From Actomonas aquatica (GTDB lineage Bacteria; Verrucomicrobiota; Verrucomicrobiia; Opitutales; Opitutaceae), in assembly GCF_019679435.2 (NCBI RefSeq), contig NZ_CP139781.1:5142001-5206000 (forward strand): a stretch of 64,000 nt of DNA. Reading direction: 5' to 3'. Of the stretch, positions 1 to 64,000 are shown piece after piece; position 1 is the stretch's first letter, and every line of letters begins with the position of its first letter. The position numbers and the translations under genes are program-made. Below the pieces are notes generated by a model. It was not told the origin of the DNA and did not search any database. It worked only from the letters and a program-made list of their open reading frames with translations.

Positions 1-5
1 GCCGC

Positions 6-539
6 TCAGGACACCGGGGTGACGGTGATGGCCGGAGTCTCGACGGATTCGTCGAGCTCGGGGAAGAGGGTGCGCAGGAGGGCGGGATTCTGCTGCAGGC
101 CGGAGCCGTCGAGGTATTTCCAGTCCGACTCCCCCTTGGTGCGGATGGCGATCATGAAGGACTGGGTGCGGAGCTTCTGACCCTGCATCTCCATAATGGC
201 GGTGCGGGGCACAAAACAAAGTTCGTAGTCGCCCGCCGGATACAGCTCACCGGGCTCACCGGTGGTGGATTCGACGAAGCGGATGCCGGTTTGCTTGAGC
301 ATGGCCAGGGCCTGCTCGGTGATCTGCGTAAACACCTCCTTGCTGCCGACCAGTTTGTAGATGCTGTCGTGGGTGTGCTCGATGAGGGCCGAGGCATCAC
401 CTTTTTCAAAGAGGGTGAACATCGAGTCGATGTCGGCTTTGATCTGCGCGGTTTCGTCGGCGGAGGGTTTGGCGGCCCAGGTGGTGAGAGAGAGCGCGCA
501 GAGGGCGAGCGTGAGGAGTGAGCGACGAAGGTTTTTCAT
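6..539 (-). CDS. Secreted protein of unknown function
   Basis: I do not recognise this 177-residue protein. The start chosen is the ATG at 537-539, because it opens a clear signal peptide (MKNLRRSLLTLALCALSLT, cleavage near the AWA/AKP region around residue 23); the open frame extends further upstream but that part is low-complexity and unlike a leader. The mature part begins with a helix containing DIDSMFTLFEKGDA, which resembles the opening of SnoaL/NTF2-like folds, though this is only a resemblance. It is expected in the periplasm or outside the cell. No partner gene overlaps it; the next gene upstream lies beyond a terminator on the same strand. Confidence 0.7.
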   Translation of the reverse strand: MKNLRRSLLTLALCALSLTTWAAKPSADETAQIKADIDSMFTLFEKGDASALIEHTHDSIYKLVGSKEVFTQITEQALAMLKQTGIRFVESTTGEPGELYPAGDYELCFVPRTAIMEMQGQKLRTQSFMIAIRTKGESDWKYLDGSGLQQNPALLRTLFPELDESVETPAITVTPVS

Positions 540-613
540 GGGGAATGGAGAGAGATGGATTGCGGGGGGGGCGGGGAGGGCGTGGCAAGCCAAGCCCCGA
601 CACGCGGGCATAA

Positions 614-642
614 AAAACCGGACGCAGGACGCGTCCGGTTTT
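614..642 (-). terminator. Intrinsic terminator of the coiled-coil protein gene
   Basis: A perfect 12-bp stem (aaaaccggacgc / gcgtccggtttt) with a 5-nt loop is followed on the minus strand by a T-run. It lies 45 bp after the stop of the gene at 688-1845. Its stem core is the same as that of the terminator at 2038-2064. Confidence 0.85.
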
Positions 643-687
643 GGGACCGGAAGGCGAGCCGCCGAAGCGACATCGGCCGTGTCCGGC

Positions 688-1845
688 CTACTTTCCTCTG
701 CCTTTGGCGGCGCCGGGCGGGCGCTGCTTGGCTCCGGTGATTTGGTCGATCAAGGCCCGTTGTTGGCCGGGATTGAGCTCGAGGATGGCGTTGACGAGGA
801 CTTGTAGTTTGGCGGGTTCGGATTCGCCAGGTAGAACGACGCCGAGGGCGCTTTCCAACTGCGTGCGCGTGTCGCCGGTTGCGGTCAGTTCGAGTCGCAC
901 GGCTGCCAGTTGAGCTTCGCTGGTGGCGAGCATTTCCAGGGTGGCGGCCAACTCCGCCTGGGCGGTTGCGAGATCGGTGTGGCATTGGGTCAACTCAGCG
1001 GCGGCGGCGTCGAGCGCGGCTTGTAAGGCGACGACGGCGTTTTCGAGGGCGGCGACGTTGGACGTCAGCGCCGCGTTGTCGGTTTCGAGGGCTTCGATCG
1101 TGGCGTCCAAGGTGGCGATCTCTGCATTGCTGGCGGCCAGCAGGGAGGTGGCCGTCGCCAAGGCGGCGGTGGTGTCGTCCAACTCGTTCTGCAAGCGGGC
1201 GGTGTTCGCCTCCAGTTCCGCGATTTGCGCCGCGTGAGCAGCCTGGATCAGGGCGTCTTCGCTGACCGCGGAGACCGTGAAGTCAGCGGTAATTTTTTGT
1301 TCGTATTCGACCCGAGGACTGGGGTCCCAGATCGTGATGTAGATGCTCGTGGGGGATGTGGTGAATTCGACCGGAGGCGAACCGTCGATGGGGATCTGGT
1401 CCGCGGTCGGTTCGAACTGGAAATTGAGATACAAAAAGCGATTGGCCGAATAGGTAACCAGTTCCATGAACTGACTCGACCAGATGAGCCGCATGTTGCT
1501 CGCGCGGTCCGGGGCGTCAGGGGTGTGAACGTAGGTGTAAATCGTCTGCCCGCTGGAGACATCTTTGACCACCAGCTTCGCGTCCGTGACTGCTTGGACG
1601 CTCCGGACCCCTCGGTATGCGCGTTCCGAGGGGTAGATTACGGAGGGACTCTCGGGATTGAAGGTTAGGGTGACGTCAAATTCGTAGGCGCCATCGATAA
1701 AGTGGGCGTGATACATGATGTTGGACGCCGAACTGAGGAGGGGGGAGATCAGGGCGAGTCCGAGCGACGCGAGTCGAACGGGGCGAAGAACGCGGTCAGG
1801 GCGAAGAGTCGCGAAGGCCGCAGCAATACGCTGCTGGATATTCAT
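688..1845 (-). CDS. Secreted protein with C-terminal coiled coil, function unknown
   Basis: This 385-residue protein is not recognised. A hydrophobic segment at about residues 24-41 (LRLASLGLALISPLLSSAS region) looks like a signal peptide after a basic N-terminus. Residues ~45-195 form a beta-rich region. Residues ~200-330 are a long Ala/Leu/Glu-rich heptad stretch (AQIAELEANTARLQNELDD and following) typical of a coiled coil. The tail is short and basic. The ATG at 1843-1845 is used. It sits alone between two terminators with nearly identical stems, so it is probably a single-gene transcript. It is likely periplasmic or surface-exposed. Confidence 0.75.
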   Translation of the reverse strand: MNIQQRIAAAFATLRPDRVLRPVRLASLGLALISPLLSSASNIMYHAHFIDGAYEFDVTLTFNPESPSVIYPSERAYRGVRSVQAVTDAKLVVKDVSSGQTIYTYVHTPDAPDRASNMRLIWSSQFMELVTYSANRFLYLNFQFEPTADQIPIDGSPPVEFTTSPTSIYITIWDPSPRVEYEQKITADFTVSAVSEDALIQAAHAAQIAELEANTARLQNELDDTTAALATATSLLAASNAEIATLDATIEALETDNAALTSNVAALENAVVALQAALDAAAAELTQCHTDLATAQAELAATLEMLATSEAQLAAVRLELTATGDTRTQLESALGVVLPGESEPAKLQVLVNAILELNPGQQRALIDQITGAKQRPPGAAKGRGK

Positions 1846-2037
1846 GACAACGACAGGGGATGGGGTGAAAATGATCGCACGTCGCGGTGCGCCTCATTCG
1901 GCCTCTCCGCTAGCGATAACGGAGTCAGTTGGCGATCTCTATCGCGATGGGAGGATGTAATTAGATCCTTATAAGATCCATAAGAGCAGTGGTTTGTGGG
2001 TTTTGGCTCGGCTGGGGGTTCCGCTGCAGACACAAAA

Positions 2038-2064
2038 AAACCGGACGCGGGGGGCGTCCGGTTT
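2038..2064 (-). terminator. Intrinsic terminator of the oxidoreductase operon
   Basis: An 11-bp perfect stem (aaaccggacgc / gcgtccggttt) with a 5-G loop is followed on the minus strand by seven T residues. It lies about 23 bp after the stop of the oxidoreductase at 2087-3256. Confidence 0.88.
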
Positions 2065-2086
2065 GGAGGAGAGGGGGGGAGGGGAT

Positions 2087-3256
2087 TCAGACCTTCGGGA
2101 ACTTGGTCCAGCGGGCGCCTTTTTGGGAGCTCTTCACGACGGTTTCGATGAAGAGCATGCCGGCGATGCCGTCGTCGACCGTGGGGAAGTCGTAGCCCTT
2201 CTTCGGCGGTTTGCGGCCCTTGATGGCGTCGGCAATGGCGTCGGAGGCGGCGAGGTAGACGTTGGCAAAGGCTTCGATGAATCCCTCCGGGTGAGCGAAG
2301 GGCGTGCGGGTCGCGCCTTGGGCGGCGGCACCGAGGTAACCGTTGCCGCGGCGATGCACCTGGGGCGGGGCGTCGGCGCGTTTGAAGATGAGCTCGTTGG
2401 GGTTTTCCTGATGCCACTCGAGTCCGCCCTTGGTGCCGTAGACGCGAATGTTGAGGTTGTTCTCATCGCCGTTGGAAATCTGCGAGGCGAAGAGGATGCC
2501 TTTCACGCCGTCGGAGAAACGGACGAGGCAGTTGCCGTCATCGTCGAGCGGGCGGCCCGGGATGAAGGTGGAAAGCTCGGCGCAGATCTCCTCGACCTCG
2601 AGCCCGGTGATATAGCGGGCGAGGTTGTGGGCGTGGGTGCCGATGTCGCCCATGCAGTTGGAGACGCCGGCGGTGGAGGGGTCCATGCGCCAGTTGGAGA
2701 TGGCGCCGTCGCCCTTTTCCTCGATGGCGGTGATGGCGTAACCCTGCGGGTATTCGACGACGATCTTGAGCAGCCTGCCGAGTTTGCCCTGCTGCACCCA
2801 GTCGCGGGCTTCCTTCACCATTGGGTAGCCGGTGTAGTTGTGGGTGAGGGCGAAGACCTTGCCGGTCTTTTCGATGATCTTCTTGAGGGCGCGGCCTTCT
2901 TTGACGGTGAAGCAGAGCGGCTTGTCGCAGATGACGTGGATGCCAGCTTCGAGGAAGGTTTTGGCGACCGCAAAGTGGGTGTTGTTGCGCGTGACGATGG
3001 AAACGAAGTCGATGCGTTCGTCTTCCGGCAGCGCGGCTTCGGCGGCGGCCATTTCCGCGTAGGACGCGTAGACGCGTTTCGGGTCGAGGAAGAAGTCCTG
3101 ACCGGAGAGTTTGGACTTCTTCGGGTCGGAGGAGAAGCAGCCGGCGACGAGTTCGATCTGGCCGTCGAGGTTGGCGGCCATGCGATGCACGGCGCCGATA
3201 AAGGCACCGCGGCCACCGCCGACCATGCCCATGCGGAGTTTGCGGTTAAGTTTCAT
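2087..3256 (-). CDS. Gfo/Idh/MocA family NAD(P)-dependent oxidoreductase
   Basis: The 389-residue protein has the family's two-domain layout. The N-terminal Rossmann fold carries a glycine-rich dinucleotide loop (MGMVGGGRGAFIG, residues ~9-21) and the conserved lysine motif CDKPL at ~110-114, equivalent to the usual EKP. The second domain contains GDIGTHAHNLARYITG with the catalytic-region His. Members oxidise or reduce sugars, inositols and related polyols in the cytoplasm; the exact substrate cannot be read from sequence. It is the last gene of a minus-strand operon with another oxidoreductase and a TIM-barrel isomerase-like protein. A 22-bp perfect inverted repeat lies 17 nt upstream of the ATG. 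Confidence 0.93.
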   Translation of the reverse strand: MKLNRKLRMGMVGGGRGAFIGAVHRMAANLDGQIELVAGCFSSDPKKSKLSGQDFFLDPKRVYASYAEMAAAEAALPEDERIDFVSIVTRNNTHFAVAKTFLEAGIHVICDKPLCFTVKEGRALKKIIEKTGKVFALTHNYTGYPMVKEARDWVQQGKLGRLLKIVVEYPQGYAITAIEEKGDGAISNWRMDPSTAGVSNCMGDIGTHAHNLARYITGLEVEEICAELSTFIPGRPLDDDGNCLVRFSDGVKGILFASQISNGDENNLNIRVYGTKGGLEWHQENPNELIFKRADAPPQVHRRGNGYLGAAAQGATRTPFAHPEGFIEAFANVYLAASDAIADAIKGRKPPKKGYDFPTVDDGIAGMLFIETVVKSSQKGARWTKFPKV

Positions 3257-3273
3257 AATTCAGGGGTGTTTTT

Positions 3274-3372
3274 TAACCACGGATGCACACGGATGGCTTC
3301 GCCTACCGGCTACGCTCTGCCGAGGGGCAACGCGAAACGGTAGTGGAGCGCATCCGTGTGCATCCGTGGTTA
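3274..3372. repeat. Long palindromic repeat, TTAACCACGGATG family, copy 1
   Basis: Two arms of 22 bp (3274-3295 and 3351-3372) are perfect inverted copies; each starts or ends with taaccacggatg. Between them a second, smaller inverted pair (ctaccg at 3303-3308, cggtag at 3338-3343) gives a nested structure. The element fills nearly the whole gap between two oxidoreductase genes. A relative with the same inner block GCGAAACGGTAGTG is at 60157-60255. Confidence 0.92.
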
Positions 3373-3384
3373 GATAAATCAGGT

Positions 3385-4467
3385 TCAGAGGGCGATGGGT
3401 TGGCCGGAGGCGGCGGAGGCGTAGGCGCCGTCGATGATCTTCATCAGCGAGAGGGCTTCGGCCGGGGTGTTGAGCGGGGCTTCTTCGCCGGTGAGGGTTT
3501 TGATGAAGTTGGCGGCGGAACGCTCGCGGCCCATCGTTTCGTCGGTGGCGACCTTTACGTCGCGGTTCACCTGCACGCCGTTTTCGGTGGTGTAGAGCTG
3601 GCAGGCGTCGATGGAGGTTTCATCGAGTCCGTCGACCCCGAAGAGGCGTCGCACCATGCCGCCGGCCTTGGAGCCTTGGAAAGTGCAGGAGCATTCTTCG
3701 CGCTCGTTCATCTCGGCCCAGGAGATCTGGAAGGAGAGGGACTGGCCGGTGGTGAAGGTGACAAATCCATGCGCGGCGGCTTCGACGTCGTTCACGCCCT
3801 TGGCGTTGTCGGGGATGCCCCACGGGCCCTTGAAGGCCTTGTCGTCGATGTGATCGTTGTAGGTGCGGGCGAGGATGTGCGCCGGCTCCGGGTAACCCAT
3901 GAAGTGCAGGCCGAGGTCAACCATGTGCAGCAGGTCGATGAGCGGACCGCCACCGGCGAGGGCCTTGTTGGTGAACCAGCCGCCGAAACCAGGAATGCCG
4001 GCGCGGCGAATCCACTTGGCCTGGCAGGAGTTGATGGTGCCGATGGAACCGTCGTTCACGTAACCGCGCATGGCGTAGCTTTCGGGCCGGGCGCGGTTGT
4101 TGAAGTTGAACATGAGGGTCTTGCCGGCGGACTCGGCCGCAGCCTTGAGCTCCGCCATTTCAGTGGCGTTGAGCGCGGGCGGCTTTTCGCAGAAGACGTT
4201 CTTGCCGGCCTGCAGAGCCTGGAGCGCGAGCGGAGCGTGGAACTTGTTCGGCACGATGACGGAAACACCGTCGAGTTCGGGCAGGGCGCTGAGCATCTCG
4301 GCGACGTCGCCGAAGGTTTTGTCGATGCCGTGCTTGGCGGCGGTGGCCTGGGCGGCGGCGTGATTCACGTCGGCCATGGCGACGACATCGGCCCCGGCGG
4401 AGCGGAAGCCGTTGATATGATAGGCGGCCATGCCGCCGGCGCCGATGATGGCGATTTTTTTACTCAT
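3385..4467 (-). CDS. Gfo/Idh/MocA family NAD(P)-dependent oxidoreductase
   Basis: The 360-residue protein begins with a textbook dinucleotide-binding loop, IAIIGAGGMAAYHI (residues ~5-18), and has the signature EKP lysine motif (FCEKPPAL, residues 92-99). DLLHMVDLGLHFMGYP in the second domain is the typical Asp/His region. The reaction is probably oxidation or reduction of a sugar-derived hydroxyl or keto group with NAD(P). It is the middle gene of the three-gene minus-strand group 5590-2087, separated from both neighbours by palindromic repeats rather than by tight overlaps. Its protein differs clearly from the neighbouring oxidoreductase, so this is not a recent tandem duplication. Confidence 0.94.
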   Translation of the reverse strand: MSKKIAIIGAGGMAAYHINGFRSAGADVVAMADVNHAAAQATAAKHGIDKTFGDVAEMLSALPELDGVSVIVPNKFHAPLALQALQAGKNVFCEKPPALNATEMAELKAAAESAGKTLMFNFNNRARPESYAMRGYVNDGSIGTINSCQAKWIRRAGIPGFGGWFTNKALAGGGPLIDLLHMVDLGLHFMGYPEPAHILARTYNDHIDDKAFKGPWGIPDNAKGVNDVEAAAHGFVTFTTGQSLSFQISWAEMNEREECSCTFQGSKAGGMVRRLFGVDGLDETSIDACQLYTTENGVQVNRDVKVATDETMGRERSAANFIKTLTGEEAPLNTPAEALSLMKIIDGAYASAASGQPIAL

Positions 4468-4476
4468 GGGGAAAGC

Positions 4477-4556
4477 GGTCAGCAGTCAGCGATCAGCCGT
4501 CAGCAATCAGGTCCCTGAGCAGGGCTGAAAGCTGAGTGCTGAAAGCCGATGGCTCA
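4477..4556. repeat. Imperfect palindromic repeat, GTCAGCAGTCAGC type
   Basis: The stretch is built from repeated gtcagc/gctgaaa words. The block tcagcagtcagcgatcagc (4479-4497) pairs with gctgaaagctgagtgctga (4524-4542) at 15 of 19 positions. It fills the whole gap between the TIM-barrel gene and the oxidoreductase downstream. No open frame or promoter was seen inside it. Confidence 0.75.
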
Positions 4557-4558
4557 GT

Positions 4559-5590
<1,032 letters not shown>

Positions 5591-5888
5591 GATGGGAGGA
5601 GGGTTGAGCACCGGCACCACGGCCGGCGAGGGAGGTAGCGGGTTGAGGGTTTTTGGGTGTGAAAAGCGTCCGCGGGGCGCGGAGGGAGGACCTTCATTCG
5701 CGCGGGCAAATGCTGCAACCTCGAATGGCTTAATGCGTTGGTGATTCGTTGAGTAAACGGCGGCGGCGAATGCGCCGGGCGGTGGTGGAACGGTTGAATA
5801 AATAGGCCCCTTGACTCGGCGTGGTGATGAAGGGATTGGCCTTGGCGCGGGTTTAGCCTAGTCCGATCCACGTTCTCCTCGTTCGCAC

Positions 5889-6617
5889 ATGTTTTGGCGT
5901 CGTCTCATCCCGTTGATTTGTCTGTTGGCCGCTCCGGTTGGAGCGGCGGAATTGGAGGGGGACCAACCGATCGAGGTGATCCCGGTGCAGCCGGAATACC
6001 CGCGGGAGGCGAAGCTGCGGCGCATGGATGGTTATGCGAGGGCGGTGATCGAAGTGGATGAGCAGGGGCAACTGGTCGACTACCTGATCGTCGAAGCGTC
6101 GCATGACTACTTCGTCGAGGGCGCGATCAACCTGATCAAACACTCGATCTATCGGCCGGCGATGGTGGACGGGCGACCGGTGCCGTTGCGGGCGGAGTTG
6201 CCGATCGAGTTCACGGTCGACGGCATCACCATCAACTCGGATTTCCAATCCATCGTGGACCTGTATTTGCAGGGTGGGCACGCCCGCGATCGGCAGACGG
6301 TTTTTCAGGCCACGCTGCAGGAGCTCGATGCCATCCCGGTGCCCATCGCGGTGGCGGCGCCGTCGTTTCCGAGTGAGTTGGCGCAACAGGGTATCGTGGG
6401 CAAAGTGGTGATCGATTTCTTCATCGATCAGGCGGGCAAAGTGCGCATGCCGGCGATCGCCGCCAAGGATCACGAACAGCTCGGCACACTGGCGCTGGAG
6501 GCGGTGCGCACCTGGCGCTTTGAGCCGCCGCTGCGCGACGGCCATCCGGTGATCGTGCGCGTGCGACAGGAGTTCATGTTCCGCGAAGGCGGCGTGGTGG
6601 CCCCGTCGACGCCGTAG
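5889..6617 (+). CDS. Secreted protein with two TonB C-terminal-type domains
   Basis: The 242-residue protein has a short signal peptide (MFWRRLIPLICLLAAPVGA) and then two copies of a TonB-C-like fold. The first runs over ~25-115 (PEYPREAKLRRMDGYARAV ... SIYRPAMVDGRPV) and the second over ~150-235 (APSFPSELAQQGIVGKVVI ... TWRFEPPLRDGHPV). Both show the family pattern 'P.E....G..G.V.V.F.ID..G.V' followed by 'W.F.PA..DG.PV'. There is no Pro/Lys-rich spanning segment and no obvious retained membrane anchor, so it is not a standard energy transducer. ExbB/ExbD are not nearby. It converges on the ECF sigma gene with a 2-bp gap. Confidence 0.85.
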   Translation: MFWRRLIPLICLLAAPVGAAELEGDQPIEVIPVQPEYPREAKLRRMDGYARAVIEVDEQGQLVDYLIVEASHDYFVEGAINLIKHSIYRPAMVDGRPVPLRAELPIEFTVDGITINSDFQSIVDLYLQGGHARDRQTVFQATLQELDAIPVPIAVAAPSFPSELAQQGIVGKVVIDFFIDQAGKVRMPAIAAKDHEQLGTLALEAVRTWRFEPPLRDGHPVIVRVRQEFMFREGGVVAPSTP

Positions 6618-6619
6618 TC

Positions 6620-7207
6620 TCAGTCGCTGAGGCGGGCGGTGAGCCGTTCGCGGAGTTTTTGGCGGGCGCGGTAGAGGCGGGTTTCCACGCCGCGCGGACT
6701 GCAGCCGACGATCTCGCCGATCTCGATGTAGCTGAGTCCGTCGAAATGATGCAGCAGCACGACACTTTTGAGGCGATGGGGCAGTTGATCGATGGCGGAC
6801 ACGAGGGCGTCGGCGCGGTCGTCGCGCTCGGCGGCGACCGCCGGATCGTGGGGTTGGGTGCTGATCGGTTGGGTGCCGGCCGGTTCACCGAGCTCGGTCA
6901 TTTCCTCCCAACTGTCGCCGGGGTGGCGACGGCGCCAACGAAGTCGGTTACGGCAGAGGTTGGCGGTGGCGGTGAAGAGCCAGGCACCGAGACGCGTGTC
7001 GTCGCGCAGCCGCGGCGCGGCACGGTGCAGGCGAACAAAGGTTTCCATGGCGATCTCGTGCGCATCGGTGTTGTGCTGCAGGTAGCGCCAAGCAAAGGCA
7101 TGCAAGCGCGTCGCCCAGCGATCCATCACGCGGCGCAGGGCGGCGGGATCGCCGCGACGCAGGTCGCTCAGATCGGCGAGATCGGGATCGTGCTCGGCCT
7201 CGGGCAT
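6620..7207 (-). CDS. ECF RNA polymerase sigma factor
   Basis: The 195-residue protein has sigma region 2 (RWATRLHAFAWRYLQHNTD, DAHEIAMETFVRLHR) and region 4 with a helix-turn-helix (IDQLPHRLKSVVLLHHFDG, SYIEIGEIVGCSPRGVETR). It would direct RNA polymerase to a small regulon. I chose the ATG at 7205-7207 because the longer frame (to 7279) would overlap the preceding gene by 35 bp with a Pro-rich N-terminus; the longer form remains possible. It is the last gene of a three-gene minus-strand set with a membrane protein and a periplasmic sensor-like protein, which suggests those two control it. Confidence 0.9.
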   Translation of the reverse strand: MPEAEHDPDLADLSDLRRGDPAALRRVMDRWATRLHAFAWRYLQHNTDAHEIAMETFVRLHRAAPRLRDDTRLGAWLFTATANLCRNRLRWRRRHPGDSWEEMTELGEPAGTQPISTQPHDPAVAAERDDRADALVSAIDQLPHRLKSVVLLHHFDGLSYIEIGEIVGCSPRGVETRLYRARQKLRERLTARLSD

Positions 7208-7244
7208 TGCGTTGGGGTGGACGCGGCGGGCGAGGAGGTGGGGC

Positions 7245-7718
7245 TCAGGGGCGGCCGGTGTCGGCACCGGCGCCGGCACCTGGCGGGGCGGCGGCAGGGG
7301 CGACGAGGGCGAGGTAACGGAGGCGCTGGGTGGGCGACATCACGTCGGCGGTGGCTTCGATGAGCGACCGGGCGGATTGGTCGGCGGCGGCTTCAAGTTC
7401 GCGGCGTTCGGCGACGAAGCGGGCGAACTCGAGAAAGTCGACGCGGCCCTCGGATTTGCGGGTCTGCTCAAAGGCGGCGAACTCGGTCTCCATGCGGCCG
7501 ATATCGAGCGCGAGCTGGCGGAGGCGCGAGGAGGAGCGGGCGTGGAGTTCAACCACGCGGGCGAATTGTTCGTCGGTCAATGAGAGGTCCTCGCGCATCC
7601 AGGCCAGTTGGCAATTCAGGTCACCGTCGCGGCAGCCGGCGCGGAGCGAGGTCCAGCCTTGGTAGGCGATGAGGCCGGCGATCACGCCGAGAAAGAGGAC
7701 GAGGTAACCGCGGTTCAT
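7245..7718 (-). CDS. Membrane-anchored periplasmic sensor-like protein (CnrX/Spy-like fold)
   Basis: The 157-residue protein has one N-terminal membrane segment (YLVLFLGVIAGLIAYQG, residues ~4-20) followed by a helical domain: LAWMREDLSLTDEQFARV, then RSSSRLRQLALDIGRMETEFAAFE, then MSPTQRLRYLALV. This alternation of 'L.LT..Q' and a closing 'L.P.QR..Y' is typical of CnrX/ZraP/Spy-type heavy-metal or envelope-stress proteins. The start at 7716-7718 overlaps the upstream gene as ATGA, so translation is coupled. The neighbouring ECF sigma factor fits a sensor that sets its activity. The metal-binding residues of CnrX are not evident, so the signal is unknown. Confidence 0.75.
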   Translation of the reverse strand: MNRGYLVLFLGVIAGLIAYQGWTSLRAGCRDGDLNCQLAWMREDLSLTDEQFARVVELHARSSSRLRQLALDIGRMETEFAAFEQTRKSEGRVDFLEFARFVAERRELEAAADQSARSLIEATADVMSPTQRLRYLALVAPAAAPPGAGAGADTGRP

Positions 7719-8068
7719 GGCCGGGCCTCCGGGGGCGTGGCGACAGGAGCCGGATCGACGCGCGGGTTGATGAGTTCGATGTAGCTGTTGACGACGCGGG
7801 CGTGGGTGCGGGCGCGCTCGGCATTGGCGTGCATCTCGGCGGCGAGCAGACCCACGAGGATGCAGCAGCAGACAAAGAGCGCGGCGGCGGCGGGTTGCGC
7901 GAAGGCGCGCTCGAGTCGGCGCCACCACGGCAGGGACGGAGCGTCGGCGTTGGCGACGGGGAGTTGCGCGAGGCGTTGCTGCACCTGCGCCTTGAAGTCG
8001 GCCGCCAGCGGAGGCGGCGACGGGTAGGCGTCGAAGAGGTCGTCGAGGGGATCAGGAGAGTCGGGCAT
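7715..8068 (-). CDS. Single-pass membrane protein, probable anti-sigma factor
   Basis: The 117-residue protein has an N-terminal cytoplasmic part (MPDSPDPLDDLFDAYPSPPP then a short helix), one membrane helix at ~60-78 (AAAALFVCCCILVGLLAAE) and a short Pro-rich periplasmic tail. This layout is common for short anti-sigma-like proteins encoded beside CnrX-like sensors and ECF factors. There is no zinc-finger HxxxCxxC motif, so it is not of the zf-HC2 class. It is the first gene of the three-gene set and overlaps the next by 4 bp. The anti-sigma role is inferred from position and topology only. Confidence 0.6.
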   Translation of the reverse strand: MPDSPDPLDDLFDAYPSPPPLAADFKAQVQQRLAQLPVANADAPSLPWWRRLERAFAQPAAAALFVCCCILVGLLAAEMHANAERARTHARVVNSYIELINPRVDPAPVATPPEARP

Positions 8069-8179
8069 GGCGGCGGGGGAGGACGATAACGCACGAAAGC
8101 GTGCGCGCGCGTTAAAGGTCCTGACGATTAACCCCGCGAAAGGCGAGAGTCCGCCATGAAAGGCGAGGGCAACTGCGGC

Positions 8180-8203
8180 GGTCGGCCCGGCGGTCCGACC
8201 CTA
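8180..8203. repeat. Short palindrome of the GTRGGGYCGGRC family, copy A
   Basis: On the minus strand it reads tagggtcggaccgccgggccgacc. The 6-bp arms ggtcgg/ccgacc flank a smaller ccg/cgg pair. It begins in the stop codon of the NamZ-like gene. No T-run follows, so it is not a plain intrinsic terminator. Related palindromes occur at 30317-30345 and 55597-55633. Confidence 0.6.
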
Positions 8204-9580
8204 CCGGTAGATCCAGTAGCGCTGGCTTTGGCGCTGGTATATGTCGGCTTGGCGGCGCCAGGTGGCGAGCCAGTGGTCGAGATCGATGTCGGCGCCGTCG
8301 CGTTTGATGGCGTTAAAGAAGGCCTCGGAGCCCATGTGTTTGATGAAGAGTCCGGCCTCGGAGTCCTTGGCGTCGGCAAACGGGTTGGTGGGCTCGAGCG
8401 CGCAGGCAAGACGCATGAGGTGGAAGTTCATTTCCACCGGATTCCATTGGGCCCAGTCGGCGACGCGCAGGTAGAGGCCCTCGGTGGGTTTGCCCTCGCG
8501 CGTGGTGGCGCGCACCCGTTGCACGGCGATGCCGGGCACGTTCATGGCGCGCAGCAAAGACTCGAGTTGATCGATGCGGGTGCCACGATGGGCGATGCCG
8601 CGGAAGGGATAATCGACGCCGACGCCGTGACTGAAGTCGCCGAGGTAGGTCCCGAGCCCCACCATCGGATAACCGACAACGGCGGCGAAGTCGGGGATCA
8701 TGGGCGAGGTGGGCACCCATTTGAGTCCGGTCTCGGGCCAGCGCATGGCGCGCGTCCAACCGCGCATGGGGACGATGGTGAGTTTGCCGGCGTTGCGGGT
8801 GGCGTCGTCGAGGTCGAGCACACCCGGCGCGAAGCGGGACATGCGGGCGAGTTCGGCGATGGTGAGGCCATGCACGTAGGGCACGCGGAAGGCGCCCACG
8901 TAACTCTTCCACTGGGCGTCGAGCGGCGGACCGTCGACCTTGAGCCCGCCGAGAGGGTTGGGGCGGTCGAGCACGATGAACTCCACGCCCTGCTCAAAGC
9001 AGGCGGTCATGGCGAGGCGCATGCAGCTCACGTAGGTGTAGCTGCGGGTGCCGATGTCCTGCAGGTCGACGACGAGGGCATCGAGCCCTTCGAGCATCTT
9101 CGGGGTGGGTTTGCGGTATTTACCGTAGAGGGAAAAAACAGGCAGGCCGGTGCGAGGGTCGATGCGATCGTCGACGGGCACATTGGCTTTTTCGTCGCCG
9201 TAGATGCCGTGCTCGGGACCGAAGAGGGCAACGAGGTTTACGCCGGGTGCACGGCGCAGGACATCGACCGTGCTCTCGCCGCGGCGGTTGACGCCGGCGG
9301 GGTGGGTGAGCAGGCCGACGCGTTTGCCGCGGAGTTGTTCGAAGCGGTTGGCCTCCAGCACATCGATGCCGAGCATGACCGGATAGGCGCGTTGGGGCGT
9401 GGCGGGGTTGCTGGCCTGGGCGGCGGGCGGGGGCGTCGGTGCGGCGCGGGTGGCTCCGGCGGCGGCGGTATTGGCGCGGGGGGAAGGCCCGCCGGCGGCG
9501 CAGCCGACAAAGCCGGCGAGGAGGAGGCCGACGAGCGGCAGGAGGGAGAACCAGGGGCGGGAGTGGGAGCGTCCGAACAT
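8201..9580 (-). CDS. NamZ-like exo-beta-N-acetylmuramidase (DUF1343)
   Basis: The 459-residue protein matches the DUF1343 family, whose Bacillus member NamZ (YbbC) removes MurNAc from the non-reducing ends of peptidoglycan fragments. Family blocks visible in order are GIDVLEANRFEQLRGKRVGL, LLTHPAGVNRRGE, ALFGPEHGIYGDEKANV, DALVVDLQDIGTRSYTY, VLDRPNPLGGLKVDGPPL, and VGLGTYLGDFSHGVGVDYPF. The N-terminus (LLPLVGLLLAGFVGCAAGG) is a signal sequence with a weak lipobox at FVGC, followed by a low-complexity linker to residue ~65. It probably acts in the periplasm in cell-wall turnover. No other MurNAc recycling gene is adjacent. Confidence 0.9.
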   Translation of the reverse strand: MFGRSHSRPWFSLLPLVGLLLAGFVGCAAGGPSPRANTAAAGATRAAPTPPPAAQASNPATPQRAYPVMLGIDVLEANRFEQLRGKRVGLLTHPAGVNRRGESTVDVLRRAPGVNLVALFGPEHGIYGDEKANVPVDDRIDPRTGLPVFSLYGKYRKPTPKMLEGLDALVVDLQDIGTRSYTYVSCMRLAMTACFEQGVEFIVLDRPNPLGGLKVDGPPLDAQWKSYVGAFRVPYVHGLTIAELARMSRFAPGVLDLDDATRNAGKLTIVPMRGWTRAMRWPETGLKWVPTSPMIPDFAAVVGYPMVGLGTYLGDFSHGVGVDYPFRGIAHRGTRIDQLESLLRAMNVPGIAVQRVRATTREGKPTEGLYLRVADWAQWNPVEMNFHLMRLACALEPTNPFADAKDSEAGLFIKHMGSEAFFNAIKRDGADIDLDHWLATWRRQADIYQRQSQRYWIYR

Positions 9581-9590
9581 GCGTCGCGGC

Positions 9591-10253
9591 TCACTCTGCG
9601 GGGGGCACGGGAGGGGTCGAGTCGGAATGGCGTTTGCGTTCGGCCACCTTCACGCGATGGGCCTCGGCCTGGGCGACGCCGTTGCGCCAGATGATGTCCA
9701 GAATGAGGCCGAGCAGCGCGCCGGCGATCACGCCGCCGAGCACGAGAGAGTTGAACGTGGTGCCGAGCGTTTGGGTCCAAGCGAGCTCATCGGGACCGTG
9801 CAGATCGAGTCCGCCGGTCTGCTCGAGCGGGACACCCGCGTCGCCGGGCACGACCTCGGTGCTGACGCCAAAACCGGACTGGAGGATGATCCAGTGGCCG
9901 AGTTGGTAGGTGCCGTAGTAGAGCGGCGCGGCGGTGAATGGGTTGGTGATGAACTGCAGGCCGACGAGGATCATCACGTTGCTGCGCAGGAGCAGAGCGA
10001 GGGCAAAGGCCACCGGGACCTGCACGCCCATGATGGGCAACAAGGCCGCGATCGCGCCGGCGTAGAGGGCAGGGCGCACGTGCTCCTTGCGGAAGGACCA
10101 GAGGTAGGCGCGTTTACGAGCAACGTCGGCGAAACGGCCGATCACCGGGTAGCGGTGAAAGCGGGCGCGGCGCGGCGTGTAACGCAGCAAGGCCTTGACC
10201 CGGCGAATGCGGGCCCAGCGGCGTTTGCGGTGCTCATGATGATCGTGGTCCAC
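9591..10253 (-). CDS. DUF2062 membrane protein
   Basis: The 220-residue protein has a basic N-terminus (KRRWARIRRVKALLRYTPRR) and the DUF2062 core: AGAIAALLPIMGVQVPVAFA, LLLRSNVMILVGLQFITNPF and TAAPLYYGTYQLGHWII, then a last membrane helix near residues 168-188. Members are small inner-membrane proteins of unsettled function. The start is a GTG at 10251-10253; no nearby in-frame ATG gives the conserved N-terminus. It is 10 bp upstream of the NamZ-like gene on the same strand, so the two probably share a transcript. Confidence 0.85.
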   Translation of the reverse strand: MDHDHHEHRKRRWARIRRVKALLRYTPRRARFHRYPVIGRFADVARKRAYLWSFRKEHVRPALYAGAIAALLPIMGVQVPVAFALALLLRSNVMILVGLQFITNPFTAAPLYYGTYQLGHWIILQSGFGVSTEVVPGDAGVPLEQTGGLDLHGPDELAWTQTLGTTFNSLVLGGVIAGALLGLILDIIWRNGVAQAEAHRVKVAERKRHSDSTPPVPPAE

Positions 10254-10357
10254 AGCGACGTTTCGAGGGGGCGAGAAACGTGCTGAGGGGGGCGGGGTGG
10301 TGCAAACGGAATTGAGCGAAACGTTGAGGAAGCCCCGCGGGCGGCGGCGCGCCGGGC

Positions 10358-11518
10358 TCAGTCCGTGGGGGCGGGGGCGAGCTGTTGGCGCAGGGTGCGG
10401 GCGAGGTTGGTGGCCGTGGCGGGCAGGGCCTCGGCCAGCGGCGTGCCGGGTGGTGTGACGGCCGCGAGCGTGATGCCGACGGGTGGTGACGGCACGTCGA
10501 CCGCGCCGGCCAGCACCCAGACCTGCTTGCCTTCGTCGAGGGCGCGGCGGGCGAGGGCGCCGGGACCTTTGCCCTCAAGCGAACTCTCGTCGAAACGCCC
10601 TTCGCCGGTGATCACGAGCTCGGCGGCGGAGATGCGTTGGCTGAGCTCCAGCCAATCCTCCACGAGGTCGAAACCGGGCACAAGTTGGGCGTTGGCGGCG
10701 GTGAGCAGACCGTAAGCGATGCCGCCGGCGGCTCCGGCACCGGGCGTCGACTCGAGTCCGGGCCGTCCGGCGGCGGTGCCGAGGAGGGTGGCGACGCGGG
10801 CGGTTTCGGCTTCGAGGCGGGGCAGATCGGCGGGTTGCAGACCCTTTTGCGGGCCAAAAACGGTGGCGGCGCCGCGCTCGCCGAGCAGCGGGTTGGCGAC
10901 GTCGCAGGCGATGCGGATGGGCGGCAAGGTCAGCAGGGAGGGGACGAGTTGAGCGAGCTCGCCCCAACCAGCCGGGCAGACGCGTTCGATGGGCGAACCG
11001 TCGGCGCGCAGGGCCTGCCAACCGAGCGCGGTGAGCGCGCCGATGCCGACATCGTGGGTGGCACTGCCGCCGACGCCGAGCAGGAGGGCTTCGGCGCCAG
11101 CATCGATGGCGGCGCGGATGAGTTGGCCGGTGCCGCGCGTGTCGGTCTGCCACGGATCACGGTCGGCGGGGGCGAGCGATTGCAGGCCGCTGGCGCTGGC
11201 CATTTCGATGACGGCGAGAGAGCGAGCCGCGCCGAGGTCGAGGCGGGCGTGGGCGGCGGCGCTGAGTTTGGCGGTGTCGACCAGACCGAAGCCGGCCGGA
11301 GCGATTTTTCCGCGGGGGCCGGTGGCCTCGACCGGATGCCAGGAACCGCCGGCGGCGGCAGTGAGGATGGTGGCAAACCCTTCGCCGCCATCGGCCAGCG
11401 GACATGGATCGGCGTGCCAGTCGGGGCGCACCTCCTGGAGCGTGGCGGTGGCGAGGGAGCAGGCCTCGGGGGCGGTGAGGGCGTCTTTAAATTTGTCGAA
11501 AGCAATCAGCACACGCAT
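10358..11518 (-). CDS. Glycerate 2-kinase (GarK/GlxK type)
   Basis: The 386-residue length and N-terminus MRVLIAFDKFKDALTAPEA are typical of type I glycerate kinases. Other family blocks are CPLADGGEGFATIL, EMASASGLQSLAPADRDPWQ, TRGTGQLIRAAIDAGAEALL, LGVGGSATHDVGIGALTALG, GPQKGL and LVITGEGRFDESSLEGKGPG. It phosphorylates D-glycerate with ATP to 2-phosphoglycerate, feeding glycolysis from glyoxylate or sugar-acid breakdown. No glyoxylate carboligase or tartronate reductase gene lies next to it. The ATG at 11516-11518 is used. Confidence 0.95.
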   Translation of the reverse strand: MRVLIAFDKFKDALTAPEACSLATATLQEVRPDWHADPCPLADGGEGFATILTAAAGGSWHPVEATGPRGKIAPAGFGLVDTAKLSAAAHARLDLGAARSLAVIEMASASGLQSLAPADRDPWQTDTRGTGQLIRAAIDAGAEALLLGVGGSATHDVGIGALTALGWQALRADGSPIERVCPAGWGELAQLVPSLLTLPPIRIACDVANPLLGERGAATVFGPQKGLQPADLPRLEAETARVATLLGTAAGRPGLESTPGAGAAGGIAYGLLTAANAQLVPGFDLVEDWLELSQRISAAELVITGEGRFDESSLEGKGPGALARRALDEGKQVWVLAGAVDVPSPPVGITLAAVTPPGTPLAEALPATATNLARTLRQQLAPAPTD

Positions 11519-11590
11519 GGGCGGCGACCCTGCCAGCAGGCCCCCTGCCAGCGCGAGGCCTTCTTGGTGGGCGGCCGCGGCCGCGCTGCG

Positions 11591-13288
11591 TCAGTCGTGC
11601 AGAAACGATCCGTCGGGAAGTGGCCTATCGAAGGTGGGTAAGGTGATCGGGCCGAAATCCAGGGTCTGGTCCACTTCGCCGACATGATCGCTGACAAAAA
11701 TGACCAACTCCGCCTGCTCCAACCACTGCTCGTCGATCGTGGCGGAGGTGATGCTGAAGGTGTCGTCGGCCATGCCTTCGGCGTCGGCGAAGCGGGGGCG
11801 CAGGATGCGTTGTTCGAAGGTGGCCCCGAGCTCGCTGGAGTTTTGATAACCAAATTGCACGGCGAGCGCGGCCTCCTGGGTGGTGCGATTGATCAGCGCG
11901 AAGCCAAAAAAGCGATCCAGCAGACGTTGGTCGGGCCGCAGCGCGCCGGTGGGGTGAAGCAGACTGGTGGCGCGCGATTGCAGGATGGGGAGCTCGATCC
12001 GGTCATGCTGCCACTGCGGTCGGCCCAGCACTTGGAGGCGGACTCCCGCCTCCGCCCAACTGGCACCCCGTTCCAAGGGCAGGGTGGTGGCGAGACGCAG
12101 ACGGCTGTAGCGCACCCGCACCTTGGAGGTGAGGTCCGCGTCCCGACCTTGCCAGGGTTGGATCGTCGGCTGGGGCACTTGCCCGATCTGGAAATTAGGG
12201 CGGTAATGGTCGGCCCGAGCGTCACCGAGGTAAGTGCGGTGCGCACGCAGACCCACTTCCTGTTGCAGCGCCTTGCGGGCGGTTTGCAGTGGCAGCGGGA
12301 AATAGGGATTGGACCAACGCGTGTTGTAAGTGGTGCCGTCGGGAAAGGTCAGTTCGCTTTCGGCAAACAGGATCTCCGCTGCGAAGGAATCGGTGCTCGT
12401 GTCGAGCTGGGCCGGCACCCCGAGCCGAATGGAGGGGGTGGGGCCGGACGTGCGTTGGATGACGCCAAATTCGTGGGCGTTGCGCAGCCGCAGGGCAGGC
12501 AGGTCTGCCGGGTCGACCGGGTTCGTCGGCGGCGCGTCGTGTGGTTCGGCGACGACTTGCACAAACCACCATTGGCCGATGAGCAGACCGCCGATGAGCG
12601 CAAGCGGGCCGCCAAACAGCACGAGGCGAGCGTTGGCGCGGCGATAGAGTTGGTGGAGCAAGCCGAGGGTCGCGAGACCCCAGATGACGACGGACACGAC
12701 TTGGCGGGAGCCCGCGCTGACTTCGACCAGGCGCAGGGCCTTGACCGCCTTGACCCATTGAAATTGCTGATCGGCGAGCAGGAACAGCAGCACCGCCACG
12801 ACCATGACCACCACGGCGATGATCGCGCGCAGAATGGAAGGCGAGGCGGCGCCGAGCAGCAGAGCGATCGAGGAGATGAGGCCGACGGTCGCGAAGCGTT
12901 CCACCGCGATCACGGCGGCGAGAGAGGCGGGCAGGTCGTGCTGCAGGGCGCGGATGAATTCAAACACGCTCGCGGGCAGCACCAAGGTGAGGCCGAGGGC
13001 GAGGAGTTTGGCGAGGAGCACCTGCCCCGGTGGGATCGGTCGGGTGCGCCAGAAGGTCTGGTCGCCGATGGCGCGGTCTTCGTTGCCGAGGGCCATGCCG
13101 ACCAGAACGATGAGCGGCCACTGCAGCACGGTGGTCCAGACGCCAAAGTCATTGAAGGTGCGACTGGGCTGCAGCGTGCCAAACGCGACAAAACGATCGG
13201 CCCACATCAGCAGCAGGGCCGGAACCACGAGGACGGCGAGTCGCACCAGATCCTTGCGCAGGAGGAGCAGGCAGGGGCGGAGGTTCAT
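11591..13288 (-). CDS. ABC transporter membrane subunit with large C-terminal domain
   Basis: The start at 13286-13288 overlaps the ATPase stop as ATGA and gives a 565-residue protein; the frame further upstream is only a shadow of the ATPase. Residues ~1-250 are membrane-rich with about six helices (VLVVPALLLMWADRF, WPLIVLVGMALGN, AIIAVVVMVVAVLLFLLAD and others) and look like an ABC-2 type permease. Residues ~270-565 form a soluble beta-rich region with no recognised motif. Paired with a YtrB-like ATPase and a YtrA-like regulator, it probably moves an envelope-active compound or acts in antibiotic response. The substrate is unknown. Confidence 0.85.
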   Translation of the reverse strand: MNLRPCLLLLRKDLVRLAVLVVPALLLMWADRFVAFGTLQPSRTFNDFGVWTTVLQWPLIVLVGMALGNEDRAIGDQTFWRTRPIPPGQVLLAKLLALGLTLVLPASVFEFIRALQHDLPASLAAVIAVERFATVGLISSIALLLGAASPSILRAIIAVVVMVVAVLLFLLADQQFQWVKAVKALRLVEVSAGSRQVVSVVIWGLATLGLLHQLYRRANARLVLFGGPLALIGGLLIGQWWFVQVVAEPHDAPPTNPVDPADLPALRLRNAHEFGVIQRTSGPTPSIRLGVPAQLDTSTDSFAAEILFAESELTFPDGTTYNTRWSNPYFPLPLQTARKALQQEVGLRAHRTYLGDARADHYRPNFQIGQVPQPTIQPWQGRDADLTSKVRVRYSRLRLATTLPLERGASWAEAGVRLQVLGRPQWQHDRIELPILQSRATSLLHPTGALRPDQRLLDRFFGFALINRTTQEAALAVQFGYQNSSELGATFEQRILRPRFADAEGMADDTFSITSATIDEQWLEQAELVIFVSDHVGEVDQTLDFGPITLPTFDRPLPDGSFLHD

Positions 13289-14202
13289 CGGACGGACGGG
13301 GTTTTGACGCGGCGGGCGAGAAGGAGGAAGAGCTCCCGCAGCGAGAGTGGGCGGTCTTCGATATGGGCGCCGGGAAAGGCGGCGCGCAGGGCGGTCGGAC
13401 TCGTGGCGGGATCCCAACGGGTGTCGATGGCGCGGAGCGCCCGCGGGAAGGGTTGTTCGATCCGTTGCCACGCCGCGCCGGGTGGTGCGGTAGGGGGCGT
13501 GAGTGGTTGCTCGGCGCTGATTTCGATGGCGCGGTGGCGGGCGGTCAGCGCATCGAGGCTTTCGCTGAGCAGGAGGCGTCCGTCGTGCAGAAACGCGACG
13601 TGATCGATGAGGCGTTGCACGTCGTCGAGGTCGTGGGTCGAGATCACCACGGTCGCGGGGCGGTCGGTGCCCGGCAGTTCCAGCAAGGCGGCGACGAGTT
13701 CGTCCCGCACCAGCGGATCGAGGCCGGAGAACGGTTCGTCGAGCAACAGGATCTCGGGCCGGAAGGAGAGCGTGGAAAGCAACGCGGCCTTCATGCGCAT
13801 GCCGCGCGAAAGGTGTTTGAGCTGGCGCGCGCCGGGCAGGTCGAAGAGGTCGCGCAGGCGTTTTTCCAAGGCGTGGTCCCAGCGCGGGTAGAAGGCGCGG
13901 CAGTAGGCGATGAAGCGGTCGACGGTCATCCACAGCGGCAGGTCCTGACCCTCGGCCACGTAGCCGATGCGTTCGAAATCGGCGGCCCTCAGCGAGCGCG
14001 AAGAACGGCCGAGCAAGGTGGCTTCGCCGGCGGTCGGACGCAGAAGGTTGAGCCACAGTTTGAGGCAGGTGCTTTTGCCGGCACCGTTGGGGCCGAGCAG
14101 GGCAAAAATGGAGCCGGTCGGCACGACCAGATCGATTTGATCGATGGCGGTGGTGCGACCGAAACGCCGGGTGAGTTGGGTGGCGGTGAGGGCGGCGGTC
14201 AT
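13285..14202 (-). CDS. ABC transporter ATP-binding protein (YtrB-like)
   Basis: The 305-residue protein has Walker A GPNGAGKST (37-45), the ABC signature LSRGM (131-135), Walker B ILLLDEP (151-157) and the H-loop in STHDLDDVQ. The signature LSRGM rather than LSGGQ is usual in the export-type YtrB branch. The C-terminal ~80 residues (after LDALTARHRAIEI) form the extra regulatory domain often seen in this group. It would drive the permease encoded immediately downstream. It overlaps both neighbours by 4 bp, giving a coupled operon regulator-ATPase-permease. Confidence 0.95.
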   Translation of the reverse strand: MTAALTATQLTRRFGRTTAIDQIDLVVPTGSIFALLGPNGAGKSTCLKLWLNLLRPTAGEATLLGRSSRSLRAADFERIGYVAEGQDLPLWMTVDRFIAYCRAFYPRWDHALEKRLRDLFDLPGARQLKHLSRGMRMKAALLSTLSFRPEILLLDEPFSGLDPLVRDELVAALLELPGTDRPATVVISTHDLDDVQRLIDHVAFLHDGRLLLSESLDALTARHRAIEISAEQPLTPPTAPPGAAWQRIEQPFPRALRAIDTRWDPATSPTALRAAFPGAHIEDRPLSLRELFLLLARRVKTPSVR

Positions 14203-14594
14203 GGGGTGGAGGAAGGGGGCGGAGTGGACGTCAGCTGGCGCTCGAGGGCGGCGCGAAGCTGGTCGTCGCCGATACCGAGGTGGCGGGCTTCGACGACGAG
14301 GCGTTCGAGCTCGGTCTCGAGCCAGCGGCGGCGTTCGGCGGCGGCGGAGGGGGAGGGCTTTTGCACGATCGTGCCGATGCCCGGGTGAACTTGCAGCAGA
14401 CCCTCGGCGGTGAGCTGGGCGACGACCTTGTGGGCGGTGTTGGGGTTGATGCGCAGCTCCTGGCTGAGGGTGCGCACCGAAGGGAACTTGTCGCCCGGTC
14501 GCAGGACGCCGGTGAAGACGGCCTTTTTGACCGCAAAGACCACCTGTTCGTAGGGCGGCTGGTCGGGGCGAAATTGAACCGTGAAGGGCAGCAA
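14199..14594 (-). CDS. GntR-family regulator, YtrA subfamily
   Basis: The 131-residue protein is the short YtrA form of GntR: winged helix-turn-helix (PPYEQVVFAVKKAVFTGVLR, PGDKFPSVRTLSQELRINPN, TAHKVVAQLTAEGLLQV) plus a short C-terminal helical dimer region. Regulators of this type repress their own ABC operon and release DNA when an envelope stressor is present. The only start that keeps the family N-terminus is TTG at 14592-14594, because in-frame stops lie just upstream. A perfect 9-bp inverted repeat ends 1 bp from this start and is the obvious operator. The gene overlaps the ATPase gene by 4 bp. Confidence 0.93.
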   Translation of the reverse strand: MLPFTVQFRPDQPPYEQVVFAVKKAVFTGVLRPGDKFPSVRTLSQELRINPNTAHKVVAQLTAEGLLQVHPGIGTIVQKPSPSAAAERRRWLETELERLVVEARHLGIGDDQLRAALERQLTSTPPPSSTP

Positions 14595-14595
14595 G

Positions 14596-14618
14596 GTGTT
14601 CTAGGCATACTAGAACAC
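14596..14618. promoter_or_regulatory. Palindromic operator for the YtrA-type regulator
   Basis: The sequence gtgttctag-gcata-ctagaacac is a perfect 9-bp inverted repeat with a 5-bp spacer, in the gap between the divergent regulator and methyltransferase genes. On the minus strand it contains TAGTAT, a possible -10 element, so a bound repressor would block the promoter of the ABC operon. The assignment as operator is inference from position and symmetry. Confidence 0.75.
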
Positions 14619-14696
14619 AAAGAACGCAAGCAAGGCGAAATTTGCCGTGTGTTTAACCTCGCGGCGGGCGGGCCGGGGCGCAGGCTGCGCGGGGTT

Positions 14697-15695
14697 ATGT
14701 TGTGTCGTTGCCAACCTGGATTTGAGGACTTGCTGGTGGAGGAGCTCGCCGCGACGGGCGGGCGTGAGCAGGCGCGCGGGGGCGGTTGGGTGCGGGTTGA
14801 AGGCGGCGCGCCGGATGATCTGTGTTTTGCGCACGCGGCGTGGCTGGAGCCGGTGCGGGTGGCGGGCGGCTCGGTCAATCAACTGGCGGGCGCGGTGCTC
14901 GATTATTTTCTGGGCGCGCTGCAGGGCGAACGCATCGATGCGGCCTGGCCGTGTGTGTTTGCGACCGCGAGTGGCTTGGACGGACTCGGTCGGCGGGCGG
15001 CGGCGGTGGAGAAAGCGTTTTTGCCGCTGTTGAAAAAGCGGCTGGGCCGAGTGGCGCGGTTGGCGGAGCCGGATGTGCCGGCGGGGGTCGGGCCGGTGCG
15101 CGGCCTGTTTGTGTTTTTTACCGACTTTGGCGAGGCGTGGGTGGCGCGGGAAATCGTGCGGGGCGGGCAGCGCCGCATGGCCGACGACTCGCAGGCGCCG
15201 TCGCGCAGTTACCTCAAGGTGGAGGAGGCGTATGGGGTGCTCGGATACGAGCCGGCGCGGGGCGAGACGGTGGTCGACCTGGGCGCGGCTCCGGGGGGCT
15301 GGAGTTACAGTGCAGCCAAGCGCGGGGCGCGGGTCATCGCGATCGACAACGGGCCGATGAAAGGCGGCGCGCTGGACCATCCGCTGATCGATCATCGGCG
15401 GGAGGACGCCTTTGGCTACCGGCCGGCGGCGGGCGAGGTGGTGGACTGGCTCTTCTGCGACCTGGTGGAGGAACCGCATCACGTGGCGCGCAATCTCATT
15501 GCGCCGTGGCTAGTGAATGGCTGGTGCCGCAATTTTGTGGTGATCCTGAAATTTGGCCGAGTGAACCCGGTGGCCCTGTTGCGCGAGATGACCAAGGCGG
15601 ACTCGCCCTTCGTGGCGCACACGACCGGTTTGCGGGTGCGGCATCTGTGGCACGACCGGGAGGAGTTCACGTTGGTCGGTTCGGTGGCCAAGTAA
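14697..15695 (+). CDS. RlmM-like 23S rRNA 2'-O-methyltransferase
   Basis: The 332-residue protein has an N-terminal THUMP-like part (MLCRCQPGFEDLLVEEL) and an FtsJ/RrmJ-type SAM domain. SAM loop: VVDLGAAPGGWSYSAAKRG; then VIAIDNGPM, DWLFCDLVEEP and the catalytic-lysine strand FVVILKFGRVNP. This order and the start of the protein match RlmM, which methylates C2498 of 23S rRNA at the ribose (E. coli numbering), though the protein is about 30 residues shorter. The ATG at 14697 is chosen because the conserved domain begins there; an open frame continues far upstream but overlaps the divergent regulator gene. Confidence 0.88.
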   Translation: MLCRCQPGFEDLLVEELAATGGREQARGGGWVRVEGGAPDDLCFAHAAWLEPVRVAGGSVNQLAGAVLDYFLGALQGERIDAAWPCVFATASGLDGLGRRAAAVEKAFLPLLKKRLGRVARLAEPDVPAGVGPVRGLFVFFTDFGEAWVAREIVRGGQRRMADDSQAPSRSYLKVEEAYGVLGYEPARGETVVDLGAAPGGWSYSAAKRGARVIAIDNGPMKGGALDHPLIDHRREDAFGYRPAAGEVVDWLFCDLVEEPHHVARNLIAPWLVNGWCRNFVVILKFGRVNPVALLREMTKADSPFVAHTTGLRVRHLWHDREEFTLVGSVAK

Positions 15696-15735
15696 GAGGT
15701 GGACGACGTGACGGCGGCGGGTTTTCGTCGCGGTG

Positions 15736-16971
15736 ATGTCCACGTTGCCTGCCTGCGCTCCGCTTCCCCTTGATGGTCCGGTTCACGAACCGCCCTGCGA
15801 TTATGACGCGCTCAAGATCATCATCGTGGGCACGCCCAAGGCGGGCAACACGTGGCTGCGCTACCTCTTCAGCGAGCTCTACCACCTGCCGATGGTGGCG
15901 CTGGATCCGGACTTCCGGGTGATCGACTGGAATGCCTTCGGGCCGCGTTGGGTGGGACAGCAGCATTATCCGCCCGAGCCGGAGTTGTTGGCGCTGGGCA
16001 AGGAGCGAGGCTTCATTTTTGTCACGCCGGTGCGGCATCCGGGTGATGTATTCGTTTCGCTGCGACACTATACCGATGATCGCGAGGAACGGGACAACGA
16101 TCCCGAGCACGTGCGCGCGATGCGACCGGACTCGATGTTGGAAGACGGACCGGGCAATTACGGCGAGCACACGCTCAACTACGCCAAGCGCGGGTATTAC
16201 CTGAAGACGCACCTTTCCATCTATTGGCTGCGCTGCGGTCAGACCCACGGCGTGCGTTACGAAGACCTCTGGAACAAGCCGGTGGAGACGTTTCAGGCGC
16301 TGACGGACCGCATCGTGCCGCAGCCGCTCGACAAAGTGCGGCGCGCGCTCTGCGCCTGCGAGATCGGCATCATGCAGACGGTGACGGATCGCAAAAAAAC
16401 CTTCGTGCGCAAGGGCGGCCTGAACAGCTGGCGCGATGAGTTGCCCAAGGCCGTGCAGGACGTGTTGCGCGAGCAGCAGCCGTATCCGGCGCAGTTTGCG
16501 GCGCTCGGTTACGACATGGACCTGCACAACCCGGCCAATGCCCGCAGCAAGGAACCCTCCCGCGCGGGCAACCCGTTTCCGGGCGGCACCTTTGCCAACG
16601 GCGTGCCGCTCGCGCCGATTTTGCTGCACATCTATTTTGAGGAGACGAAGAACGACCTCTTGCGCTGGGCCGACGGTGGTGAGGTAGGTCCGGGCACCTT
16701 CTACGATTGGTTGATGAGCCCGGCCGCGGCCGATCCGACGCAAGGCGACGGGGTGCCGGTGATCACGGAGTTTGCCCACTACCTCTACCGCATGCGCACC
16801 GATCTGCATGGTGTTTTCGCGGATGTGTTCGGCGCGGACCGTCGGGCCTTTGGCGACTGGTTCCTCTACAGTGCGGCCTTGGACTTCGAGTTCGACTGGT
16901 CCTTCACGTTGCCGGTGGTGTCGTCATGGGCCCTCGGACCGGCCGGCGAACGCGGGAAAGGCGAGGCGTGA
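15736..16971 (+). CDS. PAPS-dependent sulfotransferase family protein
   Basis: The 411-residue protein has the 5'-phosphosulfate loop VGTPKAGNTWLRYLF (residues 31-45) and the 3'-phosphate region TPVRHPGDVFVSLRHY (97-112), both diagnostic of sulfotransferases using PAPS. KTHLSIYWLRCGQ and VRYEDLWNKP continue the fold. After ~residue 270 there is a C-terminal extension of some 130 residues with no recognised motif. The acceptor could be a glycan, lipid or small molecule. It lies between two RNA methyltransferase genes and overlaps the second as GTGA, so it is translationally coupled to it. A GTG one codon earlier is an alternative start. Confidence 0.88.
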   Translation: MSTLPACAPLPLDGPVHEPPCDYDALKIIIVGTPKAGNTWLRYLFSELYHLPMVALDPDFRVIDWNAFGPRWVGQQHYPPEPELLALGKERGFIFVTPVRHPGDVFVSLRHYTDDREERDNDPEHVRAMRPDSMLEDGPGNYGEHTLNYAKRGYYLKTHLSIYWLRCGQTHGVRYEDLWNKPVETFQALTDRIVPQPLDKVRRALCACEIGIMQTVTDRKKTFVRKGGLNSWRDELPKAVQDVLREQQPYPAQFAALGYDMDLHNPANARSKEPSRAGNPFPGGTFANGVPLAPILLHIYFEETKNDLLRWADGGEVGPGTFYDWLMSPAAADPTQGDGVPVITEFAHYLYRMRTDLHGVFADVFGADRRAFGDWFLYSAALDFEFDWSFTLPVVSSWALGPAGERGKGEA

Positions 16972-17708
16972 AAAGCAAAGCGACCCTCAACCTCTGCGGA
17001 CTTGCCGCGGTGAGTGCGCGGTGGGCGCGCGATCCGGACTCGGTGCAGCGGCTGTTTTTTGACTACGCCACGGGCCGCAAGATCGGCGCGATGACCAAGG
17101 CCATGGCGCAGGCGCGCAAGGTTTACCGCTGCGTCGAGCCCGCGGAGTTGGAGAAGATCGCCGGCAGTGTGCACCACGGTGGCATCGTGGCGGTGGTGGA
17201 TGCGCCGCGGCTCGCGTCGCCGGTGCGGGGCGACCCCGAGCGCTGGGCAAGGGAACGGGTGCCGGTGCTGGTGCTCGACCGGATCGGCAACGCGCACAAC
17301 CTCGGCGCGGTGGCGCGCACGGCGGCGTTCTTCGGCGTGAAGCATATCATCATTCCGGATACGCCGGAGGCCGCGAAGCCCAACGACGCCGCCTTCCGCG
17401 TGGCGGAGGGCGGGCTCGAAGCGCTGACGGTGTGGCAGCCGCGCAACCTCGTGGCCCTGCTGCGCGACATGGAGGCGGCGGGTTACGAATTGGTGGGCGC
17501 GGCGACCCGCGATGGTCGCGACCGCGTGAGCGAAATCGAGCCGGGCAAGCCGGTGGCCATTTTGTTGGGCAATGAGGAGCATGGGCTGAGTCCGGAGTTG
17601 GACGCGCTCTGCACGCGGCGGGTGACGCTGGCCGGCAGCGGCGCGGTGGAGTCGCTCAATGTATCGGTGGCCGGTGCGATTCTGATGGATCGGGTATGGG
17701 GCCGGTGA
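16968..17708 (+). CDS. TrmH/SpoU-family RNA 2'-O-methyltransferase
   Basis: The 246-residue protein has the SPOUT knot motifs: VLDRIGNAHNLGAVARTAAF (motif 1), AILLGNEEHGLSPELD (motif 2) and VTLAGSGAVESLNVSVAGAI (motif 3). An N-terminal ~70-residue substrate-binding part precedes it. It methylates a ribose 2'-OH in tRNA or rRNA; the specific nucleotide cannot be told. The start is GTG at 16968-16970, overlapping the sulfotransferase stop by 3 bp, because the conserved N-terminus (KSKATLNLCGLAAVSARW) begins there. A longer frame exists but is a shadow of the sulfotransferase. Confidence 0.93.
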   Translation: MKSKATLNLCGLAAVSARWARDPDSVQRLFFDYATGRKIGAMTKAMAQARKVYRCVEPAELEKIAGSVHHGGIVAVVDAPRLASPVRGDPERWARERVPVLVLDRIGNAHNLGAVARTAAFFGVKHIIIPDTPEAAKPNDAAFRVAEGGLEALTVWQPRNLVALLRDMEAAGYELVGAATRDGRDRVSEIEPGKPVAILLGNEEHGLSPELDALCTRRVTLAGSGAVESLNVSVAGAILMDRVWGR

Positions 17709-17764
17709 AGTTGCGCGGATAGGCGTTGCAGCGCGATCGGGGGCGGGCAAGTTTCACGCGGTCG

Positions 17765-19159
17765 ATGCGACTCAACGGCTGCACGCTTCTCCTGGTCGAA
17801 GATGAACCCCTGTTGCGACGGCGCTTCACCGCGCAGTTGGAAAAACAGGGCGCCGAAGTGTCGGCGGCGGCCAGTCTGGCCGAAGCGCGCAACCTGCTGG
17901 CCGATCTGGCTTTTGATTTTGCGCTCTTCGACGTGAATCTGCCCGACGGTCGCAGTCTGGAGCTGTTGAGCGAAGGGGCGGTGAGCAGCGACACGGTGGT
18001 GGTGGTGATGACGGCCGAGGGCGGCGTCGAAGGCGCGGTCGAAGCCATGCGGCTGGGCGCGGCCGATTACCTGGTGAAACCCTTTGAGGCGGTGGAGGCG
18101 GCGGTGCGCTTGGCGCGGGCGCGCGGGGCGCGGCGCAAGCAGCGTGGTGAGGCTTATCGCGAGGAGCGGGCGGCGGCGCAGGATGAGGCGTTGGTATTTG
18201 GTCCGTCACTACAGCCGGTGCGGTCGCTGCTGGAAAAAATCGTGGGCGCGGACCGGCGCGTGGCGGCGGGCGCGGGCGCGCCGGCACCGGTGTTGATCGA
18301 AGGCGAAACCGGCACGGGCAAAACCTCGTTTGCGCGGTGGCTGCATCGGAATGGTCCGCGGGCGAAAGGTCCGTTGATCGAAGTGAATTGTTCGGCGCTG
18401 CCGGATGCGCTGGCGGAGTCAGAGTTGTTTGGTCACGAGCGCGGCGCGTTCACCGATGCGAAGGAAGCGAAGATCGGGCTGATGGAGGCGGCGGATGGCG
18501 GCACCTTGTTTTTGGATGAACTCACCAGTCTGTCGGCGGCGGTGCAGGCGAAGCTGCTGACCGCAATCGAAGACCGCATGGTGCGGCGGCTGGGTGGTCA
18601 GCGCTTGATTCCGGTGGACGTGCGCATCGTGGCGGCGGCGCAGGGGGATCTGGCGGCGCGGGTGGAGGCTGGCGAATTTCGCGAAGATCTGCGGCAGCGG
18701 CTCGACCTGTTTCGGGTGCGCATTCCGCCGCTGCGGGAGCGGGGCGAGGATGTGGTGGCGCTGGCCGAGACGCTGGCGGGGCGGATCGCGGCGCGTTATG
18801 GGCTGACGGCGGGACCGATCCCGGCGGTGGGACGGGCGCGGTTGCTGGCGCATACCTGGCCGGGCAACGTGCGCGAGCTGGCGCATGAGATTGAGCGTTC
18901 GGTCGTTTTTGACGACGACCGGCTGACCTTTGCGGGATTGGCGGGCGCGGATGAAGCGGAGCCGGCGGGCGCGTGGCTGCGGCGCGGGTTTCGCTTTCCG
19001 GAGGACGGCGGGTTCGAGCTGGAGGTGGCGATCGATCAGATGGTGGATCGTGCGATCGCGCAGGCGGGCGGCAACGTGTCGGCCGCGGCGCGTTTGTTGG
19101 GGGTGCCGCGGGATTACGTGCGCTATCGGCTCAAGCGGCGCGAAGAGGGTGGGGAATAG
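17765..19159 (+). CDS. NtrC-family sigma-54 response regulator
   Basis: The 464-residue protein has all three NtrC modules. Receiver: acidic pocket VEDE (11-14), phospho-acceptor D56 in LFDVNLPDG, T83, K105. AAA+ domain: Walker A GETGTGKT (180-187), Walker B GGTLFLDEL (245-253), arginine-finger region FREDLRQRL. C-terminus: Fis-like helix-turn-helix NVSAAARLLGVPRDYVRYRL. The sigma-54 contact loop reads GAFTDA (227-232), not the canonical GAFTGA. It activates sigma-54 RNA polymerase from upstream sites. The ATG at 17765 starts the receiver domain; the short upstream extension is discounted. Two candidate binding palindromes overlap and follow its stop codon, and a -24/-12 promoter follows them. 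Confidence 0.95.
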   Translation: MRLNGCTLLLVEDEPLLRRRFTAQLEKQGAEVSAAASLAEARNLLADLAFDFALFDVNLPDGRSLELLSEGAVSSDTVVVVMTAEGGVEGAVEAMRLGAADYLVKPFEAVEAAVRLARARGARRKQRGEAYREERAAAQDEALVFGPSLQPVRSLLEKIVGADRRVAAGAGAPAPVLIEGETGTGKTSFARWLHRNGPRAKGPLIEVNCSALPDALAESELFGHERGAFTDAKEAKIGLMEAADGGTLFLDELTSLSAAVQAKLLTAIEDRMVRRLGGQRLIPVDVRIVAAAQGDLAARVEAGEFREDLRQRLDLFRVRIPPLRERGEDVVALAETLAGRIAARYGLTAGPIPAVGRARLLAHTWPGNVRELAHEIERSVVFDDDRLTFAGLAGADEAEPAGAWLRRGFRFPEDGGFELEVAIDQMVDRAIAQAGGNVSAAARLLGVPRDYVRYRLKRREEGGE

Positions 19160-19197
19160 TTCCCGCCGCTTCGCGAGGAGATTGGGGAATAGTTCCC
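19152..19197 (+). promoter_or_regulatory. Tandem enhancer sites for the sigma-54 regulator
   Basis: Two identical 13-bp palindromes, GGGAATAGTTCCC, lie at 19152-19164 and 19185-19197. Their starts are 33 bp apart, about three helical turns. The first overlaps the stop of the response regulator gene. They end about 79 bp upstream of the -24/-12 promoter, the normal distance for an upstream activator site. Binding by the adjacent regulator is inferred. Confidence 0.78.
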
Positions 19198-19275
19198 AAT
19201 CGACGGCGAGTGCGGGACAGGGCGTAAGTGAGATAAGTTAAAGCCAGTCAGGGAGAAGCGTTACTCGGCATCGGC

Positions 19276-19291
19276 TGGCACGCGCAGTGCA
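19276..19291 (+). promoter_or_regulatory. Sigma-54 (-24/-12) promoter
   Basis: TGGCACG-cgca-GTGCA matches the sigma-54 consensus TGGCACG-N4-TTGCW at all positions but one, with the invariant GG and GC exactly 10 bp apart. Transcription would start near 19302, about 40 bp before the ATG of the next gene. It is placed between the tandem palindromes and the operon starting at 19341. Confidence 0.85.
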
Positions 19292-19340
19292 GATGGAATG
19301 GCACCAGCAATTTTCAAAACACCCACTGGAGAACATCATC

Positions 19341-19778
19341 ATGAAAGCCTCCCTGCTTAAAATCCTCACCCTCGCGGCCACTGTTGGCGTCGCGAGTGCT
19401 TTTGCCCAAGACGCCGGGACCCCGGACCCGACCACTGCCACCCCCAACGGTCCGCGCGGTGCGGGCGGCGCCGGCGTCGGCACCCGACTGCGGGAACACG
19501 TGGACGAAGCCACGCGCCTCGCTGGCATCGACAACCTGCCGACCGACGTGCAGGACCTCGTCAACCGCTTCCAACAGCAGCGCCAGGAGTGGGTGGCGAA
19601 CCGTCAGCAACTGTTGGCCCAGTTGCAGGACATGACGGTAGAAGAGCGCCAGGCGGCGATTGCGGAGTTGCGTGAGCAACAACGCGAGCAGGTGCGCCAG
19701 CAGCGCGAACTCGCCCGCCAGATTCGCGATGAAATGCGCGAGCTGCGCAAAGCCCGCCGCGCTGGTAGTGGCGGCTGA
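19341..19778 (+). CDS. Small secreted coiled-coil protein, first gene of the sigma-54 operon
   Basis: The 145-residue protein is not assigned to a family. A signal peptide (MKASLLKILTLAATVGVASA, cleavage before FAQDA) is followed by a Gly/Pro-rich linker and a highly charged helix from ~residue 75 to the end (QQQRQEWVANRQQLLAQLQD, EQQREQVRQQRELARQIRDE) that should form a coiled coil. The start is the ATG at 19341, with a GGAG ribosome site 9 bp upstream; this is one of the few clear Shine-Dalgarno sites in the window. It lies about 40 bp after the predicted sigma-54 start point. It is likely periplasmic and may be a stress chaperone or ligand-binding partner of the kinase. Confidence 0.85.
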   Translation: MKASLLKILTLAATVGVASAFAQDAGTPDPTTATPNGPRGAGGAGVGTRLREHVDEATRLAGIDNLPTDVQDLVNRFQQQRQEWVANRQQLLAQLQDMTVEERQAAIAELREQQREQVRQQRELARQIRDEMRELRKARRAGSGG

Positions 19779-19824
19779 TCTTTCGACGGCACGGTTTCAC
19801 GCTGGTTCGTGACGTCGATTAACG

Positions 19825-19855
19825 CCGGGTGGATCACATGGTGTGGTCCATCCGG
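19825..19855 (+). terminator. Hairpin between first and second genes of the sigma-54 operon
   Basis: Arms of 13 bp (ccgggtggatcac / gtggtccatccgg), 11 of 13 Watson-Crick with the rest G-U, close a 5-nt loop and are followed by only three T residues. It could attenuate read-through or protect the 3' end of the first gene's message, making that protein more abundant than the downstream ones. Confidence 0.55.
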
Positions 19856-19930
19856 TTTCTCCGACCTCGCGGCAACCTGCGGTAGCGCCGTGCGTCTTGT
19901 TTTTCCAAACCCTCAACCCCTTTCACCAGC

Positions 19931-21124
19931 GTGAAACTCAGAACCCTCCGGCCCCTCGGCCGCCCGATGGTCGCCGCCGCCCTGCTTGGGGCGAGTGCGC
20001 TGTGGGCGCAGGATGAGGCGCCGGCCGATGAGCTGACTTGGGACGCGGCCGATGAGGCGGCACTCGAGGCCGAGTTGGAGGCGTTGTTGGACGACTTGCA
20101 GCCCGGCGCGTGGCAGGTGCTCGGTGGTGTATCCGCGGCGTGGGGACAGCGGGAGAATCCGGGGCTGTCGACGGTGCTGCCGGAGTCGGCGAATTTTGGC
20201 GAGGTGGGGCTGGAAGCGTTTGCGCGGCGAGAGAGCGCGCGCTGGGACAGTCTGTTCATGTTGGACGGTCGCACGCGTTGGTATGACGGGCATCCGGTCA
20301 TCGACGACGAGGCGGCGTGGTTTGGTCGCGGCGAACTGAGGGTGCGACCGCTGAGCTGGTTGCAACTCGGGGTGAGCTCGCAGGGCTATTGGCAGGATCA
20401 GGTGTTGGATCTCACCGAAACGATCGGCGCACGCACGGTGGCGCCGTTGCAGGTGACGGGGGGCGACGTCGGTTCGGCGCTGCGGCTGTCGCTGCCGTGG
20501 GGCTTCGCGATCGAAGGGGGCGGTCGGCTGCTGCGGGCCGACTATGAAGGTGTGCCGGAGGATTACGACGCGCAGGAATGGCGGGGCGAGTTGAGCTGGA
20601 CGCCGTGGAGCTGGCTGGAGTTGGTCGGCGCGACGACGAGCACGGAGCGGGACTATGATTATCGGCGCGAGGCCACGGTGGGCGGGCGTCTGTTGGATGA
20701 CACGATCCTCGGACTGCAGCAGGACGGCCTGGAGGCGCGGGTGCGGGTGCGTTTTACGGCAGTGGGCACGTGGCGCATGGAAGGGCGTTGGAGTGAATTG
20801 GAAAACCGTGACGGGGCGTCGGGATTTTATGACTACGACCGCGATCGCTGGTCGGCGGAGCTGGGCTGGTCCTTCGGCGACTGGCGGCTGCAAGGGCGCT
20901 ACGAGCGCAGTGACCTCGATTATCTGGTGCAGACGGTAGGGGCGGGGCTAACGCCGGAAGCGCGCACGCAGGCGGATCGTTTTTGGGAGATCGAAGCGCG
21001 GCGGACGGTGGGCGAGCACTGGGAAGTGTTCGGCCGGTGGGAGCAGGATGACAGCCGCAGTAATGAAATCGACGCCAGCTACACCGACGAGACGGTGAAG
21101 CTCGGCGTGAACTACCTCTTTTAA
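19931..21124 (+). CDS. Outer-membrane beta-barrel protein
   Basis: The 397-residue protein starts at a GTG (19931) with a signal peptide (LGRPMVAAALLGASALWA) and an acidic stretch (residues ~27-55). From ~residue 60 it alternates amphipathic strands such as WDSLFMLDGRTRWYDG, ELSWTPWSWLELVGATTST, RWSAELGWSFGDWRLQGRYE and HWEVFGRWEQDDSRS. It ends in aromatic phenylalanine (KLGVNYLF), the classic outer-membrane insertion signal. About 14-16 strands are likely. The family is not identified. It lies between the coiled-coil gene and the histidine kinase and is probably regulated by the sigma-54 promoter upstream. Confidence 0.85.
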   Translation: MKLRTLRPLGRPMVAAALLGASALWAQDEAPADELTWDAADEAALEAELEALLDDLQPGAWQVLGGVSAAWGQRENPGLSTVLPESANFGEVGLEAFARRESARWDSLFMLDGRTRWYDGHPVIDDEAAWFGRGELRVRPLSWLQLGVSSQGYWQDQVLDLTETIGARTVAPLQVTGGDVGSALRLSLPWGFAIEGGGRLLRADYEGVPEDYDAQEWRGELSWTPWSWLELVGATTSTERDYDYRREATVGGRLLDDTILGLQQDGLEARVRVRFTAVGTWRMEGRWSELENRDGASGFYDYDRDRWSAELGWSFGDWRLQGRYERSDLDYLVQTVGAGLTPEARTQADRFWEIEARRTVGEHWEVFGRWEQDDSRSNEIDASYTDETVKLGVNYLF

Positions 21125-21141
21125 CCTCTTCCTCATCACCG

Positions 21142-22530
21142 ATGCCCCGAAGCCTGAGTTCCCGCCAAGTCCAATGGACGGCCCTGCTGGCCGCCGCGCT
21201 GCTGTTGCTGGCGCTGGTCGCCGTGGTGGCCTGGCCGGTGCGGCGGGAACTGCAGGCGCAGGTGCTGGAGCGCGAGGCGACGGCGGTGGCGGCGGTGGCG
21301 CGGCTGCAACGCGATCTGGGCGTGGCGCGCATCGAGCGGCTCGGCGTGGAAGCGACGGTCGACGATGTGTTTGAAGCGTTGCTGGAGTCATCGCGTTTGG
21401 AAGGCGTGGCCGCGATTCAGCTTTACGATGCGAGCGGGCGGGCGGCGCGGGAGCTACCGCTGGAAGCGTATGTGGACGCCTTGGCGACGGCGGATCAGGT
21501 GAGCCGCGCGACGGCGCGTTTTCATGTCGGATCGCCGCCGGCGGGCGCGGCGGGCGAGGCGCTGGCGCTGACGCCGGGACCGTGGCTCGAAGTGATCGTG
21601 CCGCTGAATCTTGAAGGCGAAACCGGGGCAGGTGGCTGGGCGCGGTATTGGCAGGATGGTCGACCGGCGCAGGCGGAGCTGGCGGCGGTGAATCGGCAAA
21701 TCCTGATGGTGGCCGGTTGGGCCGGCGGACTGGGCGCGGTCGTTCTGGTGAGCGGATTGGGTTGGGCGTTTGCGCGGCTGCGGCGGCAGGCGGACGATCT
21801 GGCGCGGACGAATCGCGAGCTGTTGCTGCACACCAAGACGGCGGCGATCGGGGCGATCAGTTCTCACCTGATTCACGGGCTGAAGAATCCGCTGGCGGGA
21901 CTGGAAGGGTTTATGGCGGAGGAGCCCGGCGAGAATGGCGGCGATGGCGAAGCCTGGCGGGAAGCGGCGGCGACGACGCGGCGCGTGCGCGGCATGATCA
22001 ACGAAGTGTTGGCGGTGCTGCAGGATGAACGTGATGGCGCGGACTACACCCTCACGGCGGACGACGTGTATGCGGCGGCGGGGCAGCGGGTGGAGGCCGC
22101 GGTGCGCGACGCCGGGCTGACCCTGCAGATGGTGACGGTGTCGGCCGAAGCGGCGCCGGGCCCGGAAGTGGACGGTCGCACGGCGGGTTTGGTCGGACTG
22201 GTGCTGGGCAATCTTTTGGACAACGCCATCGCGGCGACGCCGCGCGGGGGCACGATCACGTTGCGCGGGACGATGGATGCGGGAGAGGCGCTTTGTATCG
22301 ACGTGGAGGATACGGGAGGCGGACTGCCGACAGCGGTGCGGGAGGCGCAGTTTGCGCCGGTGCGCAGCAGCAAGACCGGCGGGGCCGGGCTGGGGCTTGC
22401 CTTGAGCGGGCAGTTGGCGCGGCATGCGGGCGGCGCGCTGACGGTGGTGCGCAGCGATGCACGGGGCACGTGTTTTCGGCTGACGGTGCCGGTGTCGGCA
22501 CGGGCCAAAGTGGAAAGGAGCGAACGATGA
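21142..22530 (+). CDS. NtrB-like membrane sensor histidine kinase
   Basis: The 462-residue protein has two membrane helices (residues ~12-31 and ~186-210) flanking a ~155-residue periplasmic sensor region with no recognised domain. The kinase core shows the H-box SHLIHGLKNPLAG with phospho-acceptor H245, the N-box GNLLDNAIAATP (356-367), G1 DTGGGLP (390-396) and G2 GGAGLGLALS (413-422). It should phosphorylate the response regulator at 17765, the only one in the window. It is separated from the beta-barrel gene by 17 bp and overlaps the beta-propeller gene as ATGA. The unusual layout puts the kinase inside the operon it would control. Confidence 0.94.
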   Translation: MPRSLSSRQVQWTALLAAALLLLALVAVVAWPVRRELQAQVLEREATAVAAVARLQRDLGVARIERLGVEATVDDVFEALLESSRLEGVAAIQLYDASGRAARELPLEAYVDALATADQVSRATARFHVGSPPAGAAGEALALTPGPWLEVIVPLNLEGETGAGGWARYWQDGRPAQAELAAVNRQILMVAGWAGGLGAVVLVSGLGWAFARLRRQADDLARTNRELLLHTKTAAIGAISSHLIHGLKNPLAGLEGFMAEEPGENGGDGEAWREAAATTRRVRGMINEVLAVLQDERDGADYTLTADDVYAAAGQRVEAAVRDAGLTLQMVTVSAEAAPGPEVDGRTAGLVGLVLGNLLDNAIAATPRGGTITLRGTMDAGEALCIDVEDTGGGLPTAVREAQFAPVRSSKTGGAGLGLALSGQLARHAGGALTVVRSDARGTCFRLTVPVSARAKVERSER

Positions 22531-24515
22531 AGGTGCGCAAGGTCGGAGCGATGGTGCTGAGCCTGATTTGGGGCGGTCTGGGGCTGCAGGCGCAGACGGA
22601 CGGCACGTTGTTGTGGAGTTACACGACGCTGTCGTCGGCGGCGGGTGGCGCGATCCTGTCGGCACCGGCGGTGGACGGCGAAGGCACGGTGTATTTCGGT
22701 TTGGAGATTGGGAGCTCGTCGGCGCTGGTCACGGGCGGGCGAGTGCTGGCGCTGCGACCGGATGGGTCGGTGAAGTGGCAGACCAATTTGCCGGACTGGG
22801 TGGACGCATCGCCGTTGGTGGGGCGCGACGGCGAGACCTTGTATGTCGGGTGCTGGGACGGGGAGTTTTATGCGCTGGATCGGGCGACGGGGGCGGTGAA
22901 GTGGAGTTACGACACGGAAGCGTTCATCGGCGCGACGGCGGCGCAGGGACCGGATGGGACTTTGTATGTGCCGGGTGGTGACGGCCTGTTGCACGCGATC
23001 AGTGAAACGGGTGCGGTGCAGTGGGTGTTTCCGGCGACGGATTGGATTCAGGCCGCGCCGACAGTGGCGGCGGACGGCGTGGTGTATTTTGGCTCGTGGG
23101 ATGATTCGTTCTACGCGGTGAATCCGGATGGCAGTCTGTTGTGGCAGGCGGTGACGGGTGGCGACGTGGTGGGGGCGGCGGCGGTTGCGGCGGACGGCAC
23201 GGTGATCTTCGGATCGCGGGACCGTTATGTTTACGCGCTCAATCTTGACGGCTCGGCCAAGTGGTCGCTGGAGACGGGTGACAGCGTGGAGGCGTCGCCG
23301 GTGATCGGCGCGGACGGCACGATTTTTATCGGTTCCAGCGACGGCGTGATGCGGGCGATCCGGCCGGATGGCTCGGTGAAATGGACGCGCGACGTGGGGG
23401 CGGAGATTTACGCGACGGCGGCGGTGCGGGCGGATGGCTCGGTCGTGGTGGGCGCGAGTGATTATCAGGTGCACGCGTGGTCGGCGGACGGCACGCCGTT
23501 GTGGACGGTGGAGGCGGGAGACTGGTTGGACAGCTCGCCGGTGGTGACGGCGGATGGCCGGATCTACGTGGGGAGCTACGACAAAAAGCTGTATGCAATT
23601 CACGGCACGGTGGGGCCGGCCTTGAGTGGGGATTGGCCACAGTTTCAGCGCACGGCGCAGCGCGGGGGCTGGCAGCCACGCGGGTCGACCACAGAGGCGA
23701 CGGGGCGGTTGCAAAACCTGTCGGTGCGCACGAATGCCGGGTCGGGCGCGCAGACTTTGGTGGCGGGATTTGTGGTGGCGGGAGAGGGGCAGCGTTCGAT
23801 TTTGCTGCGTGGGGTCGGGCCGACCTTGGCGCAGTCGTATGGGCTGACCACGGCGCTGAGCGACACGCAGCTCAAGGTGTATGACCCGAGTGGGGCGCAG
23901 GTGGCGGTGAATGACGATTGGGATACGGAGAGCGCGAATGAGACGGCGGTGGCGGACACGGCGGCGGAGCTGGGCGCGTTTCCGCTGGTGGCGGGGGCGG
24001 GTGATGCGGCGGTGGTCGCGTCGTTTGGCGCGGGCAGCAACTCGGTGCACGTGACGGGCGTGGATGGCGAAACCGGACTGGCCTTGGTGGAAGCGTATGA
24101 CGCCGGTGGTGACGCGGACACGCGGCTGGTGAATGTCTCGGCGCGGAGTCAGGTGGGCATGGGCGCGGACGTGTTGATCGCGGGATTTGTGATCGATGAG
24201 ACGATGACCCTGCTGGTGCGCGGCGTGGGGCCGGCGTTGACGGGCTTTCAGGTGGCGGGGGCGATCACCGATCCGTTGGTGGAGATCCACGGCGCGGCGG
24301 GGGTGGTGGCGCAGGTCGATGATTGGGCGGTGGCGAGCGACGCGGCGTTGATCGCGGCGGAGGCGGCGACGGTGGGGGCGTTTGCCTTGCCGGCGAACGG
24401 CCGTGACGCGGCGATGATCATCACGCTGCCGGCCGGGGTGTATTCCGCGGTGGTCAAAGGTGCCAACGGCGAGACCGGCGTGGGTTTGGTCGAAGTGTAT
24501 GTGTTGGCGCCGTGA
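22527..24515 (+). CDS. Secreted PQQ-type beta-propeller with duplicated C-terminal domain
   Basis: The 662-residue protein has a signal peptide (MVLSLIWGGLGLQAQ) and then about eight ~40-residue propeller repeats through residue ~370, each with the pattern 'A.DGT.Y.GS.D....A...DG...W'. It ends in two ~130-residue copies of a beta-rich domain, one from QNLSVRTNAGSGAQTLVAGF and one from VNVSARSQVGMGADVLIAGF, both containing LLRGVGPTL/LVRGVGPAL. Such propellers bind proteins or glycans (BamB-like) and do not imply PQQ. The ATG at 22527 overlaps the kinase stop and has AAGGAG 8 bp upstream. It is likely outside the cell or on the surface, perhaps sensing or binding the stimulus for the circuit. 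Confidence 0.9.
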   Translation: MKVRKVGAMVLSLIWGGLGLQAQTDGTLLWSYTTLSSAAGGAILSAPAVDGEGTVYFGLEIGSSSALVTGGRVLALRPDGSVKWQTNLPDWVDASPLVGRDGETLYVGCWDGEFYALDRATGAVKWSYDTEAFIGATAAQGPDGTLYVPGGDGLLHAISETGAVQWVFPATDWIQAAPTVAADGVVYFGSWDDSFYAVNPDGSLLWQAVTGGDVVGAAAVAADGTVIFGSRDRYVYALNLDGSAKWSLETGDSVEASPVIGADGTIFIGSSDGVMRAIRPDGSVKWTRDVGAEIYATAAVRADGSVVVGASDYQVHAWSADGTPLWTVEAGDWLDSSPVVTADGRIYVGSYDKKLYAIHGTVGPALSGDWPQFQRTAQRGGWQPRGSTTEATGRLQNLSVRTNAGSGAQTLVAGFVVAGEGQRSILLRGVGPTLAQSYGLTTALSDTQLKVYDPSGAQVAVNDDWDTESANETAVADTAAELGAFPLVAGAGDAAVVASFGAGSNSVHVTGVDGETGLALVEAYDAGGDADTRLVNVSARSQVGMGADVLIAGFVIDETMTLLVRGVGPALTGFQVAGAITDPLVEIHGAAGVVAQVDDWAVASDAALIAAEAATVGAFALPANGRDAAMIITLPAGVYSAVVKGANGETGVGLVEVYVLAP

Positions 24516-24537
24516 GGCGGGGGGGAGCGCGCAACGA

Positions 24538-24625
24538 GTAGCTGCGCTTGAGCCGGAGGTGAAAGCGTGGCCTGGAGGGCGACCATCCCCCCGGCCACGT
24601 TGTCGCTGCGCTCCAACGCAGCTAC
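24538..24625. repeat. Nested palindromic repeat, GTAGCTGCG type
   Basis: Outer arms gtagctgcg (24538-24546) and cgcagctac (24617-24625) are perfect inverts. Inner arms cgtggcc (24566-24572) and ggccacg (24593-24599) form a second stem. It occupies most of the gap between two convergent genes and may double as a bidirectional transcription barrier. Confidence 0.75.
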
Positions 24626-24642
24626 AGCGAGGGCTCTCCCAC

Positions 24643-26385
24643 CTAAAGGGGTAGGGCGATGAGGAAGTTGGCCACGATGATGCGGGGGGCGATCGCGGGG
24701 GCTTCTTCGAGGGTCACGTTGAAGAATGCGATGCGGGCGCGACGACCGTCGGCGAAGGTGAAATCGAAGGTAAGGTCCTCCGGTTTATACGGACTCTGGC
24801 TCAGGTTGGCGGCATCGCGGATTTGGGTCGCGGTGAGCACGGCCGTGGCACCGTCGGGGGAGCGCAGTTGCAGCAGCTCGCCGGTGTTGGTGAGCACCCA
24901 GCCCAAGTGGCGGAGCATGAGGTGGCCCTTTTGCTCCCAGGCCCTGACTTCAACCACTTCGGCGGGAAAGGGCACGCGCAGGCGGTTGGATGACTGGGTC
25001 GCGAGGTAAACCTGACTCGCGGTGCGGGCGTTGAAGGGGCGTAGGGCGAGATCGGATATGAGATCGTGGATGTTGCCGTGATCGGCACGAAGCGATGCAG
25101 GCACTTCAGCGAAGCCGTGGCGGCTGTTGAGATAGCGCAGGGTGTCCGACAGAGAATCGGCTTGAGCGAGGGTTTCTTCGGAGGCTCCGATTGCTGTAAA
25201 GGCGTGCAGGTTGCCGTCGGCGTCGCGGAGGTTGAGGGCGGCGACCAGGGTTTCGGCGCGGGCGGTTTGGGAGCGGAGGCTCCAGGCGGTGGCGCCCCAG
25301 GGGCCAAAGGAGGCGATGAGGCAGAGGACGAGCAGCGAGGCCGGGATGAGGCGCAGGTCGCGATGGGGTTGTTTGGTGCGTATCAGGCAAACCACGACAA
25401 GCCAGCCGGTGAGCAAGACGACGTAGTAGCGGGATTCGGTGACGCCGTAGTCGGCGATGCGCACGGCGATGGAGAGCGCGAGCAGCCCGGTGAGGGGCAG
25501 CGTGAGGGCGAAGAAACCGCGGGTGAAATGGCGCACCCATTTGGTGGTGGCGTCGGCCGCCCAAGGGTGGAGAAGCAGGGCGCTCAGGATACCGACGACG
25601 GTCAGGATGAGCACTGGCAGGCCGACCCAGCCGTTGGGAAGCTCTCCGACGACGGCGATCTTGCCGGCGTAGAGGTAGAGGATGACGAGGTAGAGCGCGG
25701 TGAGCGGGACGAGCGCAAACTGGACGAAGCGGCGCAGACCGGTGGAGGCGCTGAACGGTTGGGCGGCGGCCACGCGGGGCAGACCGCCAAGGGTGAAGAG
25801 CGGATGGACGAGGCCCGCCATGAAGAACCAGAGCTGGCCGTAGCGCTCGTCATCGATGTCGAGCTCGAGCAGGCGATCGACGCTGAGCAGGGCGAGGGCG
25901 AGTCCGCCGAAGAGCACGCCGGCGTAGAGGGCGCCGAGGAGGAAGCGCAGGAAGAGGCGCACTTGGAACGCCCAGTAGGCGTCGTCACCGGGGCGGCGCA
26001 GGAAGGGCAGGACGGCGACGCTGAAGTGGCTGGCGAGCGAGAGCGTGGTGAGGCGGAAAGCTTCGGTGGCCGGGATCGGATCGGGCAGGGTGACCAGCCG
26101 CACGGTGCAGGCGGCGGAGATCAGCAGGCCGAGGCCGGGTAGGAAACGAAACCAGCGGTTGGGGTGATCCTCGACCGCGAGGGTGACGGCGACGGTGAAA
26201 GGCAGGCCGAGCAGGCAGCCGAACATGGCGCGCCAGAGGTAATCCGCGTCGAAGCGAAAGGCGTCCTCCAGCGCGAGCCACGCGCAGAGGGTGGCGGCGA
26301 CGCTGAGGAAAACGCTGGCGGGGAAACGGCGGGCGACCGCAACCGCGGTTGTCGTGGCGGAGCGGATACGGTCGGCGAGGCGCAT
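24643..26385 (-). CDS. DUF4153 polytopic membrane protein
   Basis: The 580-residue protein has about 11 membrane helices in residues 20-385, for example VFLSVAATLCAWLALED, FTVAVTLAVED and SLLVLCLIASFGPW. The segment WFFMAGLVHPLFTLGGLP and the C-terminal soluble part are as in DUF4153 proteins. The last ~190 residues are non-membrane and periplasmic or cytoplasmic, ending in a hydrophobic strand. Function is unknown for the family. It is the downstream gene after the ACT-domain protein, separated by 15 bp, so co-transcription is likely. Confidence 0.82.
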   Translation of the reverse strand: MRLADRIRSATTTAVAVARRFPASVFLSVAATLCAWLALEDAFRFDADYLWRAMFGCLLGLPFTVAVTLAVEDHPNRWFRFLPGLGLLISAACTVRLVTLPDPIPATEAFRLTTLSLASHFSVAVLPFLRRPGDDAYWAFQVRLFLRFLLGALYAGVLFGGLALALLSVDRLLELDIDDERYGQLWFFMAGLVHPLFTLGGLPRVAAAQPFSASTGLRRFVQFALVPLTALYLVILYLYAGKIAVVGELPNGWVGLPVLILTVVGILSALLLHPWAADATTKWVRHFTRGFFALTLPLTGLLALSIAVRIADYGVTESRYYVVLLTGWLVVVCLIRTKQPHRDLRLIPASLLVLCLIASFGPWGATAWSLRSQTARAETLVAALNLRDADGNLHAFTAIGASEETLAQADSLSDTLRYLNSRHGFAEVPASLRADHGNIHDLISDLALRPFNARTASQVYLATQSSNRLRVPFPAEVVEVRAWEQKGHLMLRHLGWVLTNTGELLQLRSPDGATAVLTATQIRDAANLSQSPYKPEDLTFDFTFADGRRARIAFFNVTLEEAPAIAPRIIVANFLIALPL

Positions 26386-26400
26386 GGTGCGGCGGCGGGG

Positions 26401-26934
26401 TTATTCGGCGGCCGTTTCGGGGGCGAGCTGGATGTCGACCAGCAGGTCGTTGGCGATCTTTTCGAGATCGTCGCCGAGGGTGTCGAGCGAGACGGACTCG
26501 GGCACAAAGACGGTGGCGTTGGCTTTGAACAGGGTGCCGCCACCGAGCGGGGCGGCGGTGCGCTCGCTCTCGAGTTCCTCGACGTTGAGCCCGTGTTTGG
26601 CGAAGACGCCGGTGATCTCGCGGAGCAGACCGGGGCGGTCCTGACCGACGAGGTCGACCATGGCGAGGGAGCCGGTGGGGGCGGCGGTCACGGCGTCGTC
26701 GGCTTGGATGAGGATCTGCAGGCCGGCCTCGCTGAGGGCGGCGACGGCGGTGCGCAGGGCATCGGCTTTATCGGCTTCGATTTCCACGCGCATGAGGCCG
26801 GCGAACTGGCCGCCGAGGTGGCACATGCGGCTTTCGAGCCAGTTGCCGCCCTGACCGGCGATGGTGCGGGCGAGCGAATCGACGAGGCCGGTGCGGTCGG
26901 CACCGATGACGGTCATGACGAGGGTCGTGAGCAT
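26401..26934 (-). CDS. Double ACT-domain protein, GcvR-like
   Basis: The 177-residue protein consists of two ACT domains. The first starts LVMTVIGADRTGLVDSLART and contains GGNWLESRMCHLGGQFAGLM, the hallmark of the GcvR-type regulators. The second starts AMVDLVGQDRPGLLREITGV and contains GLNVEELESERTAAP. GcvR antagonises activation of the glycine-cleavage operon; here neither gcvA nor gcv genes are nearby, so the role is unproven. The ATG at 26932-26934 is preferred to an upstream start because the domain begins there directly. Confidence 0.88.
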   Translation of the reverse strand: MLTTLVMTVIGADRTGLVDSLARTIAGQGGNWLESRMCHLGGQFAGLMRVEIEADKADALRTAVAALSEAGLQILIQADDAVTAAPTGSLAMVDLVGQDRPGLLREITGVFAKHGLNVEELESERTAAPLGGGTLFKANATVFVPESVSLDTLGDDLEKIANDLLVDIQLAPETAAE

Positions 26935-26994
26935 GGCGCGCACTGTGAGCCGGTGCGGCGCGCGCGGCAAGGATCGTCGATGGGGCGGGTCGCA

Positions 26995-28599
26995 CTAAGC
27001 GACGGCGCGGAAACGGTTGGATTGGCGTTGGTTGGTGTGTTGGGCCACGACCTCGAAGAGGGCTTGGATGGGGGCCAGCTCGTCGTTGCCGAACGGGCTG
27101 TCGCGGGTGGTGGACCAGCCGACAAAGAGGATGCCTTGGAGCAATCGCTGGTGGTGGACCGGGAGGGCGAGAAAGGAGCGGGGGGCGTCGGCCCCCTTGA
27201 GCCAATCGGGCAAGTGGCGGAAGACGCGGTCGTCCTCGATGTCCTGCACGGAGAGGTTGATGAGACGCTCGTGGCAGAGGAAGAAGGCGTTGCGTTCGGA
27301 GCGACGGAAGAGGGTGCGTTCGCCGAGCCGATCGGCGAGGGGGCCCTGGCCGACCAGGATGCGGAAGGCGCGGCCGGAGGAATCGAGTCCGCAGAAGAAC
27401 AGGTCTTGGGGGCGGAGGGTTTTCCAGACGGCGTTGAGCGCGTTGGGCAAGGGGTTGGCGGTGGGGTGAGGCGCGTTTTCCAGGGCTTCGAGGGCCTGTT
27501 CGATGGCGGTGCGGCGGCGAATGGCCGGCGGGCCGTCGCGCGAGTCGAGGGGGGCGCCGCCGGGGCCGCGGGGCGAATTGATCCCGGGGGCGGCGTGAGC
27601 GTCGCCGGGTGGCAGGTAGCTGGGGGGAACCGGATCGGGGAGCTCGGGTTTGCCGCTGATGGGGGTGGCGCGGGAGCGATGGCGCAGGCGTTCGCGGCCG
27701 ACGGAACCGATGGCGGCGCTGCCGGCGGCGGCGGAGAGCAGGCCGAGTTTTTGCTCGGCTTCCTTGAGGATGTTGGGGGCGCGTTCGAGGAGAAAGGGGA
27801 AGTCGCGGCCGGCCTTTTTGATGAGGTCCTGCTGGCGTTGGCTGAAGACGGAATCAGGCAGATCGCCATCGAGGGCCATTTCGCTGAAAGTGAGGGAAAA
27901 GGTGGCGAGCTGGTGGAGGATGCGCTCCGACCACGGGAAGTCGGGACCCGGCGGAGGCTCGAATTGGCGCACCGCGTTGAGGATGGGTTTGGGGAGGTGG
28001 GCGGATTTGAGCAGCTCGTAACCGAGGGCGTAGGGGGTGAGACCAAACACGCGTTGGAAGGCGGCATCGCCTTCGCCGGCCTCGGCAGCGGCGAGCGCTT
28101 CGCGGAATTCATGGACCATGAAGGTGCCGAGGAGCAGGCGGCCGAAGTTGCGCAGGGAGGCGCAGACAAAGGCGGTCTCGGGATTCATGACCCCGGCGTG
28201 TTCGGCCATGACCTGGGCAACGATGCCGCTGGTGAGCGAGATGGACGCCATCTGGCGCTGTTCGTAGCTGGAGTTGGTGCGACCGGCGTGGTCGAGCAAC
28301 ATGAGCGACATGGCGAGCATGCGCACGCGGTTGAAACCGACGGTGTGGATGGCGTCGGTTACGGTGCTGATCTCGATATTGGTGGGGTTGTAGCCGAAGG
28401 TATTGGCGGCGGCGATGACCCGGGTGAGGATGGTGGAATCCTGGTTGATGAGATCGGCCAGCTCGTGGATGGACACGCTGCCCTCGTCTTTGCTGAGCGC
28501 ACGGATGATGCGCACGAGCTCCGGCATGGAGGCCACCTGACCCGATTTCAGGGCCGTATCGATGGTCTTGATGGTTTGGGAGGCCAGCTCTTCGCGCAC
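26995..28599 (-). CDS. HDOD-domain signalling protein
   Basis: The 534-residue protein has an N-terminal HDOD domain (residues ~20-215): MPELVRIIRALSKDEGSVSI, ELADLINQDSTILTRVIAAA, AIHTVGFNRVRMLAMSLMLL. HDOD proteins look like HD phosphohydrolases that lost most catalytic residues and act in stress and signalling. A Pro/Arg-rich linker (~300-365) leads to a C-terminal GAF-like domain (~375-525). The start is GTG at 28597-28599. On the minus strand TATAAC ends only 5 bp before it, so the message could be leaderless. No partner gene points to its input. Confidence 0.85.
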   Translation of the reverse strand: MREELASQTIKTIDTALKSGQVASMPELVRIIRALSKDEGSVSIHELADLINQDSTILTRVIAAANTFGYNPTNIEISTVTDAIHTVGFNRVRMLAMSLMLLDHAGRTNSSYEQRQMASISLTSGIVAQVMAEHAGVMNPETAFVCASLRNFGRLLLGTFMVHEFREALAAAEAGEGDAAFQRVFGLTPYALGYELLKSAHLPKPILNAVRQFEPPPGPDFPWSERILHQLATFSLTFSEMALDGDLPDSVFSQRQQDLIKKAGRDFPFLLERAPNILKEAEQKLGLLSAAAGSAAIGSVGRERLRHRSRATPISGKPELPDPVPPSYLPPGDAHAAPGINSPRGPGGAPLDSRDGPPAIRRRTAIEQALEALENAPHPTANPLPNALNAVWKTLRPQDLFFCGLDSSGRAFRILVGQGPLADRLGERTLFRRSERNAFFLCHERLINLSVQDIEDDRVFRHLPDWLKGADAPRSFLALPVHHQRLLQGILFVGWSTTRDSPFGNDELAPIQALFEVVAQHTNQRQSNRFRAVA

Positions 28600-28662
28600 C
28601 CGTAGTTATACGGATCCGAGCTGAGGAGCTTTAGGTGCTTATGCGGCTAAATACCGGCGCTG

Positions 28663-29271
28663 CTAGGTGCGGTCGGTGGGGCGGTTCCAGTTGGTAAAGG
28701 GCGTGGTGTCGGCGAAGGGGACGGTGGTCACGGTGTTCGCCAGCGGTGCGGAGCTGAGGAGGCGTTGCAGGCCGAGGCGGCCGGCGGCGAGGGCGTCGGC
28801 AAAGGCGGGGGCGTGAGCGCGGGCGTAGAGGGCGACGAGGGGCTGCAGGCCGGCGGGGGAGCGGGCGACAACGCTGGTGTCCGGGGAGGGGGCGATGGCC
28901 ACCAGCGCCTGCAAGGTGGGCGCGTCGAGGTAGGGGGTATCGACGGGCAGGACGAGCACGTGGCTGACGGCGGGGGGCTGGTCGGTGAGCAGCGGCGCGA
29001 GCGCGCCGAGCGGGCCGGCGGTGCCGTCGTCGTCGTGGCGAGTCACGGCGGCGGGCAGGGGGGGCAGGGACTGGTCGGTGCGGGCGGCGGCGGTGAGGGC
29101 GACGGGCGGGGGAGAGAGCGCGGCCAGGGTGGAGAGTTGGTGCAGGACCAGGGGCAGGTTGCTGGAGGGGTGTGGCAGGTGGGCCTTGTCGGCGCCCATG
29201 CGGACGGAGTGACCCCCGCAGAGCACAGCGGCGGCGTAGGCGAAGGGCGCGGTCGACGGCGGCGGGGTCAC
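28663..29271 (-). CDS. mobA: Molybdenum cofactor guanylyltransferase
   Basis: The 202-residue protein opens with the nucleotidyltransferase signature AAVLCGGHSVRMGADKAHL and has LVLPVDTPYLDAPTL, the Mg-binding Asp strand, as in MobA. It joins GMP from GTP to molybdopterin to make the MGD cofactor needed by DMSO-reductase-type enzymes. That matches the YdeP-type oxidoreductase and FdhD encoded upstream. The GTG start (29269-29271) overlaps the MarC stop as GTGA, so it is translationally coupled. The 19-kDa size is normal. Confidence 0.93.
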   Translation of the reverse strand: MTPPPSTAPFAYAAAVLCGGHSVRMGADKAHLPHPSSNLPLVLHQLSTLAALSPPPVALTAAARTDQSLPPLPAAVTRHDDDGTAGPLGALAPLLTDQPPAVSHVLVLPVDTPYLDAPTLQALVAIAPSPDTSVVARSPAGLQPLVALYARAHAPAFADALAAGRLGLQRLLSSAPLANTVTTVPFADTTPFTNWNRPTDRT

Positions 29272-29897
29272 GAGGAGAGGTCCAGCCAGCCGTCGATGAC
29301 GAGTTGCACACCGATGCAGAGCAGGAGGAAACCCATGATTTTGGTGAGGGCGTTGGCGCCGATGACACCGAGCTTGGCCATGAGGGCGTCGGATTCGCGG
29401 AGGAGGAGCCAGCAGGCGGTGCCGACGGCGACGATGCCGCCGATGACGACCCCGTGGTGGAAGAGACCCTGACCTTGCACGCGCGAGCTGAGGGTCATGG
29501 CGGCGGCGATGGCGCCGGGGCCGGCGAGCAGTGGCATGGCGAGAGGCGAGAAGGCGATGTCGGCTTTGTTGGAGGCTTCGTCGTGCTCGGCGGCGGAGTG
29601 GGTGTGCTCGGGCTGCGGGTTGAGTTGGTTGAAGCCGTAGCGGGTGATGACGAGTCCGCCGGCGATGCGAATGCCGGCGATGCTGATGCCGAAGAAGGAA
29701 ATGATGGCGTTACCGGCGAGGAAGAAGGTCACGAGGATGGCGATCATGTAGATCGCGCCGCGACGGGCGAAGGCGTGGCGCTCGGCGCGCGTGTTCTCCT
29801 TGGTGAGCGACTGGAAGATGGCGGCGTTGCCGAAGGGGTTGGTGATGGGAAACAGGGCCGCGAGGGTGGCGACAAAAAGTTCGATGAGCGGTGGCAT
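29268..29897 (-). CDS. MarC-family integral membrane protein
   Basis: The 209-residue protein has six membrane helices and the family's repeated signatures: LFPITNPFGNAAIFQSLT near the N-terminus and FSPLAMPLLAGPGAIAAAMT in the second half. MarC (UPF0056) proteins are conserved inner-membrane proteins without an established function. A His-rich loop (PEHTHSAAEHDEAS) lies between helices 3 and 4. It is inserted between fdhD and mobA, 25 bp from the former and overlapping the latter, so it belongs to the molybdenum-enzyme transcript. Confidence 0.93.
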   Translation of the reverse strand: MPPLIELFVATLAALFPITNPFGNAAIFQSLTKENTRAERHAFARRGAIYMIAILVTFFLAGNAIISFFGISIAGIRIAGGLVITRYGFNQLNPQPEHTHSAAEHDEASNKADIAFSPLAMPLLAGPGAIAAAMTLSSRVQGQGLFHHGVVIGGIVAVGTACWLLLRESDALMAKLGVIGANALTKIMGFLLLCIGVQLVIDGWLDLSS

Positions 29898-29922
29898 GAC
29901 GCGGCGGGTGGAACGGGCACGA

Positions 29923-30741
29923 TCAGGCGAGCTGGCCGGCGTAGAGGTTGAAGCGATCGGCGCGGAGGAAGCCGATCAAGGTTTGGCCGGACTCGCGGGC
30001 GAAGTCGACGGCCAGGCTGGTGGGCGCGGAGAAACCGACCACGAGGGGAAGCGCGGCGGCGTCGGCCTTTTGCATGATCTCAAAGGCGATGCGGCCGGAG
30101 ACGAGCAGGCCGAGGGTGGCGAGGTCGGGGCGGCGGTCGAGCAGGGCGCGGCCGATCACTTTGTCGACGGCGTTGTGGCGGCCGACGTCTTCGCGTGTGG
30201 CGAGCAGGTCGCCGGTGGTGGGATCGAAGAGCGCGGCGGCATGGAGTCCGCCGGTGGCGCGGAAGGTGGACTGGGCGGCGTGGAGTCGGTCGGGGAGGGT
30301 GAGCAGGGTGGCGGGGGTTGTCGGGCGTGAAGCCCGACCCACAGGGGAGTGTGCGTTGTTGCTGCGGCGGACAGACTCGATGGTGGCTTTGCCGCAGAGA
30401 CCGCAGGAGGAGGCGGTGAAAATGTGGCGGGAGAGTTTGTCGAGATCGACGGCGGCGGGGTCACGCAGACGGACGTTAATGACGTTGCCGGGGCCCCCGT
30501 CGTTGGCGGAGCAGACGTCGAGGTCGAGCAGGTCGGCTGCGGAGCGCAGCACGCCCTCCGTGAAGAGGAAGCCGGTGGCGAGTTCCTCATCGTGCCCGGG
30601 CGTGCGCATGGTGAGCGCGATGGAACGGCCCTCCACGCGAATCTCCAGCGGCTCCTCGACGGCGAGGGTGTCGTCGTCGGTCGACGAAGCGTTGCCGTTG
30701 AAGCGCTGGACCGAGGTGGTTTGGGAGGGGCGGAGAGGCAC
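29923..30741 (-). CDS. fdhD: Formate dehydrogenase accessory sulfurtransferase FdhD
   Basis: The 272-residue protein has the FdhD active-site loop SSCGLCGKATIESV with two cysteines, the GFLFTEGVL block and the C-terminal TREDVGRHNAVDKVIG plus VSGRIAFEIMQKA. FdhD moves sulfur from IscS to the molybdenum of formate dehydrogenase-type enzymes. The GTG start at 30739-30741 is used. Between the Cys loop and the next conserved block, residues ~132-142 (SPVGRASRPTT) look like extra sequence encoded by a palindromic repeat (30317-30345) that stays in frame. The neighbouring YdeP-type enzyme is the likely client. Confidence 0.94.
   Translation of the reverse strand: MPLRPSQTTSVQRFNGNASSTDDDTLAVEEPLEIRVEGRSIALTMRTPGHDEELATGFLFTEGVLRSAADLLDLDVCSANDGGPGNVINVRLRDPAAVDLDKLSRHIFTASSCGLCGKATIESVRRSNNAHSPVGRASRPTTPATLLTLPDRLHAAQSTFRATGGLHAAALFDPTTGDLLATREDVGRHNAVDKVIGRALLDRRPDLATLGLLVSGRIAFEIMQKADAAALPLVVGFSAPTSLAVDFARESGQTLIGFLRADRFNLYAGQLA
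30317..30345. repeat. Palindrome of the GTRGGGYCGGRC family, copy B, inside fdhD
   Basis: Arms gtcgggc (30320-30326) and gcccgac (30332-30338) close a 5-nt loop. On the coding strand it reads gtgggtcgggcttcacgccc, the same pattern as copies at 8180-8203 and 55597-55633, which are intergenic. Here it is translated in frame within fdhD. Confidence 0.7.
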
Positions 30742-30748
30742 GGAGTTT

Positions 30749-30822
30749 TTTTACAGAAGGAAGCAAAGGGAGCAAAGCCACTCCGCCGTCATCTTTGTTT
30801 TCCTCGTTTCCTGCGGTGAAAA
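30749..30822. repeat. Imperfect palindromic repeat with CTTCTGTAAA end
   Basis: The left part (about 30749-30777, ttacagaaggaagcaaaggg) is an imperfect inverse of the right part (30793-30822, cctcgtttcctgcggtgaaa), matching at about 19 of 28 positions. It takes up the whole gap between the YdeP-type oxidoreductase and fdhD. No separate promoter or gene was seen in it. Confidence 0.65.
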
Positions 30823-33039
30823 CTACCGGGTCTCGAGTTGAACGTGGGCGTTGTAGTCGGGGACGCCGCCGCCGGCGTCTTTGCGGGTGCGGTCGATGAG
30901 GTGGTTGCCCTCGGGCCAGTGGACCTGGAGGTTGCCGGGCGCGATGGGGGCAAGGTGGACCTGGGCGTCGTAGCGGCCGAGCTGGTTGTGCAGGGTGACG
31001 CGATCGCCGTGCTTGAGGTGGCGAGCGGAGGCGTCGTCGGCGTTCATCAGGACGGCGTCGCGGGGGGCGCCGTTGAGCGGGTCGACCTCGGCGTAGATGA
31101 GGGTGTTGAACTGTTTGCCGCGGCGGGTGCTGACGTGGAAGACATCGGCCGGACGTTCGCCGGTGGGCGGCAGGGCGACGGTGGCGAGTTGGGCTCGGCC
31201 GTCGGGGGTCGGGCAGATGCCGTCGGCGCAGAGGTGGGGGCCGCCGTATTGGAAGGCGTCGCCGGATTTATTCAGATTTTGGATACCGTCGTAGAAGGGC
31301 ACCACCTGGGCGATTTCCTCGCGGATGGCCTGACCGGAGTCGCAGCCGAAGCGGCCCTCCGGATCGGGGCGGGCGGCGAGGGCGATGTCGCGGAGGATGC
31401 GCCACTCGGCGCGGGCTTCGCCGACTTCGCGGGGGATTTCCGGCGTGAACATGACGCGGCGCTCGGTGGAGGTTTCGGTGCCACCGTCCTCCTGTTCGTA
31501 GCGGGTCTGGGCGGGGAGGAGGATGACCTCGTCGGCCGGTTCGAGCAGCATCTGGTCGGTGACGATGATGTCCTGATGGATGCGCAGGGGAACGCGTTCG
31601 AGGGCTTCGGCGACGTAGGCGGGGTCGGGCAGGGTGCGCAGGAAGTTGCCGCCGACGAGGTGGAAAACATCGAGTTCGCCGCGGTGGGAGGCCTCGACCA
31701 TTTCGGTGGCGGCGAGGCCGGGCTCGCTGGGGATGTCGAAGCCATATTGGGCGGCGAGATTGGCGGCGTTCTCGGCGTTGACGGCGAGGCCGCCGGGGAA
31801 GGCGGTGGCGTAGGCGCCCATCTCGGCGCCGCCCTGCACGGAGGAGTGGCCGCGGATGGGCATGACGCCGCATTTGTCGCGGCCGAGCCAGCCGCGGGCG
31901 AGGGCGGTGTTGAGGACCATGCGCACGCCGTCGGCGCCCCACGGGTGTTGGGTGATGCCCATGGACCAGATGAAGACACCGTTGCGGGCGTGGCCGATGA
32001 GTTCGGCGAAAGCGATCATGCGACCGGTGGGCAGGCCGGCGGCTTTTTCGAGCACGTCCCAGGACAGCTCGCGGGCGCGAGCGACGAGGTCATCCCACCC
32101 GGTGGTGTGCTCGGCGAGGAAGGTGGTGTCGGTGAGGCCGGCGGCATCGAGGTGTTTGATGACGCCGTAGAGGAAGGCGATGTCGCCGCCTTGGGAGACG
32201 GCATACCAGTCGTCGATGAGGTCGGAGCCGAAGAGGGCGCTGTCGAGGTTGGACGGCACCCAGTAGCGCTGCATGCCGGGCTCGAGGTAGGGGTTGACGA
32301 TGATGACCTTGGTGCCCTGCTTGCGGGCCAGGTGTAGGTATTTGGTGGATACCGGTTGGTCGTTGGCGGGGTTGGAGCCGAAGAAAACGATGACGTCGGT
32401 GCCGAACCAATCGGAATAGCCGCAAGTGGAGGCAGCGACGCCGAGGGTTTGTTTCATGGCGGCGGAGGACGGCGAGTGGCAGAGGCGGGCGGCGTTGTCG
32501 ACGTGGTTGGTGCCGAGCCAGCGGGCGGCCTTTTGGGCGAGGTAGTAGATCTCGTTGGTGACGCCGCGGGAAGTGACGAAGAAGGCGAGGCGGTCGGGGG
32601 TAGTGGCGCGGATCTTGTGGCCGATGGAGGCGAGGGCGTCGTCCCAGGAAATGCGGGTGAAGCCGGGTTCACCGCGGCGGCGGCGCATCGGGTAGGCGAG
32701 GCGGCCGAGGGCGCGCAGGTCGCGGTTGTCGGTGGAGAGCTTGGAAATGTCGGCGAGGGCGTCGGGCGCCATGGCCGGCTGGGTGTTGAGGCGCAGCAGG
32801 TTGAGGCGCGTCATGCACAGGTGGGTGCCCTTGATGGTCCAGTCATGGAGACCGGCGACGCCGAGGGCGCAGCCATCACAGACGCCGCGGGAGATGATTT
32901 TCCACGCGTAGGGCAGGTTGTCGCGGTTGGCCCAGACGACCTTCAGCATGTCGCGGAAGTGTTTGGGTTTGGTGTGACCGAGGCCGAAAGGGGACAGACG
33001 GGCCAGGCGTTGCAGCAAGGTAGGCCGGGGGCAGGACAT
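30823..33039 (-). CDS. FdhF/YdeP-family molybdopterin oxidoreductase
   Basis: The 738-residue protein has the DMSO-reductase fold of the YdeP branch: SRGVCDGCALGVAGLHDWTI, HLCMTRLNLLRLNT, the catalytic-region LCHSPSSAAMKQTLG, WGADGVRMVLNT, GGNFLRTLPD, and a C-terminal dinucleotide-binding domain with VSTRRGKQFNTLIYAEVDPL. YdeP proteins are linked to formate dehydrogenase-type chemistry and acid stress, with the true substrate uncertain. The start is the ATG at 33037-33039; the frame upstream is made from repeat-like sequence. It has no Tat signal, so it is cytoplasmic. FdhD and MobA encoded downstream would mature its cofactor. Confidence 0.92.
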   Translation of the reverse strand: MSCPRPTLLQRLARLSPFGLGHTKPKHFRDMLKVVWANRDNLPYAWKIISRGVCDGCALGVAGLHDWTIKGTHLCMTRLNLLRLNTQPAMAPDALADISKLSTDNRDLRALGRLAYPMRRRRGEPGFTRISWDDALASIGHKIRATTPDRLAFFVTSRGVTNEIYYLAQKAARWLGTNHVDNAARLCHSPSSAAMKQTLGVAASTCGYSDWFGTDVIVFFGSNPANDQPVSTKYLHLARKQGTKVIIVNPYLEPGMQRYWVPSNLDSALFGSDLIDDWYAVSQGGDIAFLYGVIKHLDAAGLTDTTFLAEHTTGWDDLVARARELSWDVLEKAAGLPTGRMIAFAELIGHARNGVFIWSMGITQHPWGADGVRMVLNTALARGWLGRDKCGVMPIRGHSSVQGGAEMGAYATAFPGGLAVNAENAANLAAQYGFDIPSEPGLAATEMVEASHRGELDVFHLVGGNFLRTLPDPAYVAEALERVPLRIHQDIIVTDQMLLEPADEVILLPAQTRYEQEDGGTETSTERRVMFTPEIPREVGEARAEWRILRDIALAARPDPEGRFGCDSGQAIREEIAQVVPFYDGIQNLNKSGDAFQYGGPHLCADGICPTPDGRAQLATVALPPTGERPADVFHVSTRRGKQFNTLIYAEVDPLNGAPRDAVLMNADDASARHLKHGDRVTLHNQLGRYDAQVHLAPIAPGNLQVHWPEGNHLIDRTRKDAGGGVPDYNAHVQLETR

Positions 33040-33057
33040 GGGAAGGCGGAGGAAAGT

Positions 33058-33088
33058 CTGAAATCGGGAAAGCTGAAATGCGGAAAAG
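33058..33088. repeat. Short direct repeat, CTGAAATCGGGAAAG type
   Basis: Two near-identical units, ctgaaatcgggaaag (33058-33072) and ctgaaatgcggaaaag (33073-33088), stand in tandem just upstream of the YdeP-type gene. They give an open frame with a repetitive FSAFQLSRFQTF-like product, which I treat as non-coding. Confidence 0.55.
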
Positions 33089-33123
33089 GTGAACAGTTGA
33101 TTCGCGGTTGGCCGGAAACGCAA

Positions 33124-33155
33124 ACCGCCGCGCGGCGGGAAGGCCGGGCGGCGGT
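33124..33155 (-). terminator. Possible terminator after the cytidylate kinase-like gene
   Basis: Arms accgccgc and gcggcggt pair over 8 bp about 29 bp after the stop of the gene at 33184-33897. On the minus strand only a short TTT follows, so termination would be weak or Rho-aided. Confidence 0.45.
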
Positions 33156-33183
33156 GTTGGGGAAACGCGAACGCAGGGGGCGA

Positions 33184-33897
33184 TCAGGCGGCGGCGACTG
33201 GGGTGCGGGCGTGCACGAGGTGCACAACGGCGCTGGCGATTTCGGGCAGAGGCATGCTGCTCGTGTTAAGGACCAGATCGTAGGCCTGGGGATCGTCGAT
33301 GTCGCAATCGAAGTGGGTGCGCGCGTAGCGGCGGCGGGCGGCGTCGGAGCGGGCGTTGCGGTCGGCGGCTTTGGTCACGGTGGTGTGGCAGAGCCCGGCC
33401 ATGTGAGAAGCGCGATCGGTGACGTTGCCGATGAGGCGCAGGTGGAGGCCATGGGGCAGGGCGGCGGTGGCGAAATTGGCGCCGCGGCCGATGAGGATGC
33501 AGCGGCCTTGGCCGGCGAGATGGCGGATGAGGCAATTGGTGTGCTGGACCAGTTCCCAGAGGTTGGGGTGCAGGCCGACCAGTTCACCGATGGAGGCGTC
33601 GATCTCCGAAATGGAATCCTCCGGCAGGTAGCGGGCGAGGTGCTCGGGGTAGTTGAGGTCGCGCAGCATAGCTTCAACGAGGTTGCCGTCGAAGACGCGC
33701 CAGAGGGTCTGGCCGGGCTGGAGGGTGGTGTTGAGCTGGTTGGCGATGAGCCGGGCGAGGCTGGAGGCGCCGGCGCCGGCTTCGCGGGAGAGAGTGATGA
33801 AGGGTTCCTGGGGTTCCACGGGCAGGCAGCGGCCAGTCCGGGTGAGGTGCAGATTGAGGTAGCTCTGCGCGGTTTCGAGTTTGGGGGTGGGGGTCAT
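33184..33897 (-). CDS. Cytidylate kinase-like family protein
   Basis: The 237-residue protein resembles the cytidylate kinase-like family: PFITLSREAGAGASSLARLI near residue 32 stands in place of a Walker A loop, and RCILIGRGANFATA and VTKAADRNARSDAARRRYAR (a lid-like Arg-rich helix) follow, then HFDCDIDDPQAYDLVLNTSS. The P-loop lacks the usual GxGKS, which is normal for this family; true CMP kinase activity is not established for it. Members are often next to signalling or metal genes in soil bacteria. It is upstream of the YdeP-type gene on the same strand with a 144-bp gap that holds a hairpin. Confidence 0.85.
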   Translation of the reverse strand: MTPTPKLETAQSYLNLHLTRTGRCLPVEPQEPFITLSREAGAGASSLARLIANQLNTTLQPGQTLWRVFDGNLVEAMLRDLNYPEHLARYLPEDSISEIDASIGELVGLHPNLWELVQHTNCLIRHLAGQGRCILIGRGANFATAALPHGLHLRLIGNVTDRASHMAGLCHTTVTKAADRNARSDAARRRYARTHFDCDIDDPQAYDLVLNTSSMPLPEIASAVVHLVHARTPVAAA

Positions 33898-34030
33898 GGT
33901 GGGGAGGGGTTAACCTCGACAGCATATGGCGGCGGGCGCGGGAGGGGAAGCGAGGCGATCACGGTGCAAAAAAGTAGCAGAAACGCTAACGCGCGGAATC
34001 ACGCCGAATTGGTGGCCGGGAGGGCGGAGG

Positions 34031-34070
34031 TGAACCGGTTCAAATAATTGTCATTTTCTTTAAACCGGTT
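34031..34070. promoter_or_regulatory. Pair of AACCGGTT palindromes upstream of a secreted-protein gene
   Basis: TGAACCGGTTCA (34031-34042) is a perfect 12-bp palindrome, and AACCGGTT recurs at 34063-34070. The cores are 30 bp apart, near three helical turns, in the upstream region of the gene at 34157. A central CG in an AACCGGTT core is typical of LacI-type operators, but no such regulator is in the window. Confidence 0.45.
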
Positions 34071-34156
34071 GTGCGTTCTGGACCTGTGCACGTTACCTCA
34101 AATAGTTAGGAACAAACTCCGCCACTTACTCTCCAAACTGCGTCTCCTGCTTCATC

Positions 34157-35149
34157 ATGTTTACCACTCGCGACATTTTCATGACCGCCTTGGTTGGTTG
34201 TGTCCTCGCGCTGGGATTTGTCGCGTGGCAACAGCACCAAGCGCTGCAACATCTGGAATCGGACTTCCATACCCATGACGAGTCCCCCAGTGCCGTGGCC
34301 GAGAGGAAAGATGGCGTTCTACTCGGTGGACTGCGCGCTGAAGAGACCGGTCGGTTACCGGTTCCGGTGCGGGCCCAGATTGCGGATCGGGTGAACCCGG
34401 TCAGTTCCCGGCAGCTTGAGGGCATCGTGCAGATGCTGGACGATCCGCGGTTTCTGCAGGCAGTGGCCTCCCACCAGCGTTCGATGTTGGATGTGCGGTT
34501 CGGAGAATTGTTTGGCCGCTTGGAATTGACAGACGACGAACTCGAATCCCTGCGGGAGCTGCTGATCGAGAAACAAAACGCGGCCATGGACGTGCTGATG
34601 GTTTCGCGTGGTCAGTTGGATGGCCAACTGGGGGGGCAGGACATGCGCACGGCGACGCGGCGGGCGCGGGGAGAGATCGATCAATTGATTCGTCAGACTT
34701 TGGGCGATCAACGCTACGCGGTCTTCAAGCAATACGAAGCGACCCTGCCGCAACGCACTGCGGTAGGCCAGCTGGCGCAGCGGCTGAGCTATTCCGATTC
34801 GCCGTTGGCGCCTTCGCAAGCGGAGGCCTTGGTGGACATGTTGGTCCTCAATGACAGCGGCTTGCAGCCGGCCCTACCGGGGGTCTCCGTGGTGGTGGAT
34901 CCGGATGAACGCCAAGCGGTGCCGGTGATGAACGGCATGGCCGAAACCGTGCGCATCACGGAGGACGTCTTGAGCAAGGCCCGAGAGATTTTATCCCCGC
35001 GCCAGGTCGCGGCATTGGAGCAACTCCAGCGGGAGCAGCAGGCGGCTCGCATGGTCATGGAACTGGTGCGGGATTCGATCCCGCCCGGTGAAATGCCCAA
35101 TACGCGACTGGATATGCTGGGGATCGATATTCAGCTGCTGCTGCAATAA
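34157..35149 (+). CDS. Membrane-anchored helical protein of unknown function
   Basis: The 330-residue protein is not recognised. One N-terminal membrane segment (FMTALVGCVLALGFVAW, residues ~8-24) is followed by a short His/Asp linker and two long helical parts. Each half contains a pattern like 'L.LTDDELESLRELL..K' or 'ILSPRQVAALEQLQREQQ', which resembles the Spy/CnrX helical hairpins, and the two halves may be a duplication. It would face the periplasm. It is transcribed alone, away from the cytidylate kinase-like gene, and two AACCGGTT palindromes lie upstream. Confidence 0.8.
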   Translation: MFTTRDIFMTALVGCVLALGFVAWQQHQALQHLESDFHTHDESPSAVAERKDGVLLGGLRAEETGRLPVPVRAQIADRVNPVSSRQLEGIVQMLDDPRFLQAVASHQRSMLDVRFGELFGRLELTDDELESLRELLIEKQNAAMDVLMVSRGQLDGQLGGQDMRTATRRARGEIDQLIRQTLGDQRYAVFKQYEATLPQRTAVGQLAQRLSYSDSPLAPSQAEALVDMLVLNDSGLQPALPGVSVVVDPDERQAVPVMNGMAETVRITEDVLSKAREILSPRQVAALEQLQREQQAARMVMELVRDSIPPGEMPNTRLDMLGIDIQLLLQ

Positions 35150-35172
35150 CGTTCGTGTCCGCACCGGGCGGT

Positions 35173-35226
35173 GTGGGAAAGCCCACGGGGGGAAGAAATC
35201 CTAAATCCTAGGTTCGAAATCCTAAA
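35173..35226. repeat. Hairpin and AAATCCTAAA direct repeats
   Basis: A small hairpin, gtggg-aaag-cccac, is followed by gaaatcctaaatcctagg (35195-35212) and gaaatcctaaa (35216-35226). The words recur but the unit is imperfect. It lies in the 94-bp gap between convergent genes and has no poly-T, so a terminator role is uncertain. Confidence 0.5.
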
Positions 35227-35243
35227 GTGGCGGGACGGGGAAC

Positions 35244-36893
35244 CTAGGGTTCGCGGATGCGCCAGTTGTGGGTGGGTTCGGTGGGGAGCTCGCCGGGGTG
35301 GTCGATGACCCACTGCACGATGAGGTCGCGCACGCCCATGCTGGAACGACTGATGACCGGTGCGTCGCCAAACATGGCGTAACCGCCGCCGCCGTTGTGG
35401 CGGTAGTTGTTGATGGCCACGCGGAGGGTTTGGTCGGGGGCGAGGCGACGACCGCGGTAGGTGAGATCGGTGATGCGGTCGCCGGGTTCGCGGGAGAGGT
35501 CGATCACGTAGTCAACGCCTTCGGCGGTATCGAAATTGTAGCCGGGGATGCGCGGGTTAATGAGTTGGGCGGCGGTGGGGTGAGTGCCGGCCGGGGCGGG
35601 CAAAAAATAGAGCGCGGAGTGTTCGAGCGCGGCTTTGATTTGGGCGCCGGTGAGTTCGAGCACCACCAAGGTATTTTCGTAGACGTAGAGGCCGGCGAGG
35701 TCGCGGATGGTGACTTCGCCGGCGGGGATGCGGGCGTCGGTGTTGAAGCTGGCGGCGAAGGAGACGTCGGCGTCACCGGCATCGAGTTGCACGCGGTGGA
35801 TGAGGTCGATGATGGCGGTGTCCTCGAGGCGGGAGGATTCCGCGGTGAGGGGACGATCGGAGGTGCCGATGGGCTCATTCAACCAAGATTCGGTGGCTTC
35901 GTGGGCGGCTTGGGTGAGTTCGAGGATGTGGGGATCGGCTGGGACCTCGTCGGTGATCGGATGGGTGGTGGCGGTTTTGCCGACGACCTGCCAGGGGGTA
36001 TCGGGTTCGTCGCGTTCGAGTAGGATGGTGGTGCGGGAGAGGTGATCGCCCCAACGGCCGGCCTGGGTGAGCAGCACGCCGTTGATGGTGAGGGACGGGA
36101 TCTCGCGATGGGTGTGGCCCATGAGGATGAGGTCGATACCGGGCACCTCGCGGGCGATGGCGACGGCGGCGTTTTCGTTGGGCACCTGGCCGGGCGTGCG
36201 TTGGCCGGTGAGGATGTCTTCCTCCAGGCCCATGTGCATGGCGACCACGACGAGGTCGACCCGGGCGCGGCGACGCAGCTCGCTCACCCAGCGGTGGGCG
36301 GCGGCGACGGGGTCGGTGAAATGCAGGCCGGCGTAGTGAGCCGGGGTTTCCCAGGCAGGGATGCCGGGGGTGGTGAGGCCGAGGATGCCCACGCGGACGC
36401 CACGGACTTCTTTGACGAGGTAGGGCGCGTAGGCGGGGTCTTCGGTGCCCTCGAGGCAGATGTTGCCGGCGATCCAGGGGAAGCGGGCGGAACGGCGGGC
36501 GTGGTTGAAGACCTCGAGGCCAAAGTTGAACTCGTGGTTGCCGACGGCGAGGGCATCGAAGTCGAGCGCGTTCATGGCCTCCATCATCGGATTGCGCCGG
36601 GGCGGAGCGACGACGGCGCTGTGGTAGGCGAAGGGGGAACCCTGAATGGTGTCGCCGCTGTCGAGCAGGATGAGCTCGGGGTCGAGGGCGCGGGCGCGTT
36701 GAATGAGGGTGGCGATCTTCGCGAGGCCGTATTCGGCGGATTCGCCGGTGTAGTAGTCGACCGGGTAGACGTGACCATGGAGGTCGGTCGTGGAGAGCAC
36801 GGTGACGTGCGCGCGTTCGGTGGCGGAGAGGATCGCGCAGTGGGCGGTCAGGAGAGAGGCGACAATCGCGAGCTGGCGGAGCCGGAATGACAT
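35244..36893 (-). CDS. Secreted 5'-nucleotidase / metallophosphoesterase
   Basis: The 549-residue protein has a signal peptide (LRQLAIVASLLTAHCAILSA) and the two-domain 5'-nucleotidase layout. Catalytic domain: TDLHGHV (metal ligands D, H), DSGDTIQGSP, AVGNHEFNFG (N-H-E), VVVAMHMG and LMGHTHREIP. C-terminal substrate domain: FAASFNTDARIPAGEVTIRDL, TGAQIKAALEHSALYF, and AINNYRHNGGGGYAMF with the base-stacking aromatics. It dephosphorylates nucleotides or related esters in the periplasm. The start is ATG at 36891-36893; sequence upstream in frame is a low-complexity repeat, not protein. Confidence 0.94.
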   Translation of the reverse strand: MSFRLRQLAIVASLLTAHCAILSATERAHVTVLSTTDLHGHVYPVDYYTGESAEYGLAKIATLIQRARALDPELILLDSGDTIQGSPFAYHSAVVAPPRRNPMMEAMNALDFDALAVGNHEFNFGLEVFNHARRSARFPWIAGNICLEGTEDPAYAPYLVKEVRGVRVGILGLTTPGIPAWETPAHYAGLHFTDPVAAAHRWVSELRRRARVDLVVVAMHMGLEEDILTGQRTPGQVPNENAAVAIAREVPGIDLILMGHTHREIPSLTINGVLLTQAGRWGDHLSRTTILLERDEPDTPWQVVGKTATTHPITDEVPADPHILELTQAAHEATESWLNEPIGTSDRPLTAESSRLEDTAIIDLIHRVQLDAGDADVSFAASFNTDARIPAGEVTIRDLAGLYVYENTLVVLELTGAQIKAALEHSALYFLPAPAGTHPTAAQLINPRIPGYNFDTAEGVDYVIDLSREPGDRITDLTYRGRRLAPDQTLRVAINNYRHNGGGGYAMFGDAPVISRSSMGVRDLIVQWVIDHPGELPTEPTHNWRIREP

Positions 36894-36952
36894 GGCCAAT
36901 GAATGGCGACAGGCCGAAGGTGGGGGAAGCGTGAAATGGTGAGCGGCGGAGA

Positions 36953-36997
36953 GCGGGCGGCGAGGGAGGCGCGGGAGGCGTGGGAGGCGTGGAGGAC
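36953..36997. repeat. 9-bp tandem repeat (GCGGGAGGC-like)
   Basis: Five consecutive 9-bp units, consensus g(c/t)gggaggc, run through the region upstream of the 5'-nucleotidase gene: gcgggcggc, gagggaggc, gcgggaggc, gtgggaggc, gtggaggac. The unit count could vary by slippage. Confidence 0.75.
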
Positions 36998-37075
36998 ATT
37001 TAACGTCGTCCGTTGTCGTGGACGGGTGGCGGGCTTTGGCGTTGTGAGTGGTCGGGCGGAGCGGATCGTGAAGGC

Positions 37076-37492
37076 ATGAAGCCCCGTTACCCCCTGATGT
37101 TGCTGTGTCTGGTTTTTGGTCTGGTTCCGGCGTCGAGCCGGGCGGAGGACGCGCCGGAACGGGTGTTTGAGCTGAGGGTGTATCATCCGCATCCGGGCAA
37201 ACTGGCGGCGCTGCAGACGCGTTTCCGCGAGCACACCTGCGCGATCTTCGAGCGGCTGGGCATGGAGAATGTCGGCTACTGGGTGCAGGCGGACGTGCCG
37301 GAGGGGGAAGAGCCGAAGCTGTATTACGTGCTGGCTTACCCGAGTCGGGAGGCGGCCAAGGCGATGTGGGCGGCGTTTCTGCAGGACCCGGAATGGCAGC
37401 GGGTGCAGCAGGACAGCATCGCGGATGGCTGGTTGGTGCAGAAGGTGGATTCGATCTTCCTGACTGCCGCGGATTTCTCGGCGATTCAGTAG
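37076..37492 (+). CDS. Secreted NIPSNAP-domain protein
   Basis: The 138-residue protein has a signal peptide (RYPLMLLCLVFGLVPASSRA) followed by one NIPSNAP domain: ERVFELRVYHPHPGKLAALQ, TRFREHTCAIFERLGMENVG, YYVLAYPSREAAKAMWAAF and WQRVQQDSIADG. These are ferredoxin-like (dimeric alpha/beta barrel) domains of unclear function, common as lone secreted proteins in this phylum. The ATG at 37076 is chosen for the signal peptide. It is divergent from the 5'-nucleotidase gene. Confidence 0.9.
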   Translation: MKPRYPLMLLCLVFGLVPASSRAEDAPERVFELRVYHPHPGKLAALQTRFREHTCAIFERLGMENVGYWVQADVPEGEEPKLYYVLAYPSREAAKAMWAAFLQDPEWQRVQQDSIADGWLVQKVDSIFLTAADFSAIQ

Positions 37493-37589
37493 ACCGACTG
37501 CGCGAAACGTGAGAATGGGGCTTGGCCCTGGCGTGGCGGGCGGTTTGGTTGGGGGGCACACTGGCCAAGTGAACCTCAAATCAAGAACG

Positions 37590-39587
37590 ATGATGATGGA
37601 CGTATTGGCTGCAGTGGGCGGCCGCTCCCGCGGGGGGCGGTGGATCGCAACGATGTTGATCGCGGTGATGGTGGGCGTGAGTGCGGCGAGCGCGGCGCGC
37701 GACTGGATCAAACTGGAGGCGCCGGACTTCGTGATCATGAGTGACGCGAACGAGAAAACGGTGCGGGAGTTCGCGCGCGAGATGGCGGGGTTTCACGAGG
37801 CGGCGCGGCAGTTGTTTGGGCGGCCAGGCGTGGGCACGTCGCGTTCGTTGATCATCCTGCATTCGCGGCACAAGGACTTCGTGGCTTACGGCACGCGGGA
37901 GGAGCGGGATTCGCGCACGCGGCCGTTCAGTTTTTCCACCGAGGTGGATGGCCGGGCGGTGACGGCGGTGGCGCGGGGATCGAACTGGCGCGAGACGCGG
38001 CGCATCATGGCGGAGTTTGAGACCATTTGGTTGATGCGGCGCTACGGTTGGTATCTACCGATTTGGATGGCGCAGGGCAGTGGCTCCGTGGTCTCGACGG
38101 TGGAGGTGGAGGACGACCGGGTGACGATCGGCCAAACGATGAACCACGCGCAGGTCATCGCGAACAACAACCTGCTGCCGTGGTCCCGGTTTTTCGATGT
38201 GGGGCGTTCTTCGCCGGAGTATACGGGGGATAAATCGCCGGGCGTGTTTCACGCTCAGTCCTGGGCGTTGATGCACTGGTTGTTGTTGCAGGACGACAAC
38301 GGCGCGGCGCGGTTTGCGACCTTGGGTCAACGCATCGCGGTTCTCGATGGCATGCAGGCCGTGGCGGAGGCGTCGGGTTATTTGCCGGAGGACTGGGAAC
38401 GCAAGATCCGGGCGCATCTGCGGGGGCGCGTGCCGCGGCGGGATTTGCCGTTCGATGCGGCGGCGGTGGAGGCCTCGTTTGTGGTGACTCCGCTGGCGGA
38501 GGCCGAGCTGCTGGCTTGGCAGAGCGACATCGCGGCGGCGGCGGGGCGCGATGCCGAGGCGGATCTGCGTTACCTGCGGGCGTTGGATTTGGCGCCGAAT
38601 GAACCTTACACGCTGGAGTCGGGGGCGCGCTGGTATTGGCGGCGCGGCGAGCACGCCAGTGCGATCGAGAAATACCAAGCGGCAATCGAGGCGGGGTCGC
38701 AGAATGCGGGGGCTTACATCAGCTCGGCGGAGTGGCGGGTGATGCGTAGCAGCGGCAATACCGATCGCGAGGGCAGCGGGGTGCCGGTGGTGATGGAGGA
38801 GGCGGAGCGCGAGGTGCGCCGCGCGCTGGAGCTGGATCCGGGTTACGGCGAGGCGTATCAATTACTCGGTCGTCTGGCGGTGTTGGAACGCGAGCCGGAC
38901 GAGAGCAAACTGGAGTTGTTGAGTCGGCGCATCGGGCCGGACTTCTGGGGCATCCAGGCGCGTTATTATCGCGGTTGCCTGTTGGATCGACTGGGCCGCG
39001 AGGAGGAAGCGCAGGTGGATTTTGACTGGATCGTGCACCAAGCGGAGGCGAGTGAGCACACGCAACGCAACGCGAGTAATCGTCTGACCCGTATGCGGTT
39101 GGAGCCGTTGCGCGCGGCGGTGGATGAGGCCATGCAGGCGCAGGATTATGCGACGGCGTGGTCGGCTCTGGAAGATTGGGAAGCGGAGAAGCTCGTGCCG
39201 GCCGATGAGGCGGAGGTTCGCGAGCTGAAGCAGCACGTGAGTGACGTCAAAAAGCGGGCGGAACAACACGAGTTGGATCGAGCGGTCGACCGGCTGAATC
39301 GCATGCTGAAGCGGGCGGCCTTTGCCGAAGCCCAGCAGGAGGCGCGGCGACTGGCGGCCAAGGACGTGTCGGACACGATGCGGGACGCGTATGCGCGACT
39401 GACGCGTCAAGTGGATGAGATCGCGACGCTCCAGCTCATGCGCCTCGCCAGCAAGACGGAGCGTTGGGCGGAGGTGGAGCGCCTCGCCGACGAGTATTTG
39501 CCGACGGCTCCGGCCGAAGGAAAATACCGCGAGAAGATCGAAGCGCTTTTGGCGGAGGCCAAAGCCGCGTCGGTCGGGACACCTTAG
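37590..39587 (+). CDS. Secreted TPR protein of unknown function
   Basis: The protein (about 665 residues from the ATG at 37590) has a signal peptide (WIATMLIAVMVGVSAASAA) and an N-terminal domain of ~250 residues (DWIKLEAPDFVIMSDANEKT, ILHSRHKDFVAYG, RRYGWYLPIWMAQGSG). This resembles DUF1570-like or gluzincin-like modules but lacks a HEXXH motif. TPR units start near residue ~320 (AEADLRYLRALDLAPNEPYT; YRGCLLDRLGREEEAQVDF). The tail is a charged coiled-coil. Several ATGs in a row and a GTG at 37569 make the exact start uncertain. Its stop overlaps that of the convergent lipoprotein gene. Confidence 0.82.
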   Translation: MMMDVLAAVGGRSRGGRWIATMLIAVMVGVSAASAARDWIKLEAPDFVIMSDANEKTVREFAREMAGFHEAARQLFGRPGVGTSRSLIILHSRHKDFVAYGTREERDSRTRPFSFSTEVDGRAVTAVARGSNWRETRRIMAEFETIWLMRRYGWYLPIWMAQGSGSVVSTVEVEDDRVTIGQTMNHAQVIANNNLLPWSRFFDVGRSSPEYTGDKSPGVFHAQSWALMHWLLLQDDNGAARFATLGQRIAVLDGMQAVAEASGYLPEDWERKIRAHLRGRVPRRDLPFDAAAVEASFVVTPLAEAELLAWQSDIAAAAGRDAEADLRYLRALDLAPNEPYTLESGARWYWRRGEHASAIEKYQAAIEAGSQNAGAYISSAEWRVMRSSGNTDREGSGVPVVMEEAEREVRRALELDPGYGEAYQLLGRLAVLEREPDESKLELLSRRIGPDFWGIQARYYRGCLLDRLGREEEAQVDFDWIVHQAEASEHTQRNASNRLTRMRLEPLRAAVDEAMQAQDYATAWSALEDWEAEKLVPADEAEVRELKQHVSDVKKRAEQHELDRAVDRLNRMLKRAAFAEAQQEARRLAAKDVSDTMRDAYARLTRQVDEIATLQLMRLASKTERWAEVERLADEYLPTAPAEGKYREKIEALLAEAKAASVGTP

Positions 39588-40159
39588 TTTCCGGCGGCGC
39601 TCGCGCCGACGTGGAAGCTTTGCACAACCGCTTCGAACACCGGCAAGTCGCGGCTGTGGTAGTGGCGTTGCGGGGCGCGCAGCGCGAGCGTCCACAGCTC
39701 GTCACCGGCGACAAAACCGTAGCGGGTTTCCTGCAGGCGCAGATTGGATTCGCTGAGGTAAGTGACGGTGAGTTTGAAGCCGCGGTGACCGTCGATGGTG
39801 GCAGGCTCGTTGGTGAGCACGCTGAAGCCGATGCGGTTTGGGTCCGACCGCAGATCGCCCGCAATGGTCTCGGCGAGTTCGTAGCTGGTGAGCTGGGGCG
39901 ACAGTTCGCGTTCGGTGTAGGGCAGGGCTTTCTTGAGCTCGGCGGCGTTGATGGTGATGGTCTGGAGCAGGGCACCGTCGCGGGTCATGAGCAGGTCGTT
40001 GCGCAGGCCGGTGGTGGAACTCCACCCGGCGGGCACACGCACGGTGAAGGCGTTCTTGGGGGCCGTGTAAACGGCACCGCCCAGCGTCCAAAATTCGCAG
40101 CCGCTGAACAGCAGTAGCGAGGAGGCAACCAAGAGGAGAGTCAGGATTCGTCGGACCAT
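39584..40159 (-). CDS. Lipoprotein of unknown function
   Basis: The 191-residue protein has a clear lipoprotein signal peptide, LLLVASSLLLFSGC, with Cys at position 21, so it should be lipid-anchored in the outer or inner membrane. The mature part is a single globular beta-rich domain (NAFTVRVPAGWSSTTGLRND, LRLQETRYGFVAGDELWTLA). No family is recognised. It overlaps the M48 peptidase gene by 19 bp, so the two are translationally linked and may act together in envelope quality control. Confidence 0.85.
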   Translation of the reverse strand: MVRRILTLLLVASSLLLFSGCEFWTLGGAVYTAPKNAFTVRVPAGWSSTTGLRNDLLMTRDGALLQTITINAAELKKALPYTERELSPQLTSYELAETIAGDLRSDPNRIGFSVLTNEPATIDGHRGFKLTVTYLSESNLRLQETRYGFVAGDELWTLALRAPQRHYHSRDLPVFEAVVQSFHVGASAAGN

Positions 40160-41316
40160 GTTTGCAGGAGGCTAAGAATGTGGGCGCGGTCGTTGGCCAC
40201 GGGGGCGAGTTCGAGGTAACGTTGCAGGGCGGCGCGGGCTTCCGCCGGGCGTTCGATTTGGCCGAGCACCAAGCCGAGTCCGCGCCAGGCTTCGGGGTGG
40301 CTGTCGTCGAGGACGAGGGCCCGGCGGTAGTGTTCGATGGCGGTGGTGGGGTCGCCGTCGGTGGGGTTACGGCGATGCCATTCGCCGTGCAGAAAGGCGG
40401 TGGTCGGATCGTTGGCCGCCAGGTCGTCGAGGCGGGTGAGGAGTTGGTCGGCGCCTTCGAAATCGCCGGTGCGAAACGCGCCATCGAGGTCGGCCTGGAT
40501 GAGCGCCGGGAGGTGCTGGCGGTAGGTGAGTTCACCGAGGGTGCCGGGCTCGGTGGGCACGCCGTGTTTGATTAACAAATCGGCGAAGGAGTTGCGGCGT
40601 TCGACCAAACGGGGATGGCTGCCAAAGAAGAACGGTTCCTTGCGCTGCGAACGTTGGCTTTCGAATTGGAGCACATCAAACACCTGGGTGGTCGCATGTA
40701 GATCGTAGCCGGCTCGGTGCAGGCTACGGAAACCGGCGTCGTCGGCCTCGCGTTCGAGGTCGCGGGAGTAACCGCTGACGGCGGCCAGAGCACCGACGCC
40801 ACCCAGGATGGAGCCGTAGGAACCGCCGCTGACCGCGAGCACGTTGAAGACGGTGAGGCTGGCTTTGGTTTGCCGATAGCGACGCAGACCGTGACGCTCG
40901 TGGATGTGGGCCATCTCGTGGGCGAGGATGGTGGCGACCTGCGCTTCGTTATCGAGACGCGCGAGCAAGCCGGTGTGCAGGTAGATGTCACCCGAGGGCA
41001 GGGCAAAGGCGTTGAGCGTGGGATCCTGCACAACGTGAATTTTGAGCACGGCGGCGAGGGCCGGCCGATCGGCCGCGAGGCGGAGGGCGATGTCCTGCAA
41101 ATAGGCTTCGGTGGCGGGCAGATCGATGAGCAGACCGCTGGCTTCGAGGCGGGCGACTTGGATGCGCGCGTTGTCGAGGAGCAGCGGTTCATCCTCGAGA
41201 GCGACGGAGGGCGTCGTTTCGCCCAGCGACGGCACGGGGCCCGTGGCGCAGCCCGTCACTGCCAGCCCCAAAAGCGAGAGCGTGACCGGTAGAATGACCG
41301 ACCGGGGCGACTTCAT
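40141..41316 (-). CDS. M48-family metallopeptidase with TPRs
   Basis: The 391-residue protein has a lipoprotein signal (LGLAVTGC) and the M48 zinc motif HEMAHIHERHG, with ligands H133 and H137 and catalytic E134. The third ligand is expected in DLEREADDAGFRSLHRAGYD. The N-terminal part fits a YfgC/BepA-like periplasmic protease. The last ~130 residues are TPR-like (DLAANDPTTAFLHGEWHRRN, AIEHYRRALVLDDSHPEAWR), as in BepA, which helps outer-membrane protein assembly. It is the middle gene of a coupled trio with two small lipoproteins or signal-peptide proteins. Confidence 0.93.
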   Translation of the reverse strand: MKSPRSVILPVTLSLLGLAVTGCATGPVPSLGETTPSVALEDEPLLLDNARIQVARLEASGLLIDLPATEAYLQDIALRLAADRPALAAVLKIHVVQDPTLNAFALPSGDIYLHTGLLARLDNEAQVATILAHEMAHIHERHGLRRYRQTKASLTVFNVLAVSGGSYGSILGGVGALAAVSGYSRDLEREADDAGFRSLHRAGYDLHATTQVFDVLQFESQRSQRKEPFFFGSHPRLVERRNSFADLLIKHGVPTEPGTLGELTYRQHLPALIQADLDGAFRTGDFEGADQLLTRLDDLAANDPTTAFLHGEWHRRNPTDGDPTTAIEHYRRALVLDDSHPEAWRGLGLVLGQIERPAEARAALQRYLELAPVANDRAHILSLLQTWSDES

Positions 41317-42104
41317 GACTCGACCGGAGCCGGTATGGGGGCGGGCAGGCCGCGCAGGAGATCACTGACCAATTGGGCGATGCCTTCGGGCGTGCGGAGG
41401 TCGGGTGCCACGGTGACTTGGTTGATCCACAACACGTGGCCCTCGTCATCGACCAATGCGGCGGTGGCCAAGGTGGAGCCCATGGTGGGCATGACGTAGA
41501 CGCCAGTGAAGGCGGCGCTGACCAAACCGAGCGCGGCGAGCGCCTTGCGGCCGCCGGTGGCGTAACTCTCGCGCAGATGGATGAAGAGGACCGCGCCGTC
41601 GCCGAGGTAATCGGAGTGCGCGCTGAGGCGGCCGGTCTCGTAGTCGAAGGCGTGAGTGGCGGCGCTCGGGGGCACGGGGCCGATGGCGTTGGGCACACGG
41701 CCGGCGAGTTGGTTGAGACTCATGAGGTGCACGAGCACCCCCACGTCCTGCAGCTCGGCCTGCACCTCCGGTCGTTGCAGGTCGGCCGCGTCATAGGGGC
41801 GAAATCCGGTGTGGTTTTGCAGCGCGGCGAGCAGGTCGCGCTCGGCTTGGGCAGTCCAATCGGCGTGGGGTTCGGCGGCGCCGCTGGCGGTGAGCTCGGC
41901 GATCTCGACGTCCAAGGGCGCGATGTAGGTTTGGTGCGGCGGCGGAGTGCGTTCGCCGACTTGGGCGGCGGTCCGATGGGTGACGGGAGCGACCGTGTTG
42001 CAGCCGGGGCCGATCATCAAAGCCGTCAGGCAGACGAACGGCACGAGTAAGGAAATTCGCCGGCGGAGACGGGTGGGGGCGACAGGGGAGCGAGGCGGAA
42101 GCAT
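41313..42104 (-). CDS. Signal-peptide protein of unknown function (possible lipoprotein)
   Basis: The 263-residue protein has a basic, Pro-rich start and a hydrophobic segment ending in FVCLTALMIGPGC, which could be a lipobox-like site, though the residues before Cys (GPG) are atypical. The mature part resembles lipoproteins that report on cell-envelope assembly (DVEIAELTASGAAEPHADWT, DVGVLVHLMSLNQLAGRV); no motif is diagnostic. The ATG at 42102-42104 is chosen because it precedes the signal peptide closely. It overlaps the M48 gene as ATGA and is the first gene of the trio. Confidence 0.75.
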   Translation of the reverse strand: MLPPRSPVAPTRLRRRISLLVPFVCLTALMIGPGCNTVAPVTHRTAAQVGERTPPPHQTYIAPLDVEIAELTASGAAEPHADWTAQAERDLLAALQNHTGFRPYDAADLQRPEVQAELQDVGVLVHLMSLNQLAGRVPNAIGPVPPSAATHAFDYETGRLSAHSDYLGDGAVLFIHLRESYATGGRKALAALGLVSAAFTGVYVMPTMGSTLATAALVDDEGHVLWINQVTVAPDLRTPEGIAQLVSDLLRGLPAPIPAPVES

Positions 42105-42218
42105 GAATGAAGGGTAGTGGTGGCCAGCCAGTCCTTCATTGCTCGCGCGACGCGAGTCAGTGGTCAAGAGCGGGCTCCGCGATTCGCCCCTTCCTCGATC
42201 ACGATCCTCGGAAGTTGC

Positions 42219-42791
42219 TCAGATCGAGGCGGCGTCGTCGGGGTCGCTGGCCCAGACGATGAGCCAGCCGCTTTCGTCGTCGACGTAGACGAAGGGACTG
42301 GCCTCTTCGTTGGCGGTTTCGACGAACTCGGCGTGGGCGGCGAAGGCGAAGTGTTGCTCCATCTCGGGCCAGTCGGCGGTGGTTTCGTCGGATGCCACTT
42401 TGGCGGCTTGCCGAGCCAGCGGAGCCGCGACGTCGATGGATTCGGTGCGGATGGGACCGCGGTTTTGCATCACCACCAACGCTACCGCCGCCACCGCGGT
42501 GAGCGGGGCGGCAACGCGCAGCAGACGGGACCAGAGGGGGGCGGCGGATTTGGCGGTGCCGCTTTGTTGACGCAGGCGGCGTCGGACGGCGTGCCATTCG
42601 GTTTGGGCGTCGGGCACTTGGACCCGGGCCGCGGTTTCCTGCAGGTGGGTGTAGACGGCGGCCAGTTGGGCCTGCAGCGCCTGACATTCGGGACAGGCTG
42701 CCGTGTGGGCCGAGACCTGCCGCGCCACGTCGTCCGGGAGGGGGACGTCGCGGGCGGCGATCAGATGGTCTTGGACTTGCCGGCAGTTCAT
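42219..42791 (-). CDS. Zinc-finger anti-sigma factor (zf-HC2 type)
   Basis: The 190-residue protein opens with a zf-HC2 motif: MNCRQVQDHL, then QVSAHTAACPECQALQAQL, giving the Cys/His..Cys..Cys ligands of anti-sigma zinc domains. A single membrane helix follows near residues 90-108 (RVAAPLTAVAAVALVVMQN), and an acidic periplasmic tail ends the protein (EEASPFVYVDDESGWLIVWA). It should hold the ECF sigma factor encoded upstream at the membrane. The ATG at 42789-42791 fits the family start; the longer frame has no support. Confidence 0.88.
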   Translation of the reverse strand: MNCRQVQDHLIAARDVPLPDDVARQVSAHTAACPECQALQAQLAAVYTHLQETAARVQVPDAQTEWHAVRRRLRQQSGTAKSAAPLWSRLLRVAAPLTAVAAVALVVMQNRGPIRTESIDVAAPLARQAAKVASDETTADWPEMEQHFAFAAHAEFVETANEEASPFVYVDDESGWLIVWASDPDDAASI

Positions 42792-42829
42792 GGGGGAAGG
42801 GCGGGTAGAGGCGGGTCTAGGCGAGCAGT

Positions 42830-43312
42830 TTACCAGCCACGGCGGGTGGGAACCCAGACCTTTTCGCGCTGGTAGCTCCAGTGACCGCGTTCGAAGTGTT
42901 TGGTGCGGTTGCCCCAGCGGTCGTAGGTGAACCAAGTGCGCTTGGGAATCCACACCTTAACCGTGCGGTAGGTCCAGTAGCCGCGGCCGCGATCATGGCG
43001 GTCGCCACGGTCGTAGTGGCGGTCACCGCGGTCGTGGCCCCGGTCGCGACGATCCCAGCGGTCGCCGCGGTCGCGGTCGTGACGATCGCCGTGGCCGCGA
43101 TCGCGATGGCCGTAGTTGGTGGTGGTGTAAGCGAGGTCGAAGGAAACATCGGCGTCGCCGTCGAGGGCGTCGTCAATGGCAGCACCGAGGATGACGCCGC
43201 CGATCACACCCCCGAGGATGGCCGCTTCCTTGTCGCCGAGAGCGGCGGCGGGACGAGCGGTGAGGGCGAGGGCAGCGAGGGCAACGGTGAGAAGGGTGAG
43301 GGTCTTTTTCAT
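42830..43312 (-). CDS. Secreted Arg/Asp-rich repeat protein
   Basis: The 160-residue protein has a signal peptide (MKKTLTLLTVALAALALTAR), a glycine-zipper-like piece (AAILGGVIGGVILGAAIDDA) and then a long Arg/Asp/His-rich repeat (RDRGHGDRHDRDRGDRWDRR and similar). It ends with two copies of a short basic/aromatic unit: YWTYRTVKVWIPKRTWFTYD and HWSYQREKVWVPTRRGW. It is probably membrane-associated or surface-exposed. The start at 43310-43312 has a strong AGGAG ribosome site 6 bp upstream. It lies inside the second ECF sigma cluster and may be the main product that cluster controls. Confidence 0.85.
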   Translation of the reverse strand: MKKTLTLLTVALAALALTARPAAALGDKEAAILGGVIGGVILGAAIDDALDGDADVSFDLAYTTTNYGHRDRGHGDRHDRDRGDRWDRRDRGHDRGDRHYDRGDRHDRGRGYWTYRTVKVWIPKRTWFTYDRWGNRTKHFERGHWSYQREKVWVPTRRGW

Positions 43313-43402
43313 GGTGATCTCCTTGGTTGAGTTCACCGGATTGGGACGAACGCCCGTGGAGCCGTATTCAGTTTATTCGAAAGTTTTTTTCGCCGGTATT
43401 CT

Positions 43403-43855
43403 TTAATCGGCGATGAGGATCACGGCGTAGACCTCGTGGTCGTTGCGGGAGGGGCCGCCGAGCACGGCGGGGACGCCGGGGCGCAGGACGAGGCCGGTGC
43501 GCATGAGGCTGCGGTTGTTGGCGGTCCATTCCACCTGCACGCGGACGCGGTCGCCCTTGGAGGATTCCGCCTGCAGCTCGAGTTCGTGGCCTTGACCGAG
43601 GCGCACGGAGCCGGAGCCGGGAGCGGAGAGGCGGGCGCGGCCGGAGCCGAGTTGCTGAAAGCTTTCGAAGCGCAGGATGCGGCGCAGGGTATCCTCGTAG
43701 CGGGCGAGCGCGCGGTCGGTGGTGCCGGCTTCGCGGGAGGCGGAGACGAGGATGGCGCGCACGCTGACGCTCTCGCGTTCCTGGGCGTGGGCGGTAGGGA
43801 CGGCGGCGCTGAAGAGGAGGGCGCCGAGGCAGAGGAGAGAGAGGGCTAATCGCAT
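43403..43855 (-). CDS. Secreted protein of unknown function
   Basis: The 150-residue protein has a signal peptide (LALSLLCLGALLFSAAVPTA, cleavage after AHA) and a single domain with the motif AILVSASREAGTTDRALARY, then RLGQGHELELQAESSKGDR. It resembles small secreted proteins seen beside ECF sigma factors in the same phylum, but I cannot name a family. It overlaps the sigma factor gene by 10 bp, so the two are co-translated. Confidence 0.78.
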   Translation of the reverse strand: MRLALSLLCLGALLFSAAVPTAHAQERESVSVRAILVSASREAGTTDRALARYEDTLRRILRFESFQQLGSGRARLSAPGSGSVRLGQGHELELQAESSKGDRVRVQVEWTANNRSLMRTGLVLRPGVPAVLGGPSRNDHEVYAVILIAD

Positions 43856-44454
43856 GGGGATTCGCGGAGTTTTTGGGCAAGCAGGCGGCGGGCGTGAAAG
43901 AGGCGCGACATGACGGTGCCGCGGCGGATGCCGACGGCGGTGGCGATTTCGTCGTAGGATAGACCCTGAACCTCGCGCAAGGCGAGCACGGCGCGGTGTT
44001 TTGGAGGCAGGCTGTTGAGCATGGCCTCGAAGTGGGCGTGGCGCTCGGCGGATTCGATCTGCGCGGGCGCGGTGGGTTCTTCATCGACGGGTTCGGTGAA
44101 GGTGTGGGTCTCGCCGGTGTCTTCGTCGTCGCGGGAGAAAGGCAGGAAACGATCGAACCAGCGGCGGCGTTTGCGGAGGTGGTCGAGCGCGCGGCGGGTG
44201 GCGATGGGGTGGAGCCAGGTGGTGAACTTGGCGTCACCGCGGTAGCGAGCGAGCTGCTGCCAGACTTTGACCCAGACCTCCTGCGTCAGATCGCGGGCGT
44301 CGTGCTCGTTGCGCACGATGGCGAAGACGGTGCGAAACGAGGTCTCGTAGTGGCGCTGCATGAGCTCGCCGAACGCGGTCTCGTTGCCGTCCTGCGCTTG
44401 GGCAATGAGGGATTGGTCGTCGACCAATTCATCTTGCTCGGGGGCGGAGTCCAT
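43846..44454 (-). CDS. ECF RNA polymerase sigma factor (RpoE-like)
   Basis: The 202-residue protein has sigma region 2 (SLIAQAQDGNETAFGELMQR, DARDLTQEVWVKVWQQL, FTTWLHPIATRRALDHLRKR) and region 4 (MLNSLPPKHRAVLALREVQG, SYDEIATAVGIRRGTVMSRL). A linker of about 35 residues between the regions is longer than usual (RDDEDTGETHTFTEPVDEEP). The ATG at 44452-44454 is chosen because region 2 follows after a short acidic lead; a longer frame has no conserved sequence. It overlaps the secreted-protein gene downstream and is probably held by the zf-HC2 anti-sigma protein. Confidence 0.93.
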   Translation of the reverse strand: MDSAPEQDELVDDQSLIAQAQDGNETAFGELMQRHYETSFRTVFAIVRNEHDARDLTQEVWVKVWQQLARYRGDAKFTTWLHPIATRRALDHLRKRRRWFDRFLPFSRDDEDTGETHTFTEPVDEEPTAPAQIESAERHAHFEAMLNSLPPKHRAVLALREVQGLSYDEIATAVGIRRGTVMSRLFHARRLLAQKLRESPCD

Positions 44455-44518
44455 GCGCGAGCGGGCCGGGCCGGAGGCAGCGGGAGGCGCGAGGTGAACG
44501 AGGCCGGTCGCGGGGCGA

Positions 44519-45178
44519 CTAGCGACGAGGGGGGAGCAGACCACGATCGCGTCGCAGGTCGTAACGCGGGTCGTAGTAATAAGGCAGGCCACCGCGGCTG
44601 GTGCCGTAGGAAATGGCGGCTTGGAAACGGCCTTTGGGGTCGCTGATCACGGTGGTGACTTCACCGCCGTAGTAGGTCTCGCCGCCCACGCTGCCGACTT
44701 CGAGGGTGACGGAACCGTGGACTTCGAGGCGCGGGCCTTCGCTCTCGACGGCGTCGGCGGCAGAGTCGCCGGTGGTGCGGGCGCGGTTGCGGTCGCGGCG
44801 GGAGATGTAAGGAACGGTCGGCGTGTCGGCGATGTAACCGGCGATGTGTTGATCGAGGCGCTCGCGTTGTTCGTCGCTGAGACGATCGATGCCGGTGGCG
44901 TCGAGTTCGGCGGTGCTGCGGCGGGAAGAGAAGGTGCCGGCGAAACCGGAAACGTTGCCGGCGCGGGCGGAGGCGACCTCGTAGGCGACCAAGTTGTCGA
45001 GATTGGCACGTTCCTGCTCGGTGAGCTCATGCACGCCGGTCGCGAGTTCTTCGTCGTCGGAGAGGCGGGCGAGGAAATCGGCCGAAGGGGTCCAGCCTTG
45101 GGCGGTCAGACTGAGGGTGGCGGCGCACAGACCGGCTGCGAGGACGAGCAGGCGCGGGAGGCGGAAAGAAGCGGGCAT
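44519..45178 (-). CDS. Secreted protein of unknown function
   Basis: The 219-residue protein has a signal peptide (FRLPRLLVLAAGLCAATLSL, cleavage near LTAQ). The mature part has two similar helical pieces: DEELATGVHELTEQERANLD and ATGIDRLSDEQRERLDQHIA. These 'LT/SEQER..LD' repeats suggest a short helical repeat domain. A beta-rich segment with Gly/Tyr (VGSVGGETYYGGEVTTVI) follows. No family is recognised. It is the first gene of the ECF cluster and could be under the sigma factor's own control. Confidence 0.78.
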   Translation of the reverse strand: MPASFRLPRLLVLAAGLCAATLSLTAQGWTPSADFLARLSDDEELATGVHELTEQERANLDNLVAYEVASARAGNVSGFAGTFSSRRSTAELDATGIDRLSDEQRERLDQHIAGYIADTPTVPYISRRDRNRARTTGDSAADAVESEGPRLEVHGSVTLEVGSVGGETYYGGEVTTVISDPKGRFQAAISYGTSRGGLPYYYDPRYDLRRDRGLLPPRR

Positions 45179-45303
45179 GAGTTTGAGAACGTCGCGGAGC
45201 GGCAAAGTTCCCCTCGGAAGGTTGGGGGAAGGAGGGGCCGGAGGGTAAGAGGAAGGGTCGGGAGCTTGGGGGGCGAGGGGCGACCGGTCAACCTCGGCGG
45301 TGC

Positions 45304-47043
45304 TCAGGAGTCCGGGGTAGGGAAGGGCGAGCGGGAATTGCGCCGCGCGGCTTCGAGTTCGGCGACCGCGGTCACATTCATGGCGCCGAAGAGAGCGGTG
45401 AAGGGGAGTTCGATGGAGACCTGCCAGGTGCGGCCGCGGTGGATGCGATAGGTCCAGGTGCCCTCGAGCTGTTGAATGCGTTGGCCGATGTTACGGAGGC
45501 CATTGCCGGACTTGAGCGATTCGTGCGGCGCGAAACCGTCGTTTTCCCAACGCATGACGAGGAAGCCGGCTTCGCGCCGGAGAAAGAGCGAGGTGTGCTC
45601 GGGGCGAGCGTGGCGGGCGGCGTTGGAGATGAGCTCGCGCGTGATGTAATAAATGTGGAGCTGGGCGTCGCGGGAGAGGCCATCGAGCACGCCTTCCTCG
45701 ATGGAAAGTTGGGCGGACTGGCGGGAGATGGATTGCATGTAGCGTTCGAAACGCTGCAGCGACGATTCGAGGTCCTGGTCGCGGAGTTCTTCGGGTTCGA
45801 GGTCCAGGAGGAGGTTGCGCAGGTCGGCCGTGCACTCGGTGAGGATGGTGCGGATGGCAGCGAGCTGCGAGGTGGTGGAGGGGCGACCAGCCGTGGTGGC
45901 GGCTTCCATGGAACTGATTTTAAGGCCGGCGGCGTAGAGCGATTGCAACGGGCCGTCGTGGAGGTTGGAAGCGAGGCGCAGGCGCAGGGCTTCGTTGCTC
46001 TCGCGTTCGGCTTCGTCGTCGTCGCCGTCGGCGCTGGCGATGCGGCGGCGGATCTCTTCCTGCAGCATGCGACCTTGGCGGAACTGGGAGGACAGCAGCC
46101 GGGCGACTTCGCCAAAATCGGATTTTGCCACCAATAGGTCGGCCAGGTGAATCGGGTTGCGGGATTCGAGGGAGCGGGTGATGCGGCCGAGGGGGCGGAC
46201 CACCGTGAAACCGATGAAGATGGCGAGCAGGGCGACGAGAATGGCGATGCTGCTGGCAAAGATGAGAGCCTGTTCGCCAAGCGACCCGCGCATCTGCTCG
46301 AGGGCGGTGGCATCAAAACGTCCGTGCACGGTGGCGATGGGGGTGTCGCCGATACCGTTGATAACCGACGTGAAACTGAAGTCGTGGTTAGCGCGGGCGC
46401 GGGTGGTTTGCGGCTCAAATTCCGGCACGCCATCGGGATTGAGCATGAGACTCAGGCGAGTCTGGCTGAGATCGCCGAGTTGGACTAACCAGGCTTCATC
46501 CCAGCGTTTGCCGATGAGCATGTAGCCCACGGTCGGCGTCTCGTGACGCCAAAACTGGGGGTCCTGGATCGCGGCGCCGAAGATTTGCCAGACTTGGCCG
46601 CCGAGGTTGGTGTAGAAAGAGAACTCGTAGTTCGAGTCGATGTGTTCCGCGAGTAACGACGCGGAGGTGAAGGGCAAAGGTGGGTGGCGGTAGTCCACAT
46701 CGATGGTGTGGAGTAATTCGAAGCGGTCGTTCAGCACCCACAGAGCGTCGCAGCCGCCGGGCATGCCCACGATGTTGTCGATGTTGGACGAAGCCCACTT
46801 GGGATCGGGCTCGGCCACGAAGGCCACCATGTCATCCCACCAGGAGTAGCTGGCGACGAGGCTCTTGAGGCCGGCGCTCTGGAGCTTGGCGGCACTGCGA
46901 AAATAGCTGGCGTGCTCCTGCGTGCGGTCGGCGATGAGCAGCTCGATCTTCTGCTTGGTCGAGCGATAAGACAGACCCACCGCGATCGCGATACCGGCGA
47001 AGACGACGGTAAGGATGAGGGTGAGGCGGGTGATCAGGTTCAT
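45304..47043 (-). CDS. CHASE4 sensor kinase with HisKA_3 (NarL-type) core
   Basis: The 579-residue protein has an N-terminal membrane helix (residues 7-24), a periplasmic sensor of ~210 residues starting with CHASE4-like sequence (SLVASYSWWDDMVAFVAEPD), a second helix (~262-282) and a HAMP-like linker. The kinase core is of the NarX type: RLRLASNLHDGPLQSLYAAG with phospho-acceptor H362, the N-box ELISNAARHARPE and a G-box NGLRNIGQRIQQLEG. It should have a LuxR-type response regulator partner, but none is adjacent; this makes it an orphan in the window. A start nine bases upstream (47052) is possible. Confidence 0.9.
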   Translation of the reverse strand: MNLITRLTLILTVVFAGIAIAVGLSYRSTKQKIELLIADRTQEHASYFRSAAKLQSAGLKSLVASYSWWDDMVAFVAEPDPKWASSNIDNIVGMPGGCDALWVLNDRFELLHTIDVDYRHPPLPFTSASLLAEHIDSNYEFSFYTNLGGQVWQIFGAAIQDPQFWRHETPTVGYMLIGKRWDEAWLVQLGDLSQTRLSLMLNPDGVPEFEPQTTRARANHDFSFTSVINGIGDTPIATVHGRFDATALEQMRGSLGEQALIFASSIAILVALLAIFIGFTVVRPLGRITRSLESRNPIHLADLLVAKSDFGEVARLLSSQFRQGRMLQEEIRRRIASADGDDDEAERESNEALRLRLASNLHDGPLQSLYAAGLKISSMEAATTAGRPSTTSQLAAIRTILTECTADLRNLLLDLEPEELRDQDLESSLQRFERYMQSISRQSAQLSIEEGVLDGLSRDAQLHIYYITRELISNAARHARPEHTSLFLRREAGFLVMRWENDGFAPHESLKSGNGLRNIGQRIQQLEGTWTYRIHRGRTWQVSIELPFTALFGAMNVTAVAELEAARRNSRSPFPTPDS

Positions 47044-47211
47044 GACGAGCAAAGACCGATGGCTCGGTCGGGCGCGTGAAGTGCAGCCTTACAAGTAACC
47101 TTGGATCAACAAGTAGGGTCAATCGCAGGCGACTGGAGAAAATTGCGTAGTGCCCCACCAAACGGAAGGGTCCGTTTCGGCCTAGCGAAAATGGTGGCAG
47201 AGTTGAGTCGC

Positions 47212-47616
47212 TCAGGCGTCTCTGGAGGCATCATTGTCGGCCGCGGTCGGTGCACGTGAACGCGGTCGGCTGAGCATAACGACGGCCATCCAGAAGGCGA
47301 TGAGGATGAGGGCGTAGAACTCGCGGCCATCAACGATGGTTTGGTCGGTCATATGCCACTCCTCGGTGAGGTCGGTGAAGGGCGTATGCCAGGCCCCGAG
47401 GCGGATGTAATACATCTCCCACCAGAGGCATACGACGATGAGCGCAGGCGCGAGCCAACTGGTGCTGCGCCCAGCGGCGGCAAACCCAGCCGCGGTGGCG
47501 GCGGCCGCGTAGAGCAGGATCCACGGCGCCGGGGAGGGGTCGTTGTATTGGACCAAGGCGGACAGCACAAAAAGTGCAGCCATGATGCCGTGAAGGATGC
47601 GAAGGGCCAGGAGCAT
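47212..47616 (-). CDS. TMEM220-like membrane protein
   Basis: The 134-residue protein has four predicted membrane helices and the family signature ALVQYNDPSPAPWILLYAAA in the first loop, plus WWEMYYIRLGAWHTPFTDL. TMEM220-like proteins are widespread in bacteria and eukaryotes; no function is known. The ATG at 47614-47616 is preferred because it precedes the first helix directly (MLLALRILHGIMAALFVLS); a longer frame adds 16 uninformative residues. It is upstream of the sensor kinase on the same strand with a 168-bp gap. Confidence 0.82.
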   Translation of the reverse strand: MLLALRILHGIMAALFVLSALVQYNDPSPAPWILLYAAAATAAGFAAAGRSTSWLAPALIVVCLWWEMYYIRLGAWHTPFTDLTEEWHMTDQTIVDGREFYALILIAFWMAVVMLSRPRSRAPTAADNDASRDA

Positions 47617-47715
47617 GGGGAGGTCACCAACTGAGCCCGTGGTGAGCCGCAGTGCACGGAACATGCAATGAGACGAGTCGGAGGCAACGGGGATCGCATG
47701 ATTGCCGCTGGGTGC

Positions 47716-47792
47716 GGGATGCGAGATACGGGATGCGGGATACGGGATGCGAGATACGGGATACGGGATAAGGGATGCGGGATAAGGGATGC
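47716..47792. repeat. Heptamer tandem repeat GGGATRC
   Basis: Eleven 7-bp units stand head to tail. Most read gggatgc or gggatac; variants are gagatac (two) and gggataa (two). A partial unit flanks each end. The units fall in the gap between the TMEM220-like gene and the M3 peptidase terminator. An open frame through it would give a repetitive [10 protein letters not shown] product, which I treat as artefact. Confidence 0.9.
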
Positions 47793-47795
47793 GGG

Positions 47796-47829
47796 AAATA
47801 AAAAGCGCCCCTCCGGATGGAGAGGCGCT
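47796..47829 (-). terminator. Intrinsic terminator of the M3 peptidase gene
   Basis: Arms at 47804-47814 and 47819-47829 form an 11-bp stem (one G-U pair) with a 4-nt loop. On the minus strand TTTTTATTT follows. It lies 30 bp after the stop of the M3 peptidase gene. Confidence 0.9.
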
Positions 47830-47858
47830 GCAAAAGGAGGGGGCGACGAACTGGTCGC

Positions 47859-50027
47859 TTATTCGTCGCTGGAATCGGTCGAGGTCAGGCCGCGGCGTTC
47901 GAGCAGCGGTTCGACGCGTGGCTCGTGGCCGGCGAAGTCGGAGAACAATTCCATCGGATCCTTGGACTCGCCGCGCGAGAGCAGGGTGTCGCGGAAGTGA
48001 TCACCATTGGTGCGGGTGAGCCCGCCGTTTTGTTTGAACCATTCCACGCTGTCGGCATCGAGCACCTCGCTCCAGATGTAGCTGTAGTAGCCGGCTGAAT
48101 ACCCGCCCGCGAACACGTGGGAGAAGTAGGTGGTGCGGTAGCGCGGCGGCACGGCGGCGATGTTGAGGCCGGCCATCTCGAGCGCGTCCGCTTCGAAGGC
48201 GAGCACGGCCTCGGCGGTGGTCGGCACCTGCTCGGGCGTGAGTTGGTGCCAGGCTTGGTCGAGCATGGAGGCGGCGAGGTATTCGGCGGTGCCGAAGCCT
48301 TGGTTGAATTTCGCGGCGGCCTTGATCTTGGCCAGCAGGTCGGCGGGGATCGGCTCGCCGGTCTCGTAGTGCACCGCGTAGTGCTCGAGGATGGACGGCC
48401 AGTCGCGCCACATCTCGTTCACCTGCGAGGGGAACTCGACGAAATCGCGCGGGACGCTGGTGCCGGCGTGGCTCGGGTAAGTGACGTCGGAGAACATGCC
48501 GTGGAGGGCGTGGCCAAATTCGTGGAAGAGGGTGTTGGTCTGGCCCCAGGTGAGCAGGGTGGGTTCGCCGGCGGCAGGCTTTTCGACATTGAGGTGGTTG
48601 CCGATGACGGGGTGTTCGCCGAGGAGGTTGGACTGCACCATGTAGCTGTTCATCCAGGCGCCGCCGCGTTTGGAAGGGCGGGCGTAAAAATCGCCAATGA
48701 AGTAGGCGAGGGTGGAGCCGTCGGCATCAAACACCTCCCAGACGCGCACGTCGGGGTGATAGACGGGCAGGTCGGGGCGCTCTTTAAAGGTGAGACCGTA
48801 GAGCTGGTTGGCGGCGTAAAACACGCCGTCGGTGACGACGCGGTTGAGCTCGAGGTAGGGACGCAGCTCGCTTTCGTCGTAGTTGAAGCGCGCGGAGCGA
48901 ACCTTGGCGGCGTAATAATCCCAGTCGTGGGCGGCGAGGGTGAAGTCCTGGCCGTCGGCGGCGATGGCTTCCTGCAGGGCGGCGATCTCCTTCTGGACGT
49001 TGGCCGCGGCGGCGGGGGCGAGGCGACCGAGCATGCCGTTGACGGCGTCGACGGTCTTGGCGGTGCGTTCGTCGAGGGCGTAGGCGGCGTAGGTTTCGTA
49101 GCCGAGGAGCTGGGCGCGTTCGGCGCGGAGCTTGGCGGTGCGGGCGGCGAGCAGGCGGTTGTCGTAGGCGTTGCCACGCGTGCCGCGAGCGAGGGAAGCG
49201 GCGTGGAGGCGGGCGCGCACGTCGCGGTTGGTGAGGGCGGAGAGGGCGGGCTGGCCGGAGGTGTTTTGGAGGGCGATGAGATATTTGCCCTCGTGACCGG
49301 CGTCGGTCGCGGCCTGCGCGGCGGTGGCAATGGCGGAGGCGGAGAGACCGTCGAGCTCGGCGGCGGTGTCGACGAGCAGGGCGGAGGCGTTGACCTCGGC
49401 GAGCACGTTCTGGCGGAACTGGGTGCGCAGGGTGGCGAGCTCGGCGTTGATCTCGCTCATGCGGACCTTGGCGGCGGCGTCGAGTTTGGCGCCGGCGCGC
49501 ACGAAGCGCGTGTAGGTCTGCTCGGTGAGGCGACGGGATTCGGGATCGAGATCGAGGTCGTCGAGTTGATCGTGAATGGCGGCGACGCGGGCGAAGAGGT
49601 CGGCGTTGAGGTAGAGCTCGTCGTAGAGGGCGGCTTCGAGGGGAGCCACTTTGGCATCCACGGCGGCGAAGACCTCGTTGGTGATGGTGCCGTTAAGATT
49701 GGAGAAGATGCGATCGATGCGGCCGAGGAGTCGGCCGGCGGTCTCGAGGGCCACGATGGTATTCTCGAAGGTGGCGGGCTCGGGGTTGGTGGCGATGGCG
49801 GCGATCTCGTCGCGCTGGGCTTGCATGGCGACTTCGAAGGCGGGTTCGAAGTGCTCGGGTTTGATCAGGTCGAACTGCGGATAGCCAAAGGGTAGGGGAC
49901 TATCCTGGAGCAGCGGATTGGAGCTCACGTCCGTTTCGGCGGCGAAGTTCGGAAGACTGCCGGCTGCAAAAGTGAGCATGATAAACGCCCCGCGGAGGCG
50001 GCGGCAGAGGGAGTGATTCAATAGCAT
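47859..50027 (-). CDS. M3-family oligopeptidase, exported
   Basis: The 722-residue protein has the M3 zinc motif [13 protein letters not shown] and family blocks [40 protein letters not shown] and the C-terminal [20 protein letters not shown]. It is closest in layout to Dcp/oligopeptidase A. An N-terminal signal-like stretch (residues ~12-30, [20 protein letters not shown]) suggests export to the periplasm, unlike cytoplasmic OpdA. The start at 50025-50027 is preferred; an ATG 33 bases upstream and an internal one are alternatives. It cleaves short peptides or dipeptides. A strong terminator follows. Confidence 0.94.
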
Positions 50028-50290
50028 GGTTGTTGTGTGATGCGTTCCACTGAAATTCATGGCCCCGGCGGGGCAATATTACAGAAGCACGATGAGTGCA
50101 GGTGGCTTGCAATGCGGAGGCGGGTGTTTTGGGCATTGGAAGTGAAAATCGTTCGCTAACGGGGATTTACAAACTTACTGCATAAGAGTAACAGCATGGT
50201 GAATACCGACCGTGATATGTTCACCTGCCCGCACTATGGGCTGTGGCTTTCGCCGATGGCTTACTATAACCCGCAACAACCCCGTTTATC

Positions 50291-50896
50291 ATGATTGATT
50301 GGTGGAATGGACTCTCTCTGGCGCTGCAGGTGTTTTATGGCATCGGGTTGCTCTCGGCTTTGATGTCGGTGCTGCAGCTCGGCCTCTCTTTGCTGGGCTG
50401 GGGCGGTGATGCGCTGGACTTGGATTTGGAGGTCGGCGACGCCGATTCGGCAGGTGCCAGTCTAATTTCGGGCCAGACGTTGTCGGCGTTCTTTCTCGGT
50501 TTCGGCTGGGTCGGTGCGGCGGTGATCACGGCAGGTTTGGGTCTGCTGATTGCGATCATCACGGCCTCGGTGGTCGGCGTGATCGTGATGTTCGCCGTTT
50601 ATTTCATGATCCGCCAGGTGCTGCGCCTGCAGGCGAAGGGCAACCTCGATTACCACAACGCGATCGGCGAGGAGGCGATGGTGTATGTGACGTTGCCGGG
50701 TAACGACGAGGACGGCGGCGGTCAGATCCAATTTATGATCCAGGGCCGACTGCGCACGGCCAGTGCCCGCAAGGTCACGCCGGGAGCGGTGAAACCCGGC
50801 GAAAAGGTCCGCATCACCGGCATGTTTGGCGAGACCTCCTTCGTGGTGGAATCGCTCCGTGAGACGCCGCCCGCGCCAACGCTTTCTTCATCCTAG
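50291..50896 (+). CDS. NfeD-like membrane protein (YuaF-like)
   Basis: The 201-residue protein has three membrane segments (residues ~8-35 LALQVFYGIGLLSALMSVLQ, ~65-80 AFFLGFGWVGAAVITAG and ~85-105 AIITASVVGVIVMFAVYFMI). A C-terminal OB-fold-like domain (~115-190) contains IGEEAMVYVTLPGNDEDG and KPGEKVRITGMFGETSF, as in YuaF/NfeD proteins. NfeD proteins pair with flotillins in membrane domain organisation, and the flotillin gene follows after 19 bp. The upstream region is A+T-rich and divergent from the M3 peptidase. Confidence 0.87.
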   Translation: MIDWWNGLSLALQVFYGIGLLSALMSVLQLGLSLLGWGGDALDLDLEVGDADSAGASLISGQTLSAFFLGFGWVGAAVITAGLGLLIAIITASVVGVIVMFAVYFMIRQVLRLQAKGNLDYHNAIGEEAMVYVTLPGNDEDGGGQIQFMIQGRLRTASARKVTPGAVKPGEKVRITGMFGETSFVVESLRETPPAPTLSSS

Positions 50897-50915
50897 TCCT
50901 AGTCGTAATCCAACT

Positions 50916-52418
50916 ATGTTAAACCTACCCATCCTGCTCGGCATCGCTGCCGGCATCGTCTTCTTCGTTGGCTTTCTGGTGACCGCGGCCTCGCGCTACA
51001 AGCGCTGCCCGTCGGACCGCCTGCTGGTGGTTTATGGTAAGATCGCCGGCGGCAAATCCGCCAACTGTTACCATGGTGGTGCGGCCTTTGTGTGGCCGGT
51101 CATTCAAGGCTACCAATACCTCGACCTCACCCCGATGCCGATCGACATCCGGTTGGAAGGAGCGCTCTCGAAACAGAACATCCGCGTCAACACGCCGTCC
51201 ACGTTCACGGTCGGTATTTCGACCGAACCGGGCGTGATGGAGAACGCCGCCGAGCGTCTGTTGGGGCTGGGTCTCGCGGAAATCAAGGAACTGGCGAAGG
51301 ACATCATCTTCGGCCAGATGCGCGTGGTCATCGCCACGATGGACATCGAGGAAATCAACGCCGACCGCGACAAGTTGATCGCCAACATTTCCATGGGCGT
51401 GGAGGTCGAACTCAAGAAGGTCGGTCTGCGTCTCATCAACGTGAACGTGCAGGACATCACCGATGCTTCGGGCTACATCGATGCGCTCGGTCAGGAGGCC
51501 GCTTCGAAGGCCATCGCCGAAGCCAAGGTGAAGGTGGCGCAAGCCCATCGCGACGGTGACATCGGTGCGGCTGAAGCGCAGCGCGACCAGCGTGTGCGCG
51601 TGGCCGAAGCCGATGCCGTGGCAACCGAGGGTGAAAACGCTGCCAAAGTGACGGTGGCCAATTCCCACGCTAGTCGTCGCGTGAAGGAAGCAGAAGCCGA
51701 ACGGATGGCGGTCACGTCGGAAAAGGTGGCGCAGGCCACCGCCCTGAAGGATTCCTACGTCGCCGAAGAGGCGGCGGAAAAGCAGCGCGCGATCAAAGAA
51801 AAGGCCACTCAGGAAGCCAACGTGATCGTGCCGGCCGAGGTCGATCGCGACAAAGCGATCGTCGACGCCGAAGCGAGAGCCGAGGCGGTGCGCCGCATTC
51901 AAAAGGGTGAGGCCGATGCGGTGCGTCTGCAGAAGCAGGCGGAGGCCGATGGTCTCAAGGCCGTGAAGCAGGCCGAAGCCGATGGTCTGCGCTTCCGCCT
52001 CACCGCGGAAGCGGATGGTCAGCGTTTGAAGATGCTGGCCGAGGCCGAAGGCGTGGAGGCCTTGCTCAAGAACAAGGCCAAGGGTTTTGCCGAACTCGTC
52101 TCGTCCTTCAGCAGCGAGGAGCAGGCTCAGCTCATGCTCGTCATCGAGCAACTGCCGCGGCTCGTCGAGGAGCAGGTCAAGGCGATCCAGAATCTCAAGA
52201 TCGACAAGGTCACGGTCTGGGACAGCGGCAAGGGCGCCGACGGCAAGAGCAGCACGACCAACTTCCTGTCCGGCCTGGTGGGCGCGTTGCCGCCGCTGCA
52301 CGAAATCACCCGCAACGTCGGTGTCGAGCTGCCGGAGTATCTCGGCAAGCTGGGCAGCCAGCCCGCGCCCAAGGCCGCGGCCAAGCCGGCGGATGCGGCC
52401 GACGAATCCAGTTCCTGA
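50916..52418 (+). CDS. floT: Flotillin
   Basis: The 500-residue protein has an N-terminal membrane helix (LPILLGIAAGIVFFVGFLVT), an SPFH domain (~30-210: RYKRCPSDRLLVVYGKI, FVWPVIQGYQYLDLTPMPID, LGLAEIKELAKDIIFGQMR, GVEVELKKVGLRLINVNVQD) and a long coiled-coil rich in Ala-Glu (EAAEKQRAIKEKATQEANVI; QAEADGLKAVKQAEADGLRF). This is the FloT/YuaG form that organises membrane microdomains. It is 19 bp after the NfeD-like gene, an arrangement known for YuaF-YuaG. The ATG at 50916 is supported by the membrane helix start. Confidence 0.95.
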   Translation: MLNLPILLGIAAGIVFFVGFLVTAASRYKRCPSDRLLVVYGKIAGGKSANCYHGGAAFVWPVIQGYQYLDLTPMPIDIRLEGALSKQNIRVNTPSTFTVGISTEPGVMENAAERLLGLGLAEIKELAKDIIFGQMRVVIATMDIEEINADRDKLIANISMGVEVELKKVGLRLINVNVQDITDASGYIDALGQEAASKAIAEAKVKVAQAHRDGDIGAAEAQRDQRVRVAEADAVATEGENAAKVTVANSHASRRVKEAEAERMAVTSEKVAQATALKDSYVAEEAAEKQRAIKEKATQEANVIVPAEVDRDKAIVDAEARAEAVRRIQKGEADAVRLQKQAEADGLKAVKQAEADGLRFRLTAEADGQRLKMLAEAEGVEALLKNKAKGFAELVSSFSSEEQAQLMLVIEQLPRLVEEQVKAIQNLKIDKVTVWDSGKGADGKSSTTNFLSGLVGALPPLHEITRNVGVELPEYLGKLGSQPAPKAAAKPADAADESSS

Positions 52419-52437
52419 ATACAGGAATTTGACCACG

Positions 52438-52470
52438 AAAAAGCGGCACCGAAATCGGTGCCGCTTTTTT
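52438..52470 (+). terminator. Bidirectional intrinsic terminator after floT
   Basis: The 12-bp stem aagcggcaccga / tcggtgccgctt has A-runs on one side and T-runs on the other, so it can stop both floT (+) and the convergent OppA-like gene (-). It lies about 20 bp after the floT stop. Confidence 0.9.
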
Positions 52471-52506
52471 AGTGCGAATGGCAGGAGGGGGCGTCGGCCG
52501 ACTGGT

Positions 52507-54141
52507 TTACTGCGACGCCTCGAGGTAGACCCGGTTGAGCGGGTGAATGTCGAGGAGGTTGCCCTCGAAACCCTTGAGCTCGGGACGCTGCAGCTGGTTG
52601 TTGGTGTAGTAGTAGAGCGGCACGATGGGGGAGTCCTCCATGAGGATGGCCTCGGCCTGGCGGTAGAGCTCGAAGCGAGCGGCCTTGTCGATGGTGGAGC
52701 GGGAGCGTTCGATGAGTTCGTCGTAGGCGGCGTTGCTCCAGTTGGTCTGGTTGTTGCCGTTCTCGCTCGTCATGAGATCGAGGAAGGTGGAGGCGTCGAG
52801 GTAGTCACCGACCCAGGCGTAGCGGGCGATGTCGTAGTTCTTCTCGCGCATGGTGTCGTTCCAGACCTTGGCCTCCTGGTTGTAGAGGCCGATGTCGATA
52901 CCGAGCTCCTTGCGCCACATCTGCTGCAGGGCTTCGGCGAGCGCGCGGTGACCGTCGCTGGTGTTGTAGAGCAGCTCCATCTTGGGGAATCCCTCGCCGC
53001 CGGGGAAACCGGCTTCGGCGAGCAAGGCGCGGGCGGCTTCCGGATCATAGTTGATGACCTTGGGCGGCGTGTAGCCAGCGGTGTCGGGCGGGGTGAGCGA
53101 GAAGGCGGGCATCTGGCCGCCGCGCGCGACCGCGTCGATGATCTGCTGGCGGTTCACCGTCATCGAAAGCGCGCGGCGCACGCGCGGATCGTTGAGCGGG
53201 GGACGGTCGACGTTGAGGCGGTAGAAATAGGTCGCGAGCTGCGGGTATTGCTTCAGGAGGTGGCTCCGCTCCGGGTCGTTTTTGTAGACGGCGATCTTGG
53301 CCTGCGGGATGGTGACGGTGGCGTGCAGCTGACCGGAGCGGAAGGCGGCCTCCTCGGTGGCGGAGTTCTCGATGGGGTAGAAGTTCACCTGGTTGAGGAT
53401 GACGTTGGCGTTGTCCCAATAGAGCTCGTTGCGGCTGAGGGTGATGATCTGGTTCGGTATCCATTCCGTCAGGACAAAGGGACCGTTGCCGACCAGATTG
53501 CCCGGGCGGGTCCAGCGGGTGCCGCGCTGGGCGAAGTCGCCGTGGGCGAGGATGGTGTCACGATGAATTGGATACCAGACGGCGTGGGCGACCATGCCGG
53601 GCAGGTAGGGCACCGGGTAGTCGAGCGAGAGTTGCAGGGTGTGATCGTCGAGGGCTTTCACGCCGACCTCGCTGAAGTCGTCGACCTCGCCACTGAGGTA
53701 GTCGCGAGCGTTCTTGAGACAGAAGAGCATGGCGGCGTATTCCGAACCGAGCGCGGGGGAGAGCACGCGCTGGTAGGACCAGACGAAGTCGTGCGCGGTG
53801 ACCGGATCGCCGTTGGACCACTTGGCTTCGGGGCGCAGGTGGAAGGTCCAGGTCTTGGCGTCGGCGGAGGACTCCCAATGGGTGGCGACGCCGGGCACGG
53901 GTTCGGCCGTGCTGGGATTATAGCTGGTGAGCCCTTCGAAGAGGCCGATCACGATCTGGAAGTCCTGCAGGCTACTGATGATCTGCGGATCGAGGTCGGT
54001 GGGCTCGGAAAGGTTGCCGAGGTGGAAGATCTGCTCGCGGTTGCCGATATCGACGGGGGTCTCGCGTTTGCCGCAGCCGGCCAGGAGGAGAGCACCGGTG
54101 AGCGCGACAGCACCGAGAAGAAGGGAGGAACGAATTCGCAT
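52507..54141 (-). CDS. OppA-like peptide-binding lipoprotein
   Basis: The 544-residue protein has a lipoprotein signal (ALTGALLLAGC, Cys near residue 22) and the SBP_bac_5 fold: LDPQIISSLQDFQIVIGLFE, LTSYNPSTAEPVPGVATHWE, TWTFHLRPEAKWSNGDPVTA, DFVWSYQRVLSPALGSEYAA, LVGNGPFVLTEWIPNQIITL and VDRPPLNDPRVRRALSMTVN. Such proteins capture peptides for ABC import. No permease or ATPase gene is adjacent, so the cognate importer is elsewhere. The ATG at 54139-54141 starts the signal peptide; a longer frame adds 11 residues without support. Confidence 0.94.
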   Translation of the reverse strand: MRIRSSLLLGAVALTGALLLAGCGKRETPVDIGNREQIFHLGNLSEPTDLDPQIISSLQDFQIVIGLFEGLTSYNPSTAEPVPGVATHWESSADAKTWTFHLRPEAKWSNGDPVTAHDFVWSYQRVLSPALGSEYAAMLFCLKNARDYLSGEVDDFSEVGVKALDDHTLQLSLDYPVPYLPGMVAHAVWYPIHRDTILAHGDFAQRGTRWTRPGNLVGNGPFVLTEWIPNQIITLSRNELYWDNANVILNQVNFYPIENSATEEAAFRSGQLHATVTIPQAKIAVYKNDPERSHLLKQYPQLATYFYRLNVDRPPLNDPRVRRALSMTVNRQQIIDAVARGGQMPAFSLTPPDTAGYTPPKVINYDPEAARALLAEAGFPGGEGFPKMELLYNTSDGHRALAEALQQMWRKELGIDIGLYNQEAKVWNDTMREKNYDIARYAWVGDYLDASTFLDLMTSENGNNQTNWSNAAYDELIERSRSTIDKAARFELYRQAEAILMEDSPIVPLYYYTNNQLQRPELKGFEGNLLDIHPLNRVYLEASQ

Positions 54142-54177
54142 GGGCCAAGGGAAGCGACCCGGCCGAGCGCGCAAAGC

Positions 54178-54222
54178 AAAAACGCCGCCGCCTCACGCCG
54201 ATGTGGTGGAGAGCGGCGGCGG
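54178..54222 (-). terminator. Intrinsic terminator between coiled-coil and OppA-like genes
   Basis: Arms ccgccgcc (54185-54192) and ggcggcgg (54215-54222) pair with a 22-nt loop; on the minus strand CGTTTTTGC follows. It ends the transcript of the gene at 54254-55075 before the OppA-like gene. Confidence 0.7.
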
Positions 54223-54253
54223 GGAAAAGGCGGGGGCGGGGATGGGATGGACG

Positions 54254-55075
54254 TCAGTCGACGCTGCCGGGCGCCTTGGCCTGCAGTTCCTCGAGGCGGG
54301 TCTGGAATTCGGCGAGGCGGCCGAGGAGTTCCTCCTCCTTTTTCGCCCGTTCGCGGCTGTTCACGATGCTGAGTTGGGAGGCGTCTTTGATGACGCCGGC
54401 GGGCAGGGTGAGGATGCGGGTGAGGATGCCCTTGTCCTCGAAGGACGAAAGATAGAGGGCGGCCAATTCCTGGGAGAGACCGAGTGAATCGCGGGCGATG
54501 GCCTGGGACTCGGCGAGGTTGTTGTTCAGGGTCTGGTTCTTGGCCAACTCACTGGTGAGCACGACGGAAAGTTGGTTGGAAATCTCTTCCGAAATGCGTT
54601 CGAGGATAACCCGGTTGGCGGCCTGATCGTCGGAGAGCTGGGCGAGGAGCGGGCGAATCCGATCGGTGAGGCGGTCGGAGACACGTTCGATCTGGGCGTC
54701 CTCCTGCTGGGCGGCTTCGGCGGCGGATTGGGGGAGTTGACCGTAGGGCTGGATGCGGTCGGCAACGGCGGCAGCGATCTGGTCGACTCGGGTCTGTTGC
54801 GCGGAGGCGAATTCCTCGTCGCTGAGCAAGAGGTCGGACTGGCGGCTCTTGATCGCGTCGCGGAGGAAGGTGTTCATCTCGTCGATCTGCTGCCGGGTTT
54901 CGGCGGCGGCGGCTTGGAGTTGAGCTTGGGTTTGCTCGCGCAGAGCGACGAGTTCGGCGTCCTGTTGCGCGCTCATTTGTCGCACGGTTTCGGTGTGCAA
55001 CCAGTAGGCCAGTCCCCCGATGAGCAAGATGGTCAGGACGATGGCGGGGAGCTGTTCCTTGAGTTTGGACCACAT
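54254..55075 (-). CDS. Membrane-anchored coiled-coil protein of unknown function
   Basis: The 273-residue protein has one N-terminal membrane helix (LPAIVLTILLIGGLAYWLH, residues ~9-27) and an almost entirely helical remainder with long heptad stretches (AELVALREQTQAQLQAAAAE, NSRERAKKEEELLGRLAEFQ). It may be a structural or docking protein at the inner membrane with its bulk in the periplasm. No family is recognised. It is separated from the OppA-like gene by a terminator, so it is likely transcribed on its own. Confidence 0.75.
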   Translation of the reverse strand: MWSKLKEQLPAIVLTILLIGGLAYWLHTETVRQMSAQQDAELVALREQTQAQLQAAAAETRQQIDEMNTFLRDAIKSRQSDLLLSDEEFASAQQTRVDQIAAAVADRIQPYGQLPQSAAEAAQQEDAQIERVSDRLTDRIRPLLAQLSDDQAANRVILERISEEISNQLSVVLTSELAKNQTLNNNLAESQAIARDSLGLSQELAALYLSSFEDKGILTRILTLPAGVIKDASQLSIVNSRERAKKEEELLGRLAEFQTRLEELQAKAPGSVD

Positions 55076-55176
55076 GGTGCGGTCAGGCTAGGCGCGGGCG
55101 GGCGCACATTGCAATGATGGCGCGTGACGGGTTTGCGTTTGAAAACGCGGCGATGGCTGGCGATGGCTGTCGGCGC

Positions 55177-55488
55177 ATGAGTTTAAACCGCAGCGAGCAG
55201 ATGGTAAGTGACTACGTGGAGGAGAATCCGGAGGAGCGTCGCTTTTGGGTGGATAAGGTGAAGGCGACGGCTGCGGCGGAGCCCGATGAACATGTGGCGG
55301 CGGCTCGATTGGCGGAGGAATTGTGGCGCTATTTTGAAGAGCGGGCCGCGGTGGTTTCGCCGTTCCGGGACCTGAAAGACCGCTTCGGGTTGGGCCCCTC
55401 GAGTATGCGCAACCTGGCCGAGTATTGGCTGCGCCTGTGGGTGGAGCCGCGACCCAAGAAGCGGTCGAACCGCCAGCCTTACGCCTGA
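55177..55488 (+). CDS. Small conserved-looking protein of unknown function
   Basis: The 103-residue protein (ATG at 55177) is acidic at its start (SLNRSEQMVSDYVEENPEER) and basic at its end (RLWVEPRPKKRSNRQPYA). The middle is helical with a Trp/Tyr-rich segment (LAEELWRYFEERAAVVSPF). No nucleic-acid motif is certain, but the charge pattern would suit a small DNA- or RNA-associated protein. It is divergent from the coiled-coil gene. A longer frame starting upstream has no support and a less typical composition. Confidence 0.6.
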   Translation: MSLNRSEQMVSDYVEENPEERRFWVDKVKATAAAEPDEHVAAARLAEELWRYFEERAAVVSPFRDLKDRFGLGPSSMRNLAEYWLRLWVEPRPKKRSNRQPYA

Positions 55489-55596
55489 GAGGGAAGAGGT
55501 TTTTCTTAAAGTCGCTCGGCGGCTGGGCCGAAGAGGGGAGGTATGGTTTCAACCGTTCCTGCTGCGAGGCAGGAGCTGGGTTCAAAAGAAATCCAA

Positions 55597-55633
55597 GGGG
55601 CGGACTGCACTGGGGTAGGCGGTCCGCCCCACC
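55597..55633. repeat. Palindrome of the GTRGGGYCGGRC family, copy C
   Basis: Arms ggggcggac (55597-55605) and gtccgcccc (55622-55630) are a 9-bp perfect inverted pair with a 16-bp loop. On the minus strand it reads gtggggcggaccgcc, the family pattern. It is in the promoter region of the PIN-PhoH gene, 121 bp before the start codon. Confidence 0.7.
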
Positions 55634-55750
55634 CTTTTGGGGGAGAGGGAGTTACGAAAGTCGCGGGGCTGTAACAGCAAAAATAATACGCCTCAGAACC
55701 ATTCCCCGTTTACATCTCGGGATGAGTTGTTCACAGGTTATTCCCAATAA

Positions 55751-57268
55751 ATGGCGACTCCGAGCAGTAAGACTGTCTCAGCTCCATCCAGAACGAAAAA
55801 ACCTCGGGTAACCCCCAAGACCTTCGTTCTCGACACCAACGTCCTCCTACACGACCCCCAGTCGATTTTTAAGTTTGAGGACAACAACCTCGCCATCCCG
55901 GTAGAGGTTCTGGAGGAGCTCGATCGAATAAAAACCGAACAGTCGACCGAGCGCGGTCGCAACGCCCGCAGGGTGCATAGGCTCCTGCAGGAATTGTTGC
56001 CCGACAAAAGGTCGATGGAAGAAGGCGTCACGCTGGATACCGGCGGCACGCTCTCGGTGGTGATCAATCGTTACCACGAGACCGGCGACTACTCCTCCCC
56101 GGCGATGCAGCGCCTCAAGGCCGTGCTGCAGGACCCGCACAAAAAGGACAACCGCATCATCGCGTGTGCCCTCTTTGTGCAGGAAAAATACACGCCTCCC
56201 ACCATCCTCGTCACCAAGGACGTGAATGTGCAGCTGAAGGCGCGTGCGGTCGGTCTCGAGTCGCAGGACTACCTCAACGACAAGGTGCCGGAGATCGATG
56301 ACGAGGAGATGAGCTACCGCGAGGTGCCCGTCACCATTTACGAACTCCAACGCTTTTGCTCCGAAGGGCACCTCGACGTCGGCGAGACGATGGAGAGTCA
56401 GCCGCCGTTGGAGATCAACGAATACGTCCTGCTGCGCTCCGATGAGGACAAGACCATGCCGGCCCGCCACATCGGCAAAGGCCAGGTGCGGCGCCTGCGC
56501 ATTCCTGAGTTTGTCAAAGCCCCCGGCGGCATCCCGATTCGGGCCCGCAATCTGGAGCAGCAGTTCTTCATGGACGCGCTGATGGACGACTCGATTTCGT
56601 TGATCACCTGCTTCGGAAAGGCGGGCACGGGCAAAACGCTCATCTCCACCGCCTGCGCGATCACGCAGACTTTGGACGATCACGGTCGCTACGACGGCGT
56701 GTCGATTTCGCGCCCGGTGATTTCGTTGGGCAAAGACATTGGTTTCCTCCCCGGTTCGTTGGAGGAGAAGATGAAGCCGTGGCTGCAACCCTACTACGAT
56801 GCGCTCGAGGTGTTGATGCCATCGAAGCCGCCGAAGGACCCGCAGTTTGCAGCCAAGAAAGTGGCGAAGAAAAAGGTGCGCAAATTGCCCGAGGCCCCCA
56901 TGGAAGCGGGCACTGGCATCGCCGCGCCGATGAAGCCCTACGAGAAGCTGATCAACAGCGGCGTCGTCGAGATCGAGGCACTGTGCTTCATCCGCGGCCG
57001 CTCGATCGCCCGTCGTTTCTTCATCCTCGACGAAGCCCAACAGCTCACGCCGCACGAAGTGAAGACGGTGATCACCCGCATCTCGGAAGGCTCCAAAATT
57101 GTGCTCATTGGCGATCCGGCGCAGATCGACAATCCCTACGTCGATTCGCGCAGCAACGGTCTCGTCTACTGCCACAATCGCATGAAGGGCCACTCCATCT
57201 CGGCGCACGTGAAGCTATCGAAAGGCGAGCGCTCCAAGCTGGCCGAACTCGCGGCGGACCTGCTCTGA
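55751..57268 (+). CDS. PIN-PhoH fusion protein (PhoH2)
   Basis: The 505-residue protein joins an N-terminal PIN RNase domain (~22-170: FVLDTNVLLHDP with D28, VEVLEELDRIK, DNRIIACALF, LVTKDVNVQLKA) to a PhoH ATPase domain (~255-500: Walker A GKAGTGKT 289-296, Walker B FFILDEAQQLTP, then IVLIGDPAQID). PhoH2 proteins unwind and cut RNA. A basic insert (KKVAKKKVRKLPEAP) between motifs in the ATPase domain is longer than in close relatives I know. There is no toxin-antitoxin partner adjacent. The ATG at 55751 is well placed. Confidence 0.95.
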   Translation: MATPSSKTVSAPSRTKKPRVTPKTFVLDTNVLLHDPQSIFKFEDNNLAIPVEVLEELDRIKTEQSTERGRNARRVHRLLQELLPDKRSMEEGVTLDTGGTLSVVINRYHETGDYSSPAMQRLKAVLQDPHKKDNRIIACALFVQEKYTPPTILVTKDVNVQLKARAVGLESQDYLNDKVPEIDDEEMSYREVPVTIYELQRFCSEGHLDVGETMESQPPLEINEYVLLRSDEDKTMPARHIGKGQVRRLRIPEFVKAPGGIPIRARNLEQQFFMDALMDDSISLITCFGKAGTGKTLISTACAITQTLDDHGRYDGVSISRPVISLGKDIGFLPGSLEEKMKPWLQPYYDALEVLMPSKPPKDPQFAAKKVAKKKVRKLPEAPMEAGTGIAAPMKPYEKLINSGVVEIEALCFIRGRSIARRFFILDEAQQLTPHEVKTVITRISEGSKIVLIGDPAQIDNPYVDSRSNGLVYCHNRMKGHSISAHVKLSKGERSKLAELAADLL

Positions 57269-57277
57269 ACCTTGTCT

Positions 57278-57301
57278 CCGGCGCACCGATGAGTGCGCCG
57301 G
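57278..57301 (+). terminator. Hairpin after the PIN-PhoH gene
   Basis: Arms ccggcgcac and gtgcgccgg pair over 9 bp with a 6-nt loop, 9 bp after the stop codon. There is no T-run after it, so it may act as a message-stabilising hairpin or a Rho-assisted terminator. Confidence 0.5.
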
Positions 57302-57375
57302 TCGGGTGCCAGCGCCTCGCAGGGTGCAAGGGATTGGCAATTGTCTTCACGGAAGCTCGGGTGCTTAGTCGACGC

Positions 57376-57921
57376 ATGCTTTCGTTGCGTGGTGTCCTTG
57401 CATTGATCGGTGCCGTCTGCGGCAGTGCCGTAGTCGTGGTGGCGGATCCGCTCGATTTGGATTACCCGCCACCAAAGGTCGGCACCGCGTTGGCGAAAGC
57501 CGCTGATCCGGCGACGCGGGCGAAAGCGGAGGCGATGCTGAACGATCCCGCCTATCGCGCTGCGCACCGCAACGCGTGGGCTCGCATGGTTTTGACGATT
57601 TCGCCCGACGAGATTGCGAGCGAATCCACGTTGCTCAGTGACTTCAGAGTCTCCGACGCGGGTAGTCATCCCCATCACGGTGGCCATTTTTCCGTAGCGG
57701 TGGCAGGGATGGAAGCCGGGCATCGCGTTGCGGAGAACTTACGCTACCGTCTGCAGCGGGTGTCACTGGAGGAGCGGGCGCGATGGGTCGACGAACTGGT
57801 CGCGTTGCAGCAATCGCTGCGGGCGGAGGAACGAGCGCCGCTGCCGTATTGTCCGCAGCATCGCTACGCGTCGAAGGCAGATCGGAAAGAAGCGCAGCGC
57901 GCGGCGCGTGAGGGGCGCTAA
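57376..57921 (+). CDS. Secreted protein of unknown function
   Basis: The 181-residue protein (ATG at 57376) has a signal peptide (SLRGVLALIGAVCGSAVVVV) and a mature part that is basic and Arg/Ala/Glu-rich: NDPAYRAAHRNAWARMVLTI, LQRVSLEERARWVDELVALQ. A Cys-His pair near the C-terminus (YCPQHRY) could bind a metal but is not a known motif. Its position after PIN-PhoH, with an intervening hairpin, suggests a separate small unit. The frame extends further upstream only as a shadow of the PIN-PhoH gene. Confidence 0.65.
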   Translation: MLSLRGVLALIGAVCGSAVVVVADPLDLDYPPPKVGTALAKAADPATRAKAEAMLNDPAYRAAHRNAWARMVLTISPDEIASESTLLSDFRVSDAGSHPHHGGHFSVAVAGMEAGHRVAENLRYRLQRVSLEERARWVDELVALQQSLRAEERAPLPYCPQHRYASKADRKEAQRAAREGR

Positions 57922-57953
57922 GGGCAGGGATTCAAGAATATAAGATTGACCCC

Positions 57954-58499
57954 TTAGGCTCGGGCGATCCAGCGCGTGTTCATGCTTTTGGCGGCGGCGT
58001 CGCGCATGCCGTAGCCGACCAGCCATTCGTCGCCGGCGTAGGTGTAGCCGGTGATCTCGGGCTTCGCCACCGCGTCGTCGCGGAGACGGTGCATCATCGT
58101 CACCGAACGCACCCGGCGCACGCCTTGCATGCGTAACCAGCCGTCGACGTGCAGCAGCGTGCGGCCGCTGTCACAGATGTTGTCGACCAGCATCACTTCA
58201 CGACCGACCGGATCCAGTCCCTGCCAATCGACGAACATCTTGTCCAGCGGCGCGCCGTTTTCGGTTTTATTGTAGGCATACGCCCGGCAGAAGGCCGGTT
58301 CGACCGAGCGCTGCATTTTGAGCAGGAGCTCGGAGAAGAAAAATACGCCACCGCGCAGGACACAGATCGCGAGCAACATCTTGCCGGTGCGCGCCTCGGC
58401 GCCCTCGGCCCAGGTGTCCATTTCGGCGGCGAGCTTGGTGAGGGCGGCGTCGATGGCCTCGCCATCGTGCAGGAGTTCAAGGTGGTCAGGGAGCGGCAT
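57954..58499 (-). CDS. Hypoxanthine phosphoribosyltransferase-like protein
   Basis: The 180-residue protein has the phosphoribosyltransferase layout: the CVLRGGVFFFSELLL strand-loop (diphosphate-binding loop), the PRPP loop VMLVDNICDSGRTLLHV in place of the usual ED[IV][IV]DTGxTL, and the C-terminal block AGDEWLVGYGMRDAAAKSMN as in Hpt. The loop change to NICDSGRT is seen in variant Hpt-like enzymes; activity on hypoxanthine or guanine is likely but unproven. The ATG at 58497-58499 is chosen. It is downstream of the mini-SPFH gene with a 55-bp gap. Confidence 0.88.
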   Translation of the reverse strand: MPLPDHLELLHDGEAIDAALTKLAAEMDTWAEGAEARTGKMLLAICVLRGGVFFFSELLLKMQRSVEPAFCRAYAYNKTENGAPLDKMFVDWQGLDPVGREVMLVDNICDSGRTLLHVDGWLRMQGVRRVRSVTMMHRLRDDAVAKPEITGYTYAGDEWLVGYGMRDAAAKSMNTRWIARA

Positions 58500-58554
58500 G
58501 GTGCCGCAGACCAAAGCAGGGCGGATACCGTTTACGCGGAAAAGAATATTACGC

Positions 58555-59058
58555 TCAGGGGCCGAGGACCAGGCGGTCGACGATCACACCGTGAGGGTGG
58601 AGCCGATTGGCGAGAGCGGCGGCGAGGCGCTCCTCGCTGCTGGGTTGGTCGCTGGTGGTGCGCAGCAGCCTTTCCAGCTCCGGACGCACGAGTATGGCAG
58701 CGTAGTTGGGGCCAAGCTGTTGGTGCAGCTGCGGGAGTTTCGCAGGCTCCGGATGATAGGTAAGTTGGTAGGTTTGGAGGAGAGTGCGCCCTTCGACATC
58801 GACGACGCGGAGTCGGCCGTTCAGGATGGGCGGCGTGAGCGCATAGGAGAAGAGTCGGTCCCACGGTGGAATGATATGCCAACCCGGCCGCAACGTGGCG
58901 CCCAGGTCGGTGCCGCCAGCCAAGCGCCGATAGTGCACGGCTTCATGGTCAGCTGGCACGTGGCGAATGGTCGCCAATGCGACCGTGATGGCGAAGGCGC
59001 CGAACAGGAGAGCCGGAATCCGATTCCGCCGTCGACGATGAGTGGGTGACGCGGCCAC
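58555..59058 (-). CDS. Short SPFH/band-7-like membrane protein
   Basis: The 167-residue protein has one N-terminal membrane helix (IPALLFGAFAITVALATI) and then a prohibitin-type SPFH core: VPADHEAVHYRRLAGGTDLG, LRPGWHIIPPWDRLFSYALT. The usual SPFH domain is preserved to about residue 160 but the long C-terminal coiled-coil of prohibitins is missing, so it is a truncated or minimal member. The start is GTG at 59056-59058. It is 2 bp after the oxidoreductase stop and so co-transcribed with it, an unexpected pairing. Confidence 0.75.
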   Translation of the reverse strand: MAASPTHRRRRNRIPALLFGAFAITVALATIRHVPADHEAVHYRRLAGGTDLGATLRPGWHIIPPWDRLFSYALTPPILNGRLRVVDVEGRTLLQTYQLTYHPEPAKLPQLHQQLGPNYAAILVRPELERLLRTTSDQPSSEERLAAALANRLHPHGVIVDRLVLGP

Positions 59059-59060
59059 CC

Positions 59061-60140
59061 TCAGCTCGTGATGACCTTGGCTTGAGCCTGGGCTTCGAGG
59101 CAGAGGCGGGCGGCGGTGAAGATGTGATCCTGGGTCATCGCTTTCTCGGTGCGGTGGAGGCAGTCCAGGATGAGTTCGCCGAAGAAGCGGTAGCCGATCT
59201 TGCCGGTGACGTCGAAGTGATGCTCGCCCTTCTGGTCGACGAGAAACACCTGATCCGCGACATGCGGCTCGCGGCCGACGTCGACGTATTTGCGCAACTC
59301 GATGTAGCCGTCGGTGCCGAGGATGATCATGCGGCCGTCACCCCAGGTGCGCAGGCCGTCGGGCGTGAACCAGTCGACGCGCACGTAGTTGGTAGCGCCG
59401 TTGTTGCCCACGAGGTTGGCCTCACCGAAGTCGTCGAGCTCGGGGTGATCGGGATGGTTGTAGTTGGCGATGGCGGCGTGGCTGACGGTGGCGTCGGTCG
59501 CGCCCGAGAAGGTGAGGAACTGCTCGAATTGGTGGCTGCCGATATCGCAGAGGATGCCGCCGTATTGCTCCTTCTTGAAGAACCAGTCGGGGCGGGACGG
59601 CGCGTTGAGGCGATGGGGGCCGAGGCCGAGCACCTGGATGACTCGGCCGATGGCGCCGTCTTTGATCAGGTCGGTCGCATACATGGCGCTCTCCACGTGG
59701 AGGCGTTCGCTGAAATAGACGGCGTATTTGCGTCCGGTTTCAGCCACGACCTGCTTGGCGCGTTCAAATTGGTCGAAGGCGGTGAAGGGCGTTTTGTCGG
59801 TGAAGTAGTCCTTGCCGGCGCGCATGACCTGACAGCCGAGGTCGCCGCGCAGATTGGGGATGGCGGCGGCGGAGACGAGTTGCACGGACTCATCCTCCAG
59901 CACCTCGTCGAGCGAACGGGCGACGCGGGCCTGCGGGTATTGTTTACAGTAGGCTTCGACCTTGGCGGGATCGGGATCGTAAACCCATTTGAGTTCGGCC
60001 CCGGCCTCGATGAGGCCGTTGGTCTGGCCGTAGATGTGGCCGTGATCGAGATGCACGGTGGCGAAGGTGAATTCGCCGGGTTGCACCACGGGAGAGGGTT
60101 TGCCCTTTGGGGCGTAGGTCATGCCGTCGCTGGAACTCAT
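59061..60140 (-). CDS. Gfo/Idh/MocA family oxidoreductase, atypical nucleotide loop
   Basis: The 359-residue protein fits the Gfo/Idh/MocA family overall, with the C-terminal domain block GDIGSHQFEQFLTFSGATDA and the substrate-region FFKKEQYGGILCDIG. However, the glycine-rich dinucleotide loop is replaced by FATVHLDHGHIYGQTNGLIE (~27-46), and the EKP motif reads TDKTPFTAF (~113-121). This DHGHIYG subgroup occurs in this phylum and may use a different cofactor geometry. The ATG at 60138-60140 is used. A palindromic repeat of the same family as that at 3274-3372 lies 16 nt upstream. Confidence 0.87.
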   Translation of the reverse strand: MSSSDGMTYAPKGKPSPVVQPGEFTFATVHLDHGHIYGQTNGLIEAGAELKWVYDPDPAKVEAYCKQYPQARVARSLDEVLEDESVQLVSAAAIPNLRGDLGCQVMRAGKDYFTDKTPFTAFDQFERAKQVVAETGRKYAVYFSERLHVESAMYATDLIKDGAIGRVIQVLGLGPHRLNAPSRPDWFFKKEQYGGILCDIGSHQFEQFLTFSGATDATVSHAAIANYNHPDHPELDDFGEANLVGNNGATNYVRVDWFTPDGLRTWGDGRMIILGTDGYIELRKYVDVGREPHVADQVFLVDQKGEHHFDVTGKIGYRFFGELILDCLHRTEKAMTQDHIFTAARLCLEAQAQAKVITS

Positions 60141-60156
60141 ATCGGGGAAGGGTTTT

Positions 60157-60255
60157 TAACCACGAATGGACACGAAGAACTCCGCTACCGCTTCGTTGGC
60201 AAAGGGTGCCATTGAAGCGAAACGGTAGTGAAGCCTTTCGTGTCCATTCGTGGTT
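60157..60255. repeat. Long palindromic repeat, TTAACCACGAATG family, copy 2
   Basis: Arms aaccacgaatggacacgaa (60158-60176) and its perfect inverse (60237-60255) enclose an inner region with ctaccgcttcg / agcgaaacggtag. It shares GCGAAACGGTAGTG with copy 1 at 3274-3372, in the same orientation. It lies between the oxidoreductase start and the peptide deformylase stop. Confidence 0.92.
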
Positions 60256-60261
60256 GAACAA

Positions 60262-60831
60262 CTAAGCCTGTTCGGCGGACTCGCGGGTTTGTTTGGCGAG
60301 GTCTTTGATTTCGCGGTCGATCGACTGGCGGACCTTTTTGGTCATGCGATCGATGAAGAGGGTGCCGTTGAGGTGATCGGCTTCGTGCTGGATGCAACGC
60401 GAGAAGAGGCCGTTGCAGATGAGGGTGTGGGGCACGCCGCCGGCATCCTGATAGGTGACGCGGATCTCATCGGGACGCACGACGTCGCCGTTGATGCCGG
60501 GGAAGGACAGGCAGCCCTCCTCGTAGATAGTGTCGTCGCCCTCCAGGATCTCGATCTTGGGGTTGGCGAGGCTCATCGGCATGATGAGTTCGAGGGGCGG
60601 TTTGGCGCCGTCGAGCTCCCAGTCGAAGTCGCGGTCGGCGCGAGCGAGGTCGACCACGCAAAACTGGATGGCCTTACCAATTTGTTGGGCGGCGAGGCCG
60701 ATGCCATTGGCGCCGTGCATGGTTTCAACCATGTCGCGGGCGAGCGTGGCGAGCTCGGCATCGAAGGTGGTGACCGGCGCGCCTTTGGTGCGCAGAACGG
60801 GATCGTTGTAGTGAACTATCGGGAGAACCAT
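60262..60831 (-). CDS. def: Peptide deformylase
   Basis: The 189-residue protein has the three PDF motifs: GIGLAAQQIG (43-52), EGCLS (105-109, Cys107 a metal ligand) and QHEADHLNG (148-156, with H149 and H153 as metal ligands and E150 as catalyst). It removes the formyl group from N-terminal Met of new proteins. Size and motifs are those of type I deformylases. The ATG at 60829-60831 begins the conserved MVLPIVHYNDPVLR. An unusual feature is that no fmt gene follows, although the pair is common in bacteria. Confidence 0.96.
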   Translation of the reverse strand: MVLPIVHYNDPVLRTKGAPVTTFDAELATLARDMVETMHGANGIGLAAQQIGKAIQFCVVDLARADRDFDWELDGAKPPLELIMPMSLANPKIEILEGDDTIYEEGCLSFPGINGDVVRPDEIRVTYQDAGGVPHTLICNGLFSRCIQHEADHLNGTLFIDRMTKKVRQSIDREIKDLAKQTRESAEQA

Positions 60832-60895
60832 GGGTCTTGAAGCAGGCAAAGGTGAGTTTGCGTCCGGTGCGCCGCAACTCGATAGTCCGTTTCGC

Positions 60896-62578
60896 ATGAG
60901 CTCAACGTCGTCCGCGTCCAACCCTCGCTGGGTGGCCCTCGCCATGGTGCTGGGTGGCCTCCTGCTGGCGGCGGGCGCGTGGATGCTGCCGGTCAACCTG
61001 CTCGCGCTGCCGAGTGCGCTGGTGCGCGAGGCTGGTCGGGGCACCCCGACGGTGGTGGAGGTCGGGCAGGAGCTGCTCGCCCGGGAAAAACTCGGACCAG
61101 CCACGCTGGTGCGCGATGCGGCGCGGGTGGTCGAGGCGGATCCGACAGCGGTGGCCGCCCTTGAAGCCGCGCTGGCTCGCGAGGCAGAACGGCAGCCGGA
61201 GTTGGTGCCGTGGGGCGGGTGGGATCCGTTTTTGGAGCCGTTGGTGGATCGCACCGACACGCTCGGGCGGCCGGACTCGACGCCGGTGCTGGCGTTTTTT
61301 GTGCGGCGCGAGGCGCGGGCGGATTTGGCGGGGTTTTTGCGCAACTCACGCTCGGCGGGCGTGCGGGCGATGCTGGAGCTGCGGCTGATCGATCGCGCGC
61401 AGCAGTTTGTGCCGGCGATGCGACCGGGTGGACAGGCGCTGGATGCGACCATCCTGCTGGCGGCGCTGTTGTATCAGGGCGAGCACCTGTCGGATTCCTT
61501 GCAGCGCGAAGTGCGCGATCTCGCGGAGCGGGCGGCGGTGGCGGATGACCTCACCGAAATCGAACCCTTCTTTCTCGACCTGCTCTCGCTGGGTAAGCGC
61601 CTCAACTGGATCCAGCTCACGGAGCTGCTGCGGATGGTCGACAGCGTGCAGACGGTGGCGGAGTTTGCCCACCTGAGTCGGGTGGCGACGGAGGACCTCG
61701 CCAGCGTGTATGCGGCGGCGATGGCGGCGGATGCGGCCGATCCTGTCGCCACTTACTTGATACGCTATGGACGGCAGGGCCTAGCCGATTTGCGCCTGGC
61801 GCTGGCGGCGGGGCAAGGGGCGGTGCGGCAACTGGTGGCGCGGCAGGTGCCGGTCTCGCGGGAGGCGGGTCCGACCTTGAGTGCGGTGGCGGCGTTTGGG
61901 CTGCTGCATCCGCACTGGCTGCTCGCGCTGAAATACCTCGGCATGTTGGTGGGCGCATTCCTGCTGTTTCGCGGTCTTGATCGCGCGGTGGCGGCGCGAC
62001 TGGCGAGCGGCGGTTCACCGCATCTTTCCAGCGGCGTGTTGGCGGTGCTGACGGCTGGCGTGGTGATCGCCGCGACCGAACCCTTTTTGCTGCGGGCGGC
62101 GCCGCCCTCGGAATTTCAATTCACCTTCGCGCTGCCGGTGTTGGCTGACATCACGGACACCACCTCGGCGGAACTTACGAAACCTTCTACCACCATGGAC
62201 ACCTCGACCCTGCTTACGATCGGCCTGTTCGCCACCCTGCAAGTGGCGATGTATCTCATCTGCCTGCTCAAGATCGGCGAGATCAGCCGCCTGGAGGTGC
62301 CGGCGACGGTGAAGCTCGAGCTGATGAAGAACGAAGAGAACCTCTTCGACGGCGGCCTTTACGTCGGTATCGGCGGCACGGCGACGGCGCTCGTTTTTCA
62401 GGTCTTGGGTTTGATCGAGCCCAACCTGTTGGCGGCGTATTCCTCCAACCTATTTGGCATCTGCTGCGTGGCGCTGGTGAAAATCCGCCACGTGCGACCC
62501 TATCGTTGCAAGCTGGTGCTCGAGGCCGCGAAGACCGGCGCGCTGGGCGCGGCCGGGGCGGTGACCGTCGAAGATTGA
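60896..62578 (+). CDS. Large membrane protein of unknown function
   Basis: The 560-residue protein starts at the ATG at 60896. It has one N-terminal membrane helix (WVALAMVLGGLLLAAGAWML), a soluble helical domain of ~300 residues, and about four further membrane helices in the last 180 residues (LALKYLGMLVGAFLLFRGLD, VLAVLTAGVVIAATEPFLLR, LLTIGLFATLQVAMYLICLL, YVGIGGTATALVFQVLGLIE). The last half resembles proton-channel-like (MotA/TolQ-type) helical pairs only loosely; no motif is diagnostic. It is divergent from the deformylase gene and 16 bp upstream of the coiled-coil gene. Confidence 0.78.
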   Translation: MSSTSSASNPRWVALAMVLGGLLLAAGAWMLPVNLLALPSALVREAGRGTPTVVEVGQELLAREKLGPATLVRDAARVVEADPTAVAALEAALAREAERQPELVPWGGWDPFLEPLVDRTDTLGRPDSTPVLAFFVRREARADLAGFLRNSRSAGVRAMLELRLIDRAQQFVPAMRPGGQALDATILLAALLYQGEHLSDSLQREVRDLAERAAVADDLTEIEPFFLDLLSLGKRLNWIQLTELLRMVDSVQTVAEFAHLSRVATEDLASVYAAAMAADAADPVATYLIRYGRQGLADLRLALAAGQGAVRQLVARQVPVSREAGPTLSAVAAFGLLHPHWLLALKYLGMLVGAFLLFRGLDRAVAARLASGGSPHLSSGVLAVLTAGVVIAATEPFLLRAAPPSEFQFTFALPVLADITDTTSAELTKPSTTMDTSTLLTIGLFATLQVAMYLICLLKIGEISRLEVPATVKLELMKNEENLFDGGLYVGIGGTATALVFQVLGLIEPNLLAAYSSNLFGICCVALVKIRHVRPYRCKLVLEAAKTGALGAAGAVTVED

Positions 62579-62594
62579 GCTGATTTTCCGCGCG

Positions 62595-64000
62595 ATGAAT
62601 CGCACCCTCTTACTCATCCTCTGCGACTTCCTGTTGCTCACGCTGCTGGCGCTCACGCGCTGGGAGACGGCGGAGCCGGAGCGTCCGGTGGAGCAAACGG
62701 CTGGTCCGGTCGAGGCCGACGAAGGCGCCGTCACGGCGGCCGATGACGTGGTCGAGCTCATGCAGTTGTCCTTCGAGGATCAGCAGGCGGAGCAGGCGGC
62801 GATGGAAGCCGACATGGCGGCCCAACTTGAAGCCCGCGCGGTCGAACTGGCGGAGCGGGAACGGGCGCTGCAGGAACTCGAAGCGGCGCGCAACGCCCTG
62901 CAGGCGGAGCGGGCGACGCTGTCGGCGGATTTGGCCGAGACGCAGCGCACCGCGGCAGAGTTGCGCCAACGCGCCGAGAGTGCAGCGGGCGAAGCGGCGG
63001 CGTCACGAGCGAGAGTGGAGCAGTTGCAACGTGACTTGGAGGCCAAGGAAAACGAAGCCGCGCAGACGGCCGCGCAGGCCGCGCAGTTGGCGGAAGAGAA
63101 GGCGGCGGCGGAAGCGCAGGTGCAACAGCTCAACGTCGCGGTGGCCGTGGCGGAGCAGGAGAAAACGCTGTTGCGCGAGACGGCGCAGACCTTTCGCGAG
63201 CAGGCGGAGAAGGAGCGCGAGGAGCGCATCAAGGTGCAGGAGACGACCACCCAGCTCGCGCAGGGCGTGGGCGCGCTGGCGGAGCGGTCCGAGGCGATCA
63301 CGCAGGAGATCCGCGAGAACCGGCCGATCAACGCCAACATCCTGTTCAGCGATTTCCTGCTCAACCGCGTGCCGGCGCAGTTCAACGCGGCGCGGATCAA
63401 TGTGTTTGGCAACGAGCTGACCCGCAACGCGGTGGCGCGCACGATCCTGGTGCGCGACGGGGAAGCGATCTACGCGATCATGCATGTGGAGGACACGCCG
63501 TTCAATTTTGAGGAGCCGGCTTCGCAGTGGGCGCGGGTGTTTGTGACCCTGGCCAAGGACGGGGTGCGGGCGGCGGCCCCGGCGTTGCATTTCATCAATC
63601 GAGATCCGCGCATCGTGGCGATTCCGGTGGAGGCGTCACAGGCGACGGCACTGGGGGTGAAGATTTACGATATGACGATCGTTCCCTTCCGGTTTCCGGA
63701 GGCGGTGCTCATTAGCAAGGGCGGCGAAGGTTATGGCGAAGTGCCGTTTAAATTGGAGTCGGACCTGCCGGGTTATGTGCGCATGGACAACCGGTTGATT
63801 CGGCGGCTGGCGGGCGACTATTCGCCGAGTCGAGGCGACCTCGTGCTGTCCAAAACCGGTGAGTTGTTAGGCGTGATGGTGACGTCGGATTTGTGCGCGA
63901 TGGTCGATGAGATTTCGGCGGCGGGCACGATCCGCACCGGTGATACCAGCGGGCAAAATCTGGAAGGATTGCTGGAGCGCATGGAGGCGCTGGCGGAGAG
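62595..64000 (+). CDS. Coiled-coil membrane-anchored protein, cut by window end
   Basis: The frame from the ATG at 62595 stays open to the last base, so the protein (468 residues seen) is partial. A membrane helix (LLLILCDFLLLTLLALTRW) is followed by a ~190-residue Ala/Glu/Arg-rich coiled coil and then a globular region (~240-450) containing NILFSDFLLNRVPAQFNAAR, RTILVRDGEAIYAIMHVEDT and SRGDLVLSKTGELLGVMVTS. The last piece has the feel of a beta-barrel peptidase-like fold, but no catalytic triad can be identified. It lies 16 bp after the large membrane protein and is probably in one operon with it. Confidence 0.8.
   Translation, partial: MNRTLLLILCDFLLLTLLALTRWETAEPERPVEQTAGPVEADEGAVTAADDVVELMQLSFEDQQAEQAAMEADMAAQLEARAVELAERERALQELEAARNALQAERATLSADLAETQRTAAELRQRAESAAGEAAASRARVEQLQRDLEAKENEAAQTAAQAAQLAEEKAAAEAQVQQLNVAVAVAEQEKTLLRETAQTFREQAEKEREERIKVQETTTQLAQGVGALAERSEAITQEIRENRPINANILFSDFLLNRVPAQFNAARINVFGNELTRNAVARTILVRDGEAIYAIMHVEDTPFNFEEPASQWARVFVTLAKDGVRAAAPALHFINRDPRIVAIPVEASQATALGVKIYDMTIVPFRFPEAVLISKGGEGYGEVPFKLESDLPGYVRMDNRLIRRLAGDYSPSRGDLVLSKTGELLGVMVTSDLCAMVDEISAAGTIRTGDTSGQNLEGLLERMEALAE

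Follow-up and report, generated by a model that had tools for sequence, protein, structure and literature searches.

Judged by the letters of their arms, the two hairpins of the window (the whole analysed stretch of 64,000 nucleotides, bases 5,142,001-5,206,000 of the one-contig Actomonas aquatica genome of 6,109,182 bases) are identified as non-coding copies of an inverted-repeat-array element, whose coding copy (L076) carries the same arms. In the coding copy, the arms enclose a gene of the GxxExxY family. Palindrome, repeat type and GxxExxY clade are strongly associated in several sequence data sets, and the repeat-matched palindromes around GxxExxY genes suggest a hitherto undescribed kind of small mobile element. 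Probably, the hairpins are miniature mobile palindromes that are served by a cognate GxxExxY nuclease, for which we infer both the activity and the transposition.

The two window elements are about 99 bp long and are built from perfect inverted arms of 22 bp (element 1, 3274-3295/3351-3372) and 19 bp (element 2, 60158-60176/60237-60255) that surround a common inner block, GCGAAACGGTAGTG, in equal orientation. A sequence-only reading of the window had described them in this way and had placed them 17 nt (element 1, ORF 2087-3256(-)) and 16 nt (element 2, ORF 59061-60140(-)) upstream of the ATG of a Gfo/Idh/MocA oxidoreductase gene; letters and coordinates agree with that description, and both proteins match GFO_IDH_MocA (Table 1). 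Each element occupies the whole gap between two co-directional genes, so that the upstream stop codon (12 and 6 nt, respectively) is as near as the downstream ATG. Both take the first two ranks among the 10 close inverted repeats found by a repeat finder in the window. The motif TAACCACGRATG occurs four times when up to one mismatch is allowed (0.12 expected; 0/100 shuffles reach 4), and RNA folding of both hairpins, four strands in total, gives z-scores of -9.95 to -11.9, with none of 200 shuffles folding equally well. A separate perfect 15-bp hairpin with a 2-nt loop (AAAAAGCGGCACCGA/TCGGTGCCGCTTTTT, window positions 52438-52469) resembles a bidirectional intrinsic terminator.

Table 1. Palindromic elements of the window, their parts and the genes on either side (window positions).
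Feature	Position	Strand	Remarks
Palindromic element 1	3274..3372	.	no enclosed gene; genome place C1:5145275-5145371
Element 1 left arm	3275..3294	+	two 10-bp repeats
Element 1 right arm	3352..3371	-	left-arm repeats, inverted
Element 1 inner A-end motif GCTTCGCCTACCGGCTACGC	3296..3315	+	includes mini-stem GCC-TACC-GGC
Element 1 inner B-end motif GCTCCACTACCGTTTCGCG	3331..3349	-	
Palindromic element 2	60157..60255	.	no enclosed gene; genome place C1:5202158-5202255
Element 2 left arm	60158..60177	+	CACGAAT subtype
Element 2 right arm	60236..60255	-	
Element 2 inner B-end motif	60216..60234	-	
Gfo/Idh/MocA oxidoreductase, downstream of element 1	2087..3256	-	GFO_IDH_MocA match; context only
Second Gfo/Idh/MocA oxidoreductase, upstream of element 1	3385..4467	-	context only
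Gfo/Idh/MocA oxidoreductase, downstream of element 2	59061..60140	-	GFO_IDH_MocA match; context only
Peptide deformylase, upstream of element 2	60262..60831	-	domain match; extent from codon-usage caller; context only

Both elements belong to a large family. The arm pattern AACCACGRATGNACACGRA (up to 3 mismatches) is found at 166 places genome-wide, compared to 15 for a reversed-pattern control. Paired copies were gathered from stretches fetched around listed matches (184,806 bases of 6.11 Mb), in which at least 44 copies show both arms and 36 arm matches stay unpaired; since copies were read only around the listed matches, 44 pairs is a lower bound, and the unpaired matches include overlapping matches inside one arm as well as copies with an altered partner arm. 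The copy size lies between 90 and 129 bp in 35/44. The outer arm consists of two 10-bp repeats (AACCACGGAT GGACACGGAT and variants), and the outer ends of the family read TTTTAACCAC. A T-run lies outside the left arm in 38 of the 44 copies and an A-run outside the right arm in 32; this order is the reverse of that of an intrinsic terminator on either strand, and such a function was rejected. Inside each arm follows an A motif (GCTTCGCCTACCGGCTACGC) or a B motif (GCTCCACTACCGTTTCGCC) and subsequently a short variable centre. By a strict test of end type, 22 of the 44 copies are A+B, one is A/A, one is B/B and 20 have at least one untypable end. The mini-stem of the 42 pattern-fitting A motifs takes the form GCC-TACC-GGC in 32 and the flipped form GGC-TACC-GCC in 10, with no mixed forms. 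These forms could reflect two lineages instead of repeated compensation.

The centres were considered as hairpins of their own and rejected as such (mean z -0.30; 3/38 at p<=0.05). When the 18 centres longer than 20 nt were compared, at least ten 12-mers were shared, and those listed all came from four copies at 5.418-5.444 Mb. The 25-nt flanks of the 44 copies show no excess of direct matches that would indicate a target-site duplication, the longest averaging 4.34 compared to 4.18 in shuffles.

Several further arrangements were observed in the family. Copies and single arms are dense in a 67-kb region (G000:C1:5394513-5461718, L321-L325), within which several outer flanks (CCACTCCACCGCAG, GAGCTATGGCGGACAG) are common to different places and some centres are related. 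A box, GAGAGGCAG (up to one mismatch), lies within 45 bp outside 35/124 ends, mainly at A ends (25/60), and is met in 1.1% of random 45-mers. Three single A ends are found within about 10 kb (G000:C1:1071050, 1074355 and 1081291; L041-L043) and have extra sequence beyond the motif in common, two of them closely and the third partly, so that half elements may be copied too. The arms of four other loci (L013, L047, L048, L052) contain short inserts that resemble one another (CTTGTGCGCC...GGCGCA, in full, in part or as the complement) and form a nested small hairpin.

Three small-protein families were tested as possible partners of the palindromes. The genome holds 9 matches to Y1_Tnp, 5 to IVP (PF05635) and 3 to PF13366, and none of the 9 Y1_Tnp and 5 IVP loci has family arms. 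The three PF13366 proteins pass the curated cut-off of 35 for GxxExxY (TIGR04256) with 125.2, 137.3 and 110.9 bits. A complete GxxExxY gene lies inside a 495-bp copy with exact family arms of the T type (L076, C1:3216981-3217475), and a second one is enclosed by perfect A-type arms that are built from a different repeat, AACCACGAAACACACGAAATACACGAAA (L075). At the third (L077), a related array was read by eye on the left side only, with no inverted pair and a score of 6. The only coding copy among the 44 paired copies encodes GxxExxY. A tblastn search of the non-coding copies found no GxxExxY remnant (best other E 0.007), which gives no support to their origin as deletion derivatives of the coding copy.

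The GxxExxY protein (TIGR04256/PF13366) is predicted to take on a PD-(D/E)XK fold that is nearest to those of Cas4 and lambda-exonuclease-like nucleases. An AlphaFold2 model, calculated on an alignment of 59 sequences (56 of the 80 GTDB loci, themselves the best 80 of 533, and 3 own), reaches a pLDDT of 94.8 and a pTM of 0.87. Foldseek ranks LHK-Exo first, followed by Cas4 SSO0001, which is also the best chain in VIA-align (Z 9.8, 3.0 Å over 98 residues); the other 49 rows of VIA-align, mostly nucleases, score 7.5 to 5.6, and the tool calls such scores common. The invariant residues (G31, E34, Q55, D73, K85, Y101, L102, N114, F115) fit an E...D...(D/E)xK core. RecB/Cas4-type nucleases typically carry a QxxxY motif. 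It is contained in the consensus GQMLNYLK, with Y101 being invariant and the Q lying outside the columns at >=90% conservation. The protein resembles Cas4, lambda-exonuclease and RecB-type PD-(D/E)XK nucleases in its predicted fold and its conserved acidic-lysine core, but differs from them in being stand-alone and only about 125 residues long, with its gene inside its presumed target. A sequence search of solved structures gave no relative (best E 1.4). In the accessible text of publications mentioning GxxExxY or PF13366, no function was found for either, and no link of GxxExxY with palindromes was found in the literature searched, which covers few subscription journals. Literature matches to the repeat letters are, among those listed and by title, primer-like chance matches.

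Arms around GxxExxY genes are common far beyond this genome. A GTDB scan with the own proteins was used to collect the best 80 of 533 loci, a query that is biased toward the T clade (genes resembling that of L076) and therefore samples unevenly. By record title, these best 80 of 533 come from Verrucomicrobia, Lentisphaerae, Planctomycetes, Kiritimatiellae, Bacteroidota, several proteobacterial groups, Acidobacteria and others. By the arm motif, inverted arms lie within 300 bp on both sides of 64 of these best 80 genes (67 upstream, 72 downstream), and the other 16 are without arms on one or both sides. Without a preset motif, an inverted-repeat test gives scores of 14 or more for 33 of the best 80 of 533, compared to 0/141 same-locus control pairs. 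The set was extended to 173 loci (the best 80 of 533 from GTDB, 30 and 60 further from Opitutaceae, and 3 own), in which the inverted-repeat score is >=13 at 132, >=14 at 123 and <13 at 41. Two of 60 same-locus controls with wider windows reach 13, and none scores higher. A cross-locus control (25/160 at >=14) is inflated because the arms share a consensus, and the same-locus controls were relied on instead.

The arms are tandem arrays of 8-10-bp repeats with the core C-R-C-N-N-A-[T/G/A], usually beside a T-run. Repeat types were assigned at 121 of the 173 loci, namely those that score >=13 for inverted repeats and have two or more core repeats. Final letter and spacing combine as T with 10 bp at 59 loci, G with 8 or 9 bp at 41 and A with 9 bp at 8; the remaining 13 have other or no measurable spacing, and the best repeat runs in the opposite direction at 8 of the 121. 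On the protein tree of these 121 rows, the final letter changes 6 times and type plus spacing 17 times versus 57.2 in shuffles, on trees that have few columns and many open forks and whose cross-phylum loci nearly all belong to the T clade. One starred protein clade of 41 rows is all G. Within Opitutaceae only (79 rows), 5 type changes are counted compared to a shuffled mean of 31.1, with 0/200 as low; 16 T-clade loci of this tree (L282-L297) had been labelled T from an identity search before arm scoring, and their arms were confirmed later. Different repeat types occur together in 7 of the 14 Opitutaceae genomes with two or more labelled genes. Since the type follows the clade in one host family and types are mixed within genomes, host descent is no explanation. 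T-clade genes (>=52% identity) have a T arm before and an inverted T arm after the gene in 17/17 cases, own gene included; at one of these, L290, the upstream T arm finds its partner in a nearer arm and could be part of an adjacent palindrome. Such arms are absent at the gene in all 13 lower-identity loci, and one stray match lies more than 1 kb off. The inner motif that follows the arms is a genus-level feature of this genome's elements, and the inner A/B motifs were not found at T-clade gene loci of other genera.

The number of arms additionally goes along with the gene. Across 150 Opitutaceae genomes, arm matches range from 0 to 360, and control counts are 0 or 1. The 21 genomes without PF13366 (20 listed, and G148 taken from its absence among the rows) have at most 4 arms, compared to up to 360 in the 129 with PF13366. 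A T-clade gene (>=52% identity, near full length) is present in 16/27 arm-rich genomes (15 or more arms, any completeness) versus 1/38 arm-free genomes (Fisher p 2.7e-7), in a comparison that sets aside the 72 genomes with 1-14 arms and samples 38 of 51 arm-free genomes, the ones left out being 12 under 90% complete and G083. In the sole arm-free genome with a T-clade gene, G110, the arms read CGCAGAT, a repeat that falls outside the count pattern. Eleven of the 27 arm-rich genomes are without an intact T-clade gene; G039 has a 48% match, and G091 and G099 have partial matches.

Turnover of single elements was read from orthologous gaps in relatives of the same genus. The gap of element 1 (site 1) holds a T-type element here and in G145, G020 and G150 (only one flank aligned in the latter), with differing inner sequence; none is seen in G090, and G064, G128 and G111 hold other sequence. 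Element 2 (site 2) is present here and absent in G020 and G150, where both flanks align; the site is readable in these 2/7 relatives, because its two genes lie apart in the others. The nusB-ftsY gap holds an element here, 13 bp in G090, 45-96 bp without family arms in G111, G150, G145 and G020, and other repeats in G128, where one flank aligned. In G064 (L202), the same gap contains a 447-bp insert, in which an inverted AATCAGGAA-type array (score 17) surrounds a GxxExxY gene that is broken into two frames. As the contents of this gap differ between species, occupancy and type change at one spot. The insertion junctions are too diverged to give the exact insertion point. The mobile palindrome settling by genes that the sequence-only reading had proposed is borne out in so far as the family is dispersed, nearly all intergenic and variable in presence between congeneric species. 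Furthermore, the arms agree more within a copy than between copies, the pair being identical in 19/44 (shuffled mean 9.3, maximum 17 in 2000 shuffles).

The elements are best read as miniature palindromic mobile elements that are REPIN/RAYT-like in their working and lack two of the features by which REPIN/RAYT systems are defined. That the GxxExxY protein moves the palindrome is the best reading as well, and not a result. The protein would act as a metal-dependent PD-(D/E)XK nuclease with specificity for its own repeat type, which it would probably recognise as an extruded hairpin or in a single-stranded form. Cutting at the palindrome ends would lead to the spread of both coding and non-coding copies, and copies would persist in the gaps between genes, where they are least harmful.

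The alternative that survives best, although it is unlikely, treats the palindromes as IVS-like RNA elements. A host route (reverse transcription, recombination or replication slippage) would spread them, with GxxExxY and a four-helix-bundle protein as alternative passengers or helpers, and RNase III would cut the long transcript hairpin and make the insert tolerable between operon genes. The four-helix-bundle protein in question is IVP (PF05635). Its genes in the own genome and in Opitutaceae (L070-L073, L331-L359; 3 loci skipped for length) score >=13 in 23/31 cases compared to 0/62 controls, with 1/4 of the tested own-genome loci among those reaching 13, and their arrays use other repeats (AGTTGAG, TAAGC, AGGAGTC, AGTAGCG). 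Two unrelated small proteins thus share one architecture: genes other than that of the nuclease have the layout too, and both kinds of element may be moved by a common host route. The case for movement by the nuclease alone is weaker for it, and this is the main ground on which our confidence stays moderate. The nearest described relative of the IVP-in-array architecture that was found is the Coxiella 23S rRNA IVS, which has 428 nt, a 28-bp terminal stem and an S23p ORF and is excised by RNase III (PMC4990558). The elements share with it a palindromic insert with or without a small ORF, a size below 500 nt when coding and a long terminal stem, but they sit between protein genes and hold a different protein. 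By a simple codon-usage caller trained on 29 window ORFs, 43/44 paired copies lie between called protein genes and not in 23S rRNA, in DNA that is called 85% coding, and the sole genic overlap is the copy that encloses the GxxExxY gene. The 43 non-coding copies comprise 32 in tandem gene pairs, 5 convergent, 5 divergent and one without both neighbours called. An IVS-like route is in line with 32/42 non-coding copies with called neighbours lying between co-directional genes, and with a transcript that would form a near-perfect hairpin. The clade-specific repeats and the gene-arm dose relation, however, are easier to explain if the protein reads the arms.

It is decidedly improbable that the elements are of the REPIN type, owe their movement to a REP-associated tyrosine transposase and have captured the GxxExxY gene by accident. 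By definition, each unit of a REPIN/RAYT system has one end tagged with GTAG or CGTC (PMC3733652), and two inverted units with a spacer make up an extragenic doublet (PMC3116915). The family has this doublet and resembles REPINs in its short paired inverted ends, variable centre, intergenic position and many copies, with one related gene in the genome. The complement of the inner motifs contains GTAG, and a high enrichment in GTAG repeats is reported for Opitutus terrae (PMC3733652). One of the 9 Y1_Tnp matches (L061) is flanked by an inverted repeat of other sequence with a score of 14. In contrast to REPINs, the outer ends are TTTTAACCAC instead of GTAG or CGTC, the arms are tandem 8-10-bp repeats instead of small hairpins, and the enclosed gene encodes a predicted PD-(D/E)XK protein instead of a tyrosine transposase. 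A REP-associated transposase had been proposed as a check on the sequence-only reading, but no such transposase gene flanked by the same repeats emerged, as 0/9 Y1_Tnp loci have family arms within 1.5 kb or inner motifs. GxxExxY genes, furthermore, lie in arms across many phyla. MITEs and their parent insertion sequences also share features with the family, including inverted terminal arms, ends that coding and non-coding copies have in common, and a presence that varies between species. Unlike in MITEs, no target-site duplication was found, the coding copy holds no known transposase that would mark it as a parent, and most of the compared centres are not shared.

A regulatory role has very little probability. 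In this view, GxxExxY would bind DNA as a regulator or form half of a toxin-antitoxin pair, and regulatory selection would have spread the palindromes as its binding sites. The repeat arrays are operator-like, their type matches the protein clade, and the upstream arm often reaches or enters the matched frame of the gene. Operators are nonetheless difficult to reconcile with 5/42 copies between convergent genes, with adjoining genes of varied function (FtsY, LpxB, DciA, T2SS-F, KDPG aldolase and an ABC ATPase among the next genes; one short ORF among the 32 downstream genes has no Pfam/NCBIfam match), with a copy number of 0-360 within one family, with the turnover of site occupancy, and with the predicted nuclease fold. 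A riboswitch or other structured 5′ leader that belongs to Gfo/Idh/MocA genes only, the association that the sequence-only reading had drawn from the two window copies preceding such genes, has next to no probability and is rejected because the genome-wide tally finds Gfo/Idh/MocA as the next gene in only 3/32 tandem pairs (Pfam/NCBIfam; two of the 3 in the window), while an Rfam search gives no match at element 1 and six at element 2, all far below gathering scores and five of them microRNA families, and the site 2 element is present in this genome only, of three with a readable gap. The spacing of 16-17 nt is no fixed distance either, as the distances to the next start in tandem pairs vary from a 6-nt overlap to 167 nt.

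For miniature palindromes served by their cognate GxxExxY nuclease, a wider picture can be drawn tentatively, with a chance that falls somewhat short of even. Selfish palindromes would exist in many phyla, in which a minimal stand-alone PD-(D/E)XK nuclease with a clade-specific repeat code drives coding and non-coding copies. They would have left their footprints in environmental genomes as CACGGAT, CACGAAT and CACAGAG repeats, and IVP genes would stand for a sister class that has different repeats and may spread by way of RNA. The GxxExxY family is widespread, and its clade-matched arrays offer a testable DNA-recognition code for a predicted nuclease of about 125 residues. The PD-(D/E)XK enzyme class is not known to act alone as a transposase. 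If it is true that GxxExxY moves its palindrome, this would be a mobile element driven by that enzyme class, and GxxExxY is a candidate source of the palindromic repeats that reach 360 arm matches in one Opitutaceae genome.
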